64,000 bases of DNA. It comes from Bacteroidia bacterium. Lineage in GTDB: Bacteria; Bacteroidota; Bacteroidia; B-17B0; Aurantibacillaceae. The notes below the pieces were generated by a model. It had not been told where the DNA came from, searched no databases, and was given only the letters and a program-made list of their open reading frames with translations. This document shows, piece by piece, positions 1-64,000 of the stretch (position 1 is its first letter; each line of letters begins with the position of its first letter). The position numbers and the translations under genes are program-made. The stretch is from NCBI GenBank assembly GCA_021740825.1, contig JAIOZA010000013.1, positions 1 through 64,000 of the forward strand, written 5' to 3'.

Positions 1-1
1 T

Positions 2-126
2 GTTTTAGCAAACATCGCTTTTTCATATGTAGATATTATTGTTTTTTAGTTGTCATATGGTTTAGCCAGTTTATCTTCATTTGTGTTTGTCTTTTAGCAA
101 ACATGGCTATTTCATATTATAAGATT
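2..126. repeat. Short direct repeat pair at window start
   Basis: A 26-bp motif occurs at 3-28 and again at 92-117 with three mismatches (core TTTTAGCAAACAT, ending TTTCATAT). A related but interrupted copy lies at 2813-2832 (CTTTTAGTTAAACATAGCTTT). No gene is visible in 1-126. The motif brackets the leftward operon 127-2558, so it may mark old recombination ends or repeated regulatory sites. Read leftward it contains ATGTTTG, close to a Bacteroidota -7 box. Function is not determined. Confidence 0.35.
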
Positions 127-975
127 TTAACGTACGTTGTTATTATTTCTTTTAAGGTTGCTGCAAAAGCGAAATGCTTTTTGATTGATCAGATTTGCAG
201 TTCCGCTTATTTGACTTGTCACTAAATCAGAAGTGCGCATCTCATGTGTGGTGTACCAAGTAACTCCGTTAAATAAACCGAAAGCATTGTTACCAAGATC
301 TTTCATCTCTCGGTCTATTGATTTACGAAGAGTTAGCATTGAAGGACTTGATGTCCAATCTTTTTGCTTAATGGCCTTACTATCTGTTGCAAGCATTAAA
401 TGAACTTCTTTAATTAATTTTGTGATGACGCTTTCGTCCACACGCACTGTTTCCATTCCATCAAATGATTCGTAAAGAATACCTTTTTTTGCTTTATAAT
501 TTCGGATGATGTTTTGAGCAATGGTATCGTTGATGTCCATAAACGAAGTATGCTTCTTGCTAAACACTTTTAAGGTTGAAGAGAATTGATTAGCACAACG
601 CACTAAGTTTGAAGCTGTACCAATATGAAAACATTTTGTTCCATCAAATGAATTGCCTACAAACATATATTCTTCGTTAAGGCAGCCATTAATTTTTAGG
701 TTAGGGTTGGTGTTTTTAAGGAAAGCAAGAATAACCTTACCATCATTTAATTCATCAAAGCCCTGCAATTCAAACTCCCCTGATTTAGTGAGCGCATGAG
801 TGAAATCCATCAGCTGAGAATTAGATACAGGCTCATAGTGTTTACCAACGATTCCGAGAAGCTGTTGGTTATCATTTCTAATAATAGCTTTCTTGCCGGT
901 ATCGAAAGAGTTATTTATAGTAACTGGTTCCAATCTGATGTCCCAGTTTAATTTTGGTTGAAGAGCTGTTTTCAT
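127..975 (-). CDS. DUF932 phage/plasmid-like protein
   Basis: This 282-residue protein looks like the DUF932 family (phage/plasmid-like TIGR03299 type), common on plasmids, phages and integrative elements. The role of the family is not established. The fold-typical stretches are visible: an N-terminal part with repeated 'GIVGKHYEPVSN' style segments (about residues 40-52), a central 'FVGNSFDGT' to 'NLVRCANQF' block (about 105-131) and a helical C-terminal half. It is the last gene of a leftward operon, 11 bp downstream of a small membrane protein, with a ParA-like gene at the head. The context suggests a maintenance module of a mobile element. It appears complete, with no signal peptide or membrane segment. 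Confidence 0.7.
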   Translation of the reverse strand: MKTALQPKLNWDIRLEPVTINNSFDTGKKAIIRNDNQQLLGIVGKHYEPVSNSQLMDFTHALTKSGEFELQGFDELNDGKVILAFLKNTNPNLKINGCLNEEYMFVGNSFDGTKCFHIGTASNLVRCANQFSSTLKVFSKKHTSFMDINDTIAQNIIRNYKAKKGILYESFDGMETVRVDESVITKLIKEVHLMLATDSKAIKQKDWTSSPSMLTLRKSIDREMKDLGNNAFGLFNGVTWYTTHEMRTSDLVTSQISGTANLINQKAFRFCSNLKRNNNNVR

Positions 976-986
976 GTTATTTAGAT

Positions 987-1391
987 TTAGTTATTAATAA
1001 TTAGAGAGGCGGTATATTTTTTATAAGAAAAGTAAGTTTCAAAAAGAAAAATAATGGCGTTGGCAAGCATGTACAAACCGAAGCAGTAGTTGATTACCAG
1101 ATCATTTGTGGCAACGTGGCAATTGTGATATAGAATCAAGCCAAGAAAGCTTAAGTACACAAAAAAGTTAAAGTTGAATATGAATTGTTCTTTCTCTTTT
1201 GTAAATATTTTAGCTGTAATTGTTGCATAAAGAGACATGAAGGTTCCTAAATGAAAGAAAATAATTGCAAAGGCAAAAGTTGAAAGCCAATGTGTTTTGT
1301 AAATAAATCCGCTTTCAATTAGAATGAGATAATTGATTAAAAGGATTATTACAATTTGTTCAATGATAAAAAATGCTTTTTTACGTTTCAT
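987..1391 (-). CDS. Small four-helix membrane protein, copy 2 of a tandem pair
   Basis: This 134-residue protein has about four hydrophobic segments (roughly residues 6-26, 36-58, 72-90 and 98-118). It is clearly paralogous to the gene just upstream at 1396-1806: both begin MK-x-KK-x-FFI-x-EQI, share 'FIYKTHW' near residue 30, and share an 'ATF/GTF-SLY' region and a C-terminal 'ETY-SYYKY'-like end. I do not recognise a named family. The two genes are 4 bp apart in the ParA-DUF932 operon, so a tandem duplication of an inner-membrane protein is the simplest reading. Role unknown. Confidence 0.7.
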   Translation of the reverse strand: MKRKKAFFIIEQIVIILLINYLILIESGFIYKTHWLSTFAFAIIFFHLGTFMSLYATITAKIFTKEKEQFIFNFNFFVYLSFLGLILYHNCHVATNDLVINYCFGLYMLANAIIFLFETYFSYKKYTASLIINN

Positions 1392-1395
1392 AGGT

Positions 1396-1806
1396 TTAGT
1401 TTTTTTGGTTTATGTTTATTGATGATTTGTATTTATAATATGAATTATATGTTTCGAAAAAGAGAATAATGGAAAGCATTAAGAAGGTAAGTCCTATGGT
1501 ATAAGTAGTTATTAAGTTATCTGTGACCATATGTAAATTATTATAAACTAGGAGTGTTGTAAAGCCAAGAAGAAAAAACATATTGTAAGTAAAAATCACA
1601 TTCTCCTTTACATTTGTGAATTCTTTTATTTTGAAAGTAAAATAGAGTGATATAAATGTTCCTATATGGTAAAAAGCTAAGGCAAATGCAAAGGTTGGTT
1701 TCCAGTGAGTTTTGTAAATGAAATTTGATTCAAACAGAATAATGTAATTGGTAATTGCAATCATTATAATTTGTTCGAGGATGAAAAATGTTTTTTTATG
1801 TTTCAT
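1396..1806 (-). CDS. Small four-helix membrane protein, copy 1 of a tandem pair
   Basis: This 136-residue protein has about four predicted membrane segments and is a paralogue of the next gene in the operon (987-1391). They share the start motif 'FFILEQI', 'NFIYKTHW' around residue 30, and an aromatic, basic C-terminus (SYYKYKSS). It begins 5 bp after the stop of the ParA-like ATPase, so translation is probably coupled. No catalytic motif is visible. The two copies may form a heteromeric membrane complex; this is inference only. Confidence 0.7.
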   Translation of the reverse strand: MKHKKTFFILEQIIMIAITNYIILFESNFIYKTHWKPTFAFALAFYHIGTFISLYFTFKIKEFTNVKENVIFTYNMFFLLGFTTLLVYNNLHMVTDNLITTYTIGLTFLMLSIILFFETYNSYYKYKSSININQKN

Positions 1807-1811
1807 AGGCT

Positions 1812-2558
1812 TTAGTTTTTTAGGTTTATAATTTCGAGAGCAAGTTTTTTAAAATCGAGTAAAGGGGTAAAGTGTTCGTAAGGATTTAGCTTAGCATTCT
1901 TTAATTCATAAAGCGTCGCGTTCAAAGGGTAATTGGCATAAATAGTTGATTTCAAAAAATTCGTAGAATAATAGTCTGTCAATGAGTGTTTCAGCTCCTC
2001 AGTAGGAATAAAAGGACCTACTTGGTTCAACAGAAAGCGCGCAGTCAAAGGCTTCATTATTGATAAAGTATTTACCTTTTCAATAGCCTCCATTAATCGT
2101 TTGTTTGGGGTAAGTGCTTTTTCTTCGGGCCTAATAGGAATAATTACCATGTTAGAAGCAAAAAGAGCATTTGCAGTAAGTAAACCAATGCTAGGGGGAG
2201 TATCTATTATGATGTAATCATATTTTGACGCGAATTGCTCAAGGAACTTGCTTAAAACAAATTCTCGGTCAGCGACAACTATTAATTCCAATTCACAACC
2301 AATAAGATCGGGAACAGATGGAATCACAGATAAATTCTCCCCTAGCTTGGTTACCTCAAAATACCCACCTTCAACCATGGCATGATATGAAGTGTATTGG
2401 GTTACTGTGATACTGAAATTAGAGGTGAGTTCTGCTTGAGGGTCGAGATCAACAAGTAAAACTTTTTTACCAAGGTTCGCTAAGGCGATTCCAAGGCAAG
2501 TAGAAATAAATGTTTTTCCTGAGCTATCTCTGCTTACTAAACTAATTACCTGTTTCAT
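1812..2558 (-). CDS. ParA/MinD-like ATPase with a deviant Walker A
   Basis: This 248-residue protein has the ParA fold signatures: a P-loop at residues 10-16 (RDSSGKT), a 'LLVDLDPQ' switch I/A' motif at 34-41 and Walker B 'IIIDTPP' at 116-122. ParA proteins move or position DNA or protein cargo by ATP-dependent dimerisation. The usual KGGVGKT is changed here. The catalytic lysine (K15) and threonine (T16) are kept, but the signature lysine that reaches across the dimer is an arginine (R10), and the glycine pair is Asp-Ser. It heads the operon with two membrane proteins and a DUF932 protein. No ParB is visible. Membrane proteins in place of ParB suggest a membrane-linked rather than DNA-segregation role (inference). 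Confidence 0.85.
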   Translation of the reverse strand: MKQVISLVSRDSSGKTFISTCLGIALANLGKKVLLVDLDPQAELTSNFSITVTQYTSYHAMVEGGYFEVTKLGENLSVIPSVPDLIGCELELIVVADREFVLSKFLEQFASKYDYIIIDTPPSIGLLTANALFASNMVIIPIRPEEKALTPNKRLMEAIEKVNTLSIMKPLTARFLLNQVGPFIPTEELKHSLTDYYSTNFLKSTIYANYPLNATLYELKNAKLNPYEHFTPLLDFKKLALEIINLKN

Positions 2559-2859
2559 TTTTTAATTTTTTAAATAAAGATTTGCTTCCACTGATTTATG
2601 AAACAAAGTAACGGACAATTGAACGTATTGTTAATACTGTTTACTGTATTTTGGACAAAAAATATTAAATAGCTATTTAACTATCTGATATTCAATTCAA
2701 TAAAATTTTAATTATTTTACTTTTTTAGGGTAGTTGGGGTGGAAATGCAACTAAGCCCTGTATATTTATAGGAGGAGTTCTGTAAGTTAGGGATTGTTAG
2801 TGGTTGAAGCTGCCTTTTAGTTAAACATAGCTTTCGTGTCTACCGATTAATGGCTTGTA
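2559..2859. other. AT-rich intergenic region upstream of the ParA-like operon
   Basis: About 300 bp without a convincing gene. It must hold the leftward promoter of the ParA-like operon, but I find no perfect TTTG-N19-TAnnTTTG on the minus strand. The only recognisable element is the degenerate third copy of the window-start repeat at 2813-2832. Confidence 0.4.
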
Positions 2860-3384
2860 CTATGTGTAATCTTTTGGGTCTAATAAAATTACTTTATTAA
2901 AAGAATCTTTGTTTACTATTATTCTATTTTTTTCATTGTCTATATTTTGTTTGAATTGAATTAAACTTTTATTGTTGTCCGTAAACAAATGTAATTCTAT
3001 ATCAGTGCCATTGTGAATAGATGTTACCCAACTATCAATTCTATTTTTTTTCAAAGAAACTAAGAAGTCTTTACGTTTAGGATTATTACGATGCTTAGCA
3101 TCTAAATAACATTTGTCCTCACCACAGAATTGATGGTAACAATATTCTAAATCAGTTTCGTATATGAATGGAGTAATTTTACCCTTGACTATAAAACGTG
3201 AAATTATAGGTTGTTTTGTTTTCCATAGTTGTGTTGGTCCAGAATTAAAGTCAGAACTATATGTTCCGCTTGAATTAAAACTAAAATACATTGATTCGTA
3301 AATTCCATTGTCAGGCGCCTTTCTAAAAAGAATAGTGTCTTTAGGGATAATTGCTAATTTATATTTAAGTCTTAATTTGTCCAT
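2860..3384 (-). CDS. Unknown protein, possibly ADP-ribosyltransferase/RES-like
   Basis: I do not recognise this 174-residue protein with confidence. The N-terminus has 'DTILFRKAP' near residues 16-24, followed by 'YFSFNSSGTYSS' (about 32-43). An arginine in a first strand followed by a Tyr-Phe-Ser strand and a Tyr is reminiscent of small ADP-ribosyltransferase-like or RES toxins. No convincing catalytic glutamate can be placed, so this is only a suggestion. The middle has clustered cysteines and a histidine (CYHQFCGEDKC, about 82-92). There is no signal peptide or membrane segment. It lies 173 bp downstream of a small unknown gene in the same leftward direction, behind a WYL regulator. Confidence 0.5.
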   Translation of the reverse strand: MDKLRLKYKLAIIPKDTILFRKAPDNGIYESMYFSFNSSGTYSSDFNSGPTQLWKTKQPIISRFIVKGKITPFIYETDLEYCYHQFCGEDKCYLDAKHRNNPKRKDFLVSLKKNRIDSWVTSIHNGTDIELHLFTDNNKSLIQFKQNIDNEKNRIIVNKDSFNKVILLDPKDYT

Positions 3385-3557
3385 TGAAGTTTTTGTCTCT
3401 CGTCAGCAGCTATTACCACTACATTACTTATAAGAAGAGTTTTTACTAGAGGAAGCGTGCAGTATTAATGTTATTCCTCTAATTTTACTCAACTTATTTT
3501 GCTTAATAAATATATTCATTTTTTCCTAATCATCAAATAAATAAACCCCTTGAACTA

Positions 3558-3992
3558 TTAATAAACTAATGATTTCTTCTTTTCGTCATCTAACCTAATT
3601 CCATAAAAATTAAAGTCATTATCTGTTCCATTTTCCTTTTCAATTAAATCAAAAAATTTTGTCTCTGGATTAATTGGTGGAAAAATAAGAGAAAAATAGC
3701 GCCATTCAATGGTTGAATTAAAATGTAGTTTTTCTGGTCCGTAGGGAATATTAGTGGCATTGGTTAAAATCAAATTTAGTTTACCACCATTTGGTCTAAT
3801 AAATGTTTTAGGGGTAATTTTTATCCAACCACCTCCATAAAATTCATCAGTTGCCTGGTAGCCAAAGTCAACTTTTGTTTCAAGTTCAGTAATCGTAATG
3901 CGAAGCAATTGTAAATTAGAATCTTTTCGTGTATGAAGTGGATCTGAAATAATGAATCCCTTTGCCGAAGTAGGTTTGTGTTTGTTCTTCAT
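3558..3992 (-). CDS. Unknown 144-aa protein co-transcribed with a WYL regulator
   Basis: This gene begins 2 bp after the stop of the WYL regulator at 3995-5047, so it is almost certainly in the same operon. The 144-residue product is mostly beta-strand-like, with alternating hydrophobic residues ('LLRITITELETKVDFGY' about residues 29-45, 'LNLILTNATNIPYGP' about 72-86, 'WRYFSLIFPP' about 97-106). That pattern suggests a small beta-sandwich. No catalytic motif, signal peptide or membrane helix is visible and I cannot assign a family. The context points to a function controlled by the WYL protein. Confidence 0.6.
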   Translation of the reverse strand: MKNKHKPTSAKGFIISDPLHTRKDSNLQLLRITITELETKVDFGYQATDEFYGGGWIKITPKTFIRPNGGKLNLILTNATNIPYGPEKLHFNSTIEWRYFSLIFPPINPETKFFDLIEKENGTDNDFNFYGIRLDDEKKKSLVY

Positions 3993-3994
3993 AA

Positions 3995-5047
3995 CTAAAA
4001 TCTTTCTTTTTTATATTTTGAAACCGAACGTTCTAATTCTTTAACAACTTCAGTTCTTAACCATGATGGGCTAATTAATTCCATATGCTTGCCGTAAGAT
4101 AAGATTAGTGCAACTAATTCGTAGGTAGGAACTAGTTTTAATGTCACAATAATTTCACCCATTTTTCGGTATTCCTTATATGTTTGAGATTTGTGCAATG
4201 GCATCGATTTGATGTAGTTTGCCATATCATTACTCACCCAAAGCGTAATTTCTTCTGCTTGTTCAGGACCAATTTTACCTATCGTGTTTATGCCTATTTT
4301 ATCATTATATAAATTCTTTAAATCAGTATCTCTATTTTCAATAAACTCTTTGTCAATCAAAATAGGATCGTAAATTCGATCTACCCCAAAGGACCTTATT
4401 TGTTTATGATCTTCTGCCTCCGAGTAACCAACTAAATACCATCGTTTGTTGCTTTCCTTCAGTAAATAAGGATGAATAATAATGGATTTAAATTGCTTTT
4501 TATTATATGAGTAGTGAATGAACGACACAGGTATTTTTTTCTTGATGCTACTTACAAGGGTTTCAAAATGTTCCATGCCACGCATATAGGTTGTTTCTTC
4601 TGGCTGTATAGCGTTTTCCAGTTTTTCTTCCTTATCTGATTTTTTAATGTCAACTGCTGATAGTAGTTTGTCAATCGCATGGTTATAGGAATCATTTACT
4701 TTGATGCCCTTAAAGTGTTGCAGTACACCAGCGGCTAATTCAATAGCTTCAATTTCTTTATCGTTCAATCCAAAAGTTTGAATCGTGAAATCGGGAAAGG
4801 ATTCTAAATCATAATAATAACTGTTACGTGATTTTCTGAATTTGATTGGAGCATTATAACCTCCATCAGCTTCACTTTTTTTCATGTTCCCAATATCCTT
4901 TTGAACGGTTTCTCTAGATACCTTAGTTTTTAATTTACGCTCAATAGCATAAATCAAATCATCCATGGTAGGATAGGGCTTATAAATGTTTGTTAAACAT
5001 TCATCAATGATTTTATATCTTAAAGTAGCGTCACTTTTAGGAGGCAT
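3995..5047 (-). CDS. WYL-domain transcriptional regulator (first)
   Basis: This 350-residue protein has the layout of WYL regulators such as BrxR and CapW, which repress phage-defence operons. An N-terminal winged helix (about residues 5-75, 'TLRYKIIDECL', 'SRETVQKDI') is followed by a WYL domain whose strand 'HPYLLKESNKRWYLVGY' lies near 192-208. A C-terminal WCX-like part carries 'LILSYGKHMELISP' (about 315-330). It is paralogous to the WYL protein at 18364. A palindrome, TACTTAAA-N5-TTTAAGTA, lies 9 bp upstream of the start codon and overlaps a possible -7 box, so autoregulation is likely. It leads a leftward operon with the unknown gene at 3558. Confidence 0.85.
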   Translation of the reverse strand: MPPKSDATLRYKIIDECLTNIYKPYPTMDDLIYAIERKLKTKVSRETVQKDIGNMKKSEADGGYNAPIKFRKSRNSYYYDLESFPDFTIQTFGLNDKEIEAIELAAGVLQHFKGIKVNDSYNHAIDKLLSAVDIKKSDKEEKLENAIQPEETTYMRGMEHFETLVSSIKKKIPVSFIHYSYNKKQFKSIIIHPYLLKESNKRWYLVGYSEAEDHKQIRSFGVDRIYDPILIDKEFIENRDTDLKNLYNDKIGINTIGKIGPEQAEEITLWVSNDMANYIKSMPLHKSQTYKEYRKMGEIIVTLKLVPTYELVALILSYGKHMELISPSWLRTEVVKELERSVSKYKKERF

Positions 5048-5055
5048 AATTTATA

Positions 5056-5082
5056 TACTTAAAATTGCTTTAAGTAAAGGTA
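5056..5082 (-). promoter_or_regulatory. Predicted WYL autoregulatory operator and -7 box
   Basis: The perfect inverted repeat TACTTAAA-ATTGC-TTTAAGTA (5056-5076) lies just upstream of the WYL start codon at 5047. On the minus strand, TACCTTTA (5075-5082) is a one-mismatch match to TAnnTTTG. Its transcription start would fall inside the palindrome. This arrangement fits autorepression by the WYL protein. The dyad is seen directly; the regulator assignment is inference. Confidence 0.5.
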
Positions 5083-5132
5083 AAAAATTAAACGGATAAA
5101 CGATACGGTTTAAGTTTTTGGCTTATTTTAAT

Positions 5133-5447
5133 GTCTATAAATGGCCACAAAAATTGGACAATGAATAGGTGTTTAAATACCGTTTCAGAATACAAAAGTA
5201 TACAGGCAAAGTGTATACTGAGTGCTTAATTGTGACACAATTGTGTAACGGCTAGTGTAGGCTTGTACATCATGCTATCATTAGGTTTGGGCTATTTTGG
5301 CCCGCATTTTCCCGAAAAATTCTGGACCTGTTCGAACTTTCTCGGACCTGTTCGGGAAGGTTCGATTTGGTACTGATTGCCCTGAATTAAAATTGGGATG
5401 TTTCCGGATAAGTCCGGGAACGTTCGGACTTGTTAGTTTTGCAATTT
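5133..5447. repeat. R1 repeat, copy 1
   Basis: First of three direct copies of a ~300-bp repeat (others at 10142 and 11383). Internal structure: two GTATAC palindromes, with AGTATAC and GTATACT arms around 9 bp (5197-5219); the perfect palindrome AATTGTG-A-CACAATT (5228-5242); a GGGC/GCCC hairpin; and a GC-richer block of TTCGG/CCGG repeats where CCCGAA pairs with TTCGGG about 36 bp later and CCGGA-TAAG-TCCGG forms a hairpin. TAGGTTTG at 5282-5289 matches the -7 consensus reading rightward. No credible protein is encoded. It is a structured element, possibly an RNA gene, a binding array or an element boundary. Confidence 0.8.
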
Positions 5448-5497
5448 ATTTATATCATTATACATCCTTTTATTTTTCATTTTATTATGAATGCTAA

Positions 5498-5533
5498 TAA
5501 AAAAATAAGCCACACCATTTGCTGTGGCTTATT
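5498..5533 (-). terminator. Rho-independent terminator of the 25-aa peptide gene
   Basis: An 11-bp perfect stem (AATAAGCCACA / TGTGGCTTATT, loop of 8) at 5504-5533 is followed on the minus strand by a run of seven T. It lies 10 bp after the stop codon of the tiny gene at 5543-5620, which supports that gene being transcribed leftward. Confidence 0.85.
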
Positions 5534-5542
5534 TAAAGGAGA

Positions 5543-5620
5543 CTATTTATTTCCTCTTCCTCCACCTGATGGTTTCCCTGTTGTGCTTGGAGCATTTACC
5601 AACCCGCTACTTTTTGCCAT
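5543..5620 (-). CDS. 25-aa Gly/Ser-rich peptide
   Basis: A very short reading frame, ATG to TAG, encodes a 25-residue basic peptide starting MAKSSGLVNAPS and ending PSGGGRGNK. It is flanked by a strong leftward terminator 10 bp downstream, and nothing else in the gap explains that terminator. From memory, small peptides with 'GLVNAPS...PSGGGRGN' recur in Bacteroidota genomes, but I cannot check this here. The peptide lacks cysteines and any leader or export motif. It lies downstream of a putative modification cluster (dioxygenase, glycine-rich-domain-like protein, small WDRG protein), so it could be a substrate, signal or regulator. Function unknown. Confidence 0.6.
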   Translation of the reverse strand: MAKSSGLVNAPSTTGKPSGGGRGNK

Positions 5621-5704
5621 TTTATTTAAGTTTTAATGTTACACCTACTGTTCATGCGTTTCGGTTTTCGCATTTGCTATTAAGATAATAACAGCATACA
5701 TTTT

Positions 5705-5992
5705 TTACAAAGAAATTACTTGATAATTTTCTTTCTTTTTGGAATTTAAATAATCTTGAAAGTCACAGTAGAAACAGGTAATTAACTTTTTCCCCTCTAT
5801 TTTTATAAATAATTCCAAGCATTTTTTATTACTGCATTTCTTTATAATCTTACGACTGACAATTAGTAATTTTTGACCTTTTTGGGCTTGAATTCTATTT
5901 AACACAAAATTTAATTCTAGGTTGCTAACACCTCTGTCCCATTGTCGATATATGAAATGCTCTGTTTTAAAATATCCAGCTATTGATTCCAT
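5705..5992 (-). CDS. Small unknown protein with a Trp-Asp-Arg-Gly motif
   Basis: The chosen start (ATG at 5992) gives 95 residues and avoids overlapping the upstream gene, which stops at 6000. A longer frame from 6055 would overlap it by 56 bp. The protein has 'FIYRQWDRGVS' near residue 12, 'KLLIVSRK' in the middle, a CSNKKC pair and a later CFYC pair, so four cysteines could bind a metal (inference). I do not know the family. It is the third gene of the leftward cluster starting with the TauD-type dioxygenase and precedes the 25-aa peptide gene. Confidence 0.6.
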   Translation of the reverse strand: MESIAGYFKTEHFIYRQWDRGVSNLELNFVLNRIQAQKGQKLLIVSRKIIKKCSNKKCLELFIKIEGKKLITCFYCDFQDYLNSKKKENYQVISL

Positions 5993-5999
5993 ATATATT

Positions 6000-6530
6000 C
6001 TATTTACGGTCATCGTCACTTGAACAAGCGTGCCAGCATCTTCCTTCACAATCATGCCAGCAATCTGTATGTTCGCCCCTTATCATACTTTCTTTAAAAG
6101 TCTCAAGATACATTTCCTTTGTTTTTTCAAATGAACTCAATAGGTTTACTTTGTCTTGTTCTCCTCTCATTCCGAAATATGGATAATGATGAAAATAACC
6201 TCCAAATACAGAGTCACTGTCTTTGCAATAAGCTTTTGTGTCGAGAATGTGAAAATGCCACATCGTATCCATAATCTTGTTTGGTACGATTGATTTTTTT
6301 GGATTTTGAAAATTCAATTGTAAGTAGCGTTTGTATTCAACTTCAGCGCTATCACATTGTTCCATCGTCCAGCCTTGACCTTCGGTTTTGTCTTGCATTT
6401 TCATCTTTACCATTTCAAGATTTATACTTGCAATAGCAGGTATGATTTTCTTTTCGTTGATTAGCCATGAAATTCTTTCTAAGCTAATTGGTTCTGGATT
6501 TACCAGATTGTTTTGGGTTGTTGTTTTCAT
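6000..6530 (-). CDS. Glycine-rich-domain-like protein with a Cys/His/Trp tail
   Basis: This 176-residue protein resembles the bacterial 'glycine-rich domain-containing protein-like' family. It contains 'MDTMWHFHILDTKAYCKD' (about residues 87-104) and 'GYFHHYPYFGMRG' (about 110-122), the His-rich core of that family. Its biochemical role is not established. The C-terminus carries an unusual duplicated motif, CWHDC-EGR-CWHAC (about 157-169), followed by an acidic tail. That tail could bind metal or be a substrate segment for the neighbouring dioxygenase. The gene starts 1 bp after the dioxygenase stop and is followed by the small WDRG protein, so the three are one operon. Confidence 0.7.
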   Translation of the reverse strand: MKTTTQNNLVNPEPISLERISWLINEKKIIPAIASINLEMVKMKMQDKTEGQGWTMEQCDSAEVEYKRYLQLNFQNPKKSIVPNKIMDTMWHFHILDTKAYCKDSDSVFGGYFHHYPYFGMRGEQDKVNLLSSFEKTKEMYLETFKESMIRGEHTDCWHDCEGRCWHACSSDDDRK

Positions 6531-6531
6531 T

Positions 6532-7185
6532 TTATTTATTTGTTTTTTGGTTTGTATTATCAGAAAGCCAGTATCTTGTTAACCAGCGATTAGAGGCAGA
6601 TGGGAATCCTTCTCTTCCATGAAGCATCCGATGATTGTCAATAATCAATAAGTCGCCTTCTGAAAGTAAAACTTTGTTTGGTTCTGTGTATTCAATGAGG
6701 TTTTCAAATTTCTCTAACGCCTTTTTATGCTTAATGCATCCTGGAGCATTTACTAACCATTGTGCATAGTAAATCGATTCTGCTTTTTTATTATCATTTA
6801 AGGATAAAAGCGGATAAGATAATTTGTCACCATAAAACACATTGTGACTTTTAATTGTTATTTCTGAAAGTAGATTTAGGGTTTCGTCTGAGAAATTCCT
6901 GATTACTTGAAAAGAATCAAGAAGTAGACTCTCACCGCCGGAAGCAGATTGACTATTGCAGAACCACGCAATATAACGTGCCTTTTGATGATCTGTATGA
7001 AGCTCCATTTTATTATTAGAGGCTAATAAACGAGTGCTTGATGGATTTTCTTTTATTTCTGTTTTGAAAATCACTTCACCAAGTGACTCGAAGTAATCTG
7101 CAATATTACTATTGGGTGAATATTCGATTTTTGTAAAACCTTTTGCTTTTAAATCATGATGGATTGTTTCCTTTTTTGTACTCAT
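6532..7185 (-). CDS. TauD/TfdA-family Fe(II)/2-oxoglutarate dioxygenase
   Basis: This 217-residue cytoplasmic enzyme has the TauD facial triad: the HxD pair in 'MELHTDHQ' (about residues 76-83), the distal histidine in 'DNHRMLHGREGF' (about 182-193) and the 2-oxoglutarate-binding arginine in 'NRWLTRYWL' (about 199-207). Family members hydroxylate small molecules, free or carrier-bound amino acids, or peptides. It is shorter than TauD itself (about 280 residues). It leads an operon with the glycine-rich-domain-like protein and a small Cys protein, so hydroxylation of a peptide or protein side chain is a fair guess but unproven. A LytTR response regulator lies 112 bp upstream in the same direction. 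Confidence 0.85.
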   Translation of the reverse strand: MSTKKETIHHDLKAKGFTKIEYSPNSNIADYFESLGEVIFKTEIKENPSSTRLLASNNKMELHTDHQKARYIAWFCNSQSASGGESLLLDSFQVIRNFSDETLNLLSEITIKSHNVFYGDKLSYPLLSLNDNKKAESIYYAQWLVNAPGCIKHKKALEKFENLIEYTEPNKVLLSEGDLLIIDNHRMLHGREGFPSASNRWLTRYWLSDNTNQKTNK

Positions 7186-7296
7186 CTTTTCTAGTTTGAT
7201 GAGACAAATTACCAGAGAATTTATGGACTAATAAATCACACGGTTTTAAACGCGACTAATTAATGCTAAAAGCGGAATAATGAGATGTGAATGCGG

Positions 7297-8046
7297 TTAT
7301 TTGGAAAAAAGTTTACGGAACTTAGGCTGCTTATCTTCTGCTATTTTAAGTTCCATATCTATTAATTCTCCCTTTTTATTAATTATTTCAACAATGAAAT
7401 TTGTCGGTTTAATATACTCCTTTATTTTATCAAAGTTAACGTAATAACTACGGTGTATTTCTTTAAACAAATCCATTGGAAATCCTTTTTCTAGTAGTTT
7501 ATTAAATGGTAAATCAGTCGCAATTTCAGGTTCTCTATCATTAAAGTAGATCATAAGATTACTGGGCCCTGCATCTACAGTAGTGAGGTATACAATATTG
7601 TCTGTGTTTAAAGAAGTTGATTTTTTTCCTACTAAATTCAATGTTACCTTTTTCGATTTTTCAAATGACTCAACTTGTTTTATGAATTTTTTAAGGACAT
7701 TTCGTGTCGCCTCTTCTGAGCATATTTTTTTTAAGCGTTCAACGGGGAAGTCATAAAAATGACTAACGTCTTCAATTTTGCTATTAAACTTATCTGTTTG
7801 ACCGCTTCGAAATATGACAGGTAATTTACATTTAGCCGCCACTTCAATTCCTGTTAATGTATGGCCTGCTAAATCAATATCTAATACCAAAGCTTGAACC
7901 TTATTATTTTCTAACTTGGTGAAAAAATCATCAGAATCAAAAGAACAAAAAACAACTTCCACCAGACCACTTTCTTCCAAACTTAGTTTAGCTTCTTTTA
8001 GCAAAGTTTTATCGTCTTCTAGTATCGCAACTTTTAATTTCGTCAT
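7297..8046 (-). CDS. LytTR-family response regulator
   Basis: This 249-residue protein has an N-terminal receiver domain with acidic residues 'LEDD' (about 9-12), phospho-acceptor region 'ALVLDIDLAG' (about 53-62) and a conserved K-P-like position replaced by 'HFYDFPVERL'. A C-terminal LytTR DNA-binding domain follows (about 150-245, with 'NIVYLTTVDAG' and 'FKEIHRSYYVN'). It is co-transcribed with the LytS-type kinase 1 bp upstream. Such pairs are common Bacteroidota regulators. The downstream dioxygenase operon is the nearest likely target, since its promoter lies in the 112-bp gap that follows. That assignment is inference. Confidence 0.9.
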   Translation of the reverse strand: MTKLKVAILEDDKTLLKEAKLSLEESGLVEVVFCSFDSDDFFTKLENNKVQALVLDIDLAGHTLTGIEVAAKCKLPVIFRSGQTDKFNSKIEDVSHFYDFPVERLKKICSEEATRNVLKKFIKQVESFEKSKKVTLNLVGKKSTSLNTDNIVYLTTVDAGPSNLMIYFNDREPEIATDLPFNKLLEKGFPMDLFKEIHRSYYVNFDKIKEYIKPTNFIVEIINKKGELIDMELKIAEDKQPKFRKLFSK

Positions 8047-8047
8047 T

Positions 8048-8758
8048 TTAAAAATATATTGTCAATGTTGATGTGTAATTAGATTCACTCTTGGAACTAT
8101 CTATTTTGTATTTTTTATCCATCAATAATTCTAAACGCTTATTCATATTTTTCAATCCAAGTCCTCCATTTGATTTTGGCATGTAATTATCTTTGATACG
8201 ATTTGTAACTGACATATAAAATTCATTATCCGTAAGCCGAATTATTATATTTAGAAATTGAGGGTGATTAACATCGCCATGTTTAAAGGCATTTTCAATA
8301 AAATAGGCGGTAATAAGATGTGGTATGCATAAATCTTTATACTGCTTTGACGATTTGTTTACACCACTGTCATTTACTTTTATAGAATCTATTTCTGAAA
8401 TGAATAAATCATTCAATGCCAAATAACGTTTTATAAAATCTAACTCATCTTCAACACTAACAAGATGTTTATTCCCCTTATATAAAATATATTCTAGAGT
8501 ATCAGAAAGCGAATCCATTCCTCTATTTAATTTATTAGAAATCGCTTTTAAATTAGCGAGAATGTTATTTAAAGTATGGGGTTGTAATTGAAATTTTAGA
8601 TGTTCGGCCTCTAATAGAGCATTATCAGCCATTAATCTTGTGTAGTCTTTTGAAAGTTTTTCTTTTAGTTTCCTTTCATTTTTAAATTTAAAATATAACC
8701 ATACACTTATTGAAAGGGATACCAAAGCAATAATTATAAATTCTTGATTATTTTCCAT
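8048..8758 (-). CDS. LytS-type sensor histidine kinase
   Basis: This 236-residue kinase has one N-terminal membrane segment (about residues 7-23), a short coiled linker, the His_kinase dimerisation/phospho-acceptor motif 'FQLQPHTLNNIL' (about 56-67, the family norm being PHFLFN) and an ATP-binding domain with 'ENAFKHG' N-box (about 154-160) and 'GGLGLKNMNKRLEL' (about 199-212). It has no extracellular sensor, so the signal must come through the membrane segment or a partner. It overlaps functionally with the response regulator 1 bp downstream and begins 2 bp after the stop of the nuclease-like gene, so all three are one transcription unit. Confidence 0.9.
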   Translation of the reverse strand: MENNQEFIIIALVSLSISVWLYFKFKNERKLKEKLSKDYTRLMADNALLEAEHLKFQLQPHTLNNILANLKAISNKLNRGMDSLSDTLEYILYKGNKHLVSVEDELDFIKRYLALNDLFISEIDSIKVNDSGVNKSSKQYKDLCIPHLITAYFIENAFKHGDVNHPQFLNIIIRLTDNEFYMSVTNRIKDNYMPKSNGGLGLKNMNKRLELLMDKKYKIDSSKSESNYTSTLTIYF

Positions 8759-8760
8759 AA

Positions 8761-9831
8761 TTAAAAAGTATCAGTTAAGTATTTTGTTCTAAATTTCGAT
8801 AACCATTCTTTGCACCATTTATCTTCTACAAATATGTCTAGTAGCTGAACAAATTCTTTATCTAGTTCAACTTTAAAGAATTTTTCTGAGCCAGTATGAG
8901 ATAAAATATTTTTAAATGAATCGTAAGCATTTTCTTTTGCATCACTCCAAAGCCATTTGTTTTCTATTGGTGATAGCACGCAAAATCTAAAGTCATCTAA
9001 CCCTCTTACAGCGGCTACTTTTTCAGCCAAAAGCATGTTACGCCATAGTTGATTCAGCGAAAAACGAAAAGGGCAAGCAATTGAAGATTTTATTTTATCA
9101 AAATCAAATGCTTTAGAAGTGCTTAACAAATGCCAATTTTCAAATTTTAGATAACCACAATCAAACTGTTTTTTGTCGCTAACTAAATTTGAATCGATAA
9201 GGTCTTTATAAAAAGTTTGGCTATCGCAGATTGGTCGTATGTTTTTTTTGATTAACCCGTTTTCTATTTTTCCATTCTTATTTTTGTATGAACTACAGAT
9301 TGAAAATTCAGCTTCTATATATTTAAATTCTATCAGCAAAACTCCCGTTTTACATTTGTCATATTCGTAAAATACTGCGACATCAGCGTCTGTACCTCCA
9401 AGTGCAGATTGATCACCAATTGATTCAATAGCTGTGGGAGTGAATTCGATATCAATAGATGTAACTTTCAAAAATTCCTTATTAAGAATACGCGAAAACA
9501 ATTTACTCGCTAAATCTAATCGATTTTTTAACGGAGCAAATAGATTAAAGCAACAAGGCTGTGAAGCTACTGTATTATTCAAAACTCTTTCTTTATCTCC
9601 AGCCTTAGTAGCGAAGCGTTCATTTACTTCTTTTAAAATTTCTTTTTCCTCAAGCAAATTATAAATTTCTTTTTCTTTGGTAGAATCTATAATGTGGTCA
9701 TACACTTCTCCATTTTTCTTCGCTCTGCCAAAAGAAGTAATGCCATTTGCTCTATTGAATTTACTCATAAAGGCATATCTATTATTTTGCCATTCGTTTG
9801 AACCTCCGGTATATAATTTAGATTTACTCAT
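8761..9831 (-). CDS. Putative PD-(D/E)XK nuclease (PGN_0703-like)
   Basis: This 356-residue protein resembles the 'PGN_0703 family putative restriction endonuclease' group. The likely active site is D-x(n)-E-x-K: 'GGTDADVAVFYE' (about residues 143-154) followed by 'VLLIEFKYIEAEFSIC' (about 162-177), giving Asp...Glu-Phe-Lys. Such enzymes cut DNA; no methyltransferase is present, so a classical restriction-modification pair is unlikely. It is followed at 2 bp by a two-component system and preceded at 15 bp by a 47-residue protein. The coupling of a nuclease-like gene to a histidine kinase operon is unusual. Activity is inferred from motifs only. Confidence 0.65.
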   Translation of the reverse strand: MSKSKLYTGGSNEWQNNRYAFMSKFNRANGITSFGRAKKNGEVYDHIIDSTKEKEIYNLLEEKEILKEVNERFATKAGDKERVLNNTVASQPCCFNLFAPLKNRLDLASKLFSRILNKEFLKVTSIDIEFTPTAIESIGDQSALGGTDADVAVFYEYDKCKTGVLLIEFKYIEAEFSICSSYKNKNGKIENGLIKKNIRPICDSQTFYKDLIDSNLVSDKKQFDCGYLKFENWHLLSTSKAFDFDKIKSSIACPFRFSLNQLWRNMLLAEKVAAVRGLDDFRFCVLSPIENKWLWSDAKENAYDSFKNILSHTGSEKFFKVELDKEFVQLLDIFVEDKWCKEWLSKFRTKYLTDTF

Positions 9832-9846
9832 ATTTTGTTTTTAGAG

Positions 9847-9990
9847 TTAAAAAGGTGTCATATATTTACTTGCCACTAACTTTCGTTTTGCTTCTAAAAA
9901 ATTGGCGCAATCAGTTTTGGTCATGTTTTCAATGTTAGATGGGACGTAATTTACCTTTAAGTTCTTAATCAATTCTGTTTCTGTTGACAT
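9847..9990 (-). CDS. 47-aa protein upstream of the nuclease-like gene
   Basis: A short frame, ATG at 9990 to TAA at 9847, encodes 47 residues starting MSTETELIKNLKVNYVPSNIE and ending KYMTPF. It is mostly helical and polar with no recognised motif. It lies 15 bp upstream of the PD-(D/E)XK-like gene in the same direction, the place where a small antidote or DNA-binding partner is often found. It could also be a chance frame, but codon use and spacing look like the neighbours. Confidence 0.5.
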   Translation of the reverse strand: MSTETELIKNLKVNYVPSNIENMTKTDCANFLEAKRKLVASKYMTPF

Positions 9991-10048
9991 CGAATATTGC
10001 TTAGCTAATATAAAATATTAAATGAAGAAAATGAACTGCTAACCCTAT

Positions 10049-10073
10049 ATTATTATTATTATTATTATTATTA
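10049..10073. repeat. (ATT)n trinucleotide repeat
   Basis: About eight uninterrupted ATT units lie between the 47-aa gene and R1 copy 2. Such a tract can vary in length by slippage and so could change promoter spacing for the leftward operon starting at 9990. That role is speculative. Confidence 0.8.
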
Positions 10074-10141
10074 AATAGCCCGCCGAAGGGACTGTTTTAT
10101 TGAAATGTGGTTTTATAAGGAAAGGGAGGATCCTTTTATTG

Positions 10142-10456
10142 TCCATAAATGGCCACAAAAATTTGACAATGAATAGGTGTTTAAATACCATTTCAGAATA
10201 CAAAAGTATACAAGCAACATGTATACGGAAAGCTTATTTGTTATACAAATGTGTAACAAATAGAATAGGCTTGAAACGCTTGCTATCATTAGTTTATGGC
10301 TATTTTGGCCCGCATTTTCCCGAAAAATTCCGGATCTGTTCGAACTTTCTCAGACCTGTTCGGGAAGGTTCGATTTGGTACTGATTGCCCTGAATTAAAA
10401 TTGGGATGTTTCCGGAAAAGTTCGGGAAGGTCTGGACCTCTTAGTATTGCAATTTT
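10142..10456. repeat. R1 repeat, copy 2
   Basis: Second direct copy of R1, diverged from copy 1 but alignable over its full length, including the ends (GGCCACAAAAATT at the left, GGGATGTTTCCGG then TTGCAATTT at the right). The central palindrome here is ATTTGT-TAT-ACAAAT (10230-10244). Relative to AATTGTG-A-CACAATT in copies 1 and 3, an A-T pair is replaced by T-A, so dyad symmetry is kept. The copy-1 hairpin CCGGA-TAAG-TCCGG becomes CCGGA-AAAG-TTCGG, which still pairs if a G-U is allowed. It sits 128 bp upstream of the DnaA-like gene. The rest of 10457-10583 is AT-rich with nothing recognised. Confidence 0.8.
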
Positions 10457-10583
10457 TTAGTTTTTTTTGATGTGATGCTATTGTTTGAAAATTTATTGTA
10501 TTTAGTAATCAGCGTTTTAATAGTTGTTAACCGATTACTTAAATATCAGTTTATAGTCTAATTTTATTTCACAAAGTAATAAC

Positions 10584-11381
10584 ATGCATTATATAGATCG
10601 CCTCAATATATTACCTAATACGCAACAGCGTTTTGGTAATTATTTTAATAGTCAACCTGAATTAGCACATTTAGTTAATGGCAATTTGAAACGAGATAGT
10701 ATAGTCATTTATGGTAAAAGCGGTAGTGGAATAACACATGTTTTGAATGCTATTTGTAATACATACATAGATCATAACAAAAAAGTATTTTGTATTAATA
10801 CTCAATGGCTTTTGCATATCGAAAAACTATTGAAGTTTGATCACGATGTAGATATGTTTTTAGAGAGTTTAATGAACTTTGATGTTATTGCCATAGATAA
10901 TTTGCAGTTGCTATACCATAAGTCAAATGTCAGAAAACAGTTTATGATTGATATTATTAATTTTGCTCATATAAATGGAAAATCCATTATTTTGGGTTGT
11001 AGCAATCCTGATAGAGATTTTACTAAATCAAAAAAATTAGCCCAAGATTTTAATTTTCAACGAATTGAACTTAAAGAATTAAGTACATATGATGTTTTTA
11101 AGGCACTGACGAATTTATGCACGCCTGAAGATGAAATACCCGAAGCATTGTTGTATGCTATATCAGGCTATAATGGAATGATACAACAACATATTCAATG
11201 TTTGATTTCGATTAGATTTAATCCTTTATTAAAAGCAAGTAAGGGTAAAGACCTTGCAATTGAAGATTATGAAAGGATGTTTAATATTAAATCCTATTTT
11301 CCAAAGCAGCAATTCAGAAAATGTTTTTACCAGATGAAGTTTGATTTTACAGGTATTTCATTGCCCAAAATGAGCTACTAA
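10584..11381 (+). CDS. DnaA-like AAA+ protein with a destroyed Walker A
   Basis: This 265-residue protein follows DnaA domain III: 'VIYGKSGSGITHVLNAI' (41-57), Walker B 'DVIAIDNLQLL' (100-110), sensor-1 region 'KSIILGCSNPDRDF' (133-146) and the following helical lid. DnaA opens replication origins, and relatives such as Hda regulate it. Key residues are changed: the Walker A lysine is isoleucine (I50), the arginine-finger loop and the sensor-2 arginine (QQHIQ, 201-205) are missing, and there is no C-terminal domain IV for DnaA-box binding. It is therefore probably not a working ATPase or initiator. It lies exactly between R1 copies 2 and 3, with its stop codon touching copy 3. A role as repeat-binding or adaptor protein is inferred. 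Confidence 0.7.
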   Translation: MHYIDRLNILPNTQQRFGNYFNSQPELAHLVNGNLKRDSIVIYGKSGSGITHVLNAICNTYIDHNKKVFCINTQWLLHIEKLLKFDHDVDMFLESLMNFDVIAIDNLQLLYHKSNVRKQFMIDIINFAHINGKSIILGCSNPDRDFTKSKKLAQDFNFQRIELKELSTYDVFKALTNLCTPEDEIPEALLYAISGYNGMIQQHIQCLISIRFNPLLKASKGKDLAIEDYERMFNIKSYFPKQQFRKCFYQMKFDFTGISLPKMSY

Positions 11382-11382
11382 A

Positions 11383-11670
11383 AGCGGACTATGAATAGGT
11401 GTTTAAATACCGTTTCAGAATACAAAAGTATACAGGCAAAGTGTATACTGAGTGCTTAATTGTGACACAATTGTGTAACGACTAGTGTAGGCTTGTACAT
11501 AATGCTATCATTAGGTTTGGGCTATTTTGGCCCGTATTTTCCCGAAAAATTCCGGACCTATTCGAACTTTCTCAGACCTGTTCGGGAAGGTTCGAGTTGG
11601 AACTGATTGGCCCTTATTTTAATCAGAGTAATTGCAGATAAGTTCGGAAAAGTTCGGGATGTTTTTGATT
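11383..11670. repeat. R1 repeat, copy 3
   Basis: Third direct copy of R1. It is almost identical to copy 1 from ATGAATAGGTG through the AATTGTGACACAATT palindrome, the -7-like TAGGTTTG and the CCCGAA/TTCGGG block. It then diverges after TTCGAGTTGGAACTGATTG. It starts 2 bp after the stop codon of the DnaA-like gene, and its left end lacks the first ~30 bp of copies 1 and 2. The gap to the next gene (11671-11777) holds nothing I recognise. Confidence 0.8.
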
Positions 11671-11777
11671 TTTTGACTGATTATATTTTTGGAAACGGAA
11701 TATTAATAATCCTTGTCACTTGCCTATATAATTGAAATACAGAAAATCGAAGAATACTTGCGATACTATTTCTAAAG

Positions 11778-14700
11778 CTATTTTTTATAATCATCAGATT
11801 TATTATAGCGTTCACGTGAATTATTCTGTTTGCTAACCCTAAAATAATTTCTATATAAAAATGGAATCATATAATTTGTATATGCTCGGTTTGTGTTATC
11901 AGTCTCCTTGATTATTCCATTGCTTGTCAAAATATATTTTAGGTCGTCTGTTTTTTGAACATCAGCCATATCAGGGTCACCTTTGTATTTTGTGAAAATA
12001 TTGTTGAGAAATAAACTAAACTCTTGTCGTCTAAATACTGGAATTTTTAATTGTTTAGGTCCATCTACAGTAATGTATTGATAAAATTTCAATAGAGCTC
12101 TATTGCCTTTTTCTTTTGCAAGATCTTCAAAGTGTTGTTGTACTGCAAATTCTCTCACTGAATTATTTGCAAAGAATGAGGCTGATAAGATTGATTTTGG
12201 ATTTTTTCGATTATTATGTCTTACTAGGAATATTTCAATGGCCTTTTCAATTAAATTAAGAAAAGGTCGCAAACTAATTTTATCGTTAGCATCTCTTAAA
12301 TTCTTTTCAAACCAATCATAACTTTCTCCAATACTGTTATTTATTAAAACATCGTCCCAATTTGCATATTTACCGAAGAAAACTTCTACCAAAGGTTTTA
12401 AATATTTTTCATCTGTCGGAATTTGATTATCGTTTGAGTTCACGACACTTTCAATCTCAATTATAAAATCGATATTATTGTAATCGTAATGAGCATACAT
12501 TAAAAGATAAAATTCATTTTTGCAATTCTGAATAATTAATTTAAAGAAGTAAGCGAACAATTCTTTTTTTGTCCATTCAATATCAATTGCTCTATTTGAT
12601 AAATTTTGAATATTAGTAACGCCTGTTAGTTTATTATATAAGTCTGATCTTAAAAAAAGTTTCGGCAATATTTTTGAGAACGGATTTGAGCGCCAAAAAT
12701 TGATCAAAGGTGAAATTGCTTCTGGCCAGTATTCGGGTTTTACAATGTAATCCAACTGTTCAAATAGCACAATTAAATTCTTGTCGTCATCTTTTAGTTT
12801 TGCATCTATTGTTTTAAGGACACCATAAATTTTAGAGTATATATCCTCATCATTAATATATTTTTTGAATCGTTGAACGGTTGCAGGCTCTTGTGTTATT
12901 GGTTCTACTGGGATTTCGTTAGAATAATAGCTGCTATTCTTAATATTTTCGTCAAGCATTAAAGCATTCCAAATATAAACTACCCAAAAACGTTCGAAAA
13001 AATAGTCCGTGTCTTTAATATTCGGTATATCGAATTTTGTTGTTTCTAAATATCTATTAGAATTTTCATCTTTTTGTATTGATATAAGGTTTACAAACAA
13101 ATAATCATCAGTTAATTTATACCGTTCTTGTAGTTTATTTCTTAATTCTTCCTGTTTTAATGCTTGGTATAAAAATGTTTTTCCAGTTCCCTTGCTTCCA
13201 ATCACTAAAAATTTATCTCTGTTAAACATGTCCTTCATGCAATCCCTAAAATAGAATTCTGATAATTTTGGAAATTCATCATCGCCATATCTTGATGGCA
13301 TGTTTTGAAATAACGTTTCTAGTAGTTTTTTTCTAAGTTCAATTGAGGGAACTAGATTTTTGTTTTTTTCTAATAATTGCTTTAAATCTTTGTCTGTGGA
13401 ATTTTCAATTTCTTTGACTGCTAAATTATTTTTCTCAATTTGTTTTGAGCTCAATATCTCTTCCTTAATCTCTTCTTTTTTTCCATGCCTAGAATTCTGT
13501 TCTATTGATGTATAGATGTCATCGAACAATGGTTGGAAAAATAAATTCTTCTCAATTAAATTAACAAAATTGGCATCATATTTCTGATTAATGCCTTCTT
13601 TTTTAAATGCAAAATCAGTTCCAATTTTACTAAGTGTTTCATTTCGTTCAACTGAGTATATTTTAAATTCTTTTTCAGATACTAAATTGTCATTGTCTAA
13701 AGTAAATTTTTCATGATTTAGAGATGTATAATCCTCAACAAATTTTTTGATGCTTTCTAGATATTCTTCACCATTTGTAATAGAGTTAACAATGAAAACA
13801 TCCTTCTTAATTTCTACTGAACCAAATGTATCTAAAAATTGTTCTAACCCAATTTTGGTTTGTAGATTGTTTCCAAAAAAACCAACAATATTTTTTGATA
13901 AACTGGCTAAGACAGCAAACGTGTCGTTAAAACCAGTTCGAGAATCAAATAATATTATATCCGGATTTAATTGAGTTGAAATATCTTTTATAAAGTCTTC
14001 AAATTGTTCAACAATATTATCTACACTAGAAATATCTAATCTCGCTAATGCCTCTAAATAGTGAGTTCTATGAATCGTGTTATTGTTTTCAGAAACTTCT
14101 TCATTACTTAAGTTTCCTGCAGGAATTACATAAATTTCTCCATCTCCAACATATTCATAACCTACCTTGTATGAATAGTCAGCTTGAATATCTAATTTTT
14201 CACCCGTTTCTCTTACAAATTGTTTGTCTAGCAGATATTCAACTATTCCATTTTTTTGAGATAGAATTTCATTGTTTAAGTCATAATAATTGGTGAAACC
14301 AGGTGCTTCAAAATCACAATCTATAATTACAATTTTTTTCTTTCGGATTTTTGCGCAATAGGAAGCAAATGAAGCTAATGTTGTTGATCGCCCCATTCCT
14401 CCCTTGTAACTATAGAAAGTTGTTATAACAGGGTGGTTAGGATTTTTTTCAGTTTTATCAATTACATCAATTAGATTGTTTAATCTTCTTCTTAGTCCTA
14501 AATCTACTTTTGCTTTATTATTTGATGGGTTAAACAACCAACTTAAATATTTATCGTTTATAAGTTCTGAAACCAATATTTCATTGACGAAAATATTTTT
14601 ATCTATTTCGGTATATTCTAATTGAAGTATTTTGGATATAACATTTTCCTGGACAATTAGTAACTGAATATCAATTTCCATATTGATTTTTACTGTTATT

Positions 14701-14780
14701 CTGAAATCCTTTAAAATTGATTTGTCTTGCTTATCCAAAAATAAAGCTATTTCATTTGTTCTATTGATTATTTTTAACAT
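11778..14780 (-). CDS. KGGVGR-type ATPase fused to a second P-loop domain
   Basis: This 1000-residue protein has two nucleotide-binding modules. The first is ParA/MinD-like with the variant P-loop 'YSYKGGMGRST' (123-133): the signature lysine K126 is present but the Walker A lysine is arginine (R131), as in the 'KGGVGR-motif variant AAA ATPase' group. A switch motif 'IIDCDFEAPG' follows (152-161). The second, near residues 525-535, has a normal Walker A (GSKGTGKT), resembling Sll1717-type P-loop ATPases. A long helical C-terminus follows. It starts 5 bp after the HEPN-like gene, with which it shares a consensus promoter. Large variant ATPases with HEPN partners are typical of antiviral islands; the function here is inferred. 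Confidence 0.8.
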   Translation of the reverse strand: MLKIINRTNEIALFLDKQDKSILKDFRITVKINMEIDIQLLIVQENVISKILQLEYTEIDKNIFVNEILVSELINDKYLSWLFNPSNNKAKVDLGLRRRLNNLIDVIDKTEKNPNHPVITTFYSYKGGMGRSTTLASFASYCAKIRKKKIVIIDCDFEAPGFTNYYDLNNEILSQKNGIVEYLLDKQFVRETGEKLDIQADYSYKVGYEYVGDGEIYVIPAGNLSNEEVSENNNTIHRTHYLEALARLDISSVDNIVEQFEDFIKDISTQLNPDIILFDSRTGFNDTFAVLASLSKNIVGFFGNNLQTKIGLEQFLDTFGSVEIKKDVFIVNSITNGEEYLESIKKFVEDYTSLNHEKFTLDNDNLVSEKEFKIYSVERNETLSKIGTDFAFKKEGINQKYDANFVNLIEKNLFFQPLFDDIYTSIEQNSRHGKKEEIKEEILSSKQIEKNNLAVKEIENSTDKDLKQLLEKNKNLVPSIELRKKLLETLFQNMPSRYGDDEFPKLSEFYFRDCMKDMFNRDKFLVIGSKGTGKTFLYQALKQEELRNKLQERYKLTDDYLFVNLISIQKDENSNRYLETTKFDIPNIKDTDYFFERFWVVYIWNALMLDENIKNSSYYSNEIPVEPITQEPATVQRFKKYINDEDIYSKIYGVLKTIDAKLKDDDKNLIVLFEQLDYIVKPEYWPEAISPLINFWRSNPFSKILPKLFLRSDLYNKLTGVTNIQNLSNRAIDIEWTKKELFAYFFKLIIQNCKNEFYLLMYAHYDYNNIDFIIEIESVVNSNDNQIPTDEKYLKPLVEVFFGKYANWDDVLINNSIGESYDWFEKNLRDANDKISLRPFLNLIEKAIEIFLVRHNNRKNPKSILSASFFANNSVREFAVQQHFEDLAKEKGNRALLKFYQYITVDGPKQLKIPVFRRQEFSLFLNNIFTKYKGDPDMADVQKTDDLKYILTSNGIIKETDNTNRAYTNYMIPFLYRNYFRVSKQNNSRERYNKSDDYKK

Positions 14781-14785
14781 AGTAA

Positions 14786-15388
14786 TTAAAGTTTTGGAAT
14801 AATGTGATTTGTAAGATTAGAATTAACAAGTTGAGCAAAATCCAAAAAATCAAATACAGCAGTTTCATTTACGTCTGTTCCATTTAAGATAATTGGGTTA
14901 ATTGTATATCTTGATTTTACGCACCAATTTCTGAATAAAACTTTAATATTTGGATTATTTAACCTGGTTTTTATCATATCTATTTCAGAACCTTGAATTT
15001 TCGCTTCTTCGTCAAAAAAATATATGTTCGGATTTTTTTCAAATTGCTTATGCGAGGTCCGCCATAAATAATATTTCGCATTTCGATCACTGTTTGAAGA
15101 ATAAGAAATCTTCGCCTTATTGTGATTTAATTTCAAGTCGTACACAGAACTTATTTGTTCCTTTTTGCAGATTTTATCAAAATCAATATAAACCAACATT
15201 CCATAATTTACTATACATTCAATGATATACCCAGATAAATAGTAAATATTACCGAGGATTTCATTTTTCGATTTAACTTCATTTGGTTGTAAAGTCTTAT
15301 TTGCATAATTATTTACAGTATACTCCTTTAACTTTAAACAAGTTTCTAAGTGTCGTTCCGATGCTATTTTATAATTTCTGTAATCCAT
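14786..15388 (-). CDS. HEPN-like protein
   Basis: This 200-residue protein begins with a HEPN-type four-helix pattern: 'ASERHLETCLKLKEY' (about residues 8-22) and 'NIYYLSGYIIECIVNYGML' (about 47-65), the latter matching the 'AGY-x-x-E-x-x-LKALL' helix of HEPN domains. The ribonuclease motif R-x(4-6)-H of toxic HEPN proteins is not evident, so it may be a non-catalytic or substrate-binding HEPN. It is the first gene of a two-gene operon with the KGGVGR ATPase. A perfect Bacteroidota promoter lies about 100 bp upstream. Together they look like a two-gene defence cassette (inference). Confidence 0.6.
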   Translation of the reverse strand: MDYRNYKIASERHLETCLKLKEYTVNNYANKTLQPNEVKSKNEILGNIYYLSGYIIECIVNYGMLVYIDFDKICKKEQISSVYDLKLNHNKAKISYSSNSDRNAKYYLWRTSHKQFEKNPNIYFFDEEAKIQGSEIDMIKTRLNNPNIKVLFRNWCVKSRYTINPIILNGTDVNETAVFDFLDFAQLVNSNLTNHIIPKL

Positions 15389-15492
15389 TAGAATAAAATG
15401 TTCTTTTGATATCTCGTTTGATTGGACCTGCTTATATCATTTTCGTGACTTGTCTGCGTTTGGAAATATAATAATCGTATATGATACACTAA

Positions 15493-15523
15493 CAAAGATA
15501 TGTGTTTAATAGACATTTGCAAA
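15493..15523 (-). promoter_or_regulatory. Consensus Bacteroidota promoter for the HEPN-KGGVGR operon
   Basis: On the minus strand TTTG (15520-15523), exactly 19 bp, then TATCTTTG (15493-15500) form a full match to TTTG-N19-TAnnTTTG. It predicts a transcript start near 15488 and an untranslated leader of about 100 nt before the HEPN-like gene. Confidence 0.8.
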
Positions 15524-15826
15524 GTAAAAATAGTTATCTTTCCAAAAGGCGCTTTGATTGCAAGCCCAGAATCTAAATGTTCAAATTGATTCAATAATGT
15601 GCCGCTATATTGATAGTTAATTTCATGCTATATAATTTGAATTGAGAAAATATATGAATTTTATAGAGTTACCTTTTATCAAACCCTTTAGCCATTTCAT
15701 CCTTATATCTTATTTTTATTAACTAAACAATTATTTAAATAGCATTTTATACAGTGATATTTAATTTTTTTTATCTTTAGTTCTACTAATTAGATTTTTC
15801 TATTTTTTTGATAGATATTTGTTTAT
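15524..15826. other. Divergent intergenic region before the helicase gene
   Basis: About 300 bp without a gene. It separates the leftward HEPN operon from the rightward helicase. On the plus strand TATCTTTA (15772-15779) is a one-mismatch -7 box 47 bp before the helicase start; no TTTG lies 19 bp further upstream. Otherwise I see only AT-rich sequence. Confidence 0.5.
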
Positions 15827-17647
15827 ATGCTTATTAACTTCTCAAATCATCCCTTTGAAACTTGGGATGAAAACCATAAAAACGCTGCGATTGATAAATA
15901 TCAATCTGTAAAGGATATTCCATTTCCTCATATTAACCCTAGTGCAGATGAATTAGATATAAAAAGTGAGGCAGTAAAGTATTTAGAACTTATTTTAAAT
16001 ATGTCCCCCGATGCTGTGCATATTATGGGGGAAATGAATTTCACCTTTCAAATGATTAATTATTTAATGAAGGAGGGGATTGAATGTATTGCTTCAACCA
16101 CTGATCGTGTCGTTGAAGACTTCCAAGATGGTACTCAAAAATCTATCTTTAAGTTTGTAAAATTTAGAAGTTACAATTTCTTACTTGAAGATCGTGTTGA
16201 AAATACTAAAAAAGGGTTGGTCTTAAATGCTGGTCAAAAAAAGGCATTTGAATTGATGAAGTCATTTATTCTAAAAGAAAATGATAATGATGTTTTTATC
16301 TTAAAAGGTTACGCAGGTACTGGTAAAACAACCCTTTTAAGATATTTTATTGAAAAGTGCTGCGAGGAAAAACTGACTGTCACACTGATGGCATCCACTG
16401 GTAGAGCGGCAGCTGTTTTAAAAACAAAGGCTAAATTTAATGCTACTACAGTTCACTCCTTGGTTTATAAATTTGATGAAGTAAAAGCTACCAGTGAAGA
16501 TGCATGGAAAATGGAAGGGGATGAAAAAGGGCAATTGTATTTGAATTTTACTCCTTGTTTGATTAATGATAATGATTTAACTGATGTATATATTATAGAT
16601 GAAGCATCTATGATTTCTGGATTTACTAATAAATCTATAAATGGAACTAAATTTGGCTCAGGTAATTTATTGAATGATTTGCTTGAAGTTGTTGGTAATT
16701 CAAAATTAATATTTGTTGGTGATCCATGCCAATTACCACCTGTTGATGAGGCTTCTTTTTCAGCTGCGCTCGATACTGATTTTTTAAGAAATAATTTGCA
16801 TAAAAAAGTGATTGACTTTGAGCTTACCGAAATACAACGCCAAGGTGCAAATAGCGAAATTCTTGAAATTGCGGCTCCATTAAGAGAACAAATTATTTCA
16901 AAAGCAATTCCAGAATGGCCGAAACTTGAAATTAGTAATCGATACAAGGATGTAAGAGCATTTAATTCAACGGACGAATTAATTAAGCAGTTTTTGATTG
17001 TTTTTAAGACTGTTGGAAGCGAAAATTGTATATTAGTTACCCATAAAAACAGCGAGGCACATGAAAATAATATATCCATTAGAAAGGACCTCTTTCCAAA
17101 TAAAGGATCAGTGCAAGTAGGAGACATTTTGATGATAATAAAGAATTGTATGCGCACTGGGTTGAGAAATGGCGACCAAGTTATAGTTCAAAAAATTGGA
17201 GAAAGCGCGCAGCGAGCCAAACAAGTTTTTTTACGACTTACAGTTAAAGATATTAATTCTGGAGTTGTGCATGATACAATGTTAATTGAATCCCTATTAA
17301 ATAGTTCCTCTTCTAAATTAGAATCAAATGAGAGTCGCGAATTAATAATTGATTTTGATTACAGAATGAAAGAGGCTAAGATTATTAGAAATTCCTCAGA
17401 CTATAAAGTTAAAATGAAAGCAGACATCTATATCAATGGCTTGCAAGCAAAATATGGCTATTCTATTACATTGCAAAAAGCACAAGGCGGTGAATGGCAA
17501 CATGTTTTTTTAAATATTACAAAATCGGTTTATATTTCAAAATTTGAAGGTAAACCACAAGATATGATAAAATGGTTTTATACAGCTATTACTCGAACTC
17601 AAAAATATTTGTATTTAAATATAGGAAGTTGGATTAAAAATAATTAA
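15827..17647 (+). CDS. RecD2/PIF1-like SF1 helicase with a novel N-terminal domain
   Basis: This 606-residue protein has a C-terminal SF1B helicase: Walker A 'GYAGTGKTTLL' (161-171), motif Ia 'ASTGRAAAVL' (189-198), 'TTVHSL' (207-212), Walker B 'VYIIDEASMI' (about 258-267), motif III 'GDPCQLPPV' (about 297-305) and the UvrD_C_2 end 'YSITLQKAQGGEW' with 'TAITRTQKYLYL'. The first ~117 residues are separate: 'MLINFSNHP', 'DIPFPHINPSA', 'PDAVHIMGE' and 'CIASTTDR', a Rossmann-like pattern. It recalls, from memory, small CRISPR-linked ring-nuclease/CARF-like proteins (Csx16/Csx20 type); that match is uncertain. A nucleotide-sensing domain controlling a helicase would suit a defence role. It overlaps the convergent gene at 17644 by 4 bp. 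Confidence 0.8.
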   Translation: MLINFSNHPFETWDENHKNAAIDKYQSVKDIPFPHINPSADELDIKSEAVKYLELILNMSPDAVHIMGEMNFTFQMINYLMKEGIECIASTTDRVVEDFQDGTQKSIFKFVKFRSYNFLLEDRVENTKKGLVLNAGQKKAFELMKSFILKENDNDVFILKGYAGTGKTTLLRYFIEKCCEEKLTVTLMASTGRAAAVLKTKAKFNATTVHSLVYKFDEVKATSEDAWKMEGDEKGQLYLNFTPCLINDNDLTDVYIIDEASMISGFTNKSINGTKFGSGNLLNDLLEVVGNSKLIFVGDPCQLPPVDEASFSAALDTDFLRNNLHKKVIDFELTEIQRQGANSEILEIAAPLREQIISKAIPEWPKLEISNRYKDVRAFNSTDELIKQFLIVFKTVGSENCILVTHKNSEAHENNISIRKDLFPNKGSVQVGDILMIIKNCMRTGLRNGDQVIVQKIGESAQRAKQVFLRLTVKDINSGVVHDTMLIESLLNSSSSKLESNESRELIIDFDYRMKEAKIIRNSSDYKVKMKADIYINGLQAKYGYSITLQKAQGGEWQHVFLNITKSVYISKFEGKPQDMIKWFYTAITRTQKYLYLNIGSWIKNN

Positions 17648-18234
17648 CTATTTTCGAATCCTATGGTAATCGACGATTCTTTTATTAAATCAATTCTAAA
17701 TTGTAAAATATTTGCAAATCTCTTGCTAGGATGAATGATTACTGTAATCCCATCAATATTATTTATTTTATTGGGAAAAGCTAACCATTCTTTAAATTTA
17801 TTTAAGATATTAATTAAAACACTTTTTGTTAGATCAAATTCGTTTTTAGTTTTTGTAAATTCTATAACAATTTTTGATTTGGGTTTTGCGATAAAGATAT
17901 CATAACGTTGCAAATTTCTTTCAACAATGTCTATCATTAATAATACATCTTTTGTTGTGTATTCTTTCTCGTTAAATTGCTCTTCTTTAATTTTTCCAAA
18001 ACTTGTTAACTCATTCCGAAAGCTTTTCTTATAATCTTCAAAATTAAATTGAAATGAAGTCTCGCTTAAATTTAATAATGCACTATCTATAAATTCCTCA
18101 AATTGACTTTTATTTAGAAAAAAGTTACGAATTGTTTCAAAAGCAACAATTATATCCGCATTGAATACTTTATTTTCATTAATCAGATTTTCAACATCTT
18201 TGAATTGTTCAATTTTTATAATATTTTCTGGCAT
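17644..18234 (-). CDS. Unknown 196-aa protein
   Basis: I do not recognise this protein. It is mainly helical for about 100 residues, then has strands with 'KPKSKIVIEFTKTKNEFDLT' spread over about residues 117-135 and 'DGITVIIHPSKRFANIL' (about 160-176). There is no membrane segment or signal peptide. It is convergent with the helicase (the stop codons overlap) and lies 130 bp downstream of the second WYL regulator in the same leftward direction, so read-through from that regulator is possible. Confidence 0.6.
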   Translation of the reverse strand: MPENIIKIEQFKDVENLINENKVFNADIIVAFETIRNFFLNKSQFEEFIDSALLNLSETSFQFNFEDYKKSFRNELTSFGKIKEEQFNEKEYTTKDVLLMIDIVERNLQRYDIFIAKPKSKIVIEFTKTKNEFDLTKSVLINILNKFKEWLAFPNKINNIDGITVIIHPSKRFANILQFRIDLIKESSITIGFENS

Positions 18235-18363
18235 ACTGTTATTTTTAATTTATCTATAAACGAATTTAAGAAATTATTATCGAAGAGTTATCATCTGTTT
18301 AGTGATTTTAAATAATAATACGATTTATTGTCGCCAAAAAAATTAGACCATTCAAATTATATT

Positions 18364-19374
18364 CTATTGATAATATTCACTTGTAAGCTTTAATGTTTTT
18401 TTTATTTTGTCTTTAAAGTTTTTAGGCCCAATAACTTTTACACCAGCGCCATAAGACAATATAACTTTTTCGAGTTCAATATTTGGTAACACTTCAATTG
18501 TAACTAATAACCCGTTTTCGCCGTTTTTTTTAACTTTTTGAGATTCATGTATGGGTTTGGTAATTACATATGGTGCTTCCTCTTTATTAAACAATAATTC
18601 AATTTTGCATAGTTTAGTGTTTTCGAGTTTTGTAACTCCAATAATGTCTTCAAAGTATTCATTAAAATTAATGGTTTTGTTTTTAATGAATTTAATTTTA
18701 GATATTTCGAATTCTACTATTCTATCTAGAGCAATATTGGAAATGGTTTTATATTCGTCATTCAATCCAAATAAAAACCAACGGTTATTATATTGTTTTA
18801 AATAGTATGGATGAATAATGTACTCTGTTTTTTTTATTGCCTTGAATGGCTTGTAGCTAATATTTAAGCACTGTTCGTTATAAATAGCATTAAATATATT
18901 TCCTAAAAATTTAATACCTTTTAGATAAGCGTTCGAATCGAAGCTAATAATATTTGAGGTATTATCTTTCAACTCAAAACCATTATTAATTTTAGTTACT
19001 ATTTCATTTACCCACGAAAACTGAGGCATTCCATCAAACCTTGAAATAATTTCAAGGGCTGATTTTATTTGTATTAATTCAGTTTTGCTTAATGGTTGAT
19101 TGTTGATTGAAAAGTTAGGGTCTCTATATCTATAAATTGACTTTCTGCTAACTTTTACTCGTTCAATATCTGCTTGCCATCCTGCGTCACTTTCCATAAA
19201 TGAAATATCGTCTCTTAATGTTCTTACAGAAATTCCATTACTTGATGGGTCCATTGCAGACAAGGCATCACAGCATTCATTCATTAAATCTTCGAATGTG
19301 TAGGTCCTTCCGCTATTTCTAAAGCAAGAATCGAGAACCTTATATCGTATTTGAGCATATTTTGTTGTAGCCAT
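18364..19374 (-). CDS. WYL-domain transcriptional regulator (second)
   Basis: I start this regulator at the ATG at 19374 (MATTKYAQIRYKVLD), nine codons inside the longest frame. This leaves the palindrome 19382-19400 outside the coding region. The product (336 residues) has an N-terminal winged helix with 'ISVRTLRDDISFM', a WYL domain with 'HPYYLKQYNNRWFLFGL' and a C-terminal part with 'KVILSYGAGVKVIGP'. It parallels the WYL protein at 3995-5047 throughout. WYL proteins of this layout (BrxR, CapW) bind inverted repeats by their own gene and control defence operons. Three identical dyads in front of the next rightward units make this protein the best candidate for their binding factor. Confidence 0.85.
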   Translation of the reverse strand: MATTKYAQIRYKVLDSCFRNSGRTYTFEDLMNECCDALSAMDPSSNGISVRTLRDDISFMESDAGWQADIERVKVSRKSIYRYRDPNFSINNQPLSKTELIQIKSALEIISRFDGMPQFSWVNEIVTKINNGFELKDNTSNIISFDSNAYLKGIKFLGNIFNAIYNEQCLNISYKPFKAIKKTEYIIHPYYLKQYNNRWFLFGLNDEYKTISNIALDRIVEFEISKIKFIKNKTINFNEYFEDIIGVTKLENTKLCKIELLFNKEEAPYVITKPIHESQKVKKNGENGLLVTIEVLPNIELEKVILSYGAGVKVIGPKNFKDKIKKTLKLTSEYYQ

Positions 19375-19381
19375 TTTTTGT

Positions 19382-19417
19382 TGTGCAGATAGGTTGCACA
19401 ATAATAAAATAAATTTG
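19382..19417 (+). promoter_or_regulatory. Operator 1 (TGTGCA-N7-TGCACA) with -7 box
   Basis: The dyad TGTGCA-GATAGGT-TGCACA spans 19382-19400 (arms extend to TTGTGCA/TGCACAA). Nine bp further right is TAAATTTG (19410-19417), a full TAnnTTTG match, for the gene at 19435. No TTTG lies 19 bp upstream of it; the dyad occupies that place. Leftward, CAATAATA (19399-19406) is a weak -7 box for the WYL gene, so the site could control both directions. Confidence 0.8.
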
Positions 19418-19434
19418 TTTCAAATCCAAATCAT

Positions 19435-19857
19435 ATGAGAAACTACATAGCAAGAAGAGTGAATGATATCGGTAAATATGAGAATACTAAATTAGGCAAA
19501 TCATTTTTGAAGGCAATTTTGACTAAAGATATTATTGCATTTGAGAACATGTTATTGGAAGAAAATTCCTATTTCAATGGATTGTGTAAGTGGAAAAGTT
19601 TAGAATTATTGAAAACCTATTTCGAAAAGTGCAATGAGCAATTTATTGAAATTGAATTTGACCAATGTACTTCATTGGATTATTATCCGGGCTGTTTAGC
19701 CTTTAAAATTATTTTTAGATATCTTGATACTGCTGAAGATATGCCGAATAGATTGGTTCTTGTACCAATTTTTGAAGATAGATTGTTAGTGGATATAGCG
19801 ATCAGTAAGAAATATGCGCCAATGTTTGTTTTAGATAGGTTAATGGAAAATAATTAA
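19435..19857 (+). CDS. Family-A small protein (NTF2-like?), first copy
   Basis: This 140-residue protein is a paralogue of the one at 20459. Both have 'AR-x-x-x-D' near the start, 'F-x-x-A-x(5)-D' then 'F-x-G-x(3)-KW' (about residues 24-55), a 'SLDYYPG' (here) or 'SLDIYAG' (there) motif, and a C-terminal strand 'LVPIFED' or 'LVVIFEN'. Helices followed by strands of this length suggest an NTF2-like cone fold, but no catalytic residues stand out. It is the first gene to the right of operator 1, transcribed away from the WYL regulator. Function unknown; a part in the WYL-controlled locus is inferred. Confidence 0.65.
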   Translation: MRNYIARRVNDIGKYENTKLGKSFLKAILTKDIIAFENMLLEENSYFNGLCKWKSLELLKTYFEKCNEQFIEIEFDQCTSLDYYPGCLAFKIIFRYLDTAEDMPNRLVLVPIFEDRLLVDIAISKKYAPMFVLDRLMENN

Positions 19858-19978
19858 AAAAAATAAAATGTTAAGTATGCAGATATAAGCAATATTAATA
19901 AAAATTGTTCCTTGCCAAACTGGTAATGGGAAAAATGGATGTTTTGCCGTTTTAGTATTTATAAATTAAAGAATAATT

Positions 19979-20398
19979 ATGAAAAAAGAATATAATATTA
20001 AAGATCAGGCAAGTGCTATTAGGCATTTTATTGAACAAATGGATATTGAAATGATTGACGCTTTTTTAGATGCAAAAAATACCTATCAAGATATGGAAAA
20101 AGAAAAGTTCCTTTCAAAACTTGAGCGCGTATTTCAATCATTTAGAAATTTTAGCGATACTTTTTTACTGCCTCACCAAGGTCGATGTAATAATTGCTAT
20201 AATGATAAAGTAGGCTATACTTTTGTTGGAAATTTCAGCTTTAACTATATCAGTATTATTGTTGATTCAGAAAAAGGGACTATTAATGATATGTTCGAAT
20301 GCAGCAGCTTTATGAATGATAATCAAAGTCTAAAACTCAATAAAAAAGTGTACATCGATGATTTTTTTATTGACTTTTTATCTTCCAAAAGAAAATAA
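19979..20398 (+). CDS. Family-B small protein with a CNNC motif
   Basis: This 139-residue protein is closely related to the C-terminal 130 residues of the protein at 24092. They share 'MDIEMIDAFL' (about residues 21-30), 'TYQD', 'CN-x-C' (CNNC here, CNSC there; about 71-74), 'GYTFVGN' (about 81-87) and 'NY-x-SII'. The conserved cysteine pair beside a strand may bind a metal or form a disulphide. It lies 121 bp after the family-A gene, with no operator of its own, so it is probably in the first unit. No named family is recognised. Confidence 0.65.
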   Translation: MKKEYNIKDQASAIRHFIEQMDIEMIDAFLDAKNTYQDMEKEKFLSKLERVFQSFRNFSDTFLLPHQGRCNNCYNDKVGYTFVGNFSFNYISIIVDSEKGTINDMFECSSFMNDNQSLKLNKKVYIDDFFIDFLSSKRK

Positions 20399-20403
20399 TT
20401 TAC

Positions 20404-20439
20404 TGTGCATGTTGATTGCACAGTTTAACTTTAATTTTG
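20404..20439 (+). promoter_or_regulatory. Operator 2 (TGTGCA-N7-TGCACA) with -7 box
   Basis: The dyad TGTGCA-TGTTGAT-TGCACA spans 20404-20422 (arms extend to ACTGTGCA/TGCACAGT). Nine bp to its right is TAATTTTG (20432-20439), a full TAnnTTTG match. The spacing is identical to operators 1 and 3. It lies 19 bp before the family-A gene at 20459 and heads the ATPase unit. As RNA it would also form an 8-bp hairpin, but there is no T-run, so it is not a typical terminator. Confidence 0.85.
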
Positions 20440-20458
20440 AATCAAAATAGATTATTAT

Positions 20459-20929
20459 ATGAAAACACTACTGGCAAGAAAGCAAACTGACGAACAAAGA
20501 ACATTAAATGATTTGGCACGTTACCAATTTATTATGGCAATGATGAACGTGGACGAGAGTATGCTAATTCCATATTTAAAGGATAATGGTAGTTTTCTCG
20601 GTTATATGAACAAGTGGCAGCTAATGAATTATTTGAGAAAGCAATTTAATAGGATTCAGCCATTTTTGTTTCAGTCAAGGCTAAGGGAAGGGATTTCCTT
20701 GGATATATACGCTGGATCAGATACGTTTGAAGTTTCATATGCTCCAGTAACTAATATTGACATGACATCATATGATGAGAATCAAGATTATGAAATGTTT
20801 TTTAACAATTCGAAATCTTTTAAAATCTTATTGGTTGTTATATTTGAAAACGGTAAAATCACGGATATTAGAATGCCTAAAAAAATAGCCTATAAAAAGC
20901 AAGTATCAAGATTTCAGATTGAAAATTAA
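20459..20929 (+). CDS. Family-A small protein, second copy
   Basis: This 156-residue paralogue of the protein at 19435 shares 'F-x-G-x(3)-KW' (about residues 47-54), 'SLDIYAG' (about 81-87) and 'LLVVIFENGKITDIRMPKK' near the end. The extra length is mostly a loop with 'MTSYDENQDYEM'. It is the first gene after operator 2 and lies 30 bp before the ATPase gene, so it is co-transcribed with the ATPase and its partner. A small protein always placed before an ATPase could be an inhibitor, sensor or adaptor of that complex (inference). Confidence 0.65.
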   Translation: MKTLLARKQTDEQRTLNDLARYQFIMAMMNVDESMLIPYLKDNGSFLGYMNKWQLMNYLRKQFNRIQPFLFQSRLREGISLDIYAGSDTFEVSYAPVTNIDMTSYDENQDYEMFFNNSKSFKILLVVIFENGKITDIRMPKKIAYKKQVSRFQIEN

Positions 20930-20959
20930 TACTAACTTTATTAATGAAATAAGAATAAA

Positions 20960-22837
20960 ATGATTACAAATTTTTCTATAAATAACTTTAGGATTTTCAA
21001 AGACAAAACAGACTTTGAAATTTCGCCTATCACAATTTTAACAGGACCAAATAATTCTGGTAAAAGTACTTTCATCAGAGCTTTAAGGCTTTTGATAGAA
21101 AGCGCTAAGAGTAGTTCATTGCTTTATCTTTTAAAATCATCTTCTGAAACAGATTATTTATCTTACAATGATATTTTTGGAAAAAGTCAATCAAAAGATA
21201 AAGTGGAATTTCAATTTCAATTGCCCCTAACTATTTCTAGAAATTACAATGAATATGATGGATCTGGGATTGATGTTTATTCAAAATTTAAAATTAGTCT
21301 TGAGTATATTAAATTCAACCAAAATGAATCTCCAAATCTAATTTTATCTTTATTAAATATTGACACAGAAGATGGGACTTCATTATTTAAAATTCATTTA
21401 TCTAAAAAGCATCTACATAACGAAGAATTGGAAGGTAATGTTGAAACTTCAGAATATAAATTCCACGCTAACATCGATATGTTCTTTGATTTGTTTTTTA
21501 ATAAAGTTATAGAAAAACAAGGCCTTGTTTTTTTATTCAAGCGATTCTTTTTGGGTGCCGATTTGGAGAATAGTATTCTTTTGAAAATAAAGGATACTTT
21601 CGAAGGAATGGTTTATTCTCCTATTAATCACATGGAATATGCTAATGCAAGGAACCAAAATGATTTAGTAAATACATTGATTGAAATTCAATCTACATTA
21701 TATCGTAATTGCATGCCAGCAAAATCAATAAACGGTGTGGCTTCATCGATTCATGATACTTTAGAGCGAGTTTTTATAAAACATTTAAATGAAGATTTTG
21801 TTATAATAGATCATGAGGAAGATAAAGCTATTTTGGCAAATAGCATGTCGTCGGTTTGTGAGCAGCTTTTTGATGAATTTGATAAATTTTGTAAACTAAT
21901 CTTGAGTAATTTGAATAGAAGTTTGCTATCATTCGATCATTATATTTCAGCATTTAGAGGTAAAATGTTACGTGAATTTGGAAGAAATGATTCTGAAAGA
22001 ATTAATAAAACTATTTTCAAATTGCTTGATTGCAATCGTAAAATATGTAATAATTATGCTATTAGATACAACGGAAGAACAATAGAATTGGGTTCAAGGC
22101 CGAATTTAAATTTTGTGAATGCTATGTTGAAAGCTGTATTCAAACTAGATTTAGTTCTTCAGATAAAATACGAAGTTTCAAAGCAAAAACATGAGGTTCT
22201 TTTGGATGACGGTTCGAATTTTAAAGTAAAAAATGGGGCTAGTGAAACTGACGAGAATGGGAATATAGTGTTAAGTGAATTAGTGTTCAATAATGATGGT
22301 CGTAATCTTACTAACCTAATTGATATGGGCTCTGGTATGTATCATTTGATTTTATTTTTGATAGAAATTGAGTTAGCAATAATTGACGGCGGCTATAATT
22401 ATTATAAATCAAAGATGATTGAGGTAGAAAATCCTTTAAATGGAGAAAATCATTTTGAAAAAAAGGATGGAAAATCGACACATACTATTATAATTGAAGA
22501 GCCTGAACTTTCTTTACATCCAAATTATCAATCTTTACTTGCAGATGTTATAGAGTATGCTTACAGTTTTTTTGGAGTAAAATTTATTATTGAAACTCAT
22601 AGTGAGTATTTAATTAGGAAATTACAATTGCTTCGAGCAAAAGGGTATTTTGATCATAATTCTGTTTTAATTTATAATATGAATAGACCTAATTCCACTA
22701 ATCCAAATTCATTAATTAAAAAAATTAGAATTAACGCTGATGGTTCCTTAACTCAGGACTTTGGTCCTGGTTTTTTCGATGAATCTACAAAGACAGCCGT
22801 TGAATTATTTATAGTAAAAAATGAGCAAAAAAATTAG
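20960..22837 (+). CDS. SMC/OLD-like AAA ATPase (AAA_21/DUF3696 type)
   Basis: This 625-residue ATPase has an ABC-type head split by a long middle: Walker A 'GPNNSGKST' (29-37) behind the typical start 'NFSINNFRIFKD', a signature-like 'DMGSGMYHLILFL' (about 455-467), Walker B 'IIIEEPELSLHP' (about 512-523) and H-loop 'IIETHSEYLI' (about 543-552). This is the AAA_21/DUF3696 group, used as the sensor or motor in many two-gene defence systems (for example PARIS, Gabija, and retron and Septu partners). No TOPRIM domain follows, so the nuclease must be elsewhere. It is followed at 2 bp by a dedicated partner and lies in the unit led by operator 2. Confidence 0.85.
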   Translation: MITNFSINNFRIFKDKTDFEISPITILTGPNNSGKSTFIRALRLLIESAKSSSLLYLLKSSSETDYLSYNDIFGKSQSKDKVEFQFQLPLTISRNYNEYDGSGIDVYSKFKISLEYIKFNQNESPNLILSLLNIDTEDGTSLFKIHLSKKHLHNEELEGNVETSEYKFHANIDMFFDLFFNKVIEKQGLVFLFKRFFLGADLENSILLKIKDTFEGMVYSPINHMEYANARNQNDLVNTLIEIQSTLYRNCMPAKSINGVASSIHDTLERVFIKHLNEDFVIIDHEEDKAILANSMSSVCEQLFDEFDKFCKLILSNLNRSLLSFDHYISAFRGKMLREFGRNDSERINKTIFKLLDCNRKICNNYAIRYNGRTIELGSRPNLNFVNAMLKAVFKLDLVLQIKYEVSKQKHEVLLDDGSNFKVKNGASETDENGNIVLSELVFNNDGRNLTNLIDMGSGMYHLILFLIEIELAIIDGGYNYYKSKMIEVENPLNGENHFEKKDGKSTHTIIIEEPELSLHPNYQSLLADVIEYAYSFFGVKFIIETHSEYLIRKLQLLRAKGYFDHNSVLIYNMNRPNSTNPNSLIKKIRINADGSLTQDFGPGFFDESTKTAVELFIVKNEQKN

Positions 22838-22839
22838 TT

Positions 22840-23841
22840 ATGGAAGTGTATATATCAAAGCAATTTTTGGAAAATTTAGATAATAAGAGTCGAAATGTGG
22901 ATCAAAAAAACTCAGATGAAGAGATTATTTCTGTATTGAAGATTAAAAAATTATTATCACTTTTAAAAATTAATACCAATTTTTCTAAAGAAGAAATTTT
23001 AAGCTATTTGGATTTAAGCGGAAATTATACTTCAAATTCAATCAAAGAAATGTGTTTAAGTTTGGCTTTAAAAGACGGAAGATGCAATTTAAATGATTTA
23101 AAATTTGATAGTATACCAAATAATAAGGCTTTTTACTTTTATGATGAATTACTTCCAGATAAATCTAGTAATGGCATAATCTACTTTAAAAATGTAAGTG
23201 GTATAAATGATTTTTATTCAAAATGTATGCGTACTAGTAGGGACTTGAATGAAGTAGATTATTCAATAATAAAGACCTCTGCTCCTGACTGCAATTCAAT
23301 GCTATATATTGACCCGTATTTTTTTGGGGACAAAGACCCAGTAAAAAGAAATAAGAAAACACAAAAGTTTATTGAACTTTTAAATTATTATTTGAAAAGT
23401 AATTTAAAAGTTCAATTTCATCTCACAATACTCGCTCCATTTGGGGCTTATGAAAATCAGAAAAAAAAAGTAGTACCGTTTGATGAAATAGTATTTAATG
23501 AGGCAAAAGAGAAGTTAGAAAAAGTTAAAAATTTATTGTTCGAAATTAAACTTTGTGATTCTATCCGTTGGCAAAAGGGATCTGTTGAACAAGATCGAAT
23601 CTTCTATACAAATTATACTAGTGGTAATATCGGGCACCCAGGTACTCCTAAAACACTTTTTAATCAAAATTTTATACCAAGAGATGAAGATGTGAAAAAT
23701 GGATATCGTGAATTCATCAATAATTTAGTCCATTGGAAGAGGATTGTTGATGGTATACCTGAAAAATTAAATGGGCGAATAACACATTACTGCAATAAAG
23801 AATTCACTAATAGGCTATTTGAGAATTTAGAAAACTATTAA
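22840..23841 (+). CDS. Partner/effector of the AAA ATPase, unknown fold
   Basis: This 333-residue protein starts 2 bp after the ATPase stop, a sign of a fixed pair. The first ~120 residues are polar and helical. The rest has strands 'SMLYIDPYFFGD' (about residues 150-161), 'KVQFHLTILAPFG' (about 187-199) and 'EQDRIFYTNYTSG' (about 249-261). The last resembles, in position and wording, the 'HDR-x(2)-TNY' motif of PLD-like effector domains but lacks the histidine, so nuclease activity is doubtful. There is no membrane segment. I take it as effector or adaptor of the ATPase; I do not recognise a named family. Confidence 0.65.
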   Translation: MEVYISKQFLENLDNKSRNVDQKNSDEEIISVLKIKKLLSLLKINTNFSKEEILSYLDLSGNYTSNSIKEMCLSLALKDGRCNLNDLKFDSIPNNKAFYFYDELLPDKSSNGIIYFKNVSGINDFYSKCMRTSRDLNEVDYSIIKTSAPDCNSMLYIDPYFFGDKDPVKRNKKTQKFIELLNYYLKSNLKVQFHLTILAPFGAYENQKKKVVPFDEIVFNEAKEKLEKVKNLLFEIKLCDSIRWQKGSVEQDRIFYTNYTSGNIGHPGTPKTLFNQNFIPRDEDVKNGYREFINNLVHWKRIVDGIPEKLNGRITHYCNKEFTNRLFENLENY

Positions 23842-23848
23842 CCTATAC

Positions 23849-23884
23849 TGTGCAGTTCCACTGCACACATCCTTCCTTATTTTG
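23849..23884 (+). promoter_or_regulatory. Operator 3 (TGTGCA-N7-TGCACA) with -7 box
   Basis: The dyad TGTGCA-GTTCCAC-TGCACA spans 23849-23867 (left arm extends to ACTGTGCAG). Nine bp to its right is TTATTTTG (23877-23884), a seven-of-eight match to TAnnTTTG, placed exactly as at operators 1 and 2. It precedes the 56-aa frame at 23905 and the gene at 24092. The 7-bp GTGCAG stem lies 7 bp after the effector stop and has no following T-run. Confidence 0.8.
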
Positions 23885-23904
23885 CATTAGATACAAAAGG
23901 AATT

Positions 23905-24075
23905 ATGGAAACAAGTTTTAATGCATTTGATTATTTAGAGTTTGTCTCGCCAACCAAAAAACTGGTTGTGCTTTTAAAGGTTATTTCCGATTCTTCTGAG
24001 GGCAATCAAACTAATATTTTTGTTTTTATGGGTTGTCTAGTACTAGAGAGACTTCCTTTTTACAGAAGTATTTAA
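23905..24075 (+). CDS. 56-aa protein in the third WYL-linked unit
   Basis: A short frame, ATG to TAA, encodes 56 residues beginning METSFNAFDYLEFVSPTKKL with a hydrophobic middle (VVLLKVIS) and later 'NIFVFMGCLVLERLPF'. An AAAGG lies 4 bp upstream of the start, and operator 3 with its -7 box is 21 bp upstream, so it would be the first gene of that transcript. No family is recognised, and it may be a leader peptide or a remnant of a longer gene. It ends 17 bp before the next gene. Confidence 0.45.
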   Translation: METSFNAFDYLEFVSPTKKLVVLLKVISDSSEGNQTNIFVFMGCLVLERLPFYRSI

Positions 24076-24091
24076 CAGCTATCAACCTTCA

Positions 24092-25090
24092 ATGAAATTA
24101 AAAAACAAAGAAATTATGAATCAAATAATTAGTGACATAGATATCGTTTTAACTCGAACGGAAGAATTAGTTAGTAATAGAAAATTACTTCAGATACTTA
24201 AAAGGGATATCGAATATTCTGATGATGTTAAAATTAAAATGAGACTAAGTAAATGGTTATTGTTTTTTAATGAGGCAAAAATAAATAATTTTTATATTTA
24301 TTCTAATACTGTTTATGTTTTGTTTGATGCATGCAATACGAATGAAATTTTTAAAAACCAAACAGAGCAAGAGTTTGAGCAAAGTTTAAGTTTTTATAAA
24401 TCAATTATTAGTCATCCATATTTAAGCAGACCAATCGATTTTAACAACGCAAAGAATATTTTTGCCATAGCACTTATTTATGGAAAATATGGTACAATGC
24501 AAATTAATTCCTTTAAAAATGCCTTGGAAAATTTGAAATTTGAAATTTCTGAAAATAGCCTGCACGATTTTTTTAAAAGCTTATTATTGAAAGGTGAGTA
24601 CCCAAAGTTGTTTCCTAAAAATGTAACTCAGTTCAATGAGGCGGATTTGGATGTATTTATGAATGTTGTTAAATCTAATTCCTGTGCAAAGCATGAACTA
24701 ATCCCCTATGAATTAAAGAATCAAGCATTAGCTATTAAGTATTTTTTCGAAAGAATGGATATTGAAATGATTGATGCTTTTCTTTCGGACGAACATACCT
24801 ACCAAGACGTCGATAAAAGAACATTTATTTCAGAATTGTCTATGGTATTTAATCAATTTATAGATTCTGGGGACTCTCATTTAATTGCATTTGAAGGTGC
24901 TTGTAATTCGTGTATAAAAGGTAAATTTGGCTATACGTTTGTTGGTAATGTAAGTTCTAATTATCTTAGTATTATCTTTGATATTAAGGATGATAAAATT
25001 GTCGATTTATATGATTGCACTAAATTTAAAATCAGAATAGGAGAGCTGGAATTAAATCAAAAGTTCAGTATTAATTTATTTGGTTTATAA
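24092..25090 (+). CDS. Two-part protein with a C-terminal family-B domain
   Basis: In this 332-residue protein the first ~200 residues are helical ('ISDIDIVLTRTEELVSNRKLL', 'MRLSKWLLFFNEAK', 'YPKLFPKNVTQFNEADLDVFM' in order) and are not recognised. The last ~130 are homologous to the whole protein at 19979: 'MDIEMIDAFLSD', 'TYQD', 'CNSC', 'GYTFVGN' and 'NYLSIIFD'. It is thus a fusion of a new domain to family B, or the 19979 protein is a freed copy. It belongs to the unit led by operator 3. No signal peptide or membrane helix is present. Function unknown. Confidence 0.65.
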   Translation: MKLKNKEIMNQIISDIDIVLTRTEELVSNRKLLQILKRDIEYSDDVKIKMRLSKWLLFFNEAKINNFYIYSNTVYVLFDACNTNEIFKNQTEQEFEQSLSFYKSIISHPYLSRPIDFNNAKNIFAIALIYGKYGTMQINSFKNALENLKFEISENSLHDFFKSLLLKGEYPKLFPKNVTQFNEADLDVFMNVVKSNSCAKHELIPYELKNQALAIKYFFERMDIEMIDAFLSDEHTYQDVDKRTFISELSMVFNQFIDSGDSHLIAFEGACNSCIKGKFGYTFVGNVSSNYLSIIFDIKDDKIVDLYDCTKFKIRIGELELNQKFSINLFGL

Positions 25091-25118
25091 TTTGTTTTAT
25101 TGACCATTGTCAAATCAA

Positions 25119-25475
25119 ATGGCTATTGTGGAATTTAAATTAGGGCGAAAGAAACTTTACCGAGGAACTTTAAACCGATTTTTAGCAATAGACACTATGT
25201 TTCCTTTGGTAAACATAAACCATGAAACTTTTACTATACATAAAAACGAAGAGAGCGTAACAATATTTATGGTTCAAGGAACAATAGGGCAGGTTGTAAA
25301 TTCTTTTTTAGTATGTGAAGATTTTGATCCTGAAAAATTCAATCTCACTGTACATGAAATGAAACTTGGTGAATTTGATTTTTCAATTATTACTGGATTG
25401 GAATATGATTCTGAATTATTTAAAAAGTTGAGAACTGACCATGTCATTTGGAGTCAATGGGGCTTTATTATTTAA
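25119..25475 (+). CDS. Unknown 118-aa protein
   Basis: I choose the ATG at 25119 (MAIVEFKLGRKKLYRG) rather than the TTG four codons earlier. The product is 118 residues, rich in strands ('TIHKNEESVTIFMVQGTIGQVV' over about residues 43-64, 'FDFSIITGLEYDSELF') and has no known motif. It follows the two-part family-B protein by 28 bp and probably ends the third WYL-linked unit. The next 125 bp hold no gene. Confidence 0.55.
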   Translation: MAIVEFKLGRKKLYRGTLNRFLAIDTMFPLVNINHETFTIHKNEESVTIFMVQGTIGQVVNSFLVCEDFDPEKFNLTVHEMKLGEFDFSIITGLEYDSELFKKLRTDHVIWSQWGFII

Positions 25476-25600
25476 TTTGTATTAAAAAAAATTTAGTCTG
25501 TATCTTTTTCTCATTTCTCCGTTACTAAATAAACCAAGGCACTTATTTTTTTATTTTATTCCAATTTATAATTTTTTCTTTCACCACTAAAACTTAGCTT

Positions 25601-27394
25601 ATGAAAAATTTAACCTGGTTACTTATCGTGTTGCATTCAGTTCAATTAGTATCGCAAACAACAATTTCTCATAAGAAATTTTACAACGATAAATGGATAG
25701 TTGTGGATTCAACTAATAACCCTTCTTATTATAGACTATTTAAAGCAATAGATTCTATTCACCCAATAGGAAGGGTGAATGATTATTATATTACAGGAGA
25801 AATACAAGGAACCATGGATAGCGCTTCTTTTATAGACAAAGTAACTGATGCTAATTCAAAATTTATTGGGAAGACCATTGGCTATTTTAAATCAGGTAAT
25901 AAAAATTTTGAATTGCTATATGATACTAGTAGTAATGCATTATCAAACATCAACTGGTATGAAAATGGAAATAAGAAATGGGAAATTAAATACGATAAAA
26001 ATATAGAAACATCTATTTCTTATTATGAAAATGGTATTAAGTTTAATGACCTGAGGTTTATGAATGGTCTAGCTGAAGGTACATGTATGGAGTATTACCA
26101 AAGTGGAAAATTGAAAAACAAATCCATATATCATGAAGGTGTATTAAAAAACGAAAAATATATTGAATGTGATGAGTTTAATAATTGCCAACAAGTATAT
26201 TATGATGGCTTTAACACGAATGAAAGTTATCGTAAATGGGATGTTATTGATAATAGTGATGTAAAGGCACAATTTATTGCAGAAGCTGGATATCAAATCG
26301 AAAATAAATTGAAAACTGATATTTCTTTTAGAATATATCAACCATTTGATATTGCAGGTAGTTTTTCAGCAGAAACAAATTTTAAATTTGTGAAAGGAGA
26401 TGAAAAATCTTTTACAGGCTTAATTTTCGGCTATTTAAATTGGGACAACTATTCATATTTTTATATTTCGCCTAATGGAAAGTATAAAATTGGTCATGTG
26501 TTAGGTGGTTTGTTTTATGATGGAGCCATTGTAAAATCAACTTTCATCAACTTAGGTACGGAACAAAATTGTTTAAAATTAAGCATGTATAATAATAAGA
26601 TGCAATATGCAGTGAATGGTCATATTGTACTCAGTGAACCATTTGTTAAATTTAGAGGAAATAACATTGGGTATGTGGTTGGAGGTAAATCAGAAACGTT
26701 GTTTCAGAATTTAATAATAAAAGAAAATGTTGATCCGCAAGTTATCGTAAATGAATTAAGTACGGATTGGAATGGAAATGGCAGTGGTTTTTTTGTTGAT
26801 ACAACAGGTGTTATTGTTACTAATTACCATGTTATTGAAGGTGCAAATAAAATTGAAGTGAGTTTTTTAATTAATGGCTTAAAAAAATCATTTAAAGCAA
26901 AGGTTATTTCATCAGATAAAAACAACGACTTAGCAATTATTAAAATTGATGATTCTGATTTTAAACCTTTCAAAAAAATTCCTTATAGTTTTAAAAATAG
27001 TGTTAGTGATGTAGGAAGTAATGTTTTTGCAATGGGTTACCCAATGGCTTTGAACGTAATGGGTGAGGAAGTGAAATTTAATGACGGTAAAATTAGCTCA
27101 AAATCTGGGTATCAAGGAGAAACGAATACATATCAAATTTCAGTTCCTGTTCAATCTGGAAATAGTGGTGGTCCATTGTTTGATTATGATGGAAATATAA
27201 TTGGTGTTGTAAATTCAAAATTAGTAATTGGTGATAATGTTGCTTATGCTATTAAATCTGGCTACTTAAATACCCTAGTTGAAACCCTACCGTTTAATGT
27301 GAATTTACCCAGTGAGAAATCTATCGCAACTAAGTCGCTAACTGAAAAGATTAAAGTTATTTCTGATTATGTAGTATTGATAAAAGTGATATAG
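25601..27394 (+). CDS. Exported MORN-repeat and trypsin-like protease
   Basis: This 597-residue protein has a signal peptide (residues 1-19, MKNLTWLLIVLHSVQLVSQ). MORN-type repeats follow ('YENGNKKWEIKY', 'YYENGIKFND', 'YYQSGKLKNKSIY'; about 125-190), then a beta-rich middle resembling a concanavalin-like sandwich (about 230-375), then a C-terminal HtrA-like trypsin domain. The catalytic triad is visible: H410 in 'TNYHVIEG', D443 in 'NNDLAII' and S522 in 'GNSGGPLF'. No PDZ domain is present. It is probably periplasmic or surface-bound and cleaves proteins there. It stands alone behind the WYL-linked locus, with only a weak promoter visible. Confidence 0.8.
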   Translation: MKNLTWLLIVLHSVQLVSQTTISHKKFYNDKWIVVDSTNNPSYYRLFKAIDSIHPIGRVNDYYITGEIQGTMDSASFIDKVTDANSKFIGKTIGYFKSGNKNFELLYDTSSNALSNINWYENGNKKWEIKYDKNIETSISYYENGIKFNDLRFMNGLAEGTCMEYYQSGKLKNKSIYHEGVLKNEKYIECDEFNNCQQVYYDGFNTNESYRKWDVIDNSDVKAQFIAEAGYQIENKLKTDISFRIYQPFDIAGSFSAETNFKFVKGDEKSFTGLIFGYLNWDNYSYFYISPNGKYKIGHVLGGLFYDGAIVKSTFINLGTEQNCLKLSMYNNKMQYAVNGHIVLSEPFVKFRGNNIGYVVGGKSETLFQNLIIKENVDPQVIVNELSTDWNGNGSGFFVDTTGVIVTNYHVIEGANKIEVSFLINGLKKSFKAKVISSDKNNDLAIIKIDDSDFKPFKKIPYSFKNSVSDVGSNVFAMGYPMALNVMGEEVKFNDGKISSKSGYQGETNTYQISVPVQSGNSGGPLFDYDGNIIGVVNSKLVIGDNVAYAIKSGYLNTLVETLPFNVNLPSEKSIATKSLTEKIKVISDYVVLIKVI

Positions 27395-27533
27395 TAAGAA
27401 AATATAATTATGATGTCTTATTTGACATTAGAATATCTTACAATAAATCTGTCAATCTAATAACTGATTTCAGAGTTGCCTTTGTAGGCAAACCAAATTT
27501 TACAGTAAATGATTTATTTAAATAGCAAAACAT

Positions 27534-28313
27534 ATGTTCACACTAAATGAATACGAAAAATACAAAAATCACTATGTTCCAAATGCAAGATTGATTAGAG
27601 TTGAAAAAAAACGATGTAAATGGAATCCAAACACAGAACAATTTGACTTTAAAAGCTACTCTAATTATGCCATTTCTTTTAATAAATCTGGACGTCTAAT
27701 GCATGTATATGCCTCAAAAGGTCTTTGGAATGAAGGAAAAATAGATAAGATTATATTTTTGTACAATAAAAAAAATAGGCCTGTTACTTTATTAAAATTT
27801 AACTTAAAGTCTCAGATATTGAACTACACCCTAAATTTACATTACGATTCTCATAATCGTATTATTCAGGAAATAATGGAATTTGAGAATAGCGGTTCTT
27901 ATGAAAATTATATACACAAATATAGTGATGGAAATCATACAGTTTTGTGTCATCAAGATTATTATGAATTAACTACTGATATTGTTAAGGAAAAGATTAA
28001 TTCGAAAGGAAAAGTTATAGAGCAGAAAATCTATAGATTTGGTGGTCATGTATCATTATTTGAAAAATACATTTATTCCTCTGATGGTAAATTATTGTAT
28101 TGTTTTTCTTTAGATGAGGAAAGTAAAGTTTCCTCTGAAACTCAGTATAACGGAAATTTCGAAACAATAATTGATAGAAAAGATTCAAATTCCATTTCGG
28201 TTGATGAAACACAAACGCAATACAACAATAAAGGTCATTGGGTAAAAAAATGTACTATAAGAAATGGCTCCTTAAAATTTATCGAGGAAAGGTCAATTAA
28301 GTATTACGATTAA
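27534..28313 (+). CDS. Unknown protein with RHS/YD-like repeats
   Basis: This 259-residue protein consists of repeated strand pairs of the kind 'Y-x-N-x(2)-G(R/H)' that resemble RHS/YD-like or MORN-like repeats: 'ISFNKSGRLMHVY', 'LHYDSHNRIIQEI', 'KINSKGKVIEQKIYRFG', 'YSSDGKLLYCF' and 'QYNNKGHWVKKCTI'. There is no signal peptide, so it is likely cytosolic. It lies 139 bp after the MORN-trypsin gene and may be related by domain type. No catalytic motif is visible. Role unknown. Confidence 0.55.
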   Translation: MFTLNEYEKYKNHYVPNARLIRVEKKRCKWNPNTEQFDFKSYSNYAISFNKSGRLMHVYASKGLWNEGKIDKIIFLYNKKNRPVTLLKFNLKSQILNYTLNLHYDSHNRIIQEIMEFENSGSYENYIHKYSDGNHTVLCHQDYYELTTDIVKEKINSKGKVIEQKIYRFGGHVSLFEKYIYSSDGKLLYCFSLDEESKVSSETQYNGNFETIIDRKDSNSISVDETQTQYNNKGHWVKKCTIRNGSLKFIEERSIKYYD

Positions 28314-28334
28314 CCTAATTAGATGTTATTTCTA

Positions 28335-28628
28335 TTAAAATTTCACACGATTTTTATTTAGATAATTTTGGATACTTTTCTTTGAGTATAGAATATTTCT
28401 GCTTCCGGGAGCCTGACTAATTTCAATTGCACCGGTATCTCTTAAATTTTGCCAAGTGGATTTTGATTTATAGGGTATTAGTTTCATTGCTTCTACGATG
28501 GTTATCCAGTCAGTATGGTCGGCTAAATTCTTTTCTTCTAATAGCTCTTTTAAGGCTTGTTTAACATATTGCTTAATTTCTAATTTGAGTTGCTCAAATG
28601 CTTCTGATTCAATAACGATTACTTCCAT
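28335..28628 (-). CDS. Helix-turn-helix domain protein (excisionase/MerR-like)
   Basis: This 97-residue protein has a helical N-terminus (about residues 8-36) and a C-terminal winged-helix DNA-binding domain of the excisionase type ('TIVEAMKLIPYKSKSTWQNLRDTG', about 43-66, then 'SRNILYSKKSIQNYL', about 76-90). Proteins of this size and layout are common orphan regulators of Bacteroidota mobile elements. It runs leftward, convergent with the gene at 27534, and no integrase is nearby. Confidence 0.75.
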   Translation of the reverse strand: MEVIVIESEAFEQLKLEIKQYVKQALKELLEEKNLADHTDWITIVEAMKLIPYKSKSTWQNLRDTGAIEISQAPGSRNILYSKKSIQNYLNKNRVKF

Positions 28629-28728
28629 ACTGTGTTTTTAAAATAAAAATAACAATACAAAAACATCATTTTTTGCCATGTTAATAAAAAACATTACTTT
28701 TCATTTAGCAAAAAGACCGATTGAAGTG

Positions 28729-28882
28729 TTGCTAAAATAATTTTATCAACAATACATTTTTTGGGTTATGAACAATTTTGAACTACGAATGATAATTTGG
28801 AAACTTATTAATCTTGTACCTGATAACTGTGACAGTCGGTCTTCAAGCCAATGGGAATAAGGATTCCAACATGCTGTATCGG
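28729..28882. repeat. R2 repeat, left copy (flanks hipBA)
   Basis: A ~155-bp block, from TTGCTAAAA to CATGCTGTATCGG, recurs at 30817-30971 in the same orientation, nearly identical over the first ~70 bp. It contains the palindrome ACTGT-G-ACAGT followed by CGGTC. The two copies bracket the HipBA module. The remaining gene-free sequence to 29187 is AT-rich with no recognised element. I see no integron attC consensus or target-site duplication. Confidence 0.8.
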
Positions 28883-29179
28883 ATAAATAGATATTTCAAC
28901 TATACCCAACAAGTTTCCACTAATCATTTTTAACAATACCCAGCAATATAAATTTTAGATTAATTAAAAGCATTTTATTTTTATTAATTCCTTCGCTTAA
29001 AACTATTTTTGCGTTATAGTATTAGTTTTTATGGTAACTATAAAACGGCAGCAAACTGAGTTTACTGCTAATAATTAGAAGAAACAAAATAGCGTTCACG
29101 CAATTATTTCTTTAGTATAGTCATTTACCCTTACTTTATACGATTTAATTGTAATATTTACCCTAATTCTGTAATAACG

Positions 29180-29216
29180 TTGTTTATTATCCACATTTAT
29201 ATTATATTTGTGGATA
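29180..29216 (+). promoter_or_regulatory. hipBA promoter with HipB-type operator
   Basis: TATATTTG (29203-29210) matches TAnnTTTG, with TTG (29180-29182) 20 bp upstream. A perfect inverted repeat, TATCCACA-N13-TGTGGATA (29188-29216), straddles the -7 box. Its arms include TATCC and GGATA, the half-sites of the E. coli HipB operator (TATCC-N8-GGATA), here more widely spaced. Autorepression by the HipB-like protein is the expected function. Confidence 0.75.
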
Positions 29217-29231
29217 TTAATCAACATTTAG

Positions 29232-29528
29232 ATGAACTCAAAAAGACAAACTCTTTTTCCAAAGCATTTAAAAATACTTCAGGAACTAGGAGAAAATATT
29301 AAATTAGCTCGTAAAAGAAGAAAACTGACTACCATACAAGTATCAGAGCGAGCGGGAATAGATAGAACAACTCTATATTTAATTGAGAAAGGAACTCCAA
29401 GAGTATCAATGGGAGCATATTTTAATGTATTGCGAGTATTGGGTTTGCAAGATGATTTTTTAAAATTAGCATCTGAAGATAAGCAAGGAAGAGATATTCA
29501 AGACTTAGAACTATTAGGAGGTAAATAA
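29232..29528 (+). CDS. hipB: HipB-like antitoxin (XRE family HTH)
   Basis: This 98-residue protein has a Cro/C1-type helix-turn-helix ('IKLARKRRKLTTIQVSERAGIDRTTLYLIEKG', split over about residues 23-54). In HipBA modules the antitoxin binds the kinase HipA and represses their promoter. It is followed by hipA with a 1-bp gap; GGAGGT near its end serves as an unusually good ribosome binding site for hipA. Its own operator-like dyad lies 16 bp upstream of the start codon. Confidence 0.85.
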   Translation: MNSKRQTLFPKHLKILQELGENIKLARKRRKLTTIQVSERAGIDRTTLYLIEKGTPRVSMGAYFNVLRVLGLQDDFLKLASEDKQGRDIQDLELLGGK

Positions 29529-29529
29529 A

Positions 29530-30780
29530 ATGGCTACAAGTAAAATAGATATATTGGTTTATGCCGATTGGTTGGAAATAAGCGGGCCAAAATTAATTGG
29601 AATTCTAGCTGCTCATCAAGGCAAGGGTAGAAAGACATTTAGTTTTAGTTATGATGAAAAATGGTTGGAAACTGAAAAGCCATTCTTATTTGATCCTGAT
29701 ATTACTTGGAATAAAGGACAACAATTTCCAATTGGTAAATCCAATTTTGGAATTTTTAATGATGCGATGCCAGATACTTGGGGACGCACATTAATGAAAA
29801 GAAGAGAGGCTCAAATTGCTAAGGAAGAAAAAAGAGTTGTAAAAAATCTTCACGACATGGATTTTTTATTGGGTGTAAATGACGAAAGTAGAATGGGAGG
29901 CTTACGATTTAAATTACAAGAAAAAGAATCCTTTTTAAATAATGATCGTGCTCGACCAACTCCTCCATGGTCTTCTGTAAGAGAATTACAACATGGTATT
30001 TCTTTAATTGAATCGGATAAGGACAACAAAGAGGTACGCAAATGGTTAAGCATCTTATTGGCTCCAGGCTCTTCCTTAGGTGGAGCAAGACCAAAAGCAA
30101 ATATCATTGATGAGAAGGGGAATTTATGGATAGCTAAATTTCCATCTAAAGAAGATACTATTGATAAAGCTGCATGGGAGTTTCTAGCCTATAAGTTGGC
30201 TACTAAAGCAGGTATTGAAATGGCTGAGTGTAAAATCGAAAAGATTTCAGGAAAACACTTTACTTTTTTCACTAAACGTTTTGATAGAATAAAACACAAA
30301 AGAGTTCACTTTGCATCTGCAATGACTATGACTGGTAATAATGAAGATACTATTAAGGATAATCATCCAAGCTATTTAGATATTGCAGAGTACATACAAT
30401 TTAATGAATCAAATAATACAAAGGAATTACACCAATTATGGAGAAGAATGGCATTTAATATCGCTATATCAAATACCGACGATCATTTAAGAAACCATGG
30501 TTTTATTCTTAATAAAACTGGTTGGCAATTATCTCCAGCTTATGATATTAATCCTTCAATTGATAAAGATGGTCTATCATTAAATATTGATTCAGATAAT
30601 AATGCATTAGATTTTGATTTGGCAAAAAGTGTTGGCGAATATTTTCAGCTTCAAGAAAAGCTAATGGATGATATTTTAAAAGAAATAAAGGGAGCAGTAA
30701 AAAACTGGAAAACAGAAGCAACAAAGATTGGAATTTCAAAAGCTGAAATTTCTCTTATGAGTTCTGCATTTAAATTTTAA
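29530..30780 (+). CDS. hipA: HipA-like serine/threonine kinase toxin
   Basis: This 416-residue protein covers the full HipA family: an N-terminal domain ('GIFNDAMPDTWGRTLM', about residues 77-92), a P-loop-like 'SSLGGARPKA' (about 180-189), the catalytic 'SNTDDHLRNHGF' (S314-F325) and the metal-binding 'YDINPS' (D339-P342). HipA of E. coli phosphorylates glutamyl-tRNA synthetase and stops translation; relatives have other targets. All key residues appear intact, so it is probably an active toxin. It forms an operon with the HipB-like antitoxin, and the pair lies between two R2 repeats. Confidence 0.9.
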   Translation: MATSKIDILVYADWLEISGPKLIGILAAHQGKGRKTFSFSYDEKWLETEKPFLFDPDITWNKGQQFPIGKSNFGIFNDAMPDTWGRTLMKRREAQIAKEEKRVVKNLHDMDFLLGVNDESRMGGLRFKLQEKESFLNNDRARPTPPWSSVRELQHGISLIESDKDNKEVRKWLSILLAPGSSLGGARPKANIIDEKGNLWIAKFPSKEDTIDKAAWEFLAYKLATKAGIEMAECKIEKISGKHFTFFTKRFDRIKHKRVHFASAMTMTGNNEDTIKDNHPSYLDIAEYIQFNESNNTKELHQLWRRMAFNIAISNTDDHLRNHGFILNKTGWQLSPAYDINPSIDKDGLSLNIDSDNNALDFDLAKSVGEYFQLQEKLMDDILKEIKGAVKNWKTEATKIGISKAEISLMSSAFKF

Positions 30781-30816
30781 AACTTGATTTTGTTAAATTT
30801 TTGGAATCATAAAGCT

Positions 30817-30971
30817 TTGCTAAAACAATTTTTATCAACAATACATTTTTTGGGTTATGAACAATTTTGAACTACGAATGATAATTTGGAAACTTATAGA
30901 TTCTGTACCTGCGAACTGTGACAGTCGGTCTGAAGACCAATAATATCAGTCGGTCCAACATGCTGTATCGG
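30817..30971. repeat. R2 repeat, right copy (flanks hipBA)
   Basis: Second copy of R2, starting 37 bp after the hipA stop codon and in the same orientation as the left copy. It keeps ACTGT-G-ACAGT and has GGTCT-GA-AGACC where the left copy has GGTCTTCAAGCC, plus a second CAGTCGGTC. The two copies enclose about 1.9 kb that hold only hipBA, a cassette-like arrangement. Confidence 0.8.
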
Positions 30972-31104
30972 GAAGTGATTTTTTATTAATTCCCAGCTCA
31001 ACATTATTGATAAGCTTCTATTTGAACCATGCTAGTAGACAAAAATAATTCTTAGTAAAAAGTTTAAACTACTTTAATTAGTAAATTAAAAGTTCGCACA
31101 GCTT

Positions 31105-31140
31105 TATAAAAAAAACGCCCACTTACTAAGTGAGCGTTTT
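31105..31140 (-). terminator. Rho-independent terminator of ssb
   Basis: A stem built from AAAACGC/GCGTTTT and ACTT/AAGT (31114-31140), followed on the minus strand by eight T, lies 22 bp after the ssb stop codon. Confidence 0.8.
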
Positions 31141-31162
31141 ATAATTAAATCGGGTTTTAAAA

Positions 31163-31507
31163 CTATGATACTTTTTTTCCTAACATAATAAATTCGTTCA
31201 CTTCAATATCGGTTACATATCGCTTTACGCCATCTTTATCCGTATAATTATTGTTTCTCAATTTACCATCAATTGCAATCTCACTTCCTTTTTGTAAAAA
31301 TTTTTCCGCAATTTCGGCGTTTGCACCCCAGGCAGTTAAATTATGCCAAGTGGTTTCTGTTACTTTTTCACCTTTTTGATTTTTGTAAGTTTCGTTAGTT
31401 GCTATCACTAATTTTGCTACTTTTTTTCCACCTGCTAAAGTTTTTACTTCTGGTGCTGTTCCTAAATTACCAATTAATTGTACGCGGTTTCTTAATGTGT
31501 TCATCAT
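31163..31507 (-). CDS. ssb: Single-stranded DNA-binding protein, short form
   Basis: This 114-residue SSB binds and protects single-stranded DNA during replication and repair. The OB fold is complete: 'RNRVQLIGNLGTAPEVK' (about residues 6-22), 'KVAKLVIATNE' (about 29-39), 'TTWHNLTAWGANAEIAEKFLQKG' spread over about 52-74, and 'VTDIEVNEFIMLG'. The acidic C-terminal tip (DDDxPF) that recruits partner proteins in the main bacterial SSB is missing. This suggests an accessory, mobile-element or competence-type SSB, with the main ssb elsewhere (inference). It sits at the border between island and core genes. Confidence 0.9.
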   Translation of the reverse strand: MMNTLRNRVQLIGNLGTAPEVKTLAGGKKVAKLVIATNETYKNQKGEKVTETTWHNLTAWGANAEIAEKFLQKGSEIAIDGKLRNNNYTDKDGVKRYVTDIEVNEFIMLGKKVS

Positions 31508-31563
31508 GTTTTCTTTTTTTTAAATTATTATTACTTTCTATAAATTATGCCGTACTGATTTTT

Positions 31564-31597
31564 TGAAGCGCTTCATCATTTCGACGACACAAAGGTA
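31564..31597 (-). promoter_or_regulatory. ssb promoter -7 box and palindrome
   Basis: On the minus strand TACCTTTG (31590-31597) matches TAnnTTTG. Ten to twenty-five bp downstream, within or near the transcript start, is the 12-bp palindrome TGAAGCGCTTCA (31564-31575). The rest of the gap 31508-31856 (about 350 bp) is AT-rich, with no gene recognised. Confidence 0.5.
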
Positions 31598-31856
31598 AAT
31601 GCAACACAAATAAACATTCGGTTAATAGTCGTTTAGATTCGTATATAACTAATTGTATTCGCTTGTTGTCGGATAAAAAATATGCTCTTGATGATGTTGT
31701 TAATTAAATTGAAAAAATTATAGGTAATAATTAAATTTAATTTTATTGATAATTTGTTTCGAAAGTTTTGATAGAGATTTTAGCGGAAATTTAATCGGAA
31801 TTTAATCTGAATTAGAGCAGTATAATTAAAAAGTATACAAGGTTTGAGTCTACTTA

Positions 31857-32369
31857 TTAAAATTTAGCCCTCAGTGTAACAGCAGTAATGATGGATGTAA
31901 TAGTCCCTAAAAACATATTTTTAAAAACAATACTTGTACATTCTTTAAACAATGTTACCTGAGCAATTTCCTGCTTGATTAAATCAGGTAGTTGAGCTTC
32001 TGTGATTTTTAAATTACCATTTTTAACCTGCGCTTTTGCTAATTCAAGTCCATAGGTTTGAATAAAGTTAATTTTATATACTTTAAAATCTAACTCAAAA
32101 AATATGGCTTGAAAAATCACTAAAACGATAGTGCTGAAAATGATAAATTTCAGACCTTCTTTTACAGCATCTTTTCCTCCAATAGTATTATTGTAGTTTA
32201 CTTTTTTTGAATACAACATTGCAAAAACGCAAAAAGGAATAATTAACAGCCATCCAATAATGCTTACTTTGTTGATGTGTTGAGTGTGGCCGCCATAAAA
32301 AGTAATGGATGTGGCGATAATTAGCAATGCGCTATAAATAGCAGGAAATAAAAAAGATTTTAGTGACAT
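31857..32369 (-). CDS. DUF4199 membrane protein
   Basis: This 170-residue inner-membrane protein has four hydrophobic segments (about residues 8-25, 36-52, 73-92 and 145-165) and the 'GGKDAVKEGLKFIIF' segment (about 64-78) typical of DUF4199, a Bacteroidota-specific family of unknown role often found near glycosyltransferase genes. No catalytic motif is visible. It lies alone between ssb and rho, all transcribed leftward. Confidence 0.8.
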   Translation of the reverse strand: MSLKSFLFPAIYSALLIIATSITFYGGHTQHINKVSIIGWLLIIPFCVFAMLYSKKVNYNNTIGGKDAVKEGLKFIIFSTIVLVIFQAIFFELDFKVYKINFIQTYGLELAKAQVKNGNLKITEAQLPDLIKQEIAQVTLFKECTSIVFKNMFLGTITSIITAVTLRAKF

Positions 32370-32534
32370 GTTATCGTTTTAAAAAGATTTACTATGTTTT
32401 TTAACCTCGTAGCAACACAGAAAAATTTGTTTTTAGTTTATGTTGAAATTAACAAGTTACAGATAGTTTAAACTTCGTTTAAAACATAGATTGTTTTTAT
32501 CCTTACTATGTTTCTATGTGGTTTATAGAATTAA

Positions 32535-34307
32535 CTACCGGTTCATTCCTATCAAAAACTCTTCGTTTGATTGCGTTTTGCTTAGTTGATTTAATAAAAA
32601 TTCCATTGATTCAACAGGGTTCATATCAGCTAAGTGTTTTCTTAAAACCCATAAGCGCTGCAATGTTTCTTTACTCAGTAATAAATCATCTCTACGTGTT
32701 GAGGAAGATGATAAATCAACAGCAGGAAAAATACGTCGGTTAGCAATTTTTCTGTCTAATTGTAACTCCATGTTACCAGTACCTTTAAATTCCTCAAAAA
32801 TTACCTCATCCATTTTTGATCCAGTTTCAGTTAAAGCAGTAGCAATAATCGTTAAGGAACCTCCGTTTTCAATTTTACGAGCTGCTCCAAAAAAGCGTTT
32901 TGGTTTTTGTAAAGCATTAGCTTCAACACCACCCGATAAAACCTTGCCACTTGAAGGTGCAACGGTATTATAAGCACGAGCCATACGCGTAATACTATCT
33001 AATAAAATTACCACATCATGTCCGCACTCAACCATACGTTTTGCTTTTTCTAAAACAATGTTGGCAATTTTAACATGCTTTTCTGCCGGCTCATCAAAGG
33101 TAGAAGAAACAACTTCTGCTTTTACGCTTCGAGCCATATCTGTTACCTCTTCTGGACGTTCATCAATTAATAAAATAATCAAATAAACCTCAGGGTGATT
33201 GTAAGCAATTGCATTTGCAATATCTTTTAATAAAACAGTTTTACCAGTTTTAGGTTGCGCTACAATTAAGCCACGCTGTCCTTTTCCAATTGGCGCAAAC
33301 ATATCAATAATACGAGTGCTATTATTTTGTTGTGGATGACCAGTTAGTTTTAATTTTTCGGTAGGGAATAAAGGTGTTAAATAATCAAATGGCACTCTAT
33401 CTCTAATATAGGAAGGTTCTCTGCCATTAATTTCTTCAACCTTTACTAGTGGGAAAAATTTCTCACCATCTTTTGGGGGTCGAATTCCACCGCGAACAAC
33501 ATCTCCGGTTTTTAAACCAAATAATTTTATTTGCGCTTGAGAAACATAAATATCATCAGGAGAACTTAAATAATTGTAATCAGAACTTCTTAAAAATCCG
33601 TAACCATCAGGCATCATTTCTAAAACTCCTTCGCCAATAGCAATACCATCAAAATTATAATATACGCGTTCAGGTTTTGGTTGATGTTCTTTTACCGTTA
33701 CCTGCTCATGCGTTTCCATTCCTTCAGGCGTTTGAGGTTTTTCCTCGGGTTCAATATTTATTGCTAAATCATTATTTACTACAGGTTTTGATTCTGTGTT
33801 TTCTAAAGGTTTAATATGTTGTTGAGGTTTGTGATTATGAACAGGAATTCTTGGAGTACGTTCTTCTCTTTTTTCAAATTTCGGTCTTTCCTCTCTATTT
33901 GGCTGATTTGAAGAAGATACTTTTTCTGAAACCGGCTTTACCTCAATTTGTTTTTCTTCATTTGGTTTATTGTCAACTAACTTTAAGTCTGCAACTTTTT
34001 CATTTGTCGAATTCTCAAAAAGTGTTTTTTCAACTTTAACCATTCCTTCAATTGGTTTTTGAATACGGGGCTTTTTAACTTTAACTTCCGTTGAAGCAGC
34101 ATCTTTATTAACTTGATTAGTTGCAGTCTCTTTTTTAGGAAACTGATTTACTACTGTAGCAGCTAATTCTTGATTAGAGGCTTGGGCATCAACAATTTTT
34201 AAAACCATATCTGATTTTGTTAATCCTTTTGCATCAATACCAAATTGTTTGCAAATGTCCTTTAGCTGAGCAATAGCTCGGCTGCTTAAATCTAATACTT
34301 CAAACAT
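32535..34307 (-). CDS. rho: Transcription termination factor Rho
   Basis: This 590-residue hexameric RNA-DNA translocase ends transcription. It has the N-terminal SAP-like helices (about residues 1-50), a long low-complexity insertion rich in K/E/P/N (about 70-215), the RNA-binding cold-shock-like domain ('[15 protein letters not shown]', about 229-243), Walker A 'PKTGKT' (about 355-360), Walker B 'VILLDSITR' (about 440-448) and the R-loop region '[25 protein letters not shown]' spread over about 482-506. E. coli Rho has 419 residues; the extra length is the insertion, which is usual in Bacteroidota. It is a single leftward gene. Confidence 0.97.
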
Positions 34308-34495
34308 AGTTATGTTTAATAATGGGAATAATAATTAAAAAAAGAATTTTGTTATTTTACTGCTTTTGTGATTTTATTGCTACAAGGTAATGCAGCTATT
34401 GTTATGATGATACAAGTATAAGGATTAATTTTATAAAACAAAATAATTTTAAGTGATTTTTTATGCCAAAATGAGTGCTGTTTTGTTAAATAAAA

Positions 34496-34507
34496 TATCT
34501 TTGCTAC
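34496..34507 (+). promoter_or_regulatory. -7 box directly before the pth start codon
   Basis: TATCTTTG (34496-34503) matches TAnnTTTG and ends 4 bp before the ATG at 34508. With the usual distance from -7 box to transcript start, the mRNA would begin at or next to the start codon, so pth may be leaderless. No TTTG lies at the -33 spacing. Confidence 0.5.
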
Positions 34508-35074
34508 ATGAGTAAGTTTTTAATAGTTGGATTAGGAAATATAGGAGACGAGTATGCAAATACAAGACATAATATTGGCTTTGAAGTATTAGATTATTTG
34601 GCGAAAGAGAATGATTTGAAATTTAAATCAGATAGATTAGCTGATGTTGCAGAATTTAAATATAAAGGCAAGCAACTTGTTTTAATTAAACCAAGTACTT
34701 ATATGAATTTAAGTGGGAAAGCATTAAATTACTGGATGCAGACCGAAAAAATAGCCATTGAAAATGTTTTAGTTATTGTAGATGAATTAGCTTTGCCATT
34801 TGGAAAAATACGTATAGGTCCAAAAGGAAGTGACGGCGGACATAATGGATTAAAAAATATACAAGAGACATTAAATACTAATCAATATCCACGATTGCGA
34901 TTTGGAATTAGCAATGAATTTAATAAAGGTAATCAGGTAAATTATGTGCTTGGTAAATGGAGCGATGATGAGAAAAAAACTCTACATAATAGGGTAAAAA
35001 TTGCCTCAGATGCTATTAAGTCATTTGCATTTATTGGATTGGCAAGATGTATGAATGAGTTTAATAATAAATAG
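34508..35074 (+). CDS. pth: Peptidyl-tRNA hydrolase
   Basis: This 188-residue Pth frees tRNA from peptidyl-tRNA dropped by ribosomes. Catalytic and binding residues are present: N11 in 'VGLGNIG', H21 in 'NTRHNIGFE', Asn in 'PSTYMNLSG' (about 66-74) and Asp in 'VIVDELALPFG' (about 92-102), plus 'GSDGGHNGLKNI' (about 111-122). Length is normal. A thioredoxin-like gene starts 2 bp after its stop codon, so the two are co-transcribed. Confidence 0.97.
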   Translation: MSKFLIVGLGNIGDEYANTRHNIGFEVLDYLAKENDLKFKSDRLADVAEFKYKGKQLVLIKPSTYMNLSGKALNYWMQTEKIAIENVLVIVDELALPFGKIRIGPKGSDGGHNGLKNIQETLNTNQYPRLRFGISNEFNKGNQVNYVLGKWSDDEKKTLHNRVKIASDAIKSFAFIGLARCMNEFNNK

Positions 35075-35076
35075 CA

Positions 35077-35562
35077 ATGTGTTTTAATAAAAGTTTCATT
35101 AAATTTTGTTTATTTTTTCCCCTGATTTTTGGAAATAAATTGTTTGCTCAAAATATTGCAATTTATAAAATTGATAATTTAACCCAAAGAATTTTTAATA
35201 ATTCAGACACAACTTACGTGGTTAATTTTTGGGCAACTTGGTGTAAACCATGTGTTGCTGAGTTACCCGAATTTGAAAAACTTCATTTAAATTACTCCTC
35301 TAAAAACGTGAAGGTATTGCTTGTGTGTATGGATTTTAAAGAAGAACTTGAAAAACGAGTAAAGCCTTTTATTGAAAAAACAAAGTACACTTGCGAAGTT
35401 GTGTTATTAGATGAAGCAAATGGAAATGATTTTATAAATAAGATTGAAACTTCATGGAGTGGAGCAATTCCGGCAACTTTAATTACAAAAAAAAATAAAT
35501 CTATTAATGATTTTATAGAAAAAAAAGTGACTTATGATTTTTTAGTAAATAAGCTTTATTGA
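35077..35562 (+). CDS. Exported thioredoxin-like (TlpA/ResA-type) protein
   Basis: This 161-residue protein has a signal peptide (about residues 1-24, ending FAQ) and a thioredoxin fold with the redox motif WCKPC (about 54-58) in 'VVNFWATWCKPCVAELPEF', and the cis-proline region 'GAIPATLI' (about 131-138). Such periplasmic proteins reduce disulphides, for example in cytochrome c maturation. It follows pth by 2 bp. The family is certain; the substrate is unknown. Confidence 0.9.
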   Translation: MCFNKSFIKFCLFFPLIFGNKLFAQNIAIYKIDNLTQRIFNNSDTTYVVNFWATWCKPCVAELPEFEKLHLNYSSKNVKVLLVCMDFKEELEKRVKPFIEKTKYTCEVVLLDEANGNDFINKIETSWSGAIPATLITKKNKSINDFIEKKVTYDFLVNKLY

Positions 35563-35634
35563 TTATACAATTCCTTAAATAATTTTTAATTTTTATTCTC
35601 AAAAATCCATTTGAGATAGTATCTTTACCCAACT

Positions 35635-36051
35635 ATGGCATTACTTGTAAAAACATCACAACTCCCAAATTCAGGTAAAGGGTTATTTACCACTACCAAC
35701 ATTAAAAAAGGCACAAGAGTAATTGAGTACTTGGGCGAAATTATTGATTGGAAAGAATATGAGCGTAGGGTAGAGCGGGATGAAGACGGCTATTTATTTT
35801 TTATTAATAAAAAAAACTGCATCGATGCTTGGAATACGCCTCAGCATAAAGCAAGATTTGCAAATGATGCAGCTGGCTTAGGGAGAGTAAAAGGATTGAA
35901 AAATAATTGCGTGTATGAAACGGAAGAAAATAGATGCTATATTTTAAGTACAAGAGATATTTTAGCAGGAGAAGAAATTTTTGTTAGTTACACAAAAGAA
36001 TATTGGGATTGTGTAAAATATAATATCAGTATTGGACGAGGAAGAAAATAA
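35635..36051 (+). CDS. SET-domain protein
   Basis: This 138-residue protein is a stand-alone SET domain, the fold of protein-lysine methyltransferases using S-adenosylmethionine. Visible motifs are 'GKGLFTTTNIKKGTRVIEYLGE' split over about residues 14-35, 'RFANDAAG' in place of the usual RFINHS-C (about 73-80), 'NCVYE' (about 91-95) and 'LAGEEIFVSY' with a late tyrosine (about 110-119). The NHS motif is altered to NDA, so activity should be checked. A possible -7 box, TATCTTTA (35620-35627), lies 7 bp before the start, and a terminator follows the gene. Confidence 0.85.
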   Translation: MALLVKTSQLPNSGKGLFTTTNIKKGTRVIEYLGEIIDWKEYERRVERDEDGYLFFINKKNCIDAWNTPQHKARFANDAAGLGRVKGLKNNCVYETEENRCYILSTRDILAGEEIFVSYTKEYWDCVKYNISIGRGRK

Positions 36052-36076
36052 TTACAAAGATAGATTCTTTAATTTC

Positions 36077-36109
36077 AAGCGACTCAAACTTTTTGTGTCG
36101 CTTTTTTTT
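36077..36109 (+). terminator. Rho-independent terminator after the SET gene
   Basis: Stem AAGCGAC/GTCGCTT (36077-36083 and 36097-36103) with a 13-nt loop and a following run of six or more T. It lies 26 bp after the stop codon of the SET-domain gene and separates it from the surface-glycan region. Confidence 0.85.
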
Positions 36110-36135
36110 ATAAATTAGTATTGATTATTTTTTAA

Positions 36136-37206
36136 ATGGATTACACCCAAATTAATAATATACCAATGTTTTTTATTGTGGGTAGAGCTCGCTCTGGCAC
36201 AACTTTGCTGCAAACCTTATTAGACGCTCATCCATCTATTGTTATACCAAGTGAATCTTGTATATTATTGCACTTAAAAAACAAGTATTTTACTTGTGCA
36301 AATTGGGACAATAAAGCAATTGATACTTTCATTGAAGATCTTTTGACAGAGAAGAAGTTGAGGCAAAGTTGGAAAGTTGATTATAGAAAACTTAAAAATG
36401 AAATTCTTGAAATACCTCTGTTACAAAGAAACTATATTTTAATTTGTAAAATTTTATATTTAAACTATTTATCTATTTTTAATCAACAAAATATAAGTTT
36501 AATCGGCGATAAAAATCCAATATATGGTGCTTTTATAAGTGACATGCTTGAATTATTTCCTCAAGCAAAATTTATTCATATTGTTAGAGATTACAGAGCA
36601 AATATTTGTTCAAATAGAGATGTCTTTTCATTAAAAAATATAGCTAGTTTGGCACATGCATGGACTTATCATAACAGAAAAATTGAAATTGCTAAAACAA
36701 AAATCCCACATCAATTTTACACATTAAAGTATGAAGAGTTAGCTTTAGACCCTAAAACTGAAATGAAAAAGGTTTTTGATTTTTTAAATGTAGGATATAA
36801 CGATTCAGTTTTTGATTTTTATAAAGAATTGAATGAAAAAGCTGAACCGAAAGCGAGGAATCGTTTTAAAAAAGTACACGGAAATTTATTAAATCCAATA
36901 AATGTAAATAGAGTGGAGGTATGGAAGGATGCACTTGCAGAGCAAGATATCGCTTTATCTGAATTTATTTGCGAGTTAGATGGCAGGAAATACGGTTATC
37001 AATCTACAATCGTAAAAAAAGCAAATTTGCATTTATATTTAAAAAGTACTTATGGATATATGCTTCATATTTTAATTATTCTTGTAATTAAATTATTTTA
37101 TTATTCTCCATTTTTTTTAAAAAAATTATACGCTTGGATTGCAAGAATAATATATCAATGGCGCAAAAAAGCCAATTATTTTAATCAAACAGATTATACT
37201 AAATAG
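36136..37206 (+). CDS. Sulfotransferase family protein
   Basis: This 356-residue protein belongs to the PAPS-dependent sulfotransferases (Sulfotransfer_3 type). The 5'-phosphosulfate loop is 'GRARSGTTLLQTLLDAHP' (about residues 16-33), and the 3'-phosphate-binding region is 'FIHIVRDYRANICSNRD' (about 147-163). A helical, partly hydrophobic end (about 300-335) may touch the membrane. The next gene is a paralogue in tandem, 22 bp away. With the glycosyltransferase that follows, they probably sulfate a surface glycan or lipid; the acceptor is unknown. Confidence 0.85.
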   Translation: MDYTQINNIPMFFIVGRARSGTTLLQTLLDAHPSIVIPSESCILLHLKNKYFTCANWDNKAIDTFIEDLLTEKKLRQSWKVDYRKLKNEILEIPLLQRNYILICKILYLNYLSIFNQQNISLIGDKNPIYGAFISDMLELFPQAKFIHIVRDYRANICSNRDVFSLKNIASLAHAWTYHNRKIEIAKTKIPHQFYTLKYEELALDPKTEMKKVFDFLNVGYNDSVFDFYKELNEKAEPKARNRFKKVHGNLLNPINVNRVEVWKDALAEQDIALSEFICELDGRKYGYQSTIVKKANLHLYLKSTYGYMLHILIILVIKLFYYSPFFLKKLYAWIARIIYQWRKKANYFNQTDYTK

Positions 37207-37228
37207 TATTTGTAAGTAAATTATTATT

Positions 37229-38338
37229 GTGCATTTAACCATTCATGAAATAGAAAAAATACCAATAGTTTTCATTATTGGAAGAGGGCGTTCAGGTACA
37301 TCCTTATTGCAAACTATTTTTGATGCACATCCATCTGTGATCACAGCAAATGAATCTGTATTTATCCTTCATTTAAAGCAAAAGTATTCAAGAGTAAAAA
37401 TATGGAGCGAGGATAAAATAAATGAATTTATTGTTGACTTGTATAAGGATTTAAAGTTTTTACATTTATGGAATGTTGACCAAACTATATTAAGAAACAA
37501 AATCAATCTTTACCCTATAAATGAAATTAATTTTTCTATACTTTGTAAGTTGGTTTACTTATCTGTTAAGTCTCCATTTAGTAAAAGTAAAATATCACTT
37601 ATCGTCGATAAAAATCCCATATATAGTTTTTTTATTAACGAATTAATTGCACTTTTTCCAAATGCAAAATTCATTCACCTCGTTCGTGATTACCGTGATA
37701 ATGTTATTTCAAGTAGGAAGGCATTTGGTATAAAAAATGTTGCAGTTTTGTCACAAAGATGGAAACGGCAAAATATGTACATTGATAAATTAAGTAGTAA
37801 GCATATAAATAATTTTTATAAAGTACAATATGAAACACTTGTTAGAGATGCAGAAGATATGGTAAAAGAGATTTGCATATTTTCCGGCATCTTGTACAAT
37901 CCCGCAATGCTTAATTTTTATCAAACTACAAATAAAATTTACAATGAAAATGTTCCTGAAAGAAAAGTATTGAATTCCATTGTAAATAAAATCCATTTAA
38001 ATTTATTAAATCCCATTAATACAACGCAAATTAATAAATGGAAAGAGGAACTAACAAATAATGAAATTGAATTGATAGATTATATTGCAGGAAATTATGG
38101 AGTAAAATATAATTATCATCCAACAACTAATAAGTTTAAATTTAATTACCTATACCATTTTTTTAAGAGTTATTTTATTTCGTATTTAGATCTTCTTGTA
38201 TATAAATCCTATTATAAATTACCAATGACTTTAAGAGATTTTTCATTTGCTCTATCAAAAAAAGTACACACTACATTTGGGTACACTAATAAATACAATA
38301 AAGTTGCAATTAATTACAGAGATAAAAAGCAATCTTAA
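37229..38338 (+). CDS. Sulfotransferase family protein, tandem paralogue
   Basis: This 369-residue paralogue of the preceding gene starts at a GTG, the only in-frame start that keeps the N-terminal strand. It has the same loop, 'GRGRSGTSLLQTIFDAHP' (about residues 16-33), and 'FIHLVRDYRDNVISSRKAF' (about 148-166). The two proteins align throughout, so a tandem duplication is clear, but the rest has diverged, which suggests different acceptors. It lies 14 bp before the glycosyltransferase gene in the same operon. Confidence 0.85.
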   Translation: MHLTIHEIEKIPIVFIIGRGRSGTSLLQTIFDAHPSVITANESVFILHLKQKYSRVKIWSEDKINEFIVDLYKDLKFLHLWNVDQTILRNKINLYPINEINFSILCKLVYLSVKSPFSKSKISLIVDKNPIYSFFINELIALFPNAKFIHLVRDYRDNVISSRKAFGIKNVAVLSQRWKRQNMYIDKLSSKHINNFYKVQYETLVRDAEDMVKEICIFSGILYNPAMLNFYQTTNKIYNENVPERKVLNSIVNKIHLNLLNPINTTQINKWKEELTNNEIELIDYIAGNYGVKYNYHPTTNKFKFNYLYHFFKSYFISYLDLLVYKSYYKLPMTLRDFSFALSKKVHTTFGYTNKYNKVAINYRDKKQS

Positions 38339-38352
38339 TTTATTTTTAAATA

Positions 38353-39213
38353 ATGAACTTTAAAATACCTATTGCAATAATTATATACAATAGACCTGAA
38401 AAAACTAATAAGTTATTTTCGGTTATTAAAAAAATAAAACCAAGTCAATTGTATATTATTGCCGATGGTCCAAAAAATGAGGAGGATAAATTAAAATGCA
38501 ATTTAGTAAAAGAAGTAATTGCATCGATTGATTGGAAAGTTGATTTAAAAATCATCGAATCAGATTATAATATGGGAAATGTGCCCAGAACAATAAGTGG
38601 TTTAAATTGGGTTTTTTCGCAAACAGAACTTGCAATTATTTTGGAGGATGATTGTATTCCTGACCTTTCCTTTTTTAGCTATTGTGAGAACTTATTAAAT
38701 TATTATAAAGATGACAAGGATGTCATGCATATTTCTGGTTACAATATTTTACAAGAAATTCCTAATGCCGAAGCGAGTTATTTTTTCTCGAAATATATTT
38801 TGCCGCCATGGGGATGGGCAACATGGAGTAGGGCATGGGAGAAGTTCAACGTAAACATGGATTCGTGGCAACAACACAAAAAAGAAATTTATGTAAATAT
38901 TAGCCAAGAAAATTTTAAAACTTGGACAGATACGTTTGAATTTTTGCGCATGCATAAAATAGGTTGGGATATTCCTTGGAATGTTGATATATGGGCAAAT
39001 AGCGGAGTTGGAATTATTCCCTCAGTTAATCTGATTAATAATATTGGTTTTGACGAAGAAGCTACTTATACAAAAAAGGGAACCGAATTTGCCAAAATAA
39101 TATCTGCAGAAATGAAGTTTCCACTTGTTCATCCGAAAATTAAAAATTTTGCTTTTGATAAAGAAATTGAATCTAAATGCATTGAATTGCTAAAAAGCAT
39201 TGCTAATGATTAG
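38353..39213 (+). CDS. Glycosyltransferase family 2-like (GNT-I-like)
   Basis: This 286-residue GT-A enzyme transfers a sugar from a nucleotide donor, probably for cell-surface glycan. It has the start 'IAIIIYNRPEKTNKL' (about residues 7-21), the donor-site 'YIIADGPKNEED' (about 36-47), the metal-binding 'AIILEDDCIPDLSFF' (about 96-110, a DXD-like EDD) and 'PWGWATWSRAWEKF' (about 150-163). It is the last gene of the rightward sulfotransferase operon and converges with the hydroxylase-like gene 4 bp away. Confidence 0.85.
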   Translation: MNFKIPIAIIIYNRPEKTNKLFSVIKKIKPSQLYIIADGPKNEEDKLKCNLVKEVIASIDWKVDLKIIESDYNMGNVPRTISGLNWVFSQTELAIILEDDCIPDLSFFSYCENLLNYYKDDKDVMHISGYNILQEIPNAEASYFFSKYILPPWGWATWSRAWEKFNVNMDSWQQHKKEIYVNISQENFKTWTDTFEFLRMHKIGWDIPWNVDIWANSGVGIIPSVNLINNIGFDEEATYTKKGTEFAKIISAEMKFPLVHPKIKNFAFDKEIESKCIELLKSIAND

Positions 39214-39217
39214 GTAA

Positions 39218-39976
39218 TTACAACCATAATTTATTCCGCTTAAATACCGAAAAATAAATATACACAAGCAAGGACATTATCCATTGAAAAGCTCTATTTT
39301 TAGTGATGGATTTTAGAATAGGTAATTTCTGCACTATTCGTTGCGATTTAATGATAGCATTTACGCGAGCGCAAATCCACAATTTCTTTTTAATAAATTC
39401 TGGTCGAATAACATCGACTATTAATACTATTCTTGGTTGAGAAGATTTGTTCCATGCTTTATGATATGCTGCATCATTAAAAATTAATAATTTTCCTTCC
39501 TGCCAGCTTCGTTCTTCGTAACCAACTTGAAATCCAGTGAAAGGTAATGAAGCGGGTATTAACAAGCCTAAATGACAACGATGAATGGCATTGGTATCTC
39601 CATAATGTGGTTTGATTGCAGAATTTGGTTCCATTATGCTTACAGAAGCGGAAACAATACCTGGGATATTTTTTAATATTTTAATGGTAGCTGAAAAACT
39701 ATCGCAGATGCTTTTTTCTGCCCGAATACCAAAAAAATAAAAACCAAAAGATTTCCATTTTCCAATTGAATTAACTAAATCGCTCGCGAAATAGGGGTTA
39801 TAATGATTTTTATGAAGTTCAAAATGTTTGATAATTTCATCATAAATAATTTGATGATTTTCTTCAATAATTGCTGTCCACTTATAAAAATCAGGGTTTA
39901 TAAAAGTTTCTTTAGTTCGACTCTTTTCCTGAATTCCTAAATATGAATAATATATTTTTTCAGTTGACAACATCAT
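39218..39976 (-). CDS. Aspartyl/asparaginyl beta-hydroxylase-like dioxygenase (LpxO-like)
   Basis: This 252-residue protein is of the Asp_Arg_Hydrox family, Fe(II)/2-oxoglutarate enzymes that include LpxO, which 2-hydroxylates lipid A acyl chains. Motifs are 'IKPHYGDTNAIHRCHLGLLIP' spread over about residues 119-139 (iron-binding His), 'GFQVGYEERSWQEGKLLIFND' spread over about 147-167, 'AYHKAWN' (second His, about 169-175) and 'PRIVLIVDVIRP' (2-oxoglutarate Arg). A C-terminal hydrophobic helix (about 228-245) suggests membrane attachment. It ends a leftward surface-glycan operon, so a lipid or glycan acyl chain is a plausible substrate. Confidence 0.8.
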   Translation of the reverse strand: MMLSTEKIYYSYLGIQEKSRTKETFINPDFYKWTAIIEENHQIIYDEIIKHFELHKNHYNPYFASDLVNSIGKWKSFGFYFFGIRAEKSICDSFSATIKILKNIPGIVSASVSIMEPNSAIKPHYGDTNAIHRCHLGLLIPASLPFTGFQVGYEERSWQEGKLLIFNDAAYHKAWNKSSQPRIVLIVDVIRPEFIKKKLWICARVNAIIKSQRIVQKLPILKSITKNRAFQWIMSLLVYIYFSVFKRNKLWL

Positions 39977-39996
39977 TTTTTTAATTGAAAGTTCAG

Positions 39997-41118
39997 TTAC
40001 TTTCTTGCTAACGCTATTATTTTACGCTCAATAAATTCGTAGGATAAAATTGAAATACCAAATGAAATACAAAAACATAAAATATAATAAATGATGTTCC
40101 ACCAAAGCAGATTACTGGAATTATAGTAAGGGCGTAATAAATTTGAAACTATGTATATGACTGGTAGTTGATACATATATAGTCCGTAAGATATTTTACC
40201 AATATATCTAATGATGAAATTATCAAGAAAGAAAATAGGTTGATTTTTTGACGCCAATGAAACAAGGATGAATGTAAAACTAACCGCAAAAAATAAATGT
40301 AATAGTTGAGATGCATTGCCCAATCCCATCGTTAAAATTAATAGTCCTAAATTTAAATATTTTATCATTGGTTGGTTGATATAATGAAGCAGTCTTTCTT
40401 TTTTTTCAATAAAAAAATAGGCACCTAAACCACCTATTGCAAAAGCTTCAAATCTTAAATTAAATAAAAAATGTTTTATCACTTTTAAATTATTTAATAC
40501 TTCAGCAGGTAATAATGAAAAGTTAAAAAGTATAGAAAAAACAATCGTTATAAAAAACTTTATTAAAATAATAGTTACTAGAGTTTTGACGATGTTTTTT
40601 GCTTTTTTTATCAGCAAGGGGGTTATGGCATAAAACTGTTCTTCAACTCCAATAGACCATAGATGACCTAATGCAACAAGCAATGCACCTGAAAAGAATA
40701 CGTGAAAATTAGGTAATTGTAAAAAATAAAGTGGTAAGGCAACAAAATAATTAACGGATGTGTTGGTTGCAGGCATATAAAACAATTTGCTTTGCGAAAA
40801 GAAGAATAGAGACAAAAAAATCAATAGGTAGTAAAGTGGCCAAATTCTGCTAATGCGACGTTTATAAAAATTCATCAAAGAAATTGTGCCTGTTTCTTTT
40901 TTTTCCTTTAATAGAATGTAGGTAATTAAAAAACCGCTGAGTGTAAAAAACAAAGTCATGGCAGTATGCCCCATACCGTTTGTAAATGAATAGTGAGATT
41001 CATAACCAAAAAGAACTTTACCTTTCTCGGTATGGTGCAGTAATATTAAAAAAGAACCTAAAAACCTTAGTCCATCTAGTCCTCGAATATAGAATTTGTC
41101 TCTCAATTTAATTACCAA
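39997..41118 (-). CDS. Acyltransferase 3 (OafA-like) membrane protein
   Basis: This 373-residue integral membrane acyltransferase has about ten hydrophobic helices. The family (acyltransferase 3) moves acyl groups from the cytoplasm onto periplasmic or surface glycans. Signature 'GLDGLRFLGSFLILLHH' (about residues 9-25, with the His pair), 'FFTLSGFLITYILLKE' (about 58-73), 'RRISRIWPLYYLLI' and 'HLWSIGVEEQFY' (about 150-161) are all present. The start overlaps the end of the sulfotransferase gene by 7 bp, so the genes are translationally coupled. Confidence 0.9.
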   Translation of the reverse strand: MVIKLRDKFYIRGLDGLRFLGSFLILLHHTEKGKVLFGYESHYSFTNGMGHTAMTLFFTLSGFLITYILLKEKKETGTISLMNFYKRRISRIWPLYYLLIFLSLFFFSQSKLFYMPATNTSVNYFVALPLYFLQLPNFHVFFSGALLVALGHLWSIGVEEQFYAITPLLIKKAKNIVKTLVTIILIKFFITIVFSILFNFSLLPAEVLNNLKVIKHFLFNLRFEAFAIGGLGAYFFIEKKERLLHYINQPMIKYLNLGLLILTMGLGNASQLLHLFFAVSFTFILVSLASKNQPIFFLDNFIIRYIGKISYGLYMYQLPVIYIVSNLLRPYYNSSNLLWWNIIYYILCFCISFGISILSYEFIERKIIALARK

Positions 41119-41945
41119 TTATATCTTTTACCAATTAACTGAAATAATTTTTCATTATAAGGTTTATAAAATTCATTTATTTTTTTTAATACATCATCAT
41201 AATCATGTTTATTTTCTTTAACACTCACATTGATTTTTTTTTGAGGTAATGTTTCAAATGGTAGATTTAAAAAATTACATATTTTCTCTATCGTATTATT
41301 ATGATTATTCTGTAATTCGCTATGTTCTATTATTAAAATATTTTCTTTTGGAAATAAATTATAATATTTTTCAATTTGATAAAAGTAAATTCCTGTTTGC
41401 ACATATGGTGGCTTTACAACATTCCACTGCTCATTTTTTAATGCTTTCATTTCATTATCAATTGCAATTGAAAAATTTTGTTTATCATGAAGAGCATTGT
41501 ATTTATGGTGATTTTTAAAGCCATAATGAAACATAGTCCAGGCTGATAAAGCTCTATCCACTGGATTCCTTAAACTGATTATAATTTTTATATTTTTATT
41601 ATAGGCAAAAATTCTCTCTGCAACATTTGGTTTGAATAAATAGGACGGTGTCGCTTCAAAAAGTAAATTACCACTAGGAACTTTATATGGAAACGGAAAA
41701 AATAAATGATAGTTATTGTATTTTTTATTTGGAAATCGATCATCATTGTCAAAAAAATGAATTTCTTTTTTAATTGCACCAGTAATTTCTGTATGCTGCT
41801 TTAAAATTTCAAAGAGGGCACTAGTTCCTGATTTTTGAGCTCCAACAATTATAAAATCTGGTTTAGAATAATAACCAAAGAAGACAATTGTTTTTCTAAT
41901 TAGGTACTTAAATAATTGTAAAATTTTATTAATTAAAGCCCACAT
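41112..41945 (-). CDS. Sulfotransferase (heparan-sulfate-type domain)
   Basis: This 277-residue sulfotransferase has the PAPS loop 'VGAQKSGTSALFEILKQHTE' split over about residues 34-53, the 'KEIHFFDND' segment (about 60-68) and the 3'-phosphate site 'IIISLRNPVDRALSAW' (about 117-132). This is the Sulfotransfer_1/NDST-like type, unlike the two rightward sulfotransferases. It lies between the acyltransferase and a GNAT protein, with 1-bp and overlapping junctions, so it acts in the same glycan pathway. The acceptor is not known. Confidence 0.85.
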   Translation of the reverse strand: MWALINKILQLFKYLIRKTIVFFGYYSKPDFIIVGAQKSGTSALFEILKQHTEITGAIKKEIHFFDNDDRFPNKKYNNYHLFFPFPYKVPSGNLLFEATPSYLFKPNVAERIFAYNKNIKIIISLRNPVDRALSAWTMFHYGFKNHHKYNALHDKQNFSIAIDNEMKALKNEQWNVVKPPYVQTGIYFYQIEKYYNLFPKENILIIEHSELQNNHNNTIEKICNFLNLPFETLPQKKINVSVKENKHDYDDVLKKINEFYKPYNEKLFQLIGKRYNW

Positions 41946-41946
41946 A

Positions 41947-42633
41947 TTAAGTCAAAGTGTAATTAATATTTTCCCTTTGCAATATCAAATTAACTATATT
42001 TTTTAAATAAGCGGGCAACGGCTCATATAACAATTCAAAATCACTTTTACTATCATTTCTAAAACTAATATTGTTAATTGTTAGCGGCCACTTATCGCCT
42101 GTAACATTGTTAATTGCTGTTCTTAATTTAATCATTTTTTCGAGGTAAACCTCTTTAGTTAAAATGTACCATTCAATTTCTTCATCAGATGGATAATCTT
42201 TTGTAGGAACATACCCTAATTTTTTATTATAATTTATAGCGTTTAAATTTGATTTTAAAATTTTGATGTAGTTTTTCTCAAATTCATTTATTAGAAAAGT
42301 AAAGTCTGACATGATAACAGAGCAAAGCGAGGGAATTAAAGTCCCAAAATAGTCTTGTTCCCACAAAAACATTCCTCCTTCAGATTGTCGTTTTTCATAA
42401 TCGCTATTCTTTCCATTTACTAAACCAATTTTTTGATTGTTATATTCAATAATAAAATAATTGTTATAAATAGTATTAATTGATTCGAACCACTTCTGTT
42501 GCATTTCTGGTGAAATAATATTCCTCTCATGCATTAAACTATTTACAAGTGTTGAATTCCTTTTTAATCTTAATAATTCAATATCAGATTCTTTTAATCG
42601 AATAAGCTTTATACCATATTTTTCAATGATCAT
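41947..42633 (-). CDS. GNAT-family N-acetyltransferase-like protein
   Basis: This 228-residue protein has the GNAT layout in its first ~150 residues: 'IKLIRLKESDIELLRLKRN' at the start, 'FIIEYNNQKIGLVNGKNSDYEKRQSEGGMF' spread over about 59-88 (the strand pair around the acyl-CoA site), and 'LNAINYNKKLGYVP' (about 128-141), the typical end. Relatives such as PseH acetylate sugar amines. The last ~70 residues are extra. It overlaps the glycosyltransferase gene by 4 bp. An acyl transfer to an amino-sugar is plausible. Confidence 0.75.
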   Translation of the reverse strand: MIIEKYGIKLIRLKESDIELLRLKRNSTLVNSLMHERNIISPEMQQKWFESINTIYNNYFIIEYNNQKIGLVNGKNSDYEKRQSEGGMFLWEQDYFGTLIPSLCSVIMSDFTFLINEFEKNYIKILKSNLNAINYNKKLGYVPTKDYPSDEEIEWYILTKEVYLEKMIKLRTAINNVTGDKWPLTINNISFRNDSKSDFELLYEPLPAYLKNIVNLILQRENINYTLT

Positions 42634-43559
42634 TTTAAAATTTGCTTAATAAAAAAAGATGGTTTTTGATTTTGCAACTGATATAATTTATATAAATACT
42701 GACCAATAATTCCAAGGCAGAATAGGATTAAACCAGTACTAAATAAAATACTTACAATTAAAGATGTATAACCTAATGGAACATTGTACATTACTTTTCT
42801 AAAGATAAAACGCAAGCCAATTAAAAATGTAAGTAAAGCCGACAATAAACCAGTATACGTCATTAATTTTAAAGGAGTAGCAGAATAATTAATTAGTATA
42901 TTGAGGTATAATGAAATCAATTTAAAAATCGTATAACCCGATTTTCCTGACTTTCGGGCATGATGTTCAACCTTAATATGTTCAATATTAAAAGTTAAAT
43001 GGTTTATGATAGCATCAAGGTATAAGAAATTATGGTTTTGATTATTTTTTATTTCAAGAACAATTTCTCTTTTTAAAAATCGATAAGACGAACCACCAAT
43101 ATTTGTTTTTGAAGAAAATTCTGATGTTTTTTTTACGAAATTACTTCCAGCATTTCTAATAACAGAATGTTTTTTATCAATTGGAATGGCGTAAACAACA
43201 TCAGCATTTGTTTCTGCGTATTTTGAATAAAGTTTTGTGATTTCCTCAGGAGGATGCTGCAAATCATCATCCAATGTAATAACACAATCTCCTGTACAAT
43301 AATTAAAACCACAAAGTATTGCATTATGTTGTCCGTAGTTTTTGCCAAACCTAACAGCTAATATTTTTTCTGAATAGTTGTTTTTTAATTTCTCAATTTC
43401 ATTCCAACTGTTATCCTTACTTCCGTCATCAACCAAAATTAATTGATAAGTTTTATTTAAATCGTAAAAAACTTTATCAATTCTAGTAAATAACTCTACC
43501 AGCGTTTTTTCGCTATTATAAACTGGTACTACAATTGAGATATTTGGGTTATTCTTCAT
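42630..43559 (-). CDS. GT2 glycosyltransferase with two C-terminal membrane helices (ArnC/GtrB-like)
   Basis: This 309-residue enzyme of the DPM1/GtrB/ArnC type moves a sugar from a nucleotide to polyprenyl phosphate at the cytoplasmic face. It has 'ISIVVPVYNSEKTL' (about residues 7-20), 'LILVDDGSKDNSW' (about 40-52), 'GDCVITLDDDLQHPPEE' (about 90-106, DXD), a 'GGSSYRFLKREIV' segment, and two membrane helices at about 235-258 and 268-292. It overlaps the GNAT gene and abuts the SDR gene (shared base 43559). It probably supplies lipid-linked sugar for the surface glycan. Confidence 0.9.
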   Translation of the reverse strand: MKNNPNISIVVPVYNSEKTLVELFTRIDKVFYDLNKTYQLILVDDGSKDNSWNEIEKLKNNYSEKILAVRFGKNYGQHNAILCGFNYCTGDCVITLDDDLQHPPEEITKLYSKYAETNADVVYAIPIDKKHSVIRNAGSNFVKKTSEFSSKTNIGGSSYRFLKREIVLEIKNNQNHNFLYLDAIINHLTFNIEHIKVEHHARKSGKSGYTIFKLISLYLNILINYSATPLKLMTYTGLLSALLTFLIGLRFIFRKVMYNVPLGYTSLIVSILFSTGLILFCLGIIGQYLYKLYQLQNQKPSFFIKQILK

Positions 43560-44305
43560 TATATGCCTCCTAATAAAAATCCACCATCAAGTGTAATGAT
43601 TGTTCCTGTAATCCATTTTGATGCATCAGATAATAAAAAAATAGCTGTATTGGCAACATCTTCAACTGTTCCAACTCCTAATGGGTACTTTTTTACATGT
43701 TCGTCAAGTGTTTCTTTAGATGCTCCTTTTTCAGCGTATTCGTACATAGGTGTTTTTACCATTGCTGGAGCAATGCAATTTGATCGAATAGATAGCGGAT
43801 AAAATTCTAAAGCCACTACTTTACTAAATGATTCAATGGCTGCTTTAGATCCTGAGTAAAGTGCACCTCCTTTATGAGGATGTGCCGCTGAAATAGAGGA
43901 AATAAAAACAATAGATGCATTTTTATTTATTTTCTTTTGTCGGGTAATAGCAGCCATTAAAAGAACTTGAATGTTATAATTAGTGAGAAATGTTTCATTA
44001 ATTTTCTCTTCTGATAAAAATTTAATAGGAAATGGTTGCACTAAACCTGCACAATGCACTATGCCATCTAATGCGGGTAATTGATCTATTAATTCGTTCA
44101 ATTCATTTTTATTTAATAAATCAGCGACGATTTTATTATTAGTTCCTTTTAAGTTGTTGAATGTGCTTTGTAATCTATCATTATTTCTTCCAGTAATAAT
44201 AACGTTACCGCCCATTTCACAGATAGATTTAGCAATTTGCTGTCCAATACCTGAAGAAGCTCCTGTTACTAATATCGTTTTATTATGTAAATGAAAAGGT
44301 GTCAT
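43559..44305 (-). CDS. Short-chain dehydrogenase/reductase (FabG-like)
   Basis: This 248-residue classical SDR has the NAD(P)-binding 'VTGASSGIGQQIA' (about residues 14-26), 'VHCAGLV' (about 84-90), the catalytic Ser in 'IVFISSISAA' (about 131-140) and 'YSGSKAA' (Tyr/Lys, about 149-155), and the C-terminal 'GTIITLDGGFLLGG'. It lies between a GT2 and the KAS III-like gene, sharing single bases at both junctions. Next to two KAS enzymes and an ACP, it most likely reduces a 3-keto-acyl chain to the 3-hydroxy form. Confidence 0.9.
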   Translation of the reverse strand: MTPFHLHNKTILVTGASSGIGQQIAKSICEMGGNVIITGRNNDRLQSTFNNLKGTNNKIVADLLNKNELNELIDQLPALDGIVHCAGLVQPFPIKFLSEEKINETFLTNYNIQVLLMAAITRQKKINKNASIVFISSISAAHPHKGGALYSGSKAAIESFSKVVALEFYPLSIRSNCIAPAMVKTPMYEYAEKGASKETLDEHVKKYPLGVGTVEDVANTAIFLLSDASKWITGTIITLDGGFLLGGI

Positions 44306-45363
44306 TATTCAATTTCAATTAATGGCAAACATTTTAAATTATTACACGTTACTGAAGCAGAAGCCCAAGAAAGTCCAACTCCAAAAGCAGAAAGTAAAAT
44401 AGTTGTTTTTTTATTGCTAAATTCATTAGCTAGTTCGGTTACCATTGTTAATGGGATAGATGCTGAACTTGTATTGCCAAATTGCTTTAGAGAATAGGGT
44501 ACTTTTTTAGGGTCAATTTTTAGTTTTTTTCTAATACTTTCATTCATGAGCTTGTTAGCTTGGTGGAAAATAAAGAAATCATACTGTTCTAAATTAGTTT
44601 GATTATGCTGAAGTAAATTTGTAATGTTTGGAACGGCTTCTCGCAGCGAAAAATTAAACACTTCAATTCCATCTAGTTCTAAATTTTTTCTATTCCTCAC
44701 TATTCCTGGCGCAACTTCTATCATTTTATCAGATTCCTCGTTGTAAGAATTTCTCATTCCACCGTCAGGAATGATAATGGCTTTATACCCTGCGCCATCA
44801 CTTTGTAAATTAAAATGCATTTCTTCTGCCTTGGAATCGTATTCTAAAAGTGTTGCTGTTCCGGCATCGCCAAAGATAGGGTAGGTGCTTTTATCTGTTT
44901 TTGAAGGAGAGAAACTAGATTTATCGCCAACTAATAAAAGACCTTTTTTAAACTTTCCGCTATTCATTAAATTTGAAATAACAGACAGTCCATAAACATA
45001 ACCAGAACAACCAAGTTGAATATCAAAGGCCATTGTTGTTTTAGACAATTTTAATTTATCTTGGAGTATAATACTTGTAGCTGGTAAAAAGTAATCGGGT
45101 GATTGAGAAACAAATAATAATATTTCAATTTCATCTCGATTTATGTTTAATGTACTTAAAAGATTTTCAGCCGAGGCAAAACACATGTCGGATGTAGTAA
45201 TGTGCTTTGGTGCGATGCGCCTGTATTCAATACCAGTTGTTTGTATTAAAAAGTCGCGCTCCTTTTCTGAAATCCAATTGAAATCTCTATTGCTTTCCTT
45301 GTTTTTTGGGACGCAAGCAGAAATTGCGGAAATTTGAATATTTGGTATTGTTAGGTAAGCCAT
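44305..45363 (-). CDS. KAS III-like 3-ketoacyl-ACP synthase, copy 2
   Basis: This 352-residue thiolase-fold condensing enzyme has C119 in 'DIQLGCSGYVYGL', His in 'FFIFHQANKLM' (about residues 268-278) and Asn in 'FGNTSSASIP' (about 302-311), the full KAS III triad. The tight 'SLRQMGNTS..' tunnel residues cannot be read for chain length. It is co-transcribed with an ACP (shared base) and an SDR. A second KAS III-like gene lies 100 bp further upstream. Together they probably build a short 3-hydroxyacyl group for decorating a sugar; fatty-acid fabH proper should be elsewhere. Confidence 0.9.
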   Translation of the reverse strand: MAYLTIPNIQISAISACVPKNKESNRDFNWISEKERDFLIQTTGIEYRRIAPKHITTSDMCFASAENLLSTLNINRDEIEILLFVSQSPDYFLPATSIILQDKLKLSKTTMAFDIQLGCSGYVYGLSVISNLMNSGKFKKGLLLVGDKSSFSPSKTDKSTYPIFGDAGTATLLEYDSKAEEMHFNLQSDGAGYKAIIIPDGGMRNSYNEESDKMIEVAPGIVRNRKNLELDGIEVFNFSLREAVPNITNLLQHNQTNLEQYDFFIFHQANKLMNESIRKKLKIDPKKVPYSLKQFGNTSSASIPLTMVTELANEFSNKKTTILLSAFGVGLSWASASVTCNNLKCLPLIEIE

Positions 45364-45599
45364 TAAGAAACTATACGATTCTTGATAATGTTATACAAAT
45401 CTTCGATGCAATTGATAGATCTCAAATCTTCACCATTTATAGTTACATTAAATTCAGTGTCAATTAGAGCAATTAAAATTAGCGCGTGCATAGAAGTCCA
45501 GACGTCGGTTTTACGCAAATCAGTTTTAGGATTTAGCGATCCTTCAGTAAAATCATCAAATTCAATTTCTATTAATTTAATCAGTTCATTAATATGCAT
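45363..45599 (-). CDS. Acyl carrier protein, divergent
   Basis: This 78-residue ACP-like protein has four helices. The phosphopantetheine site is 'DVWTSMHAL' (S36), where the usual DSL is replaced by TSM. This is common in dedicated, non-housekeeping ACPs. Acidic residues are spread through 'IEFDDFTEGS' and 'LIDTEFNVTINGEDL'. It overlaps the start of the KAS III-like gene by one base, so it is the carrier for that enzyme and the SDR. It needs a phosphopantetheinyl transferase from elsewhere. Confidence 0.85.
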   Translation of the reverse strand: MHINELIKLIEIEFDDFTEGSLNPKTDLRKTDVWTSMHALILIALIDTEFNVTINGEDLRSINCIEDLYNIIKNRIVS

Positions 45600-45704
45600 A
45601 AAAAAATAAAATTAAAGTTTAAAACAGCAATGGTTGTTTTTTTTGGCTATTTTTTTAAACTGACCATTGATTTGTTATGAACTATTATTTCATAAATATA
45701 AGAT

Positions 45705-46718
45705 TTAAAGTTTAATAATTGTTGCGGCCCATGAAAGTCCAACTCCAAAACCGGCTAATAAGATTGTATCTCCTTTTTTTGCATTGCCAGATTTTATTGC
45801 TTCGCTTAAGGCAATTGGTATAGAAGAAGAGACCGTATTACCGGTATTTTTCATAAAATTAAATACTTTTTCTGAAGGAATTTGTAGCTTGTTTGCAATT
45901 TTATCAATCAAAAACAAATTTGCTTGATGAAAAATAAATAAGTCAATGTCGCTAATTGTTTTTTGCTCTTTTTGTAAAATATCGTTTACTAGTTTTGGCA
46001 CAATGTTTAAACCAAATATAAAGATGCTAATTCCGTTCATATAAAAACAAGCATCGGTAGTTATATTTCCATAATCATCCGTTATTTCTTTATAAGAATT
46101 TTCAGTTATTTTATTTCTTGCACCACCATCTTTGATAATAATTTTATCTGCTCCTTTTCCGTCAGTTCCAAAAATAAATTCACCTATGCCATTACTAGTT
46201 TCGCTAGCAGTTATTAAAGTAGCTGATGCTCCGTCACCAAATAAAAAACGTGAACTTTTATCTTTTTCGTGAAAAGTTTTTGTTAGAGTTGATGACGTTA
46301 ATAGTAGTACATTTTTTAAACCAACACCTTCAATTAAGCCTTTTGCTAAACTTAATCCATAAACATATCCACTGCATCCAAGGTTAAAATCTAATGCTCC
46401 GCATTGTTCAGTAAGATTTAACCGCTCGTGAATAATACAAGCAGATGTTGGGGTGTAATAATCAAATTCTTGCGCGCAAAAAAGCAAGAAATCTATATCC
46501 TTCGGATCGACATCATGTTCAATAAAAAGAGCCTTAGCTGCATCTACAGCAATATCTGAAGCGGTTTGATTTGTTTGGATGATATGCCTTGATTCTGTCC
46601 CAATTTTCAATAAATTTTCCTCGTTTGAAATTGTATCTGGAAATAATTTAAAATAATCTTCATTACTAAAAATGGTTTTTGGCAAATGGTAACTAATATG
46701 TTTAATCTGTGCTTTCAT
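45705..46718 (-). CDS. KAS III-like 3-ketoacyl-ACP synthase, copy 1
   Basis: This 337-residue paralogue of the other KAS III has C115 in 'DFNLGCSGYVYGL', His in 'LFIFHQANLFL' (about residues 252-262) and Asn in 'MKNTGNTVSSSIP' (about 286-298), so it is catalytically complete. Two such enzymes around one ACP may act as a heteromer or make two different chain lengths. It is the first gene of the long leftward glycan operon, preceded by a -7 box and a 15-bp palindrome that covers its ribosome binding site. Confidence 0.9.
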   Translation of the reverse strand: MKAQIKHISYHLPKTIFSNEDYFKLFPDTISNEENLLKIGTESRHIIQTNQTASDIAVDAAKALFIEHDVDPKDIDFLLFCAQEFDYYTPTSACIIHERLNLTEQCGALDFNLGCSGYVYGLSLAKGLIEGVGLKNVLLLTSSTLTKTFHEKDKSSRFLFGDGASATLITASETSNGIGEFIFGTDGKGADKIIIKDGGARNKITENSYKEITDDYGNITTDACFYMNGISIFIFGLNIVPKLVNDILQKEQKTISDIDLFIFHQANLFLIDKIANKLQIPSEKVFNFMKNTGNTVSSSIPIALSEAIKSGNAKKGDTILLAGFGVGLSWAATIIKL

Positions 46719-46719
46719 T

Positions 46720-46742
46720 TATAGGACTCCTATACAAAAATA
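46720..46742 (-). promoter_or_regulatory. Promoter with palindrome over the KAS III translation start
   Basis: On the minus strand TATTTTTG (46735-46742) matches TAnnTTTG, directly followed by the perfect 15-bp palindrome TATAGGA-C-TCCTATA (46720-46734), which ends 1 bp before the start codon and contains AGGAG. The dyad covers both the expected transcript start and the ribosome binding site, so it could be an operator or an RNA hairpin. The rest of 46743-47094 is AT-rich, with nothing else recognised. Confidence 0.6.
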
Positions 46743-47094
46743 GAAAAATCTATCAGTATTTTTTAAATCAATTAATTTAACTAATCGGCAACTGGTAAAG
46801 AACTAAAAATTTATGAAATTTAAACTAATTTAATAAAAAATTTGCGAAGCTTAACGCGAATGTTTTTTAAAAGCTTCAATTTAAATGCCATTAACAAGAA
46901 TTAATAGTCTTCAGTTTTTATTTTGTAATTTAGTAATAAAGGTATACATTGGCATTAATATTAATTTTTAAAATAAAATTCAGCATTTGGTTTAAGCGGC
47001 AAGCAGATAGCATTGTTTAGAAAAAAAATTATTCTAAAAGTTTTTTTCGAAGATTTGTTTTTTCTGTTTGTAATCGTTGTAAATAACATTTTAT

Positions 47095-49038
47095 ATGATA
47101 GCTCACTTTAAAAATAATAAAAATGTGTTTTTCGCTTTTTTAATTCTTGTTTTCTTGTTTTATGGAAACACTTTAAGAAATAAGTACGCCTTAGATGATG
47201 ATTATGTAACAGTAACTAATTTGCCGGAAAAAGGTAGAGAGTTTGTTCCAAACCATAAATTAGTATCAAAAGGATTTTCGGGAATTGCAAAAATATGGAA
47301 AAGTCGATATGCGCATGATGCGGAAGGATCATTTGATTATAGGCCTTTTACAACAACAACCTTTGCAATTGAATACGCAATTTTTGGCCAAAGCCCTCTT
47401 GCAAGTCACCTTATAAACTTGCTGCTGTATTTTTTAACTGTTTGGTTTTTGTTTTGTACTTTATTAAAATTATTTGAAGATTATGAGTTTAAATTTAATG
47501 TCGCTTTTTTATGTTCGTTATTATTTTTAATACATCCAATTCATACAGAAGTTGTAAATAATTTAAAATGCAGAGATGAACTTTTGGCATTTTCATTCTC
47601 ACTACTTGCGCTTTCTTACAGTTTAGATGCTGCAAAAAAAATAACATTAAAATCACTGCTATGTGTTATTTTATTTTTGCTTTTAGGTTTATTCTCAAAA
47701 AAGACAACAGTACTTTTTATTGCAGTTATTCCGCTCTGCCTGTTGTTTTTTAGAAAAGTAAATTTAAAATACATGGCTTTAACAGCAGTCTCATTTCTTA
47801 TTGTAGGATTAACAGTTGCCTTAGTAAAAAGAAATATTATTCAAGAAGATTTAGTTCGGCATTTTTACCATTTCGAAAACCCACTTTATACAGATAAGGT
47901 TTCACTTATTCACAGATTAGTAATTGGTGTAAAAACTTTTGGATTTTATGTTAAATTTTTGATTTTCCCTTTTCCTTTTAGAAGCTATTATGGTTCAGGT
48001 GTTTTTGATTTATCGTCTAGTTTAAATACTTATTTTTTTATTGGTCTTTCTTTTGTTTTTTCTACTGCTTACTACATATATAACAAAAAAAGTAAATTAG
48101 TTTTTTTTGCAGTATTATTATTTTGTGGATCAATTTTTCCTTTCGTAAATATTGGAACACCTGCACCTGGTGTATTAGCGGAGAGATTTGCATTTTTTGC
48201 TTCATTTGGTTTTTGCTTACTGATTGCTATTTTACTTAATAACTATCTTAAGAAATTAACCTTTACTTCTTTATCACACTTTTTTTCTAAACCATTAATT
48301 TACATAACATCGCTAATGTTTATCTGCATGATTTATATTTGGAATAGGAACGTAAATTGGTATGATAAATTAGCATTGTTTGAGCATGATATAAAGTATT
48401 TAGAGAAGTCAGCAAAAGCTAATAGCTTACTAGCAAATGAATATTTTGCAATGCTTCGATCAACAAGTAATAAATATCCAGAGCAAGTACTAGTTCAAAA
48501 AGCTTTAAAGTGCTACAATCAAGCAATAGTAAATGATTCTGTTTTTTTTACTGCTTATAATAATGCTGGTGTTCTGCACTACTCCTACCTTAAAGATATC
48601 GAAACTGCAAGAATGTATTTTAAGTTAGCCATAAAACATAAACCACTTTATGCCCAAGCATATGAGAATTTAGGAAATTGCTATAGACAAGAAAAAGATA
48701 TTGAAAAAGCAATTTCATCCTATAAGAAGGCTATCCAAATCAATCCAAATAAATATGCCGCCTATTTGGCTATTATTGGTGTGTTTTTCGAAAAAAAGGA
48801 ATTTAATGAAACTTTAAAGATTATTCAAATTGCAAATAATAAGTTCCCGCAGGATTATGAATTAAAAGCACAAGAAGCCAATTGCTATTTTTTGTTGGGA
48901 GATACCTCAAATGCTATAAGCAAGTACGAAGAAGCTTATAAAATTAATCCAAATCAAAATTTAGCTCAGTTTTTAGCCAAAAAATACGAAGAATTCGGCA
49001 ACAACGTAAAATCAGACTATTATAAAAGGATCAATTAA
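47095..49038 (+). CDS. TMTC-like membrane glycosyltransferase with TPR tail
   Basis: This 647-residue protein has about ten membrane helices (residues 10 to about 425). A large first periplasmic loop holds 'ALDDDYVTV' (about 31-39) and 'YRPFTTTTFAIEY' (about 82-94), the pattern of GT-C / DUF1736 TMTC-type mannosyltransferases, followed by a C-terminal set of about five TPR repeats ('AYNNAGVLHY', 'AYENLGNCYRQEKDIEKAISSYKKA' split over two lines of repeat, 'NANCYFLLGD'-like). The acidic DDD pair is the usual catalytic site of GT-C enzymes. It is rightward and alone, between the glycan and ribosomal regions. Substrate not known. Confidence 0.8.
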   Translation: MIAHFKNNKNVFFAFLILVFLFYGNTLRNKYALDDDYVTVTNLPEKGREFVPNHKLVSKGFSGIAKIWKSRYAHDAEGSFDYRPFTTTTFAIEYAIFGQSPLASHLINLLLYFLTVWFLFCTLLKLFEDYEFKFNVAFLCSLLFLIHPIHTEVVNNLKCRDELLAFSFSLLALSYSLDAAKKITLKSLLCVILFLLLGLFSKKTTVLFIAVIPLCLLFFRKVNLKYMALTAVSFLIVGLTVALVKRNIIQEDLVRHFYHFENPLYTDKVSLIHRLVIGVKTFGFYVKFLIFPFPFRSYYGSGVFDLSSSLNTYFFIGLSFVFSTAYYIYNKKSKLVFFAVLLFCGSIFPFVNIGTPAPGVLAERFAFFASFGFCLLIAILLNNYLKKLTFTSLSHFFSKPLIYITSLMFICMIYIWNRNVNWYDKLALFEHDIKYLEKSAKANSLLANEYFAMLRSTSNKYPEQVLVQKALKCYNQAIVNDSVFFTAYNNAGVLHYSYLKDIETARMYFKLAIKHKPLYAQAYENLGNCYRQEKDIEKAISSYKKAIQINPNKYAAYLAIIGVFFEKKEFNETLKIIQIANNKFPQDYELKAQEANCYFLLGDTSNAISKYEEAYKINPNQNLAQFLAKKYEEFGNNVKSDYYKRIN

Positions 49039-49224
49039 GTGAAATTCCTAGATTTTTATTTTAATGCCCTAGATGGTGAGTTAATACAAGTAAAATAGTA
49101 TGTTGCAACTTTTTTACCGCGATGTAATATTGTTTCTTTGAAAGAAATTATTTGGCCATAATTGGCAGTAAATCCAACTATTTCATGAAAAATAAAATAA
49201 AATTGAATATTTTTCAACAATTTT

Positions 49225-49255
49225 TTTGTTGATGAATAAAATAATTATATCTTTG
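49225..49255 (+). promoter_or_regulatory. Consensus promoter of the str-S10-spc operon
   Basis: TTTG (49225-49228), 19 bp, then TATCTTTG (49248-49255) is a perfect match to TTTG-N19-TAnnTTTG. It predicts a start near 49260 and a leader of about 60 nt before rpsL. The remainder of 49039-49321 has no other feature that I recognise. Confidence 0.85.
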
Positions 49256-49321
49256 CCGTCCTTAAAAAAAAGTAGAGGTTACTAAATTAAAGGTAAAAAC
49301 AAGCAATACAACAAGGTTAAC

Positions 49322-49735
49322 ATGCCAACTATACAGCAATTAGTAAGAAAAGGACGCTTTAAAGCTCCTAACAAAAGTAAATCGGCCGCTTTGGATTCAT
49401 GTCCACAACGCCGTGGTGTTTGTACACGTGTGTACACTACAACCCCTAAAAAACCTAACTCAGCTTTACGTAAAGTAGCAAAGGTGCGTTTAACGAATAA
49501 GCAAGAAATTATTGCTTATATACCTGGTGAAGGTCATAACTTGCAAGAACACAGTATCGTTTTGGTACGTGGTGGTCGTGTTAAAGATTTACCGGGAGTT
49601 CGTTACCACATCGTTCGCGGATCTTTAGATACTGCGGGTGTTGAAGGAAGAAAGCAACAACGATCAAAATATGGAACTAAGCGTCCTAAAGCAGGTGCTG
49701 TTGCAGCTCCGGCAAAAGGCGCAAAGAAAAAATAA
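49322..49735 (+). CDS. rpsL: Ribosomal protein S12
   Basis: This 137-residue S12 of the 30S decoding centre controls accuracy of tRNA selection. The conserved blocks '[25 protein letters not shown]' (split, about residues 27-51), '[13 protein letters not shown]' (about 71-83) and '[14 protein letters not shown]' are intact. The lysine of PKKPNSAL, where streptomycin resistance changes arise, is the wild-type residue. The C-terminus is extended by an Ala/Lys-rich tail. It is first in the long ribosomal operon, 27 bp before rpsG. Confidence 0.97.
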
Positions 49736-49762
49736 TAATAAAAAATAAGTAGATTTTACAAA

Positions 49763-50230
49763 ATGAGGAAGTCAACCGCTAAAAAAAGAATTTTATTACC
49801 AGATCCAATTTATAATGATGTGTTAGTTACACGTTTTTTAAATAGTTTGATGTACAGTGGTAAAAAAAATACTGCGTCCACTATTTTCCACGAATGTTTG
49901 GAAATAGTAGCTAAACGTACAAACGAAGATGGTTTAGAAGTGTTTAAAAAAGGATTAGCAAATGTTACACCACAAGTTGAGGTTCGTTCTCGTCGTGTTG
50001 GTGGAGCAACTTTCCAAATTCCTTCTGAGGTTCGTCCTGAAAGAAAATTAGCATTAGCTATAAAATGGATGATTACTTACGCTCGTAAACGTAACGAAAA
50101 ATCAATGGCTCAGAAATTAGCTGGCGAAATCGTTTCTGCATCTAAAGAAGAAGGAGCTGCTTTCAAAAAGAAAGAAGATATCCATAAAATGGCAGAAGCT
50201 AACAAAGCATTTTCACACTTTAGATTCTAA
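49763..50230 (+). CDS. rpsG: Ribosomal protein S7
   Basis: This 155-residue S7 starts assembly of the 30S head by binding the 3' domain of 16S rRNA. Typical 'MRKSTAKKR', '[18 protein letters not shown]', '[18 protein letters not shown]' and the end '[11 protein letters not shown]' are present. It follows rpsL by 27 bp and precedes fusA by 7 bp, the usual str order. Confidence 0.97.
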
Positions 50231-50237
50231 CTAAGAA

Positions 50238-52352
50238 ATGGCTGATTTAAAATATACAAGAAATATAGGTATCGCTGCGCATATTGATGCTGGTAAAACA
50301 ACAACAACTGAGCGTATTCTTTACTACACAGGTGTTAACCATAAGATTGGTGAAGTTCATGAAGGAGCTGCAACGATGGATTGGATGGCACAAGAACAAG
50401 AGCGTGGTATTACTATTACTTCAGCAGCAACTACTTGCTTTTGGAAGTACCGCGATAATAGTTATAAAATTAATATTATTGATACGCCAGGTCACGTTGA
50501 TTTTACGGTTGAAGTTAATCGTTCATTGCGTGTTTTAGATGGTTTAGTATTTTTATTTTCGGCAGTTGATGGTGTTGAGCCTCAGTCCGAAACTAACTGG
50601 CGTTTAGCTGATAATTATAATGTAACTCGCTTAGGTTTTGTTAATAAAATGGATCGTCAAGGTGCTGACTTTTTAAAAGTTGTTGCTCAAACTCGTGAAA
50701 TTTTAGGTGGTAATGCAGTTCCTCTTCAAATACCAATAGGAGCTGAAGAAAATTTCATTGGCGTGGTTGATTTAATTAACTTCCGTGGGATTGTTTGGAA
50801 TGAGCATGATAAAGGAATGACTTTCAAAGAAGTTCCAATTCCTGAAGATTTATTAGAAGAAGCTACTGAGTGGAGAGAGAAAATGTTAGAAGCAGTATCT
50901 GAATTTGATGATAAAATTATGGAGAAGTTTTTTGACGCTCCAGAAACTATTACTGAAAGAGAAGTGTTAGACGCATTGCGTAAAGCATGTGTTGCAAATA
51001 AAATTGTTCCGATGGTTTGTGGTTCATCTTTCAAAAATAAAGGTGTTCAAACAATGCTAGATTTAGTGATGGAATTAATGCCATCTCCATTGGATAAGCA
51101 AGAAACTAAAGGAACTAATCCTGATACAGGATTAGAAGTTTCTCGAAAACCTGATGTGAAAGATCCATTTACAGCATTAGCATTTAAGATTGCAACCGAT
51201 CCTTTTGTTGGTCGTTTGTGTTTCTTCCGTGCATATTCTGGCCGTTTAGATGCTGGATCTTATGTTTTAAATACTCGTTCTGGAAATAAAGAACGTATTT
51301 CTCGAATTTTTCAAATGCATGCAAACAAGCAAAATCCAGTTGAATTTTTAGAAGCTGGTGATATTGGTGCTGCTGTTGGATTTAAGGATATTCGTACTGG
51401 AGATACTTTATGTGATGAAAAACATCCAATTGTTTTGGAAGCTATGAATTTTCCTGAGCCTGTAATTGGTATTGCAATTGAGCCTAAAACTCAAGGCGAT
51501 TTAGATCGTTTAGGTGTTGGTTTAAATAAATTAGCTGAAGAAGATCCTACGTTCCGTGTTCATACAGATGATGACTCTGGTCAAACTATTATTTCGGGAA
51601 TGGGGGAGTTACATTTAGAAATTATTGTTGATCGTCTAAAACGTGAGTTTAAGGTTGAAGTGAATCAAGGTGCACCTCAAGTATCGTATAAAGAGGCAAT
51701 TTCTGCAACATACGAACACCGCGAAGTTTACAAAAAGCAAACTGGTGGTCGTGGTAAGTTTGCTGATATTAAAGTTGTATTAGGCCCTGTTGATGCAGAC
51801 TTTGATAGAGCAAAATCTGACTTGCAATTTGTTAATGAAATAACAGGAGGTTCTATTCCACGTGAATTTATTCCATCTGTAGAAAAAGGCTTTAAAGCTG
51901 CCATGGTTAATGGTGTATTAGCAGGATATCCTTTAGATAGTTTAAAAGTACGTTTAATTGATGGTTCATTCCATGCAGTCGATTCTGATTCATTATCTTT
52001 TGAGATTTGTGCACGTTCTGCATACCGTGAAGCACTAACTAGCTGTAAACCGGTACTTATGGAGCCTATCATGAAAATTGAAGTTTTAACTCCAGAGCAA
52101 AACATGGGTGATGTAGTAGGAGATTTAAATAGACGTCGTGGTATGATTGAAGGTATGGATTCTAAAAATAACTCACAAGTTATTAAAGCTAAAGTTCCTT
52201 TGTCAGAGATGTTTGGATACGTAACTCAGTTACGTACTTTAACTTCAGGCCGTGCAACTTCAACAATGGAATTTTCGCATTATGCTGATGCTCCTGCTAA
52301 CGTTGCAGCTGATGTTATAGCAAAAGTAAAAGGTAATAAAGAAAAAGTATAA
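50238..52352 (+). CDS. fusA: Elongation factor G
   Basis: This 704-residue EF-G is the GTPase that moves mRNA and tRNA through the ribosome. G1 '[15 protein letters not shown]' (about residues 14-28), G2/G3 '[11 protein letters not shown]' and 'DTPGHVDF' (about 83-90), and G4 'NKMD' (about 137-140) are present, followed by domains II-V. Length and motifs are those of the main translational EF-G. In this operon it is followed directly by rpsJ; tuf is not present at its usual place. Confidence 0.98.
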
Positions 52353-52370
52353 TCGTATTATAAATATCAC

Positions 52371-52676
52371 ATGAGTCAAAGAATTAGAATCAAATTAAAG
52401 TCTTACGATTACAATTTAGTAGATAAATCTGCTGAAAAAATCGTTAAAACAGTGAAAATGACAGGAGCTGTAGTTAATGGTCCAATTCCATTACCAACAA
52501 ACAAAAGAATCTTCACTGTATTACGTTCGCCGCACGTTAATAAGAAAGCACGTGAGCAATTCCAAGTTTGTTCATACAAGCGCTTGTTAGACATCTATAG
52601 CTCCTCTTCGAAAACAGTAGATGCTTTAATGAAATTAGAATTACCTAGCGGAGTAGAAGTTGAAATTAAGGTTTAA
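52371..52676 (+). CDS. rpsJ: Ribosomal protein S10
   Basis: This 101-residue S10 of the 30S head is also the NusE subunit of the antitermination complex. The start '[14 protein letters not shown]', '[28 protein letters not shown]' (split) and '[11 protein letters not shown]' are typical. It is 18 bp after fusA and opens the S10 gene set. Confidence 0.97.
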
Positions 52677-52678
52677 CC

Positions 52679-52704
52679 CTCAGTTTTTTTTATAAAAAAC
52701 TGAG
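52679..52704. other. Hairpin between rpsJ and rplC
   Basis: An 11-bp perfect inverted repeat, CTCAGTTTTTT/AAAAAACTGAG with a 4-nt loop, starts 3 bp after the rpsJ stop codon. It has no following T-run, so it is not a standard terminator. It could act as an attenuator, a processing site or an mRNA stabiliser within the operon. Confidence 0.6.
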
Positions 52705-52742
52705 AAATAGAAATAAGTAAATAACAAAAAACAAAAAGTAAA

Positions 52743-53360
52743 ATGTCTGGAATTATTGGTAAAAAAATAGGAATGACTAGTTTCTTCGATGCCAATGGCA
52801 AGTATGTGCCATGCACAGTTATAGAAGCAGGTCCTTGCGTTGTTACGCAAGTAAAAACCAATGAAAAAGACGGTTACACAGCTTTACAGTTAGCTTACGA
52901 TGAGAAGAAAGAAAAACACACATCGGCAGCTATGAAAGGTCATTTTGAATTAGCAAAAACAACCCCAAAACGTAAAATTGTTGAGTTCCGTTCTTTTGAG
53001 GAAACAAAAAATTTAGGTGATACAGTAACTCTTGAAATGTTTACTGAAGGAGACTTTGTAGATATCATTGGTACATCTAAAGGTAAAGGTTTTCAAGGAG
53101 TTGTAAAACGTCACGGTTTTGGTGGAGTTGGTGGTTCTACTCACGGTCAGCATGATCGTCAAAGAGCTCCTGGTTCTTTAGGTGCATCATCAGATCCATC
53201 TCGTGTATTTAAGGGTATGCGTATGGCTGGAAGAATGGGTGGAGACAGAAAAAAAATCCAAAACCTAGTAGTTGTAAAAATAATGGCCGAAAAGAATGTA
53301 ATCTTAGTAAAAGGTTCTATTCCAGGTGCCAAGGGGTCTTACGTTATAATTCAGAAGTAA
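52743..53360 (+). CDS. rplC: Ribosomal protein L3
   Basis: This 205-residue L3 of the 50S subunit reaches the peptidyl-transferase centre. It has '[14 protein letters not shown]' at the start, '[27 protein letters not shown]' (split, about residues 112-138) and '[24 protein letters not shown]' (split), all normal. The glutamine in GGSTHGQ is the methylation site in many bacteria. It is 2 bp before rplD. Confidence 0.97.
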
Positions 53361-53362
53361 TC

Positions 53363-53992
53363 ATGCAAGTAGAGGTATTAAACATAAGCGGAAAAAAGAC
53401 TGCTAAAAAGGTAGAATTAGCGGATGTGATTTTTGGTGTTGAACCAAGTGATCATAGTATATATTTAGATGTTAAGCACTATTTAGCTGCACAACGTCAA
53501 GGAACTCACAAATCAAAAGAGCGCGCTGAGATTTCAAGAACGACTAAAAAACTAAAAAAACAAAAAGGAACTGGTGGAGCTCGTGCGGGTTCTATGAAAT
53601 CTCCTTTGTTTATTGGTGGTGGTCGTGCATTTGGTCCTCGTCCTCGTGATTATTCTTTTAAACTTAACAAGAAAACTAAAGTTGTAGCTCGTTTATCAGC
53701 TTTAACTTATAAAGCAAAGGATAATGCTATCACTGTATTAGAAGATTTTACATTTGAAGCTCCGAAAACTAGTAATTACGTTGATTTAATCAAAAATTTA
53801 AATTTATCGGATAAAAAAACATTATTAGTGTTGGGTGAGTCAAATAATAATGTATATTTGTCGTCCCGAAATTTAACGGGTGCAAAAGTTGTAAAGGCTT
53901 CTGATTTAAACACTTACGATATCGTTAACGCGGAATCGTTAATTTTATTAGAAAGTTCAGTAAAAGTATTAGAATCATTATTAAATAAATAA
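53363..53992 (+). CDS. rplD: Ribosomal protein L4
   Basis: This 209-residue L4 lines the 50S exit tunnel and in some bacteria represses the S10 operon. The tunnel loop '[33 protein letters not shown]' (split, about residues 66-98) is intact. Globular-domain motifs '[11 protein letters not shown]' and '[16 protein letters not shown]' match. It lies between rplC and rplW with 1-2-bp spacers. Confidence 0.97.
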
Positions 53993-53993
53993 A

Positions 53994-54284
53994 ATGGAAA
54001 TATTAATTAAACCAATCATCACCGAAAAGATGACTTCTTTGGCAGAGAAGTTGAATCGCTATGGTTTTGTGGTTGATAGAAGCGCCAACAAAGTACAAAT
54101 TAGACAAGCAGTTGAAAAAATGTACGGTGTAAAAGTTGAATCTGTTAACACTCAACAATACGTAGGTAAAGTTAAAACTCGTAACACCACTCGTGGTATT
54201 GCAGTTGGCCGCGTAAACCGTTCAAAAAGAGCTTTTGTCACATTAAAGACTGGCGAAGCAATTGATTTTTACGCTAATATTTAA
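53994..54284 (+). CDS. rplW: Ribosomal protein L23
   Basis: This 96-residue L23 sits at the tunnel exit, where trigger factor and SRP dock. 'ILIKPIITEKMTSLAEK', 'NRYGFVVDRSANKVQIRQAVEKMYGVKVESVNT' (split) and the short extended loop 'GKVKTRNTTRGIAVGR' are typical. It starts 1 bp after rplD and is 20 bp before rplB. Confidence 0.97.
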   Translation: MEILIKPIITEKMTSLAEKLNRYGFVVDRSANKVQIRQAVEKMYGVKVESVNTQQYVGKVKTRNTTRGIAVGRVNRSKRAFVTLKTGEAIDFYANI

Positions 54285-54304
54285 TTTGATAAAAAGTAAA
54301 AGAA

Positions 54305-55129
54305 ATGGCATTAAAAAAATTCAGACCGTTAACTCCAAGTCAACGTTTTAAAATAGCAACAGATAATTCAGACATCACAACAAGTACTCCTGAAAAGAGC
54401 TTATTAACTTCGGTTAAAAATAGTGGTGGACGTGATAATACTGGTAAAATGACAATCCGTAACATTGGTGGTGGTCATAAAAAACAATACCGTATAATAG
54501 ATTTCAAACGTAATAAAGATGGTATCGAAGGGACTGTTGCGTCAATTGAGTATGATCCAAATCGGACTTCTCGTATTGCTTTAATTATCTATAAAGATGG
54601 TGAAAAACGGTACATCATTGCACCTGCAGGTTTAGAAGTTGGTAAGAAAGTAATGTCGGGTTCGACAGCAACTCCTGAAGTTGGAAATTGTATGTTTTTA
54701 TCTGATATTCCATTAGGAACTGTTGTACATAATATTGAATTACGTCCGGGGCAGGGTGGAGCAATGGCACGTAGTGCTGGAACTTACGCTCAGTTAACTG
54801 CTCGTGATGGGAAGTATGCAATTTTACGCATGCCTTCAAGTGAGGTTCGAATGATTTTAACTACTTGTAAAGCAACTATTGGAGCTACATCTAATCCTGA
54901 CCATAGTTTAGAGATTTCTGGTAAAGCAGGTCGTTCTCGTTGGTTAGGACGTCGTTCTCGTACACGTCCAGTAGCAATGAATCCAGTTGATCATCCAATG
55001 GGTGGAGGTGAAGGCCGTGCTTCTGGTGGACAATCTCGTTCTCGTAATGGTATTCCAGCTAAAGGATTCAAAACAAGATATAAAGCAAAATCTTCTAATC
55101 AACATATCATTAAAAAAAGAAGTAAGTAA
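54305..55129 (+). CDS. rplB: Ribosomal protein L2
   Basis: This 274-residue L2, needed for subunit joining and peptidyl transfer, carries the functional histidine in '[13 protein letters not shown]' (about residues 226-238). '[28 protein letters not shown]' (split) and '[19 protein letters not shown]' mark the RNA-binding core. It is of normal length, followed by a 55-bp spacer with no clear element before rpsS. Confidence 0.98.
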
Positions 55130-55184
55130 TAATTAATGTTTAATGGTTCGTTAAAAAACGGATTTCAAAACTAAAAAATAAAAA

Positions 55185-55454
55185 ATGGCAAGATCGTTAA
55201 AAAAAGGTCCTTTTATTGACCATAACTTAGAGAAAAAAGTTACTCAAATGAATGAGAGTAACAAAAAAGTAGTACTAAAAACTTGGGCTCGTCGTTCTGT
55301 TATTTACCCTGAGATGGTAGGGCATACATTTGCTGTTCATAACGGAAATAAGTTTATTCCTGTTTATTGCACTGAAAATATGGTTGGTCATAAGTTAGGA
55401 GAGTTTGCAGCAACTCGTCAATTCAAAGGTCATTCAGGAAACAACAAGAAATAA
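55185..55454 (+). CDS. rpsS: Ribosomal protein S19
   Basis: This 89-residue S19 of the 30S head contacts S13 and the A-site tRNA. '[19 protein letters not shown]', '[29 protein letters not shown]' (split) and '[22 protein letters not shown]' are all normal. It precedes rplV by 23 bp. Confidence 0.97.
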
Positions 55455-55477
55455 TTAGTTGATAAAGATATTTAGTC

Positions 55478-55930
55478 ATGGGTAAAAGAAAAAGATTAGT
55501 AGCAGAGGCACGCAAAGAAGCAAATAAGAGTACTTATTTTGCTAAATTAAATAGCTGCCCAACTTCACCTCGTAAAATGCGCCAGGTTGCAGATTTAGTT
55601 AGAGGAATGGAAGCATATAAAGCATTAAATGTATTAAAATTTAATACACGTGAAGCATCAGGACGTTTAGAAAAATTATTAAAATCTGCTATAGCTAATT
55701 ATGAAGCTAAAACAGGAAGTCGTCCAGAAGAAAACACATTATTTGTTACTTCATTAATGGTGGATAGCGCATTAATGGCAAAACGTTTACGTACTGCACC
55801 GCAAGGTCGTGGTTACAGAATTAGAAAGCGTTCAAACCACGTAACATTGGAAGTAGGTACTGCAGTTGTTAGTACTAAAAAGGCTGAAAGAAAAGCAGCT
55901 GCAATTACTAAATCAGAAGATAAAAAATAA
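55478..55930 (+). CDS. rplV: Ribosomal protein L22
   Basis: This 150-residue L22 has a beta-hairpin that lines the exit tunnel. The core '[24 protein letters not shown]' (split, about residues 28-51) and tunnel loop '[25 protein letters not shown]' (split, about 106-130) are present. The basic N- and C-terminal tails are longer than in E. coli (110 residues), usual for this phylum. It is 9 bp before rpsC. Confidence 0.96.
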
Positions 55931-55939
55931 TATAAGGAA

Positions 55940-56683
55940 ATGGGACAAAAAGCAAATCCAATAGGTTTACGTTTAGGTATTGTTAAAGGTTGGGATTCTA
56001 ACTGGTATGGTGGAAGAGACTATGCTGATAAATTAGTAGAAGATTTTCAAATTCGTAACTACTTAAAAGTTCGTTTACCAAAAGGAAGTATTTCTAAAAT
56101 CGTTATCGAAAGAACATTAAAATTAATTACGGTTACTATCAATACTGCACGTCCGGGTATCATTATCGGAAAGGGTGGTAAAGAGGTTGATAAATTAAAA
56201 GAAGAATTAAAAAAAGTAACTAAAAAAGAAATTCAAATTAATATATTTGAAATTAAGCGTCCAGAATTAGATGCACGTTTGGTAGCAGATAGTATTGCTC
56301 GTCAAATAGAAGGTCGTATTTCATTCCGTAGAGCAGCCAAAATGTCTATAGCTTCAACTATGCGCATGGGTGCTGAAGGAATTAAAATTTTAGTTTCAGG
56401 TCGTTTAGGTGGTGCTGAAATGGCAAGATCTGAAGGATATAAGGAAGGACGTACTCCATTACAAACATTACGTGCAGATATTGATTATGCAGTTGGAGAA
56501 GCTCATACTACATTTGGTCGTATTGGTGTTAAAGTTTGGATTTGCAAAGGTGAAATTTATGGAAAGCGTGATTTATCCCCTAATTTTGGTTTAGATAAAG
56601 AAAAGAAAGGCGCTCCTGCTCCAGCTCCAAAATTTGCAGGTCGTGGTCCTAAAAGAGATGATAAAAGAAGAAACGACAAATAA
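55940..56683 (+). CDS. rpsC: Ribosomal protein S3
   Basis: This 247-residue S3 lies at the mRNA entry of the 30S and has helicase activity. '[13 protein letters not shown]', the KH motif '[21 protein letters not shown]' (split, about residues 68-88) and '[26 protein letters not shown]' (split) are typical. The C-terminal tail is basic and Ala/Pro-rich. It precedes rplP by 36 bp. Confidence 0.97.
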
Positions 56684-56719
56684 TTTAGAATTACGTATTA
56701 GTAAAAGATATAATAAATC

Positions 56720-57151
56720 ATGATACAGCCAAAAAGAACGAAATATAGAAAAATGCACAAGATGAAAATGAAAGGCAACGCTAAGCGTGGTGATCAATTA
56801 GCCTTTGGTTCATTTGGAATAAAAGCATTAGATGAAAGTTGGGTAACTTCACGTCAGATAGAAGCAGCGCGTATTGCAATTACACGTTTTATGAAACGTG
56901 AAGGTCAAGTGTGGATTCGTATTTTCCCTGACAAGCCAATTACTAAAAAGCCAGCAGAGGTTCGTATGGGTAAAGGTAAAGGTGCTCCTGAATACTGGGT
57001 TGCTCCTGTAAAAAAAGGTCGTATGTTATTTGAAGCAGAGGGTGTTCCTTTAGATGTAGCAAAAGAAGCATTACGTTTAGCAGCTCAGAAATTGCCGATA
57101 GTTACTAAGTTTGTTTTACGTAGAGATTATGTAGCTGACGTAACAGTTTAA
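56720..57151 (+). CDS. rplP: Ribosomal protein L16
   Basis: This 143-residue L16 of the 50S A-site region supports tRNA accommodation. '[19 protein letters not shown]', '[40 protein letters not shown]' (split) and '[23 protein letters not shown]' (split) are normal. The arginine of 'VRMGKGKG' lies by the site hydroxylated in some bacteria. It is 22 bp before rpmC. Confidence 0.97.
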
Positions 57152-57173
57152 TATTATTTTTAGGATTAAGAAA

Positions 57174-57371
57174 ATGAAAAATACAGATATAGTTGCTTTG
57201 TCAACAGCAGAATTACAAGGAAAGTTGAAAGAAGAAAAAGATGTTTTAAATAAATTAAAATTAAATCATTCAATTTCGCCACTTGAAAACCCAATTAAAA
57301 TACGCGATAGCCGCAAATCAGTTGCTCGAGTGAGTACTGAATTAACAAAAAGAAATAAAGCTTCTAAATAA
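57174..57371 (+). CDS. rpmC: Ribosomal protein L29
   Basis: This 65-residue L29 is a two-helix protein near the tunnel exit, next to L23. '[18 protein letters not shown]' and '[32 protein letters not shown]' (split) match the family. It lies between rplP and rpsQ (8 bp). Confidence 0.95.
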
Positions 57372-57379
57372 TAAGTACA

Positions 57380-57637
57380 ATGGAAGAGAGAAATTTAAGA
57401 AAAGAAAAAGTTGGTATCGTTAAAAGTAACAAAATGGAAAAATCCATTGTTGTGGCTGTGATGCGTAAAGTAAAACATCCAAAATACGGTAAGTTCGTTA
57501 ATAAAACGTCTACTTTTGTTGCTCATGATGAAAAAAATGAGTGTAGTATTGGAGATACCGTTAAAATTAGCGAAACTCGTCCTTTAAGCAAAACAAAAAA
57601 CTGGCGTTTAGTTGAGGTTTTAGAAAAAGTAAAATAA
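57380..57637 (+). CDS. rpsQ: Ribosomal protein S17
   Basis: This 85-residue S17 is an OB-fold protein that binds the 5' domain of 16S rRNA early in assembly. '[21 protein letters not shown]' (split), '[19 protein letters not shown]' and '[23 protein letters not shown]' (split) are intact. It precedes rplN by 22 bp. Confidence 0.96.
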
Positions 57638-57659
57638 TACTTATAAAAGTAAAAAAGAA

Positions 57660-58028
57660 ATGGTACAAAATGAGTCAAGATTAGCAGTAGCAGATAATAG
57701 CGGAGCTAAAGAAGTGCTAGTTATTCGCGTGTTAGGTGGTACAAAAAAACGCTACGCGTCTGTTGGAGATAAAATAGTAGTTACAATAAAAAGTGCTTTG
57801 CCGTCAGGCAACGTAAAAAAAGGAACAGTTCATAAGGCTGTTGTGGTTAGAGTAAAAAAAGAAATTCGTCGTACGGATGGATCTTATATACGCTTTGATG
57901 ACAATGCTTGTGTAATCCTTAATCAAGGAGATGAAATCCGTGGAACTCGTATATTTGGGCCAGTTGCTCGTGAGTTACGCGATAAATCATTTATGAAAAT
58001 CATTTCATTAGCACCAGAAGTGCTTTAA
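57660..58028 (+). CDS. rplN: Ribosomal protein L14
   Basis: This 122-residue L14 forms the intersubunit bridge with 16S rRNA and is the docking site of RsfS. '[27 protein letters not shown]' (split), '[24 protein letters not shown]' (split) and '[16 protein letters not shown]' are standard. It is 18 bp before rplX. Confidence 0.97.
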
Positions 58029-58046
58029 TATATAATAGCGAAAGAA

Positions 58047-58364
58047 ATGTCAAAATTAAAATTAAAAAAAGGCGATACTGTAAAAGTAATATCTGGCGAA
58101 TCCAGAGGCCAAGAAGGTAAAATTATCTCTATTAGTACCAAAAACGAAAGAGTAGTAGTGGAAGGTGTTAATATGATTAGTAAGCATACTAAACCTAGCG
58201 CAAAAAATGCTAACGGAGGAATTGTTAAACAGGAAGGTACAATCCATATCTCAAACTTAATGTTTGTTGAAGGTGGTAAAACTGTTAGAATAGGTCGTGT
58301 TGTGAATGCAACTACTAACAAAATTGAGCGTATTTCTAAAAAAACTAAAGCAGTAATTAAATAA
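58047..58364 (+). CDS. rplX: Ribosomal protein L24
   Basis: This 105-residue L24 starts 50S assembly by binding the 5' end of 23S rRNA. The KOW motif '[21 protein letters not shown]' (split, about residues 7-27) and '[18 protein letters not shown]' are present. The stop codon TAA overlaps the rplE start by 1 bp (ATAATG), so the two are coupled. Confidence 0.96.
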
Positions 58365-58921
58365 TGACAGCAACTTATTCTCCTAGATTAAAGGACAGAT
58401 ATAAAGCAGAGATTGTAGATAATTTAAAAAAGCAATTTCAATACACTTCAGTAATGCAAGTGCCTAAATTAGAAAAGATTTGTATAAACCAAGGTATTGG
58501 CGATGCAGTTTCTGATAAAAAAATGATTGAATCTGCTGTAAAAGAAATGACTACAATTACTGGTCAAAAAGCAGTTCCAACATATTCAACAAAAGATATT
58601 TCTAACTTTAAATTACGTAAAGGTGTAGCTATTGGTGTTCGTGTAACATTACGTGGCGATAAAATGTACGAATTTTTAGATCGCTTAATTGCTTCCTCTC
58701 TACCACGTATTCGTGATTTTAAAGGAGTAAATGATAAAGGTTTTGATGGACGAGGGAATTACACATTAGGTGTAACTGAGCAAATCATTTTCCCTGAAAT
58801 CGACATCGATAAAGTGAGTAGAATATCTGGAATGGATATTACTTTTGTAACATCCGCACCAACTGATAAAGAAGCTTTTGCATTATTAACAGAATTTGGT
58901 ATTCCTTTCAAAAAGAAATAG
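58364..58921 (+). CDS. rplE: Ribosomal protein L5
   Basis: This 185-residue L5 of the central protuberance binds 5S rRNA. '[42 protein letters not shown]' (split), '[17 protein letters not shown]' and '[19 protein letters not shown]' are typical. It precedes rpsN by 29 bp. Confidence 0.97.
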
Positions 58922-58950
58922 TACATTTACAGCCCTGAAAAAAAAGAAAA

Positions 58951-59220
58951 ATGGCAAAAATTAACATGATCGCTCGCGATACTAAGAGAAAAAGATTAGT
59001 AGATTTACACGCGGCAAAAAGAGCAGAATTAAAAAAAGCAGGTGACTCAATCGGGTTGCAAAAATTACCAAAAAATTCATGTAAAGTGAGAATGCGTAAT
59101 CGTTGCAAATTAACTGGACGTCCTCGTGGTTATATGAGAGATTTCGGTATTAGCCGTGTTACGTTTCGTGAAATGGTTTTATTTGGATTAATTCCAGGTG
59201 TTACCAAATCAAGCTTCTAA
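58951..59220 (+). CDS. rpsN: Ribosomal protein S14 (zinc-free form)
   Basis: This 89-residue S14 of the 30S head is the long form without zinc: the CxxC pairs of the short form are absent, but '[23 protein letters not shown]' (split) and '[27 protein letters not shown]' (split) are intact. The gap to rpsH (60 bp) contains a hairpin. Confidence 0.96.
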
Positions 59221-59241
59221 AAAGAGAGTATTAATGTATAA

Positions 59242-59262
59242 TTATCCCGATGGACGGGATAA
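59242..59262. other. Hairpin between rpsN and rpsH
   Basis: TTATCCCG (59242-59249) and CGGGATAA (59255-59262) form an 8-bp perfect stem with a 5-nt loop. There is no T-run after it, so it is not a standard terminator. It is the longest hairpin I see in the spc part and may serve in mRNA processing or regulation, or be a REP-like insertion. Confidence 0.6.
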
Positions 59263-59280
59263 CATATAAAAACAAATAAA

Positions 59281-59679
59281 ATGACAGATACAGTATCAGA
59301 TTATCTAACTCGTGTTAGAAATGCAATTAGTGCCAATCATAGAATCGTTGAGATTCCGGCGTCAAACCTAAAAAAAGAAATTACAAAAATTCTTTTTGAA
59401 AAAGGTTACATCTTAAACTATAAGTTTGAGGAAAATGAAAAAAAACAAGGAACTATTAAGATAGCCTTGAAATACAATTCAACCAACAAATTATCCGCGA
59501 TCCGTACTTTAGACAGAGTTTCTAAACCAGGTTTACGTAAGTATGCTGGTGTTGATACTATGCCAAAAGTATTAAACGGTTTAGGCGTTGCTATTATCTC
59601 TACATCAAAGGGTGTAATGACAGATAAAGAAGCTCGTAAATTAAATATTGGTGGCGAAGTTTTATGTTACATTTCATAA
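59281..59679 (+). CDS. rpsH: Ribosomal protein S8
   Basis: This 132-residue S8 binds the central domain of 16S rRNA and in E. coli represses the spc operon. 'DTVSDYLTRVRNAISANHRIVEIPAS' (split), 'GLGVAIISTSKGVMTDKEARKLNIGGEVLCYI' (split) are normal. It is followed by rplF after 20 bp. Confidence 0.97.
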   Translation: MTDTVSDYLTRVRNAISANHRIVEIPASNLKKEITKILFEKGYILNYKFEENEKKQGTIKIALKYNSTNKLSAIRTLDRVSKPGLRKYAGVDTMPKVLNGLGVAIISTSKGVMTDKEARKLNIGGEVLCYIS

Positions 59680-59699
59680 TTTAGAGGGAGAAAAAAAAC

Positions 59700-60254
59700 A
59701 TGTCACGTATAGGAAAATTACCAATCACAGTGCCTGCAGGTGTAGAAGTAAACATCGCTGGAACAAAAGTTTCAGTTAAAGGTAAATTAGGTTCATTATC
59801 AGAAACAATTGATGCTGATATCATCGTAAAATTAGAAGACGGTGTTATTAACGTATCTCGTCCAACAGATCAAAAGCGCCACCGAGCATTGCACGGTTTA
59901 TACCGTTCTTTAATTGCTAACATGGTTAAAGGTGTTTCTGAAGGATATAAAACAGAACAAGAGTTAGTAGGTGTAGGTTACCGTGCTTCTAACAAAGGTC
60001 AATTATTAGAATTATCGTTAGGCTACTCTCACAATGTATTGTTTGAATTACCTGATGAAATTAAAATAACTACTGCTTCTGAAAAAGGAAAAAACCCAAC
60101 AGTAACTTTAGAAAGTTCAGATAAGCAATTAATAGGAATGGTTGCAGCTAAGATACGTAGTTTACGTAAACCTGAGCCATATAAAGGAAAAGGTATCAAA
60201 TTTGCTGGCGAAATTTTACGTCGTAAAGCTGGTAAATCTGCAAGTAAAAAATAA
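59700..60254 (+). CDS. rplF: Ribosomal protein L6
   Basis: This 184-residue L6 lies near the sarcin-ricin loop and is needed for late 50S assembly. Start 'MSRIGKLPITVPAGVEV', 'VSRPTDQKRHRALHGLYRSLIANMVKGVSEGY' (split) and the C-terminal 'KPEPYKGKGIKFAGEILRRKAGKS' (split) match. It precedes rplR by 42 bp. Confidence 0.97.
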   Translation: MSRIGKLPITVPAGVEVNIAGTKVSVKGKLGSLSETIDADIIVKLEDGVINVSRPTDQKRHRALHGLYRSLIANMVKGVSEGYKTEQELVGVGYRASNKGQLLELSLGYSHNVLFELPDEIKITTASEKGKNPTVTLESSDKQLIGMVAAKIRSLRKPEPYKGKGIKFAGEILRRKAGKSASKK

Positions 60255-60296
60255 CATAATTCAATTAGTATTAATCATCTTCAAAAAACTGGAAAG

Positions 60297-60653
60297 ATGG
60301 CACTCAATAAAAAAGAAAGAAGAGAACGCATTAAGTTTAAAATCCGTAAAACCATTAGCGGAACAGCTACAACACCTAGATTAAGTGTATTTAGAAGCAA
60401 TACTGGTATATCGGCTCAGCTAATTAATGATTTAACTGGAACAACTATTTTAGCAGTAGGTTCAAATGATAAAAGTATCAAGGATTCTAAAGTTAATAAA
60501 GTTGATCAAGCTAATTTAGTTGGAAAATTAATAGCTGAAAAAGCAGTAACAGCAGGAATCAATTCTATTGTTTTTGATAGGAATGGTTATTTATATCATG
60601 GTAGAATTAAATCGTTGGCTGAAGGAGCTCGCGAAGCAGGTTTAAAATTTTAA
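60297..60653 (+). CDS. rplR: Ribosomal protein L18
   Basis: This 118-residue L18 attaches 5S rRNA to the central protuberance. 'RIKFKIRKTISGTATTPRLSVFRSN' (split), 'QLINDLTGTTILAVGS' and 'VFDRNGYLYHGRIKSLAEGAREAGLKF' (split) are typical. It precedes rpsE by 25 bp. Confidence 0.97.
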   Translation: MALNKKERRERIKFKIRKTISGTATTPRLSVFRSNTGISAQLINDLTGTTILAVGSNDKSIKDSKVNKVDQANLVGKLIAEKAVTAGINSIVFDRNGYLYHGRIKSLAEGAREAGLKF

Positions 60654-60678
60654 TTAGTATAAAAAGAACATACATAAC

Positions 60679-61197
60679 ATGTCAAAAGAAGTTGTAAAAA
60701 AAGTTAAGTCAACAGACATCGAACTTAAAGATAAGTTAGTTGCTATTCAACGTGTAACCAAAGTTACAAAAGGTGGTCGTCACTTTAGTTTCGCTGCTAT
60801 CGTTGTTGTTGGTGATGAAAAAAGTGTTGTAGGATACGGATTAGGAAAAGCAAATGAAGTTACAGATGCTATTACTAAAGGTATTGACGATGCAAAGAAA
60901 AATTTAGTTAAAGTTTCTGTAACAAGAGGTACAGTGCCTCATTCAGAAAATGGTAAATTTGGTGGTTCTCGTGTGTTTTTAAAGCCAGCAGCTCATGGTA
61001 CAGGTGTAATTGCCGGTGGTGCGATGCGTGCAGTATTAGAAAGCGTTGGTATTACTGACGTTTTAGCTAAATCGAAAGGTTCATCAAATCCACATAATGT
61101 GGTAAAAGCAACAATTGATGCTTTAGCAAAAATGCGTGACCCTTTAGCTATTTCAAGACAAAGAGGTATTTCATTAGACAGAGTATTTAACGGATAA
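60679..61197 (+). CDS. rpsE: Ribosomal protein S5
   Basis: This 172-residue S5 contributes to accuracy and mRNA unwinding on the 30S. '[28 protein letters not shown]' (split), '[15 protein letters not shown]' and '[29 protein letters not shown]' (split) are normal. The rpmD gene starts 12 bp downstream. Confidence 0.97.
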
Positions 61198-61209
61198 TAA
61201 TAAGAAAAT

Positions 61210-61389
61210 ATGCCACAAGTTAAAATAACATTATCTAAAAGTCCGATTAAAAGGAACGCTAGACAAAAAGCAACAGTTCAAGCATTAGGTTTAAGAAAAT
61301 TACACCATTGCATTACAAAGGAAGCAACGCCGCAGGTTCAAGGTATGATTAATGCAGTTGCTCATTTATTGACAATAGAAAAAATTTAA
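61210..61389 (+). CDS. rpmD: Ribosomal protein L30
   Basis: A short gene, ATG to TAA, of 59 residues beginning MPQVKITLSKSPIKR, with 'QKATVQALGLRKLHH' and ending 'INAVAHLLTIEKI'. These are the L30 hallmarks (start strand, then 'T-x-x-ALGLRK'). L30 is a small 50S protein that bacteria may lose; here it keeps its usual place between rpsE and rplO, with spacers of 12 and 18 bp. Confidence 0.95.
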   Translation: MPQVKITLSKSPIKRNARQKATVQALGLRKLHHCITKEATPQVQGMINAVAHLLTIEKI

Positions 61390-61407
61390 TTATAAAAAGA
61401 AATTAAG

Positions 61408-61854
61408 ATGAAATTAAATTCATTAACACCTGCAGAAGGTTCAGTAAAAAATAATTTTAGAAGAGGTCGCGGACAAGGTTCTGGTGGTGGTGGAACAGCT
61501 ACTCAAGGACACAAAGGTGCGCAATCTCGTTCAGGTAATAAAAAGAAACGTGGTTTTGAAGGTGGTCAAATGCCTTTGCAACGTCGTGTTCCTAAATTTG
61601 GTTTCAAAAACGTTAACCGTATCAATCATACTGGAGTAAATTTAGATGTTATTCAGAAAATTGTTGAAACTAAAAATATTACTGAAATAACTAAAGAGGT
61701 TTTGATTGAAAATGGAGTGGCATCTAAAAATAGTTTAATTAAAATTATGGGTAGAGGTGAATTAAAGTCAAAAGTAACTATTACAGTACACGCATTTACT
61801 GCAACAGCGAAAGCAGCTATTGAATCTAAAGGTGGAGTAGCAACGGAATTATAA
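61408..61854 (+). CDS. rplO: Ribosomal protein L15
   Basis: This 148-residue L15 is a late-assembly 50S protein. The basic glycine-rich start 'RRGRGQGSGGGGTATQGHKGAQSRSG' (split, about residues 18-43), 'GFEGGQMPLQRRVPKFGF' (about 49-66) and the globular end 'ITVHAFTATAKAAIESKGG' are intact. It precedes secY by 23 bp. Confidence 0.97.
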   Translation: MKLNSLTPAEGSVKNNFRRGRGQGSGGGGTATQGHKGAQSRSGNKKKRGFEGGQMPLQRRVPKFGFKNVNRINHTGVNLDVIQKIVETKNITEITKEVLIENGVASKNSLIKIMGRGELKSKVTITVHAFTATAKAAIESKGGVATEL

Positions 61855-61877
61855 TTAGCAGAAATTTAAAATAATAT

Positions 61878-63215
61878 ATGAAACGTTTTATTGAAACCTT
61901 CCAAAACATTTGGAAGATAGAAGAGCTAAAGCAAAGGATATTAACTACCCTTGGCCTTATCCTTATCTATCGTTTGGGTTCTTATGTTGTTTTGCCAGGA
62001 ATTAATACCGAAGTATTAGCTTTAGCAAATGAGAATTCAGCCAATGATGGTGGTATTATCGCCCTAATTAATGCCTTTGCCGGAGGAGCTTTTTCTAGAG
62101 CATCTATCTTTGGTTTAGGTATTATGCCTTACATTACGGCTTCCATCATTATTCAATTGCTAGGAATGGCAGTCCCTTATTTCCAGAAAATGCAAAAAGA
62201 AGGAGAAAGCGGACGTAAAAAAATCAATCAATATACTCGTTTTTTAACAGTTGCAGTTACTGCTGTGCAAGCTCCGGGTTATTTAGCGGCGCAAGTTTAT
62301 ACAAAACCTGGTGTTGTTGGAATAGATCCTACTTGGTTTGGTATTCAGTCTACTATTATCTTAGTTGCTGGCACTATGTTTATTATGTGGTTAGGAGAGA
62401 GAATTACAGATAAAGGAATTGGAAATGGTATTTCGTTATTGATTATGATAGGTATTATTTCTCGTTTACCTTTCGCAATAACTTCTGAGTTTGGTTCTCG
62501 TTTGCAAAGTGCTGGCGGTGGTTTAATCATGTTTTTATTAGAAATTGTTTTCCTTTTATTTATTATTGTAAGTTGTATATTATTAGTTCAAGGTACAAGA
62601 AGAGTTCCTGTGCAATACGCTAAAAAAATTGTAGGTGATAAGCAAATTGGAGGAGTTCGTCAATATTTACCATTAAAAGTAAATGCTGCTGGTGTTATGC
62701 CAATTATCTTTGCTCAGGCTATCATGTTTATACCGGCTGCAGTTTCTGGTTTTTCAGGTGGTACCGGCGGTGTATTTGCGGATAGATATGGGTTTTGGTA
62801 CAATTTTATTTTCGCATCATTAATTATTGCATTTACCTATTTTTATACTGCGATTATGATTAATCCGAATCAATTAGCTGATGACATGAAACGTAATGGA
62901 GGCTTTGTACCAGGTGTAAAACCGGGAAAAAGTACAGCAGAGTTTATCGATCAAGTAATGTCTCGAATTACTTTACCCGGTTCAATATTTTTAGCTTTTG
63001 TTGCTATACTTCCTTCAATTGCAATTAAGTTAGGTATTAATAGTGCTTTTGCAGATTTCTTTGGAGGAACTTCATTGTTAATTTTAGTAGGTGTAGTTTT
63101 AGATACTTTGCAACAAATTGAAACATATTTATTAAACCGTCATTATGATGGATTGATGAAAAACGGAAGAATAAAGGGTAGGGGTACTAATCAAATGACA
63201 ATGCAACAAGCTTAA
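61878..63215 (+). CDS. secY: Protein translocase subunit SecY
   Basis: This 445-residue SecY has ten membrane helices and forms the channel of the Sec translocase with SecE and SecG, exporting signal-peptide proteins. Characteristic segments are '[23 protein letters not shown]' (split, first helix), '[27 protein letters not shown]' (split, plug and second helix) and '[21 protein letters not shown]' (split, ribosome-binding loop). infA follows after 1 bp. The usual spc partner adk or map does not lie between them. Confidence 0.98.
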
Positions 63216-63216
63216 T

Positions 63217-63435
63217 ATGGCAAAACAAGCAAATATTGAGCTAGATGGAATTATACTTGAATCATTAAGTAATGCCATGTTTAGAGTGGAGTTAGAGAAT
63301 GGTCATACATTAATTGCTCATATATCAGGAAAGATGAGAATGCATTACATTAAAATATTAGTTGGTGATAAAGTAAAATTGGAAATGAGTCCTTATGATT
63401 TATCAAAAGGTAGAATAACATACAGATACAAATAA
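63217..63435 (+). CDS. infA: Translation initiation factor IF-1
   Basis: This 72-residue IF-1 is an OB-fold protein that binds the 30S A site at initiation. '[41 protein letters not shown]' (split) and '[23 protein letters not shown]' (split) are standard. It starts 1 bp after secY and precedes rpmJ by 26 bp. Confidence 0.97.
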
Positions 63436-63461
63436 AAAAGAATAATAAATAATATAAGGAA

Positions 63462-63578
63462 ATGAAAGTTAGAGCATCCATTAAAAAAAGAAGCGTTGAT
63501 TGTAAAATCGTTCGCCGTAAAGGAAAGTTGTATATAATCAACAAAAAAAACCCAAAGTTTAAACAAAGACAAAAATAA
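63462..63578 (+). CDS. rpmJ: Ribosomal protein L36 (zinc-ligand-poor form)
   Basis: A 38-residue L36 beginning [19 protein letters not shown] and ending '[10 protein letters not shown]'. Zinc-binding L36 has three cysteines and a histidine; here only the cysteine at residue 14 remains, so this form should not bind zinc, as is usual in Bacteroidota. It lies between infA and rpsM, the expected place. Confidence 0.95.
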
Positions 63579-63619
63579 TTGCGTATTTTCGCAAACTTTT
63601 AAAACCAAGTATATAAATA

Positions 63620-63997
63620 ATGGCACGTATTGCAGGTATAGATTTACCAAAAAATAAAAGAGGAGAAATAGGATTAACCTACATTTTTGGTATTGGACGT
63701 AGCAGAGCTCAACGTATTTTAACTGAAGCTGGAATTGACTTTAACAAAAAAGTTAACGAGTGGAATGATGATGAGCAAAACGCTATTCGTAAAATTGTTA
63801 ATGACAATTTTAAAGTAGAAGGTGGACTTCGTTCGGAAGTTGCTTTAAATATAAAACGTTTAACTGATATTGGTTCTTACCGTGGTATTCGTCACCGTAA
63901 TGGCTTACCAGTTCGTGGACAACGTACTAAAACCAACGCTCGTATCCGTAAAGGAAAACGTAAAACCGTTGCAAACAAGAAAAAAGTTACTAAGTAA
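63620..63997 (+). CDS. rpsM: Ribosomal protein S13
   Basis: This 125-residue S13 of the 30S head forms the bridges to the 50S and touches the P-site tRNA with its tail. '[34 protein letters not shown]' (split) and '[31 protein letters not shown]' (split) are normal. It ends 3 bp before the window edge; rpsK, rpsD, rpoA and rplQ would be expected next. Confidence 0.97.
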
Positions 63998-64000
63998 TAA

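Follow-up and report, generated by a model that had tools for sequence, protein, structure and literature searches.

The 64-kb stretch of DNA analyzed here (the window) contains a gene for a WYL regulator and, beside it, three copies of the inverted repeat TGTGCA-N7-TGCACA, each followed by a −7 box of the Bacteroidota type, and the locus raises the question of whether the WYL protein reads these dyads and, if it does, whether it switches the adjoining genes on or off. The features concerned are as follows.

18364 to 19374, reverse strand: WYL regulator gene, 336 aa, with winged HTH, WYL, and WCX domains (Pfam, Foldseek); presumed reader of the operators
19382 to 19400, forward strand: operator 1, TGTGCAGATAGGTTGCACA, exact match to TGTGCA-N7-TGCACA
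19399 to 19406, reverse strand: candidate −7 box of the WYL gene, TATTATTG, from sequence; its end overlaps operator 1
19410 to 19417, forward strand: −7 box of the rightward promoter, TAAATTTG, 9 bp from operator 1; composite match with 0 mismatches
20404 to 20422, forward strand: operator 2, TGTGCATGTTGATTGCACA, exact match to TGTGCA-N7-TGCACA
20432 to 20439, forward strand: −7 box, TAATTTTG, 9 bp from operator 2; composite match with 0 mismatches
23849 to 23867, forward strand: operator 3, TGTGCAGTTCCACTGCACA, exact match to TGTGCA-N7-TGCACA
23877 to 23884, forward strand: −7 box, TTATTTTG, 9 bp from operator 3; composite match with 1 mismatch

The original prediction described three identical operators of equal spacer length, which is correct for the arms (the same in all three), but the N7 sequences differ (GATAGGT, TGTTGAT, and GTTCCAC). 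Similarly, the 9-bp distance to a TAnnTTTG-type box was found in all three cases, although the third box is one base off TAnnTTTG. As had been claimed, none of the three promoters has a TTTG at the −33 position when the sequence is read by eye; in the second, a TTG, also seen by eye, lies 17 bp before the box, within the N7 spacer. These three are the only 6-N7-6 perfect palindromes in the window with at least four G/C in the arms and a −7-like box 9 bp away on one side or the other. A dyad search of the window with three mismatches allowed gave 13 matches compared with a shuffle mean of 20.3, and hence only the exact sites are significant.

In the whole 2.95-Mb genome (87.6% complete), exact TGTGCA-N7-TGCACA occurs only at the three window sites, all within 4.5 kb beside the WYL gene, so the dyad is not frequent at unrelated places there; the backward-read pattern has no match in this genome, and about 0.06 exact dyads per genome would be expected by chance (our own arithmetic, for ~30% GC). 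A check proposed at the outset was whether the dyad is found only beside this WYL family, which holds for this genome but not for the exact dyad in the phylum: in a sample of 296 genomes, 29 of the 36 exact dyads outside the window's genome were inspected, each in a 3-kb stretch, and 26 of the 29 had no WYL gene in that stretch. Stray exact dyads away from WYL genes amount to about one per ten phylum genomes, which would be in keeping with chance palindromes near ordinary promoters, but none of the 26 is accompanied by a −7 box at gap 9 in either direction. When dyad and box are taken together as a composite promoter, all seven one-mismatch matches outside the window's genome in the 296 genomes have a WYL relative no more than 20 kb away, a zone that makes up ~0.2% of the sequence. 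Two-mismatch composites are mostly background, since 11 of 49 in the 296 genomes are near a WYL relative and the backward-read composite gives 23 matches in 22 of these genomes (our own count).

Conservation was examined in 80 loci, some of them close kin, gathered by similarity to the window WYL protein. Of the 80 relatives, 55 have a dyad with at most two mismatches in the 250 bp upstream, compared with a mean of 0.38 and a maximum of 5 for 60 control arms; at no more than one mismatch, the spacer is 7 in 35 loci, and any other spacer of 3–13 occurs in at most one. The dyad followed by a −7 box after exactly 9 bp is found at 122 sites in 69 of the 80 loci (the other 11 have no composite site), compared with at most 19 sites at other gaps of 3–15 and with a mean of 0.9 loci (maximum 10) for 40 control arms. 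After thinning by similarity, the gap-9 box is present in 31 of 45 divergent flanks, the mean at gaps outside 7–11 being 0.29. A whole-genome protein search for relatives of at least 40% identity found the dyad and gap-9 box in 8 of 10; the locus designated L119 has a dyad but lacks an acceptable box, and both are missing from L122. The −7 boxes seem strong, with TTTG at 92–100% per position in sites chosen for having a box, and a TTTG at spacings of 15–25 from the box is absent in 79 of 80 thinned promoters. The control arms, together with the bare stray dyads, refute an origin by chance, the probability of which we regard as negligible. Among the operons behind the composite sites are those of retron reverse transcriptases, CBASS, type I restriction-modification, Wadjet, Druantia, and viperin, and one CBASS-linked WYL relative is that of Mucilaginibacter aquaedulcis; the defense-operon proteins given to PADLOC were hand-picked, with no random draw. 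Dyad and box are thus confirmed, by sequence comparison, as a conserved family of putative promoters common to many defense systems, and the conservation of dyad and register beside WYL relatives also supports the predicted three-unit regulon next to the window WYL gene.

Other readings of the conserved leaders were discarded. A scan of the loci and the window for spaced exact repeats, conducted with CRISPR arrays beside the WYL genes in mind, gave repeats in L045, L062, and L079, none of which reads as a CRISPR array; the conserved leaders belong to retron-type reverse transcriptase operons. The stretch GTTCTTTGA, considered as a boxA antitermination motif, was dropped as such; it can pair with a second copy before the reverse transcriptase start, like the a1/a2 repeats of retrons. 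RNAalifold gave no pairs in the retron leader, and Rfam, searched with the L012 leader only, gave two sub-threshold matches.

In the window WYL protein, Pfam identifies WYL (8.8e-11, 42.1 bits, cut-off 21.8) and WCX (3.2e-10, 40.7 bits, cut-off 23.9) domains, and the N-terminal HTH region appears in an AF2 model as three helices and two strands at residues 5–83. Foldseek places DriD (9.7e-15) and PafBC (3.3e-14) ahead of BrxR (6.9e-9) and CapW (5.0e-8), but it should be noted that domain placement in the model is unsure (pTM 0.42) and the Foldseek rmsd is large, so that single domains may account for this ranking. The co-occurrence of gene and dyad strongly supports the view that a WYL homodimer would bind TGTGCA-N7-TGCACA. 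It is very improbable that the dyad is read by a regulator encoded elsewhere, with the WYL gene merely one target: the genome does contain two further WYL genes and the operator is also found in phage contigs that show no WYL gene, but the second WYL gene of the window (3995–5047) has no such dyad upstream, all of the genome's sites adjoin the WYL gene considered here, composites with at most one mismatch are confined to the neighborhoods of WYL relatives in the 296 genomes, and the half-site varies with WYL subclade.

This variation is seen in a related WYL subfamily with TRCGCA-N7-TGCGYA ahead of TROVE and RtcB genes, in which the switch of half-site to TRCGCA coincides with a supported WYL subclade (98/90), whereas N7 and gap 9 are unchanged. 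Residue 54 of the HTH is aromatic in most TGTGCA rows and Gln or Glu with TGCGCA, but this covariation is a hint only, since the window protein has Arg there and yet has TGTGCA sites. The enterobacterial rtcBA genes resemble the targets of this subfamily as RNA-repair genes under regulation; RtcR differs, being described as a CARF-domain activator that works with sigma-54, and is no WYL protein.

The genes downstream of the three operators are the following.

19435 to 19857, forward strand: unit 1 first gene, 140 aa, a paralogue of the 156-aa gene of unit 2 (26% identity, 143 columns, E 2e-7)
19979 to 20398, forward strand: second gene of unit 1, 139 aa; its product shares 48% identity with the C-terminal part of the 24092 to 25090 product
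20459 to 20929, forward strand: unit 2 first gene, 156 aa, a paralogue of the 140-aa gene of unit 1
20960 to 22837, forward strand: unit 2 AAA_15/AAA_21 ATPase, 625 aa, resembling the defense ATPases PADLOC NsnB, PDC-M55A, and AriA
22840 to 23841, forward strand: unit 2 partner of the ATPase, 333 aa, with weakly similar pairs in other WYL islands
23905 to 24075, forward strand: unit 3 ORF, 56 aa, from sequence
24092 to 25090, forward strand: unit 3 protein, 332 aa, its C-terminal part 48% identical to the 139-aa protein of unit 1

The ATPase-partner pairs of weak likeness are in the WYL islands of L054, L058, L066, and L071, with partners of 13–22% identity; the one tblastn match of the 333-aa partner is in L066 (26% over 108 residues, E 3.9e-5), a search of the 296 genomes at E up to 1e-5 returned only the protein itself, and its AF2 model, with a pLDDT of 37, was too poor to be of use. 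The 56-aa ORF has no family match in Pfam or PADLOC.

Taking the box as −12 to −5, the dyad spans −40 to −22. This location, together with the fixed register and with DriD and PafBC as the nearest folds, favors the WYL protein being a DriD-like activator of the defense units, which we consider probable. That activation was possible had been suggested at the outset and is supported by the comparative evidence, the fixed one-base spacing being the stronger argument. The missing −33 element had been offered as a hint in the same direction; the observation stands, but by itself it argues only weakly, because RNA-seq across the genome of Flavobacterium johnsoniae is reported not to have revealed a −33 motif (PMC7366714), and the lack of the element was dropped as proof of activation.

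The sites of DriD, a WYL activator of Caulobacter crescentus, are ATACGAC-N7-GTCGTAT at a single distance from the −10 element, and they sandwich sigma-4 at poor −35 elements (PMC12340889). The window system is similar in its half-site-N7-half-site operator, in the fixed distance to the −10 (over a poor −35 in DriD, over the −33 position here), and in the wHTH, WYL, and WCX domains of its closest fold, DriD being a homodimer and a homodimer being proposed here. It differs in half-site (TGTGCA versus ATACGAC), in apparently serving mostly defense operons as opposed to DNA-damage genes, and in having Bacteroidota −7 boxes. Also, DriD promoters have poor −10 and −35 elements, whereas here the −33 TTTG is absent and the −7 box, in sites selected for a box, looks strong, so these promoters might fire unaided. 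The mycobacterial WYL activator PafBC, like the regulator proposed here, makes a −26 contact next to the −10 and replaces −35 recognition, but it is a heterodimer and does not bind promoter DNA alone. SiwR, another mycobacterial WYL activator, is described as requiring the −26 region (PMC10693628) and, like the window system, as reading a 19-bp imperfect palindrome, with a conserved −26 triplet, GGA, unlike the window half-site.

In the proposed mechanism, the right half-site would fall near −26, with the N7 spacer covering −33; the WYL regulator would straddle sigma region 4 at the position otherwise taken by the −33 element and hold RNA polymerase (sigma-A) on a promoter with a −7 box and no −33 element. 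Binding of a signal by the WYL domain would turn the defense operons on; by analogy with DriD, PafBC, and SiwR, the signal is probably single-stranded nucleic acid that arises when phages attack or DNA is damaged. One regulator would turn on the three window units together (140/139 aa; 156 aa, AAA ATPase, and 333 aa; 56/332 aa) and may repress its own gene, since the candidate −7 box of that gene overlaps operator 1 and bound regulator would block it. The WYL start codon and the first dyad are 7 bp apart, and the same arrangement of box and operator was scored in L004, whose WYL protein is 96% identical.

It is unlikely that the WYL protein is instead a repressor resembling CapW and BrxR, covering the −33 region, blocking RNA polymerase at the three units and its own gene, and releasing on a WYL-domain signal. 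CBASS and retrons would be dangerous if unrestrained, which counts for repression, as does the finding that in 13 of the 18 cases of a dyad within 20 bp of a WYL start codon a −7 box overlaps the dyad or immediately precedes it, a blocking arrangement. CapW (CBASS) and BrxR (BREX) are WYL repressors of defense genes (PMC9122588, PMC9122601) and, like the window system, combine a WYL dimer, a palindromic operator, and defense operons, including CBASS. However, the same sources place the CapW operator over the −10 and BrxR R-BOX1, an 11-bp repeat with a 5-bp spacer unlike the window dyad, just downstream of the predicted promoter, whereas the operon-side dyads here are 9 bp upstream of the box in one register; the blocking position is found only at some of the WYL genes themselves. 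Phasing to 1 bp would be needless for a blocker, and the fold of the WYL protein is nearer to the activators, CapW and BrxR being the weaker matches. As a counter to activation, it may be observed that a repressor always evolving over the same promoter could likewise hold one register.

The exact composite promoter, TGTGCA-N7-TGCACA-N9-TAnnTTTG, is also present in 16 viral contigs, compared with none for control patterns at gaps 7 and 11 and none for the reversed pattern, and 15 of the 16 viral records show no WYL gene; small phage genes seem to bear this host-type promoter. We suggest tentatively, as a possibility that is somewhat doubtful, that Bacteroidota phages wire their own genes into the host WYL defense alarm through the shared cis element and one host WYL sensor. 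If this is so, the signal for host retron, CBASS, or restriction operons would also activate a phage counter-measure or a defense gene belonging to a prophage, and the phage copies would mark phage genes that respond to the host alarm.

With the DriD-like activator as the preferred reading, one WYL sensor appears to switch on many antiviral defense operons from a precisely built promoter. Few anti-phage regulators are known, and the WYL regulators of defense operons found described, CapW and BrxR, are repressors. The signature ties retrons, CBASS, viperins, Wadjet, Druantia, restriction systems, and RNA-repair genes to one regulator family, mostly in Bacteroidota, and predicts uncharacterized genes as defense genes, for example the three window units with their AAA ATPase pair. 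A nucleic-acid alarm as the on-switch of these defenses becomes directly testable.

The three TGTGCA-N7-TGCACA dyads of the original prediction are exact matches (19382-19400, 20404-20422 and 23849-23867), and the constant distance that it described was confirmed, TAAATTTG, TAATTTTG and TTATTTTG each lying 9 bp from their own dyad. A pattern search of the whole genome (2.95 Mb) places the exact dyad at these three sites only and returns no match for the pattern read backwards. The window's other perfect 6-N7-6 palindromes whose arms contain four or more G/C were compared with these three, and none of them has a -7-like box at a distance (gap) of 9 bp on either side. The genome contains three WYL-domain genes, two of which are listed here with the units behind the dyads and neighboring features.

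18364-19374, minus strand: WYL regulator gene, 336 aa, WYL and WCX domains
3995-5047, minus strand: second WYL-domain gene of the window, with no such dyad upstream
Unit 1: 140-aa gene and 139-aa gene
Unit 2: 156-aa gene, AAA_15 ATPase and 333-aa partner
Unit 3: 56-aa gene and 332-aa gene
19435-20929 and 24092-25090, plus strand: two paralogous small-gene sets scattered across the three units
20960-23841, plus strand: AAA_15 ATPase with a divergent partner of ~330 aa; several WYL islands have such ATPases beside a partner of similar size
15827-17647, plus strand: helicase of the PADLOC candidate defence type PDC-M16A, with an N-terminal fusion to a Csx20-like domain (residues 1-116)

The 140-aa protein is paralogous to the 156-aa one; the 139-aa protein and the C-terminal part of the 332-aa protein share 48% identity. 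The unit 2 ATPase is similar to NsnB, PDC-M55A and AriA; a comparable ATPase and partner gene (314-357 aa) are also present in the WYL islands L054, L058, L066 and L071, where the partners have no family match and share only 13-22% identity with that of the window. The units are read as a putative, undescribed defence cluster.

The dyad recurs with relatives of the WYL protein. Of 392 confirmed relatives, the best 80 (44-96% identity) were compared; by record title these are mostly from Bacteroidota, with a few, some perhaps misbinned, from Balneolota, Ignavibacteriota, Chlorobiota and other phyla. In 55 of the 80 loci a dyad with up to two mismatches lies 250 bp or less upstream of the WYL start, as against a mean of 0.38 and a maximum of 5 for 60 permuted palindromic arms. 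At one mismatch or fewer a spacer of 7 gives 35 loci, and no alternative spacer between 3 and 13 gives more than one. Additional copies precede other operons of the same islands. Relatives at <60% identity also occur on 19 plasmid records, including those of Chryseobacterium, Myroides, Hymenobacter and Persicobacter.

When the 80 loci were scanned whole for a dyad (up to two mismatches) with a TAnnTTTG-like box, a gap of 9 was found at 122 sites in 69 loci, a gap of 8 at 19 sites, and each remaining gap from 3 to 15 at no more than 8; 40 permuted arms gave a mean of 0.9 and a maximum of 10 loci at gap 9. The composite site is absent from 11 of the 80 (L009, L034, L039, L045, L047, L052, L056, L057, L059, L061 and L069). 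After thinning of flanks to <70% identity over 40 bp, the gap-9 box is present in 31 of 45 flanks divergent from the WYL gene and, for remote sites, in 28 of 56 directed flanks, each site being counted in both directions, while the 54 WYL-side flanks have gap 8 in 10 cases and gap 9 in 6. In a thinned set of 80 operon-side promoters, each chosen for its gap-9 box, TTTG lies at a spacing of 15-25 from the box in one, and TTG at spacing 17 in ten and 18 in one. The sigma-A box of Flavobacterium psychrophilum is described as lying at -12 to -5 (PMC9723704); on that assignment the dyad spans -40 to -22, with the right half-site near -26. Conservation of the outer bases is higher in the promoter-proximal half-site than in the distal one.

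These positions bear on whether the WYL protein activates or represses. A model of its structure (pLDDT 79.8, pTM 0.42) is closest, among solved structures, to DriD (9.7e-15) and PafBC (3.3e-14), followed by BrxR (6.9e-9) and CapW (5.0e-8). DriD is reported to bind ATACGAC-N7-GTCGTAT at a single distance from the -10 element, with sigma-4 sandwiched at poor -35 elements (PMC12340889); SiwR is reported to require the -26 region (PMC10693628), and PafBC to replace -35 recognition (PMC11804915). The present sites share with DriD two half-sites separated by N7 and a constant distance to the box. In contrast, CapW is described as repressing from the -10 element (PMC9122588) and BrxR from just after its own promoter (PMC9122601), whereas the operon-side dyads lie 9 bp upstream of the box. 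The one-base register favors activation of the DriD type over repression of the CapW/BrxR type. At the WYL genes themselves two layouts are seen, related loci being included in both counts: where no more than 20 bp separate the dyad from the start codon, as in the window, a -7 box lies just before or overlaps it in 13 of 18 cases, a blocking arrangement, and where it is 21-60 bp away, the box lies beyond it at a gap of 8-10 in 16 of 21, an activating arrangement.

The strongest indication that the dyad is read by the WYL protein comes from joint changes in the two sequences. In 19 relatives with 34-38% identity (L124-L142) the dyad is instead TRCGCA-N7-TGCGYA, 13 being so typed (L137 and L138 weakly), with a divergent-side gap-9 box in six. 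All 13 typed rows, with five untyped ones, form one supported clade (98/90); two TGCGCA-typed rows fall within the TGTGCA clade: L021, where a CBASS cyclase is preceded by TGCGCA-N7-TGCGCA, and L053, whose typing is weak. Because the half-site shifts with the protein clade and both N7 and gap 9 are retained, the WYL protein itself would appear to be the reader. The genes behind TRCGCA-type sites include TROVE/Ro60 (L126, L135) and RtcB (L129), suggesting that in Bacteroidota RNA repair may be under WYL control; L131, read by eye, was grouped with these loci.

A set of 296 phylum genomes provided an independent test. The exact dyad occurs in 34 and the pattern read backwards in 7 (our count of the control columns). 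The expectation that the dyad is confined to this WYL family held within the organism's own genome but not across the phylum: of 36 sites outside that genome, 29 were examined as loci, and 26 of these lack a WYL gene within their 3-kb stretch, though none of the 26 has a gap-9 box on either side, as against two of the three beside a WYL gene. A protein search of these genomes identified 10 further relatives with at least 40% identity: eight combine the dyad with a gap-9 box, L119 has the dyad but lacks an acceptable box, and L122 has neither. Outside the window's genome, all seven one-mismatch composites and 11 of 49 two-mismatch composites lie within 20 kb of a WYL relative, a zone comprising about 0.2% of the sequence. 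At up to two mismatches, the reversed composite has 23 matches in 22 genomes (our count), so the distant two-mismatch sites are mostly background.

The operons behind these sites include defence genes. Twenty hand-chosen proteins (first to fourth genes, 12 loci) were compared with PADLOC, and at the chosen thresholds 16 matched one of its families: retron-type reverse transcriptases (L012, L028, L008), helicase PDC-M16A and PDC-M16B, type I restriction and methylation (L058, L026, L017, L040, L064), an NsnB-like ATPase (L058), PDC-M51A, Wadjet JetA (L033), Druantia DruH (L053) and a CBASS cyclase (L024) adjoined by TIR-STING. The four without a PADLOC match are L012:5578-6363, L028:2879-4765, L082:5094-7913 and L033:10317-11297, the last being RNase_H_2 in Pfam. 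Five proteins picked later all matched: CBASS cyclases (L021, L042), a CBASS phospholipase (L020), a viperin (L065) and an ATPase (L067, where no acceptable box accompanies the dyad). The retron leaders have a GTTCTTTGAAAGCCTGCTGC-like stretch directly after the box, starting at about the expected +1, which supports the box as a real promoter. By eye, GCAGCAGGCTTCATTGAAC-like letters potentially pairing with this stretch, in two differing versions, precede the reverse transcriptase gene in 14 of 18 aligned leaders, those reaching its start. L012:7557-7850 (minus strand) and 17 other leaders (alignment A3) constitute a conserved leader RNA between promoter and reverse transcriptase gene, with ends that may pair in 14 of 18, like retron a1/a2 repeats; RNAalifold found nothing in them, and Rfam gave no above-threshold match for L012, the sole leader searched.

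The exact composite promoter is also present in 16 IMG/VR contigs, with no matches for gap 7, gap 11 or the pattern read backwards; a TATGCA variant occurs in 13, three already known. No WYL domain was found in 15 of the 16 whole viral records, which may be fragments. L181 and L213 contain a WYL gene, L213 also a type I methylase (by eye), and look like host islands. By our own rule, 24 of 29 viral loci (L177-L192, L195, L200 and L213-L223) have a downstream ORF, the proteins forming 12 clusters. In one gene family the promoter, with 0-2 mismatches, precedes the ATG by 72-73 bp in all 17 viral relatives found, 11 of them identified by protein alone and some being near copies. Conservation (profile from 16 of the 17) is 0.95 for the specified bases and 0.92 for leader and gene but 0.56 for the 60 bp upstream of the dyad; thus, the promoter is kept with the gene while the preceding sequence varies. 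Phage genes nearby encode a terminase (L184), a major head protein and protease (L189) and an amidase (L221). In L182, a contig with 55% GC, the following gene has a match to an anti-restriction family in the first 82 of its 333 residues (4e-13). Eight small viral genes had no family match in PHROG, and five of these none in PADLOC. The viral copies would have to depend on a host regulator to act, and a counter-defence role for the small genes is a hypothesis.

Among the open-access titles and abstract openings listed, none describes this operator or a WYL regulon in Bacteroidota. A WYL activator acting over the -35 region belongs to a known class of mechanism; what appears to be new is this WYL family with its operator, the range of defence systems that it spans and the copies in phages.
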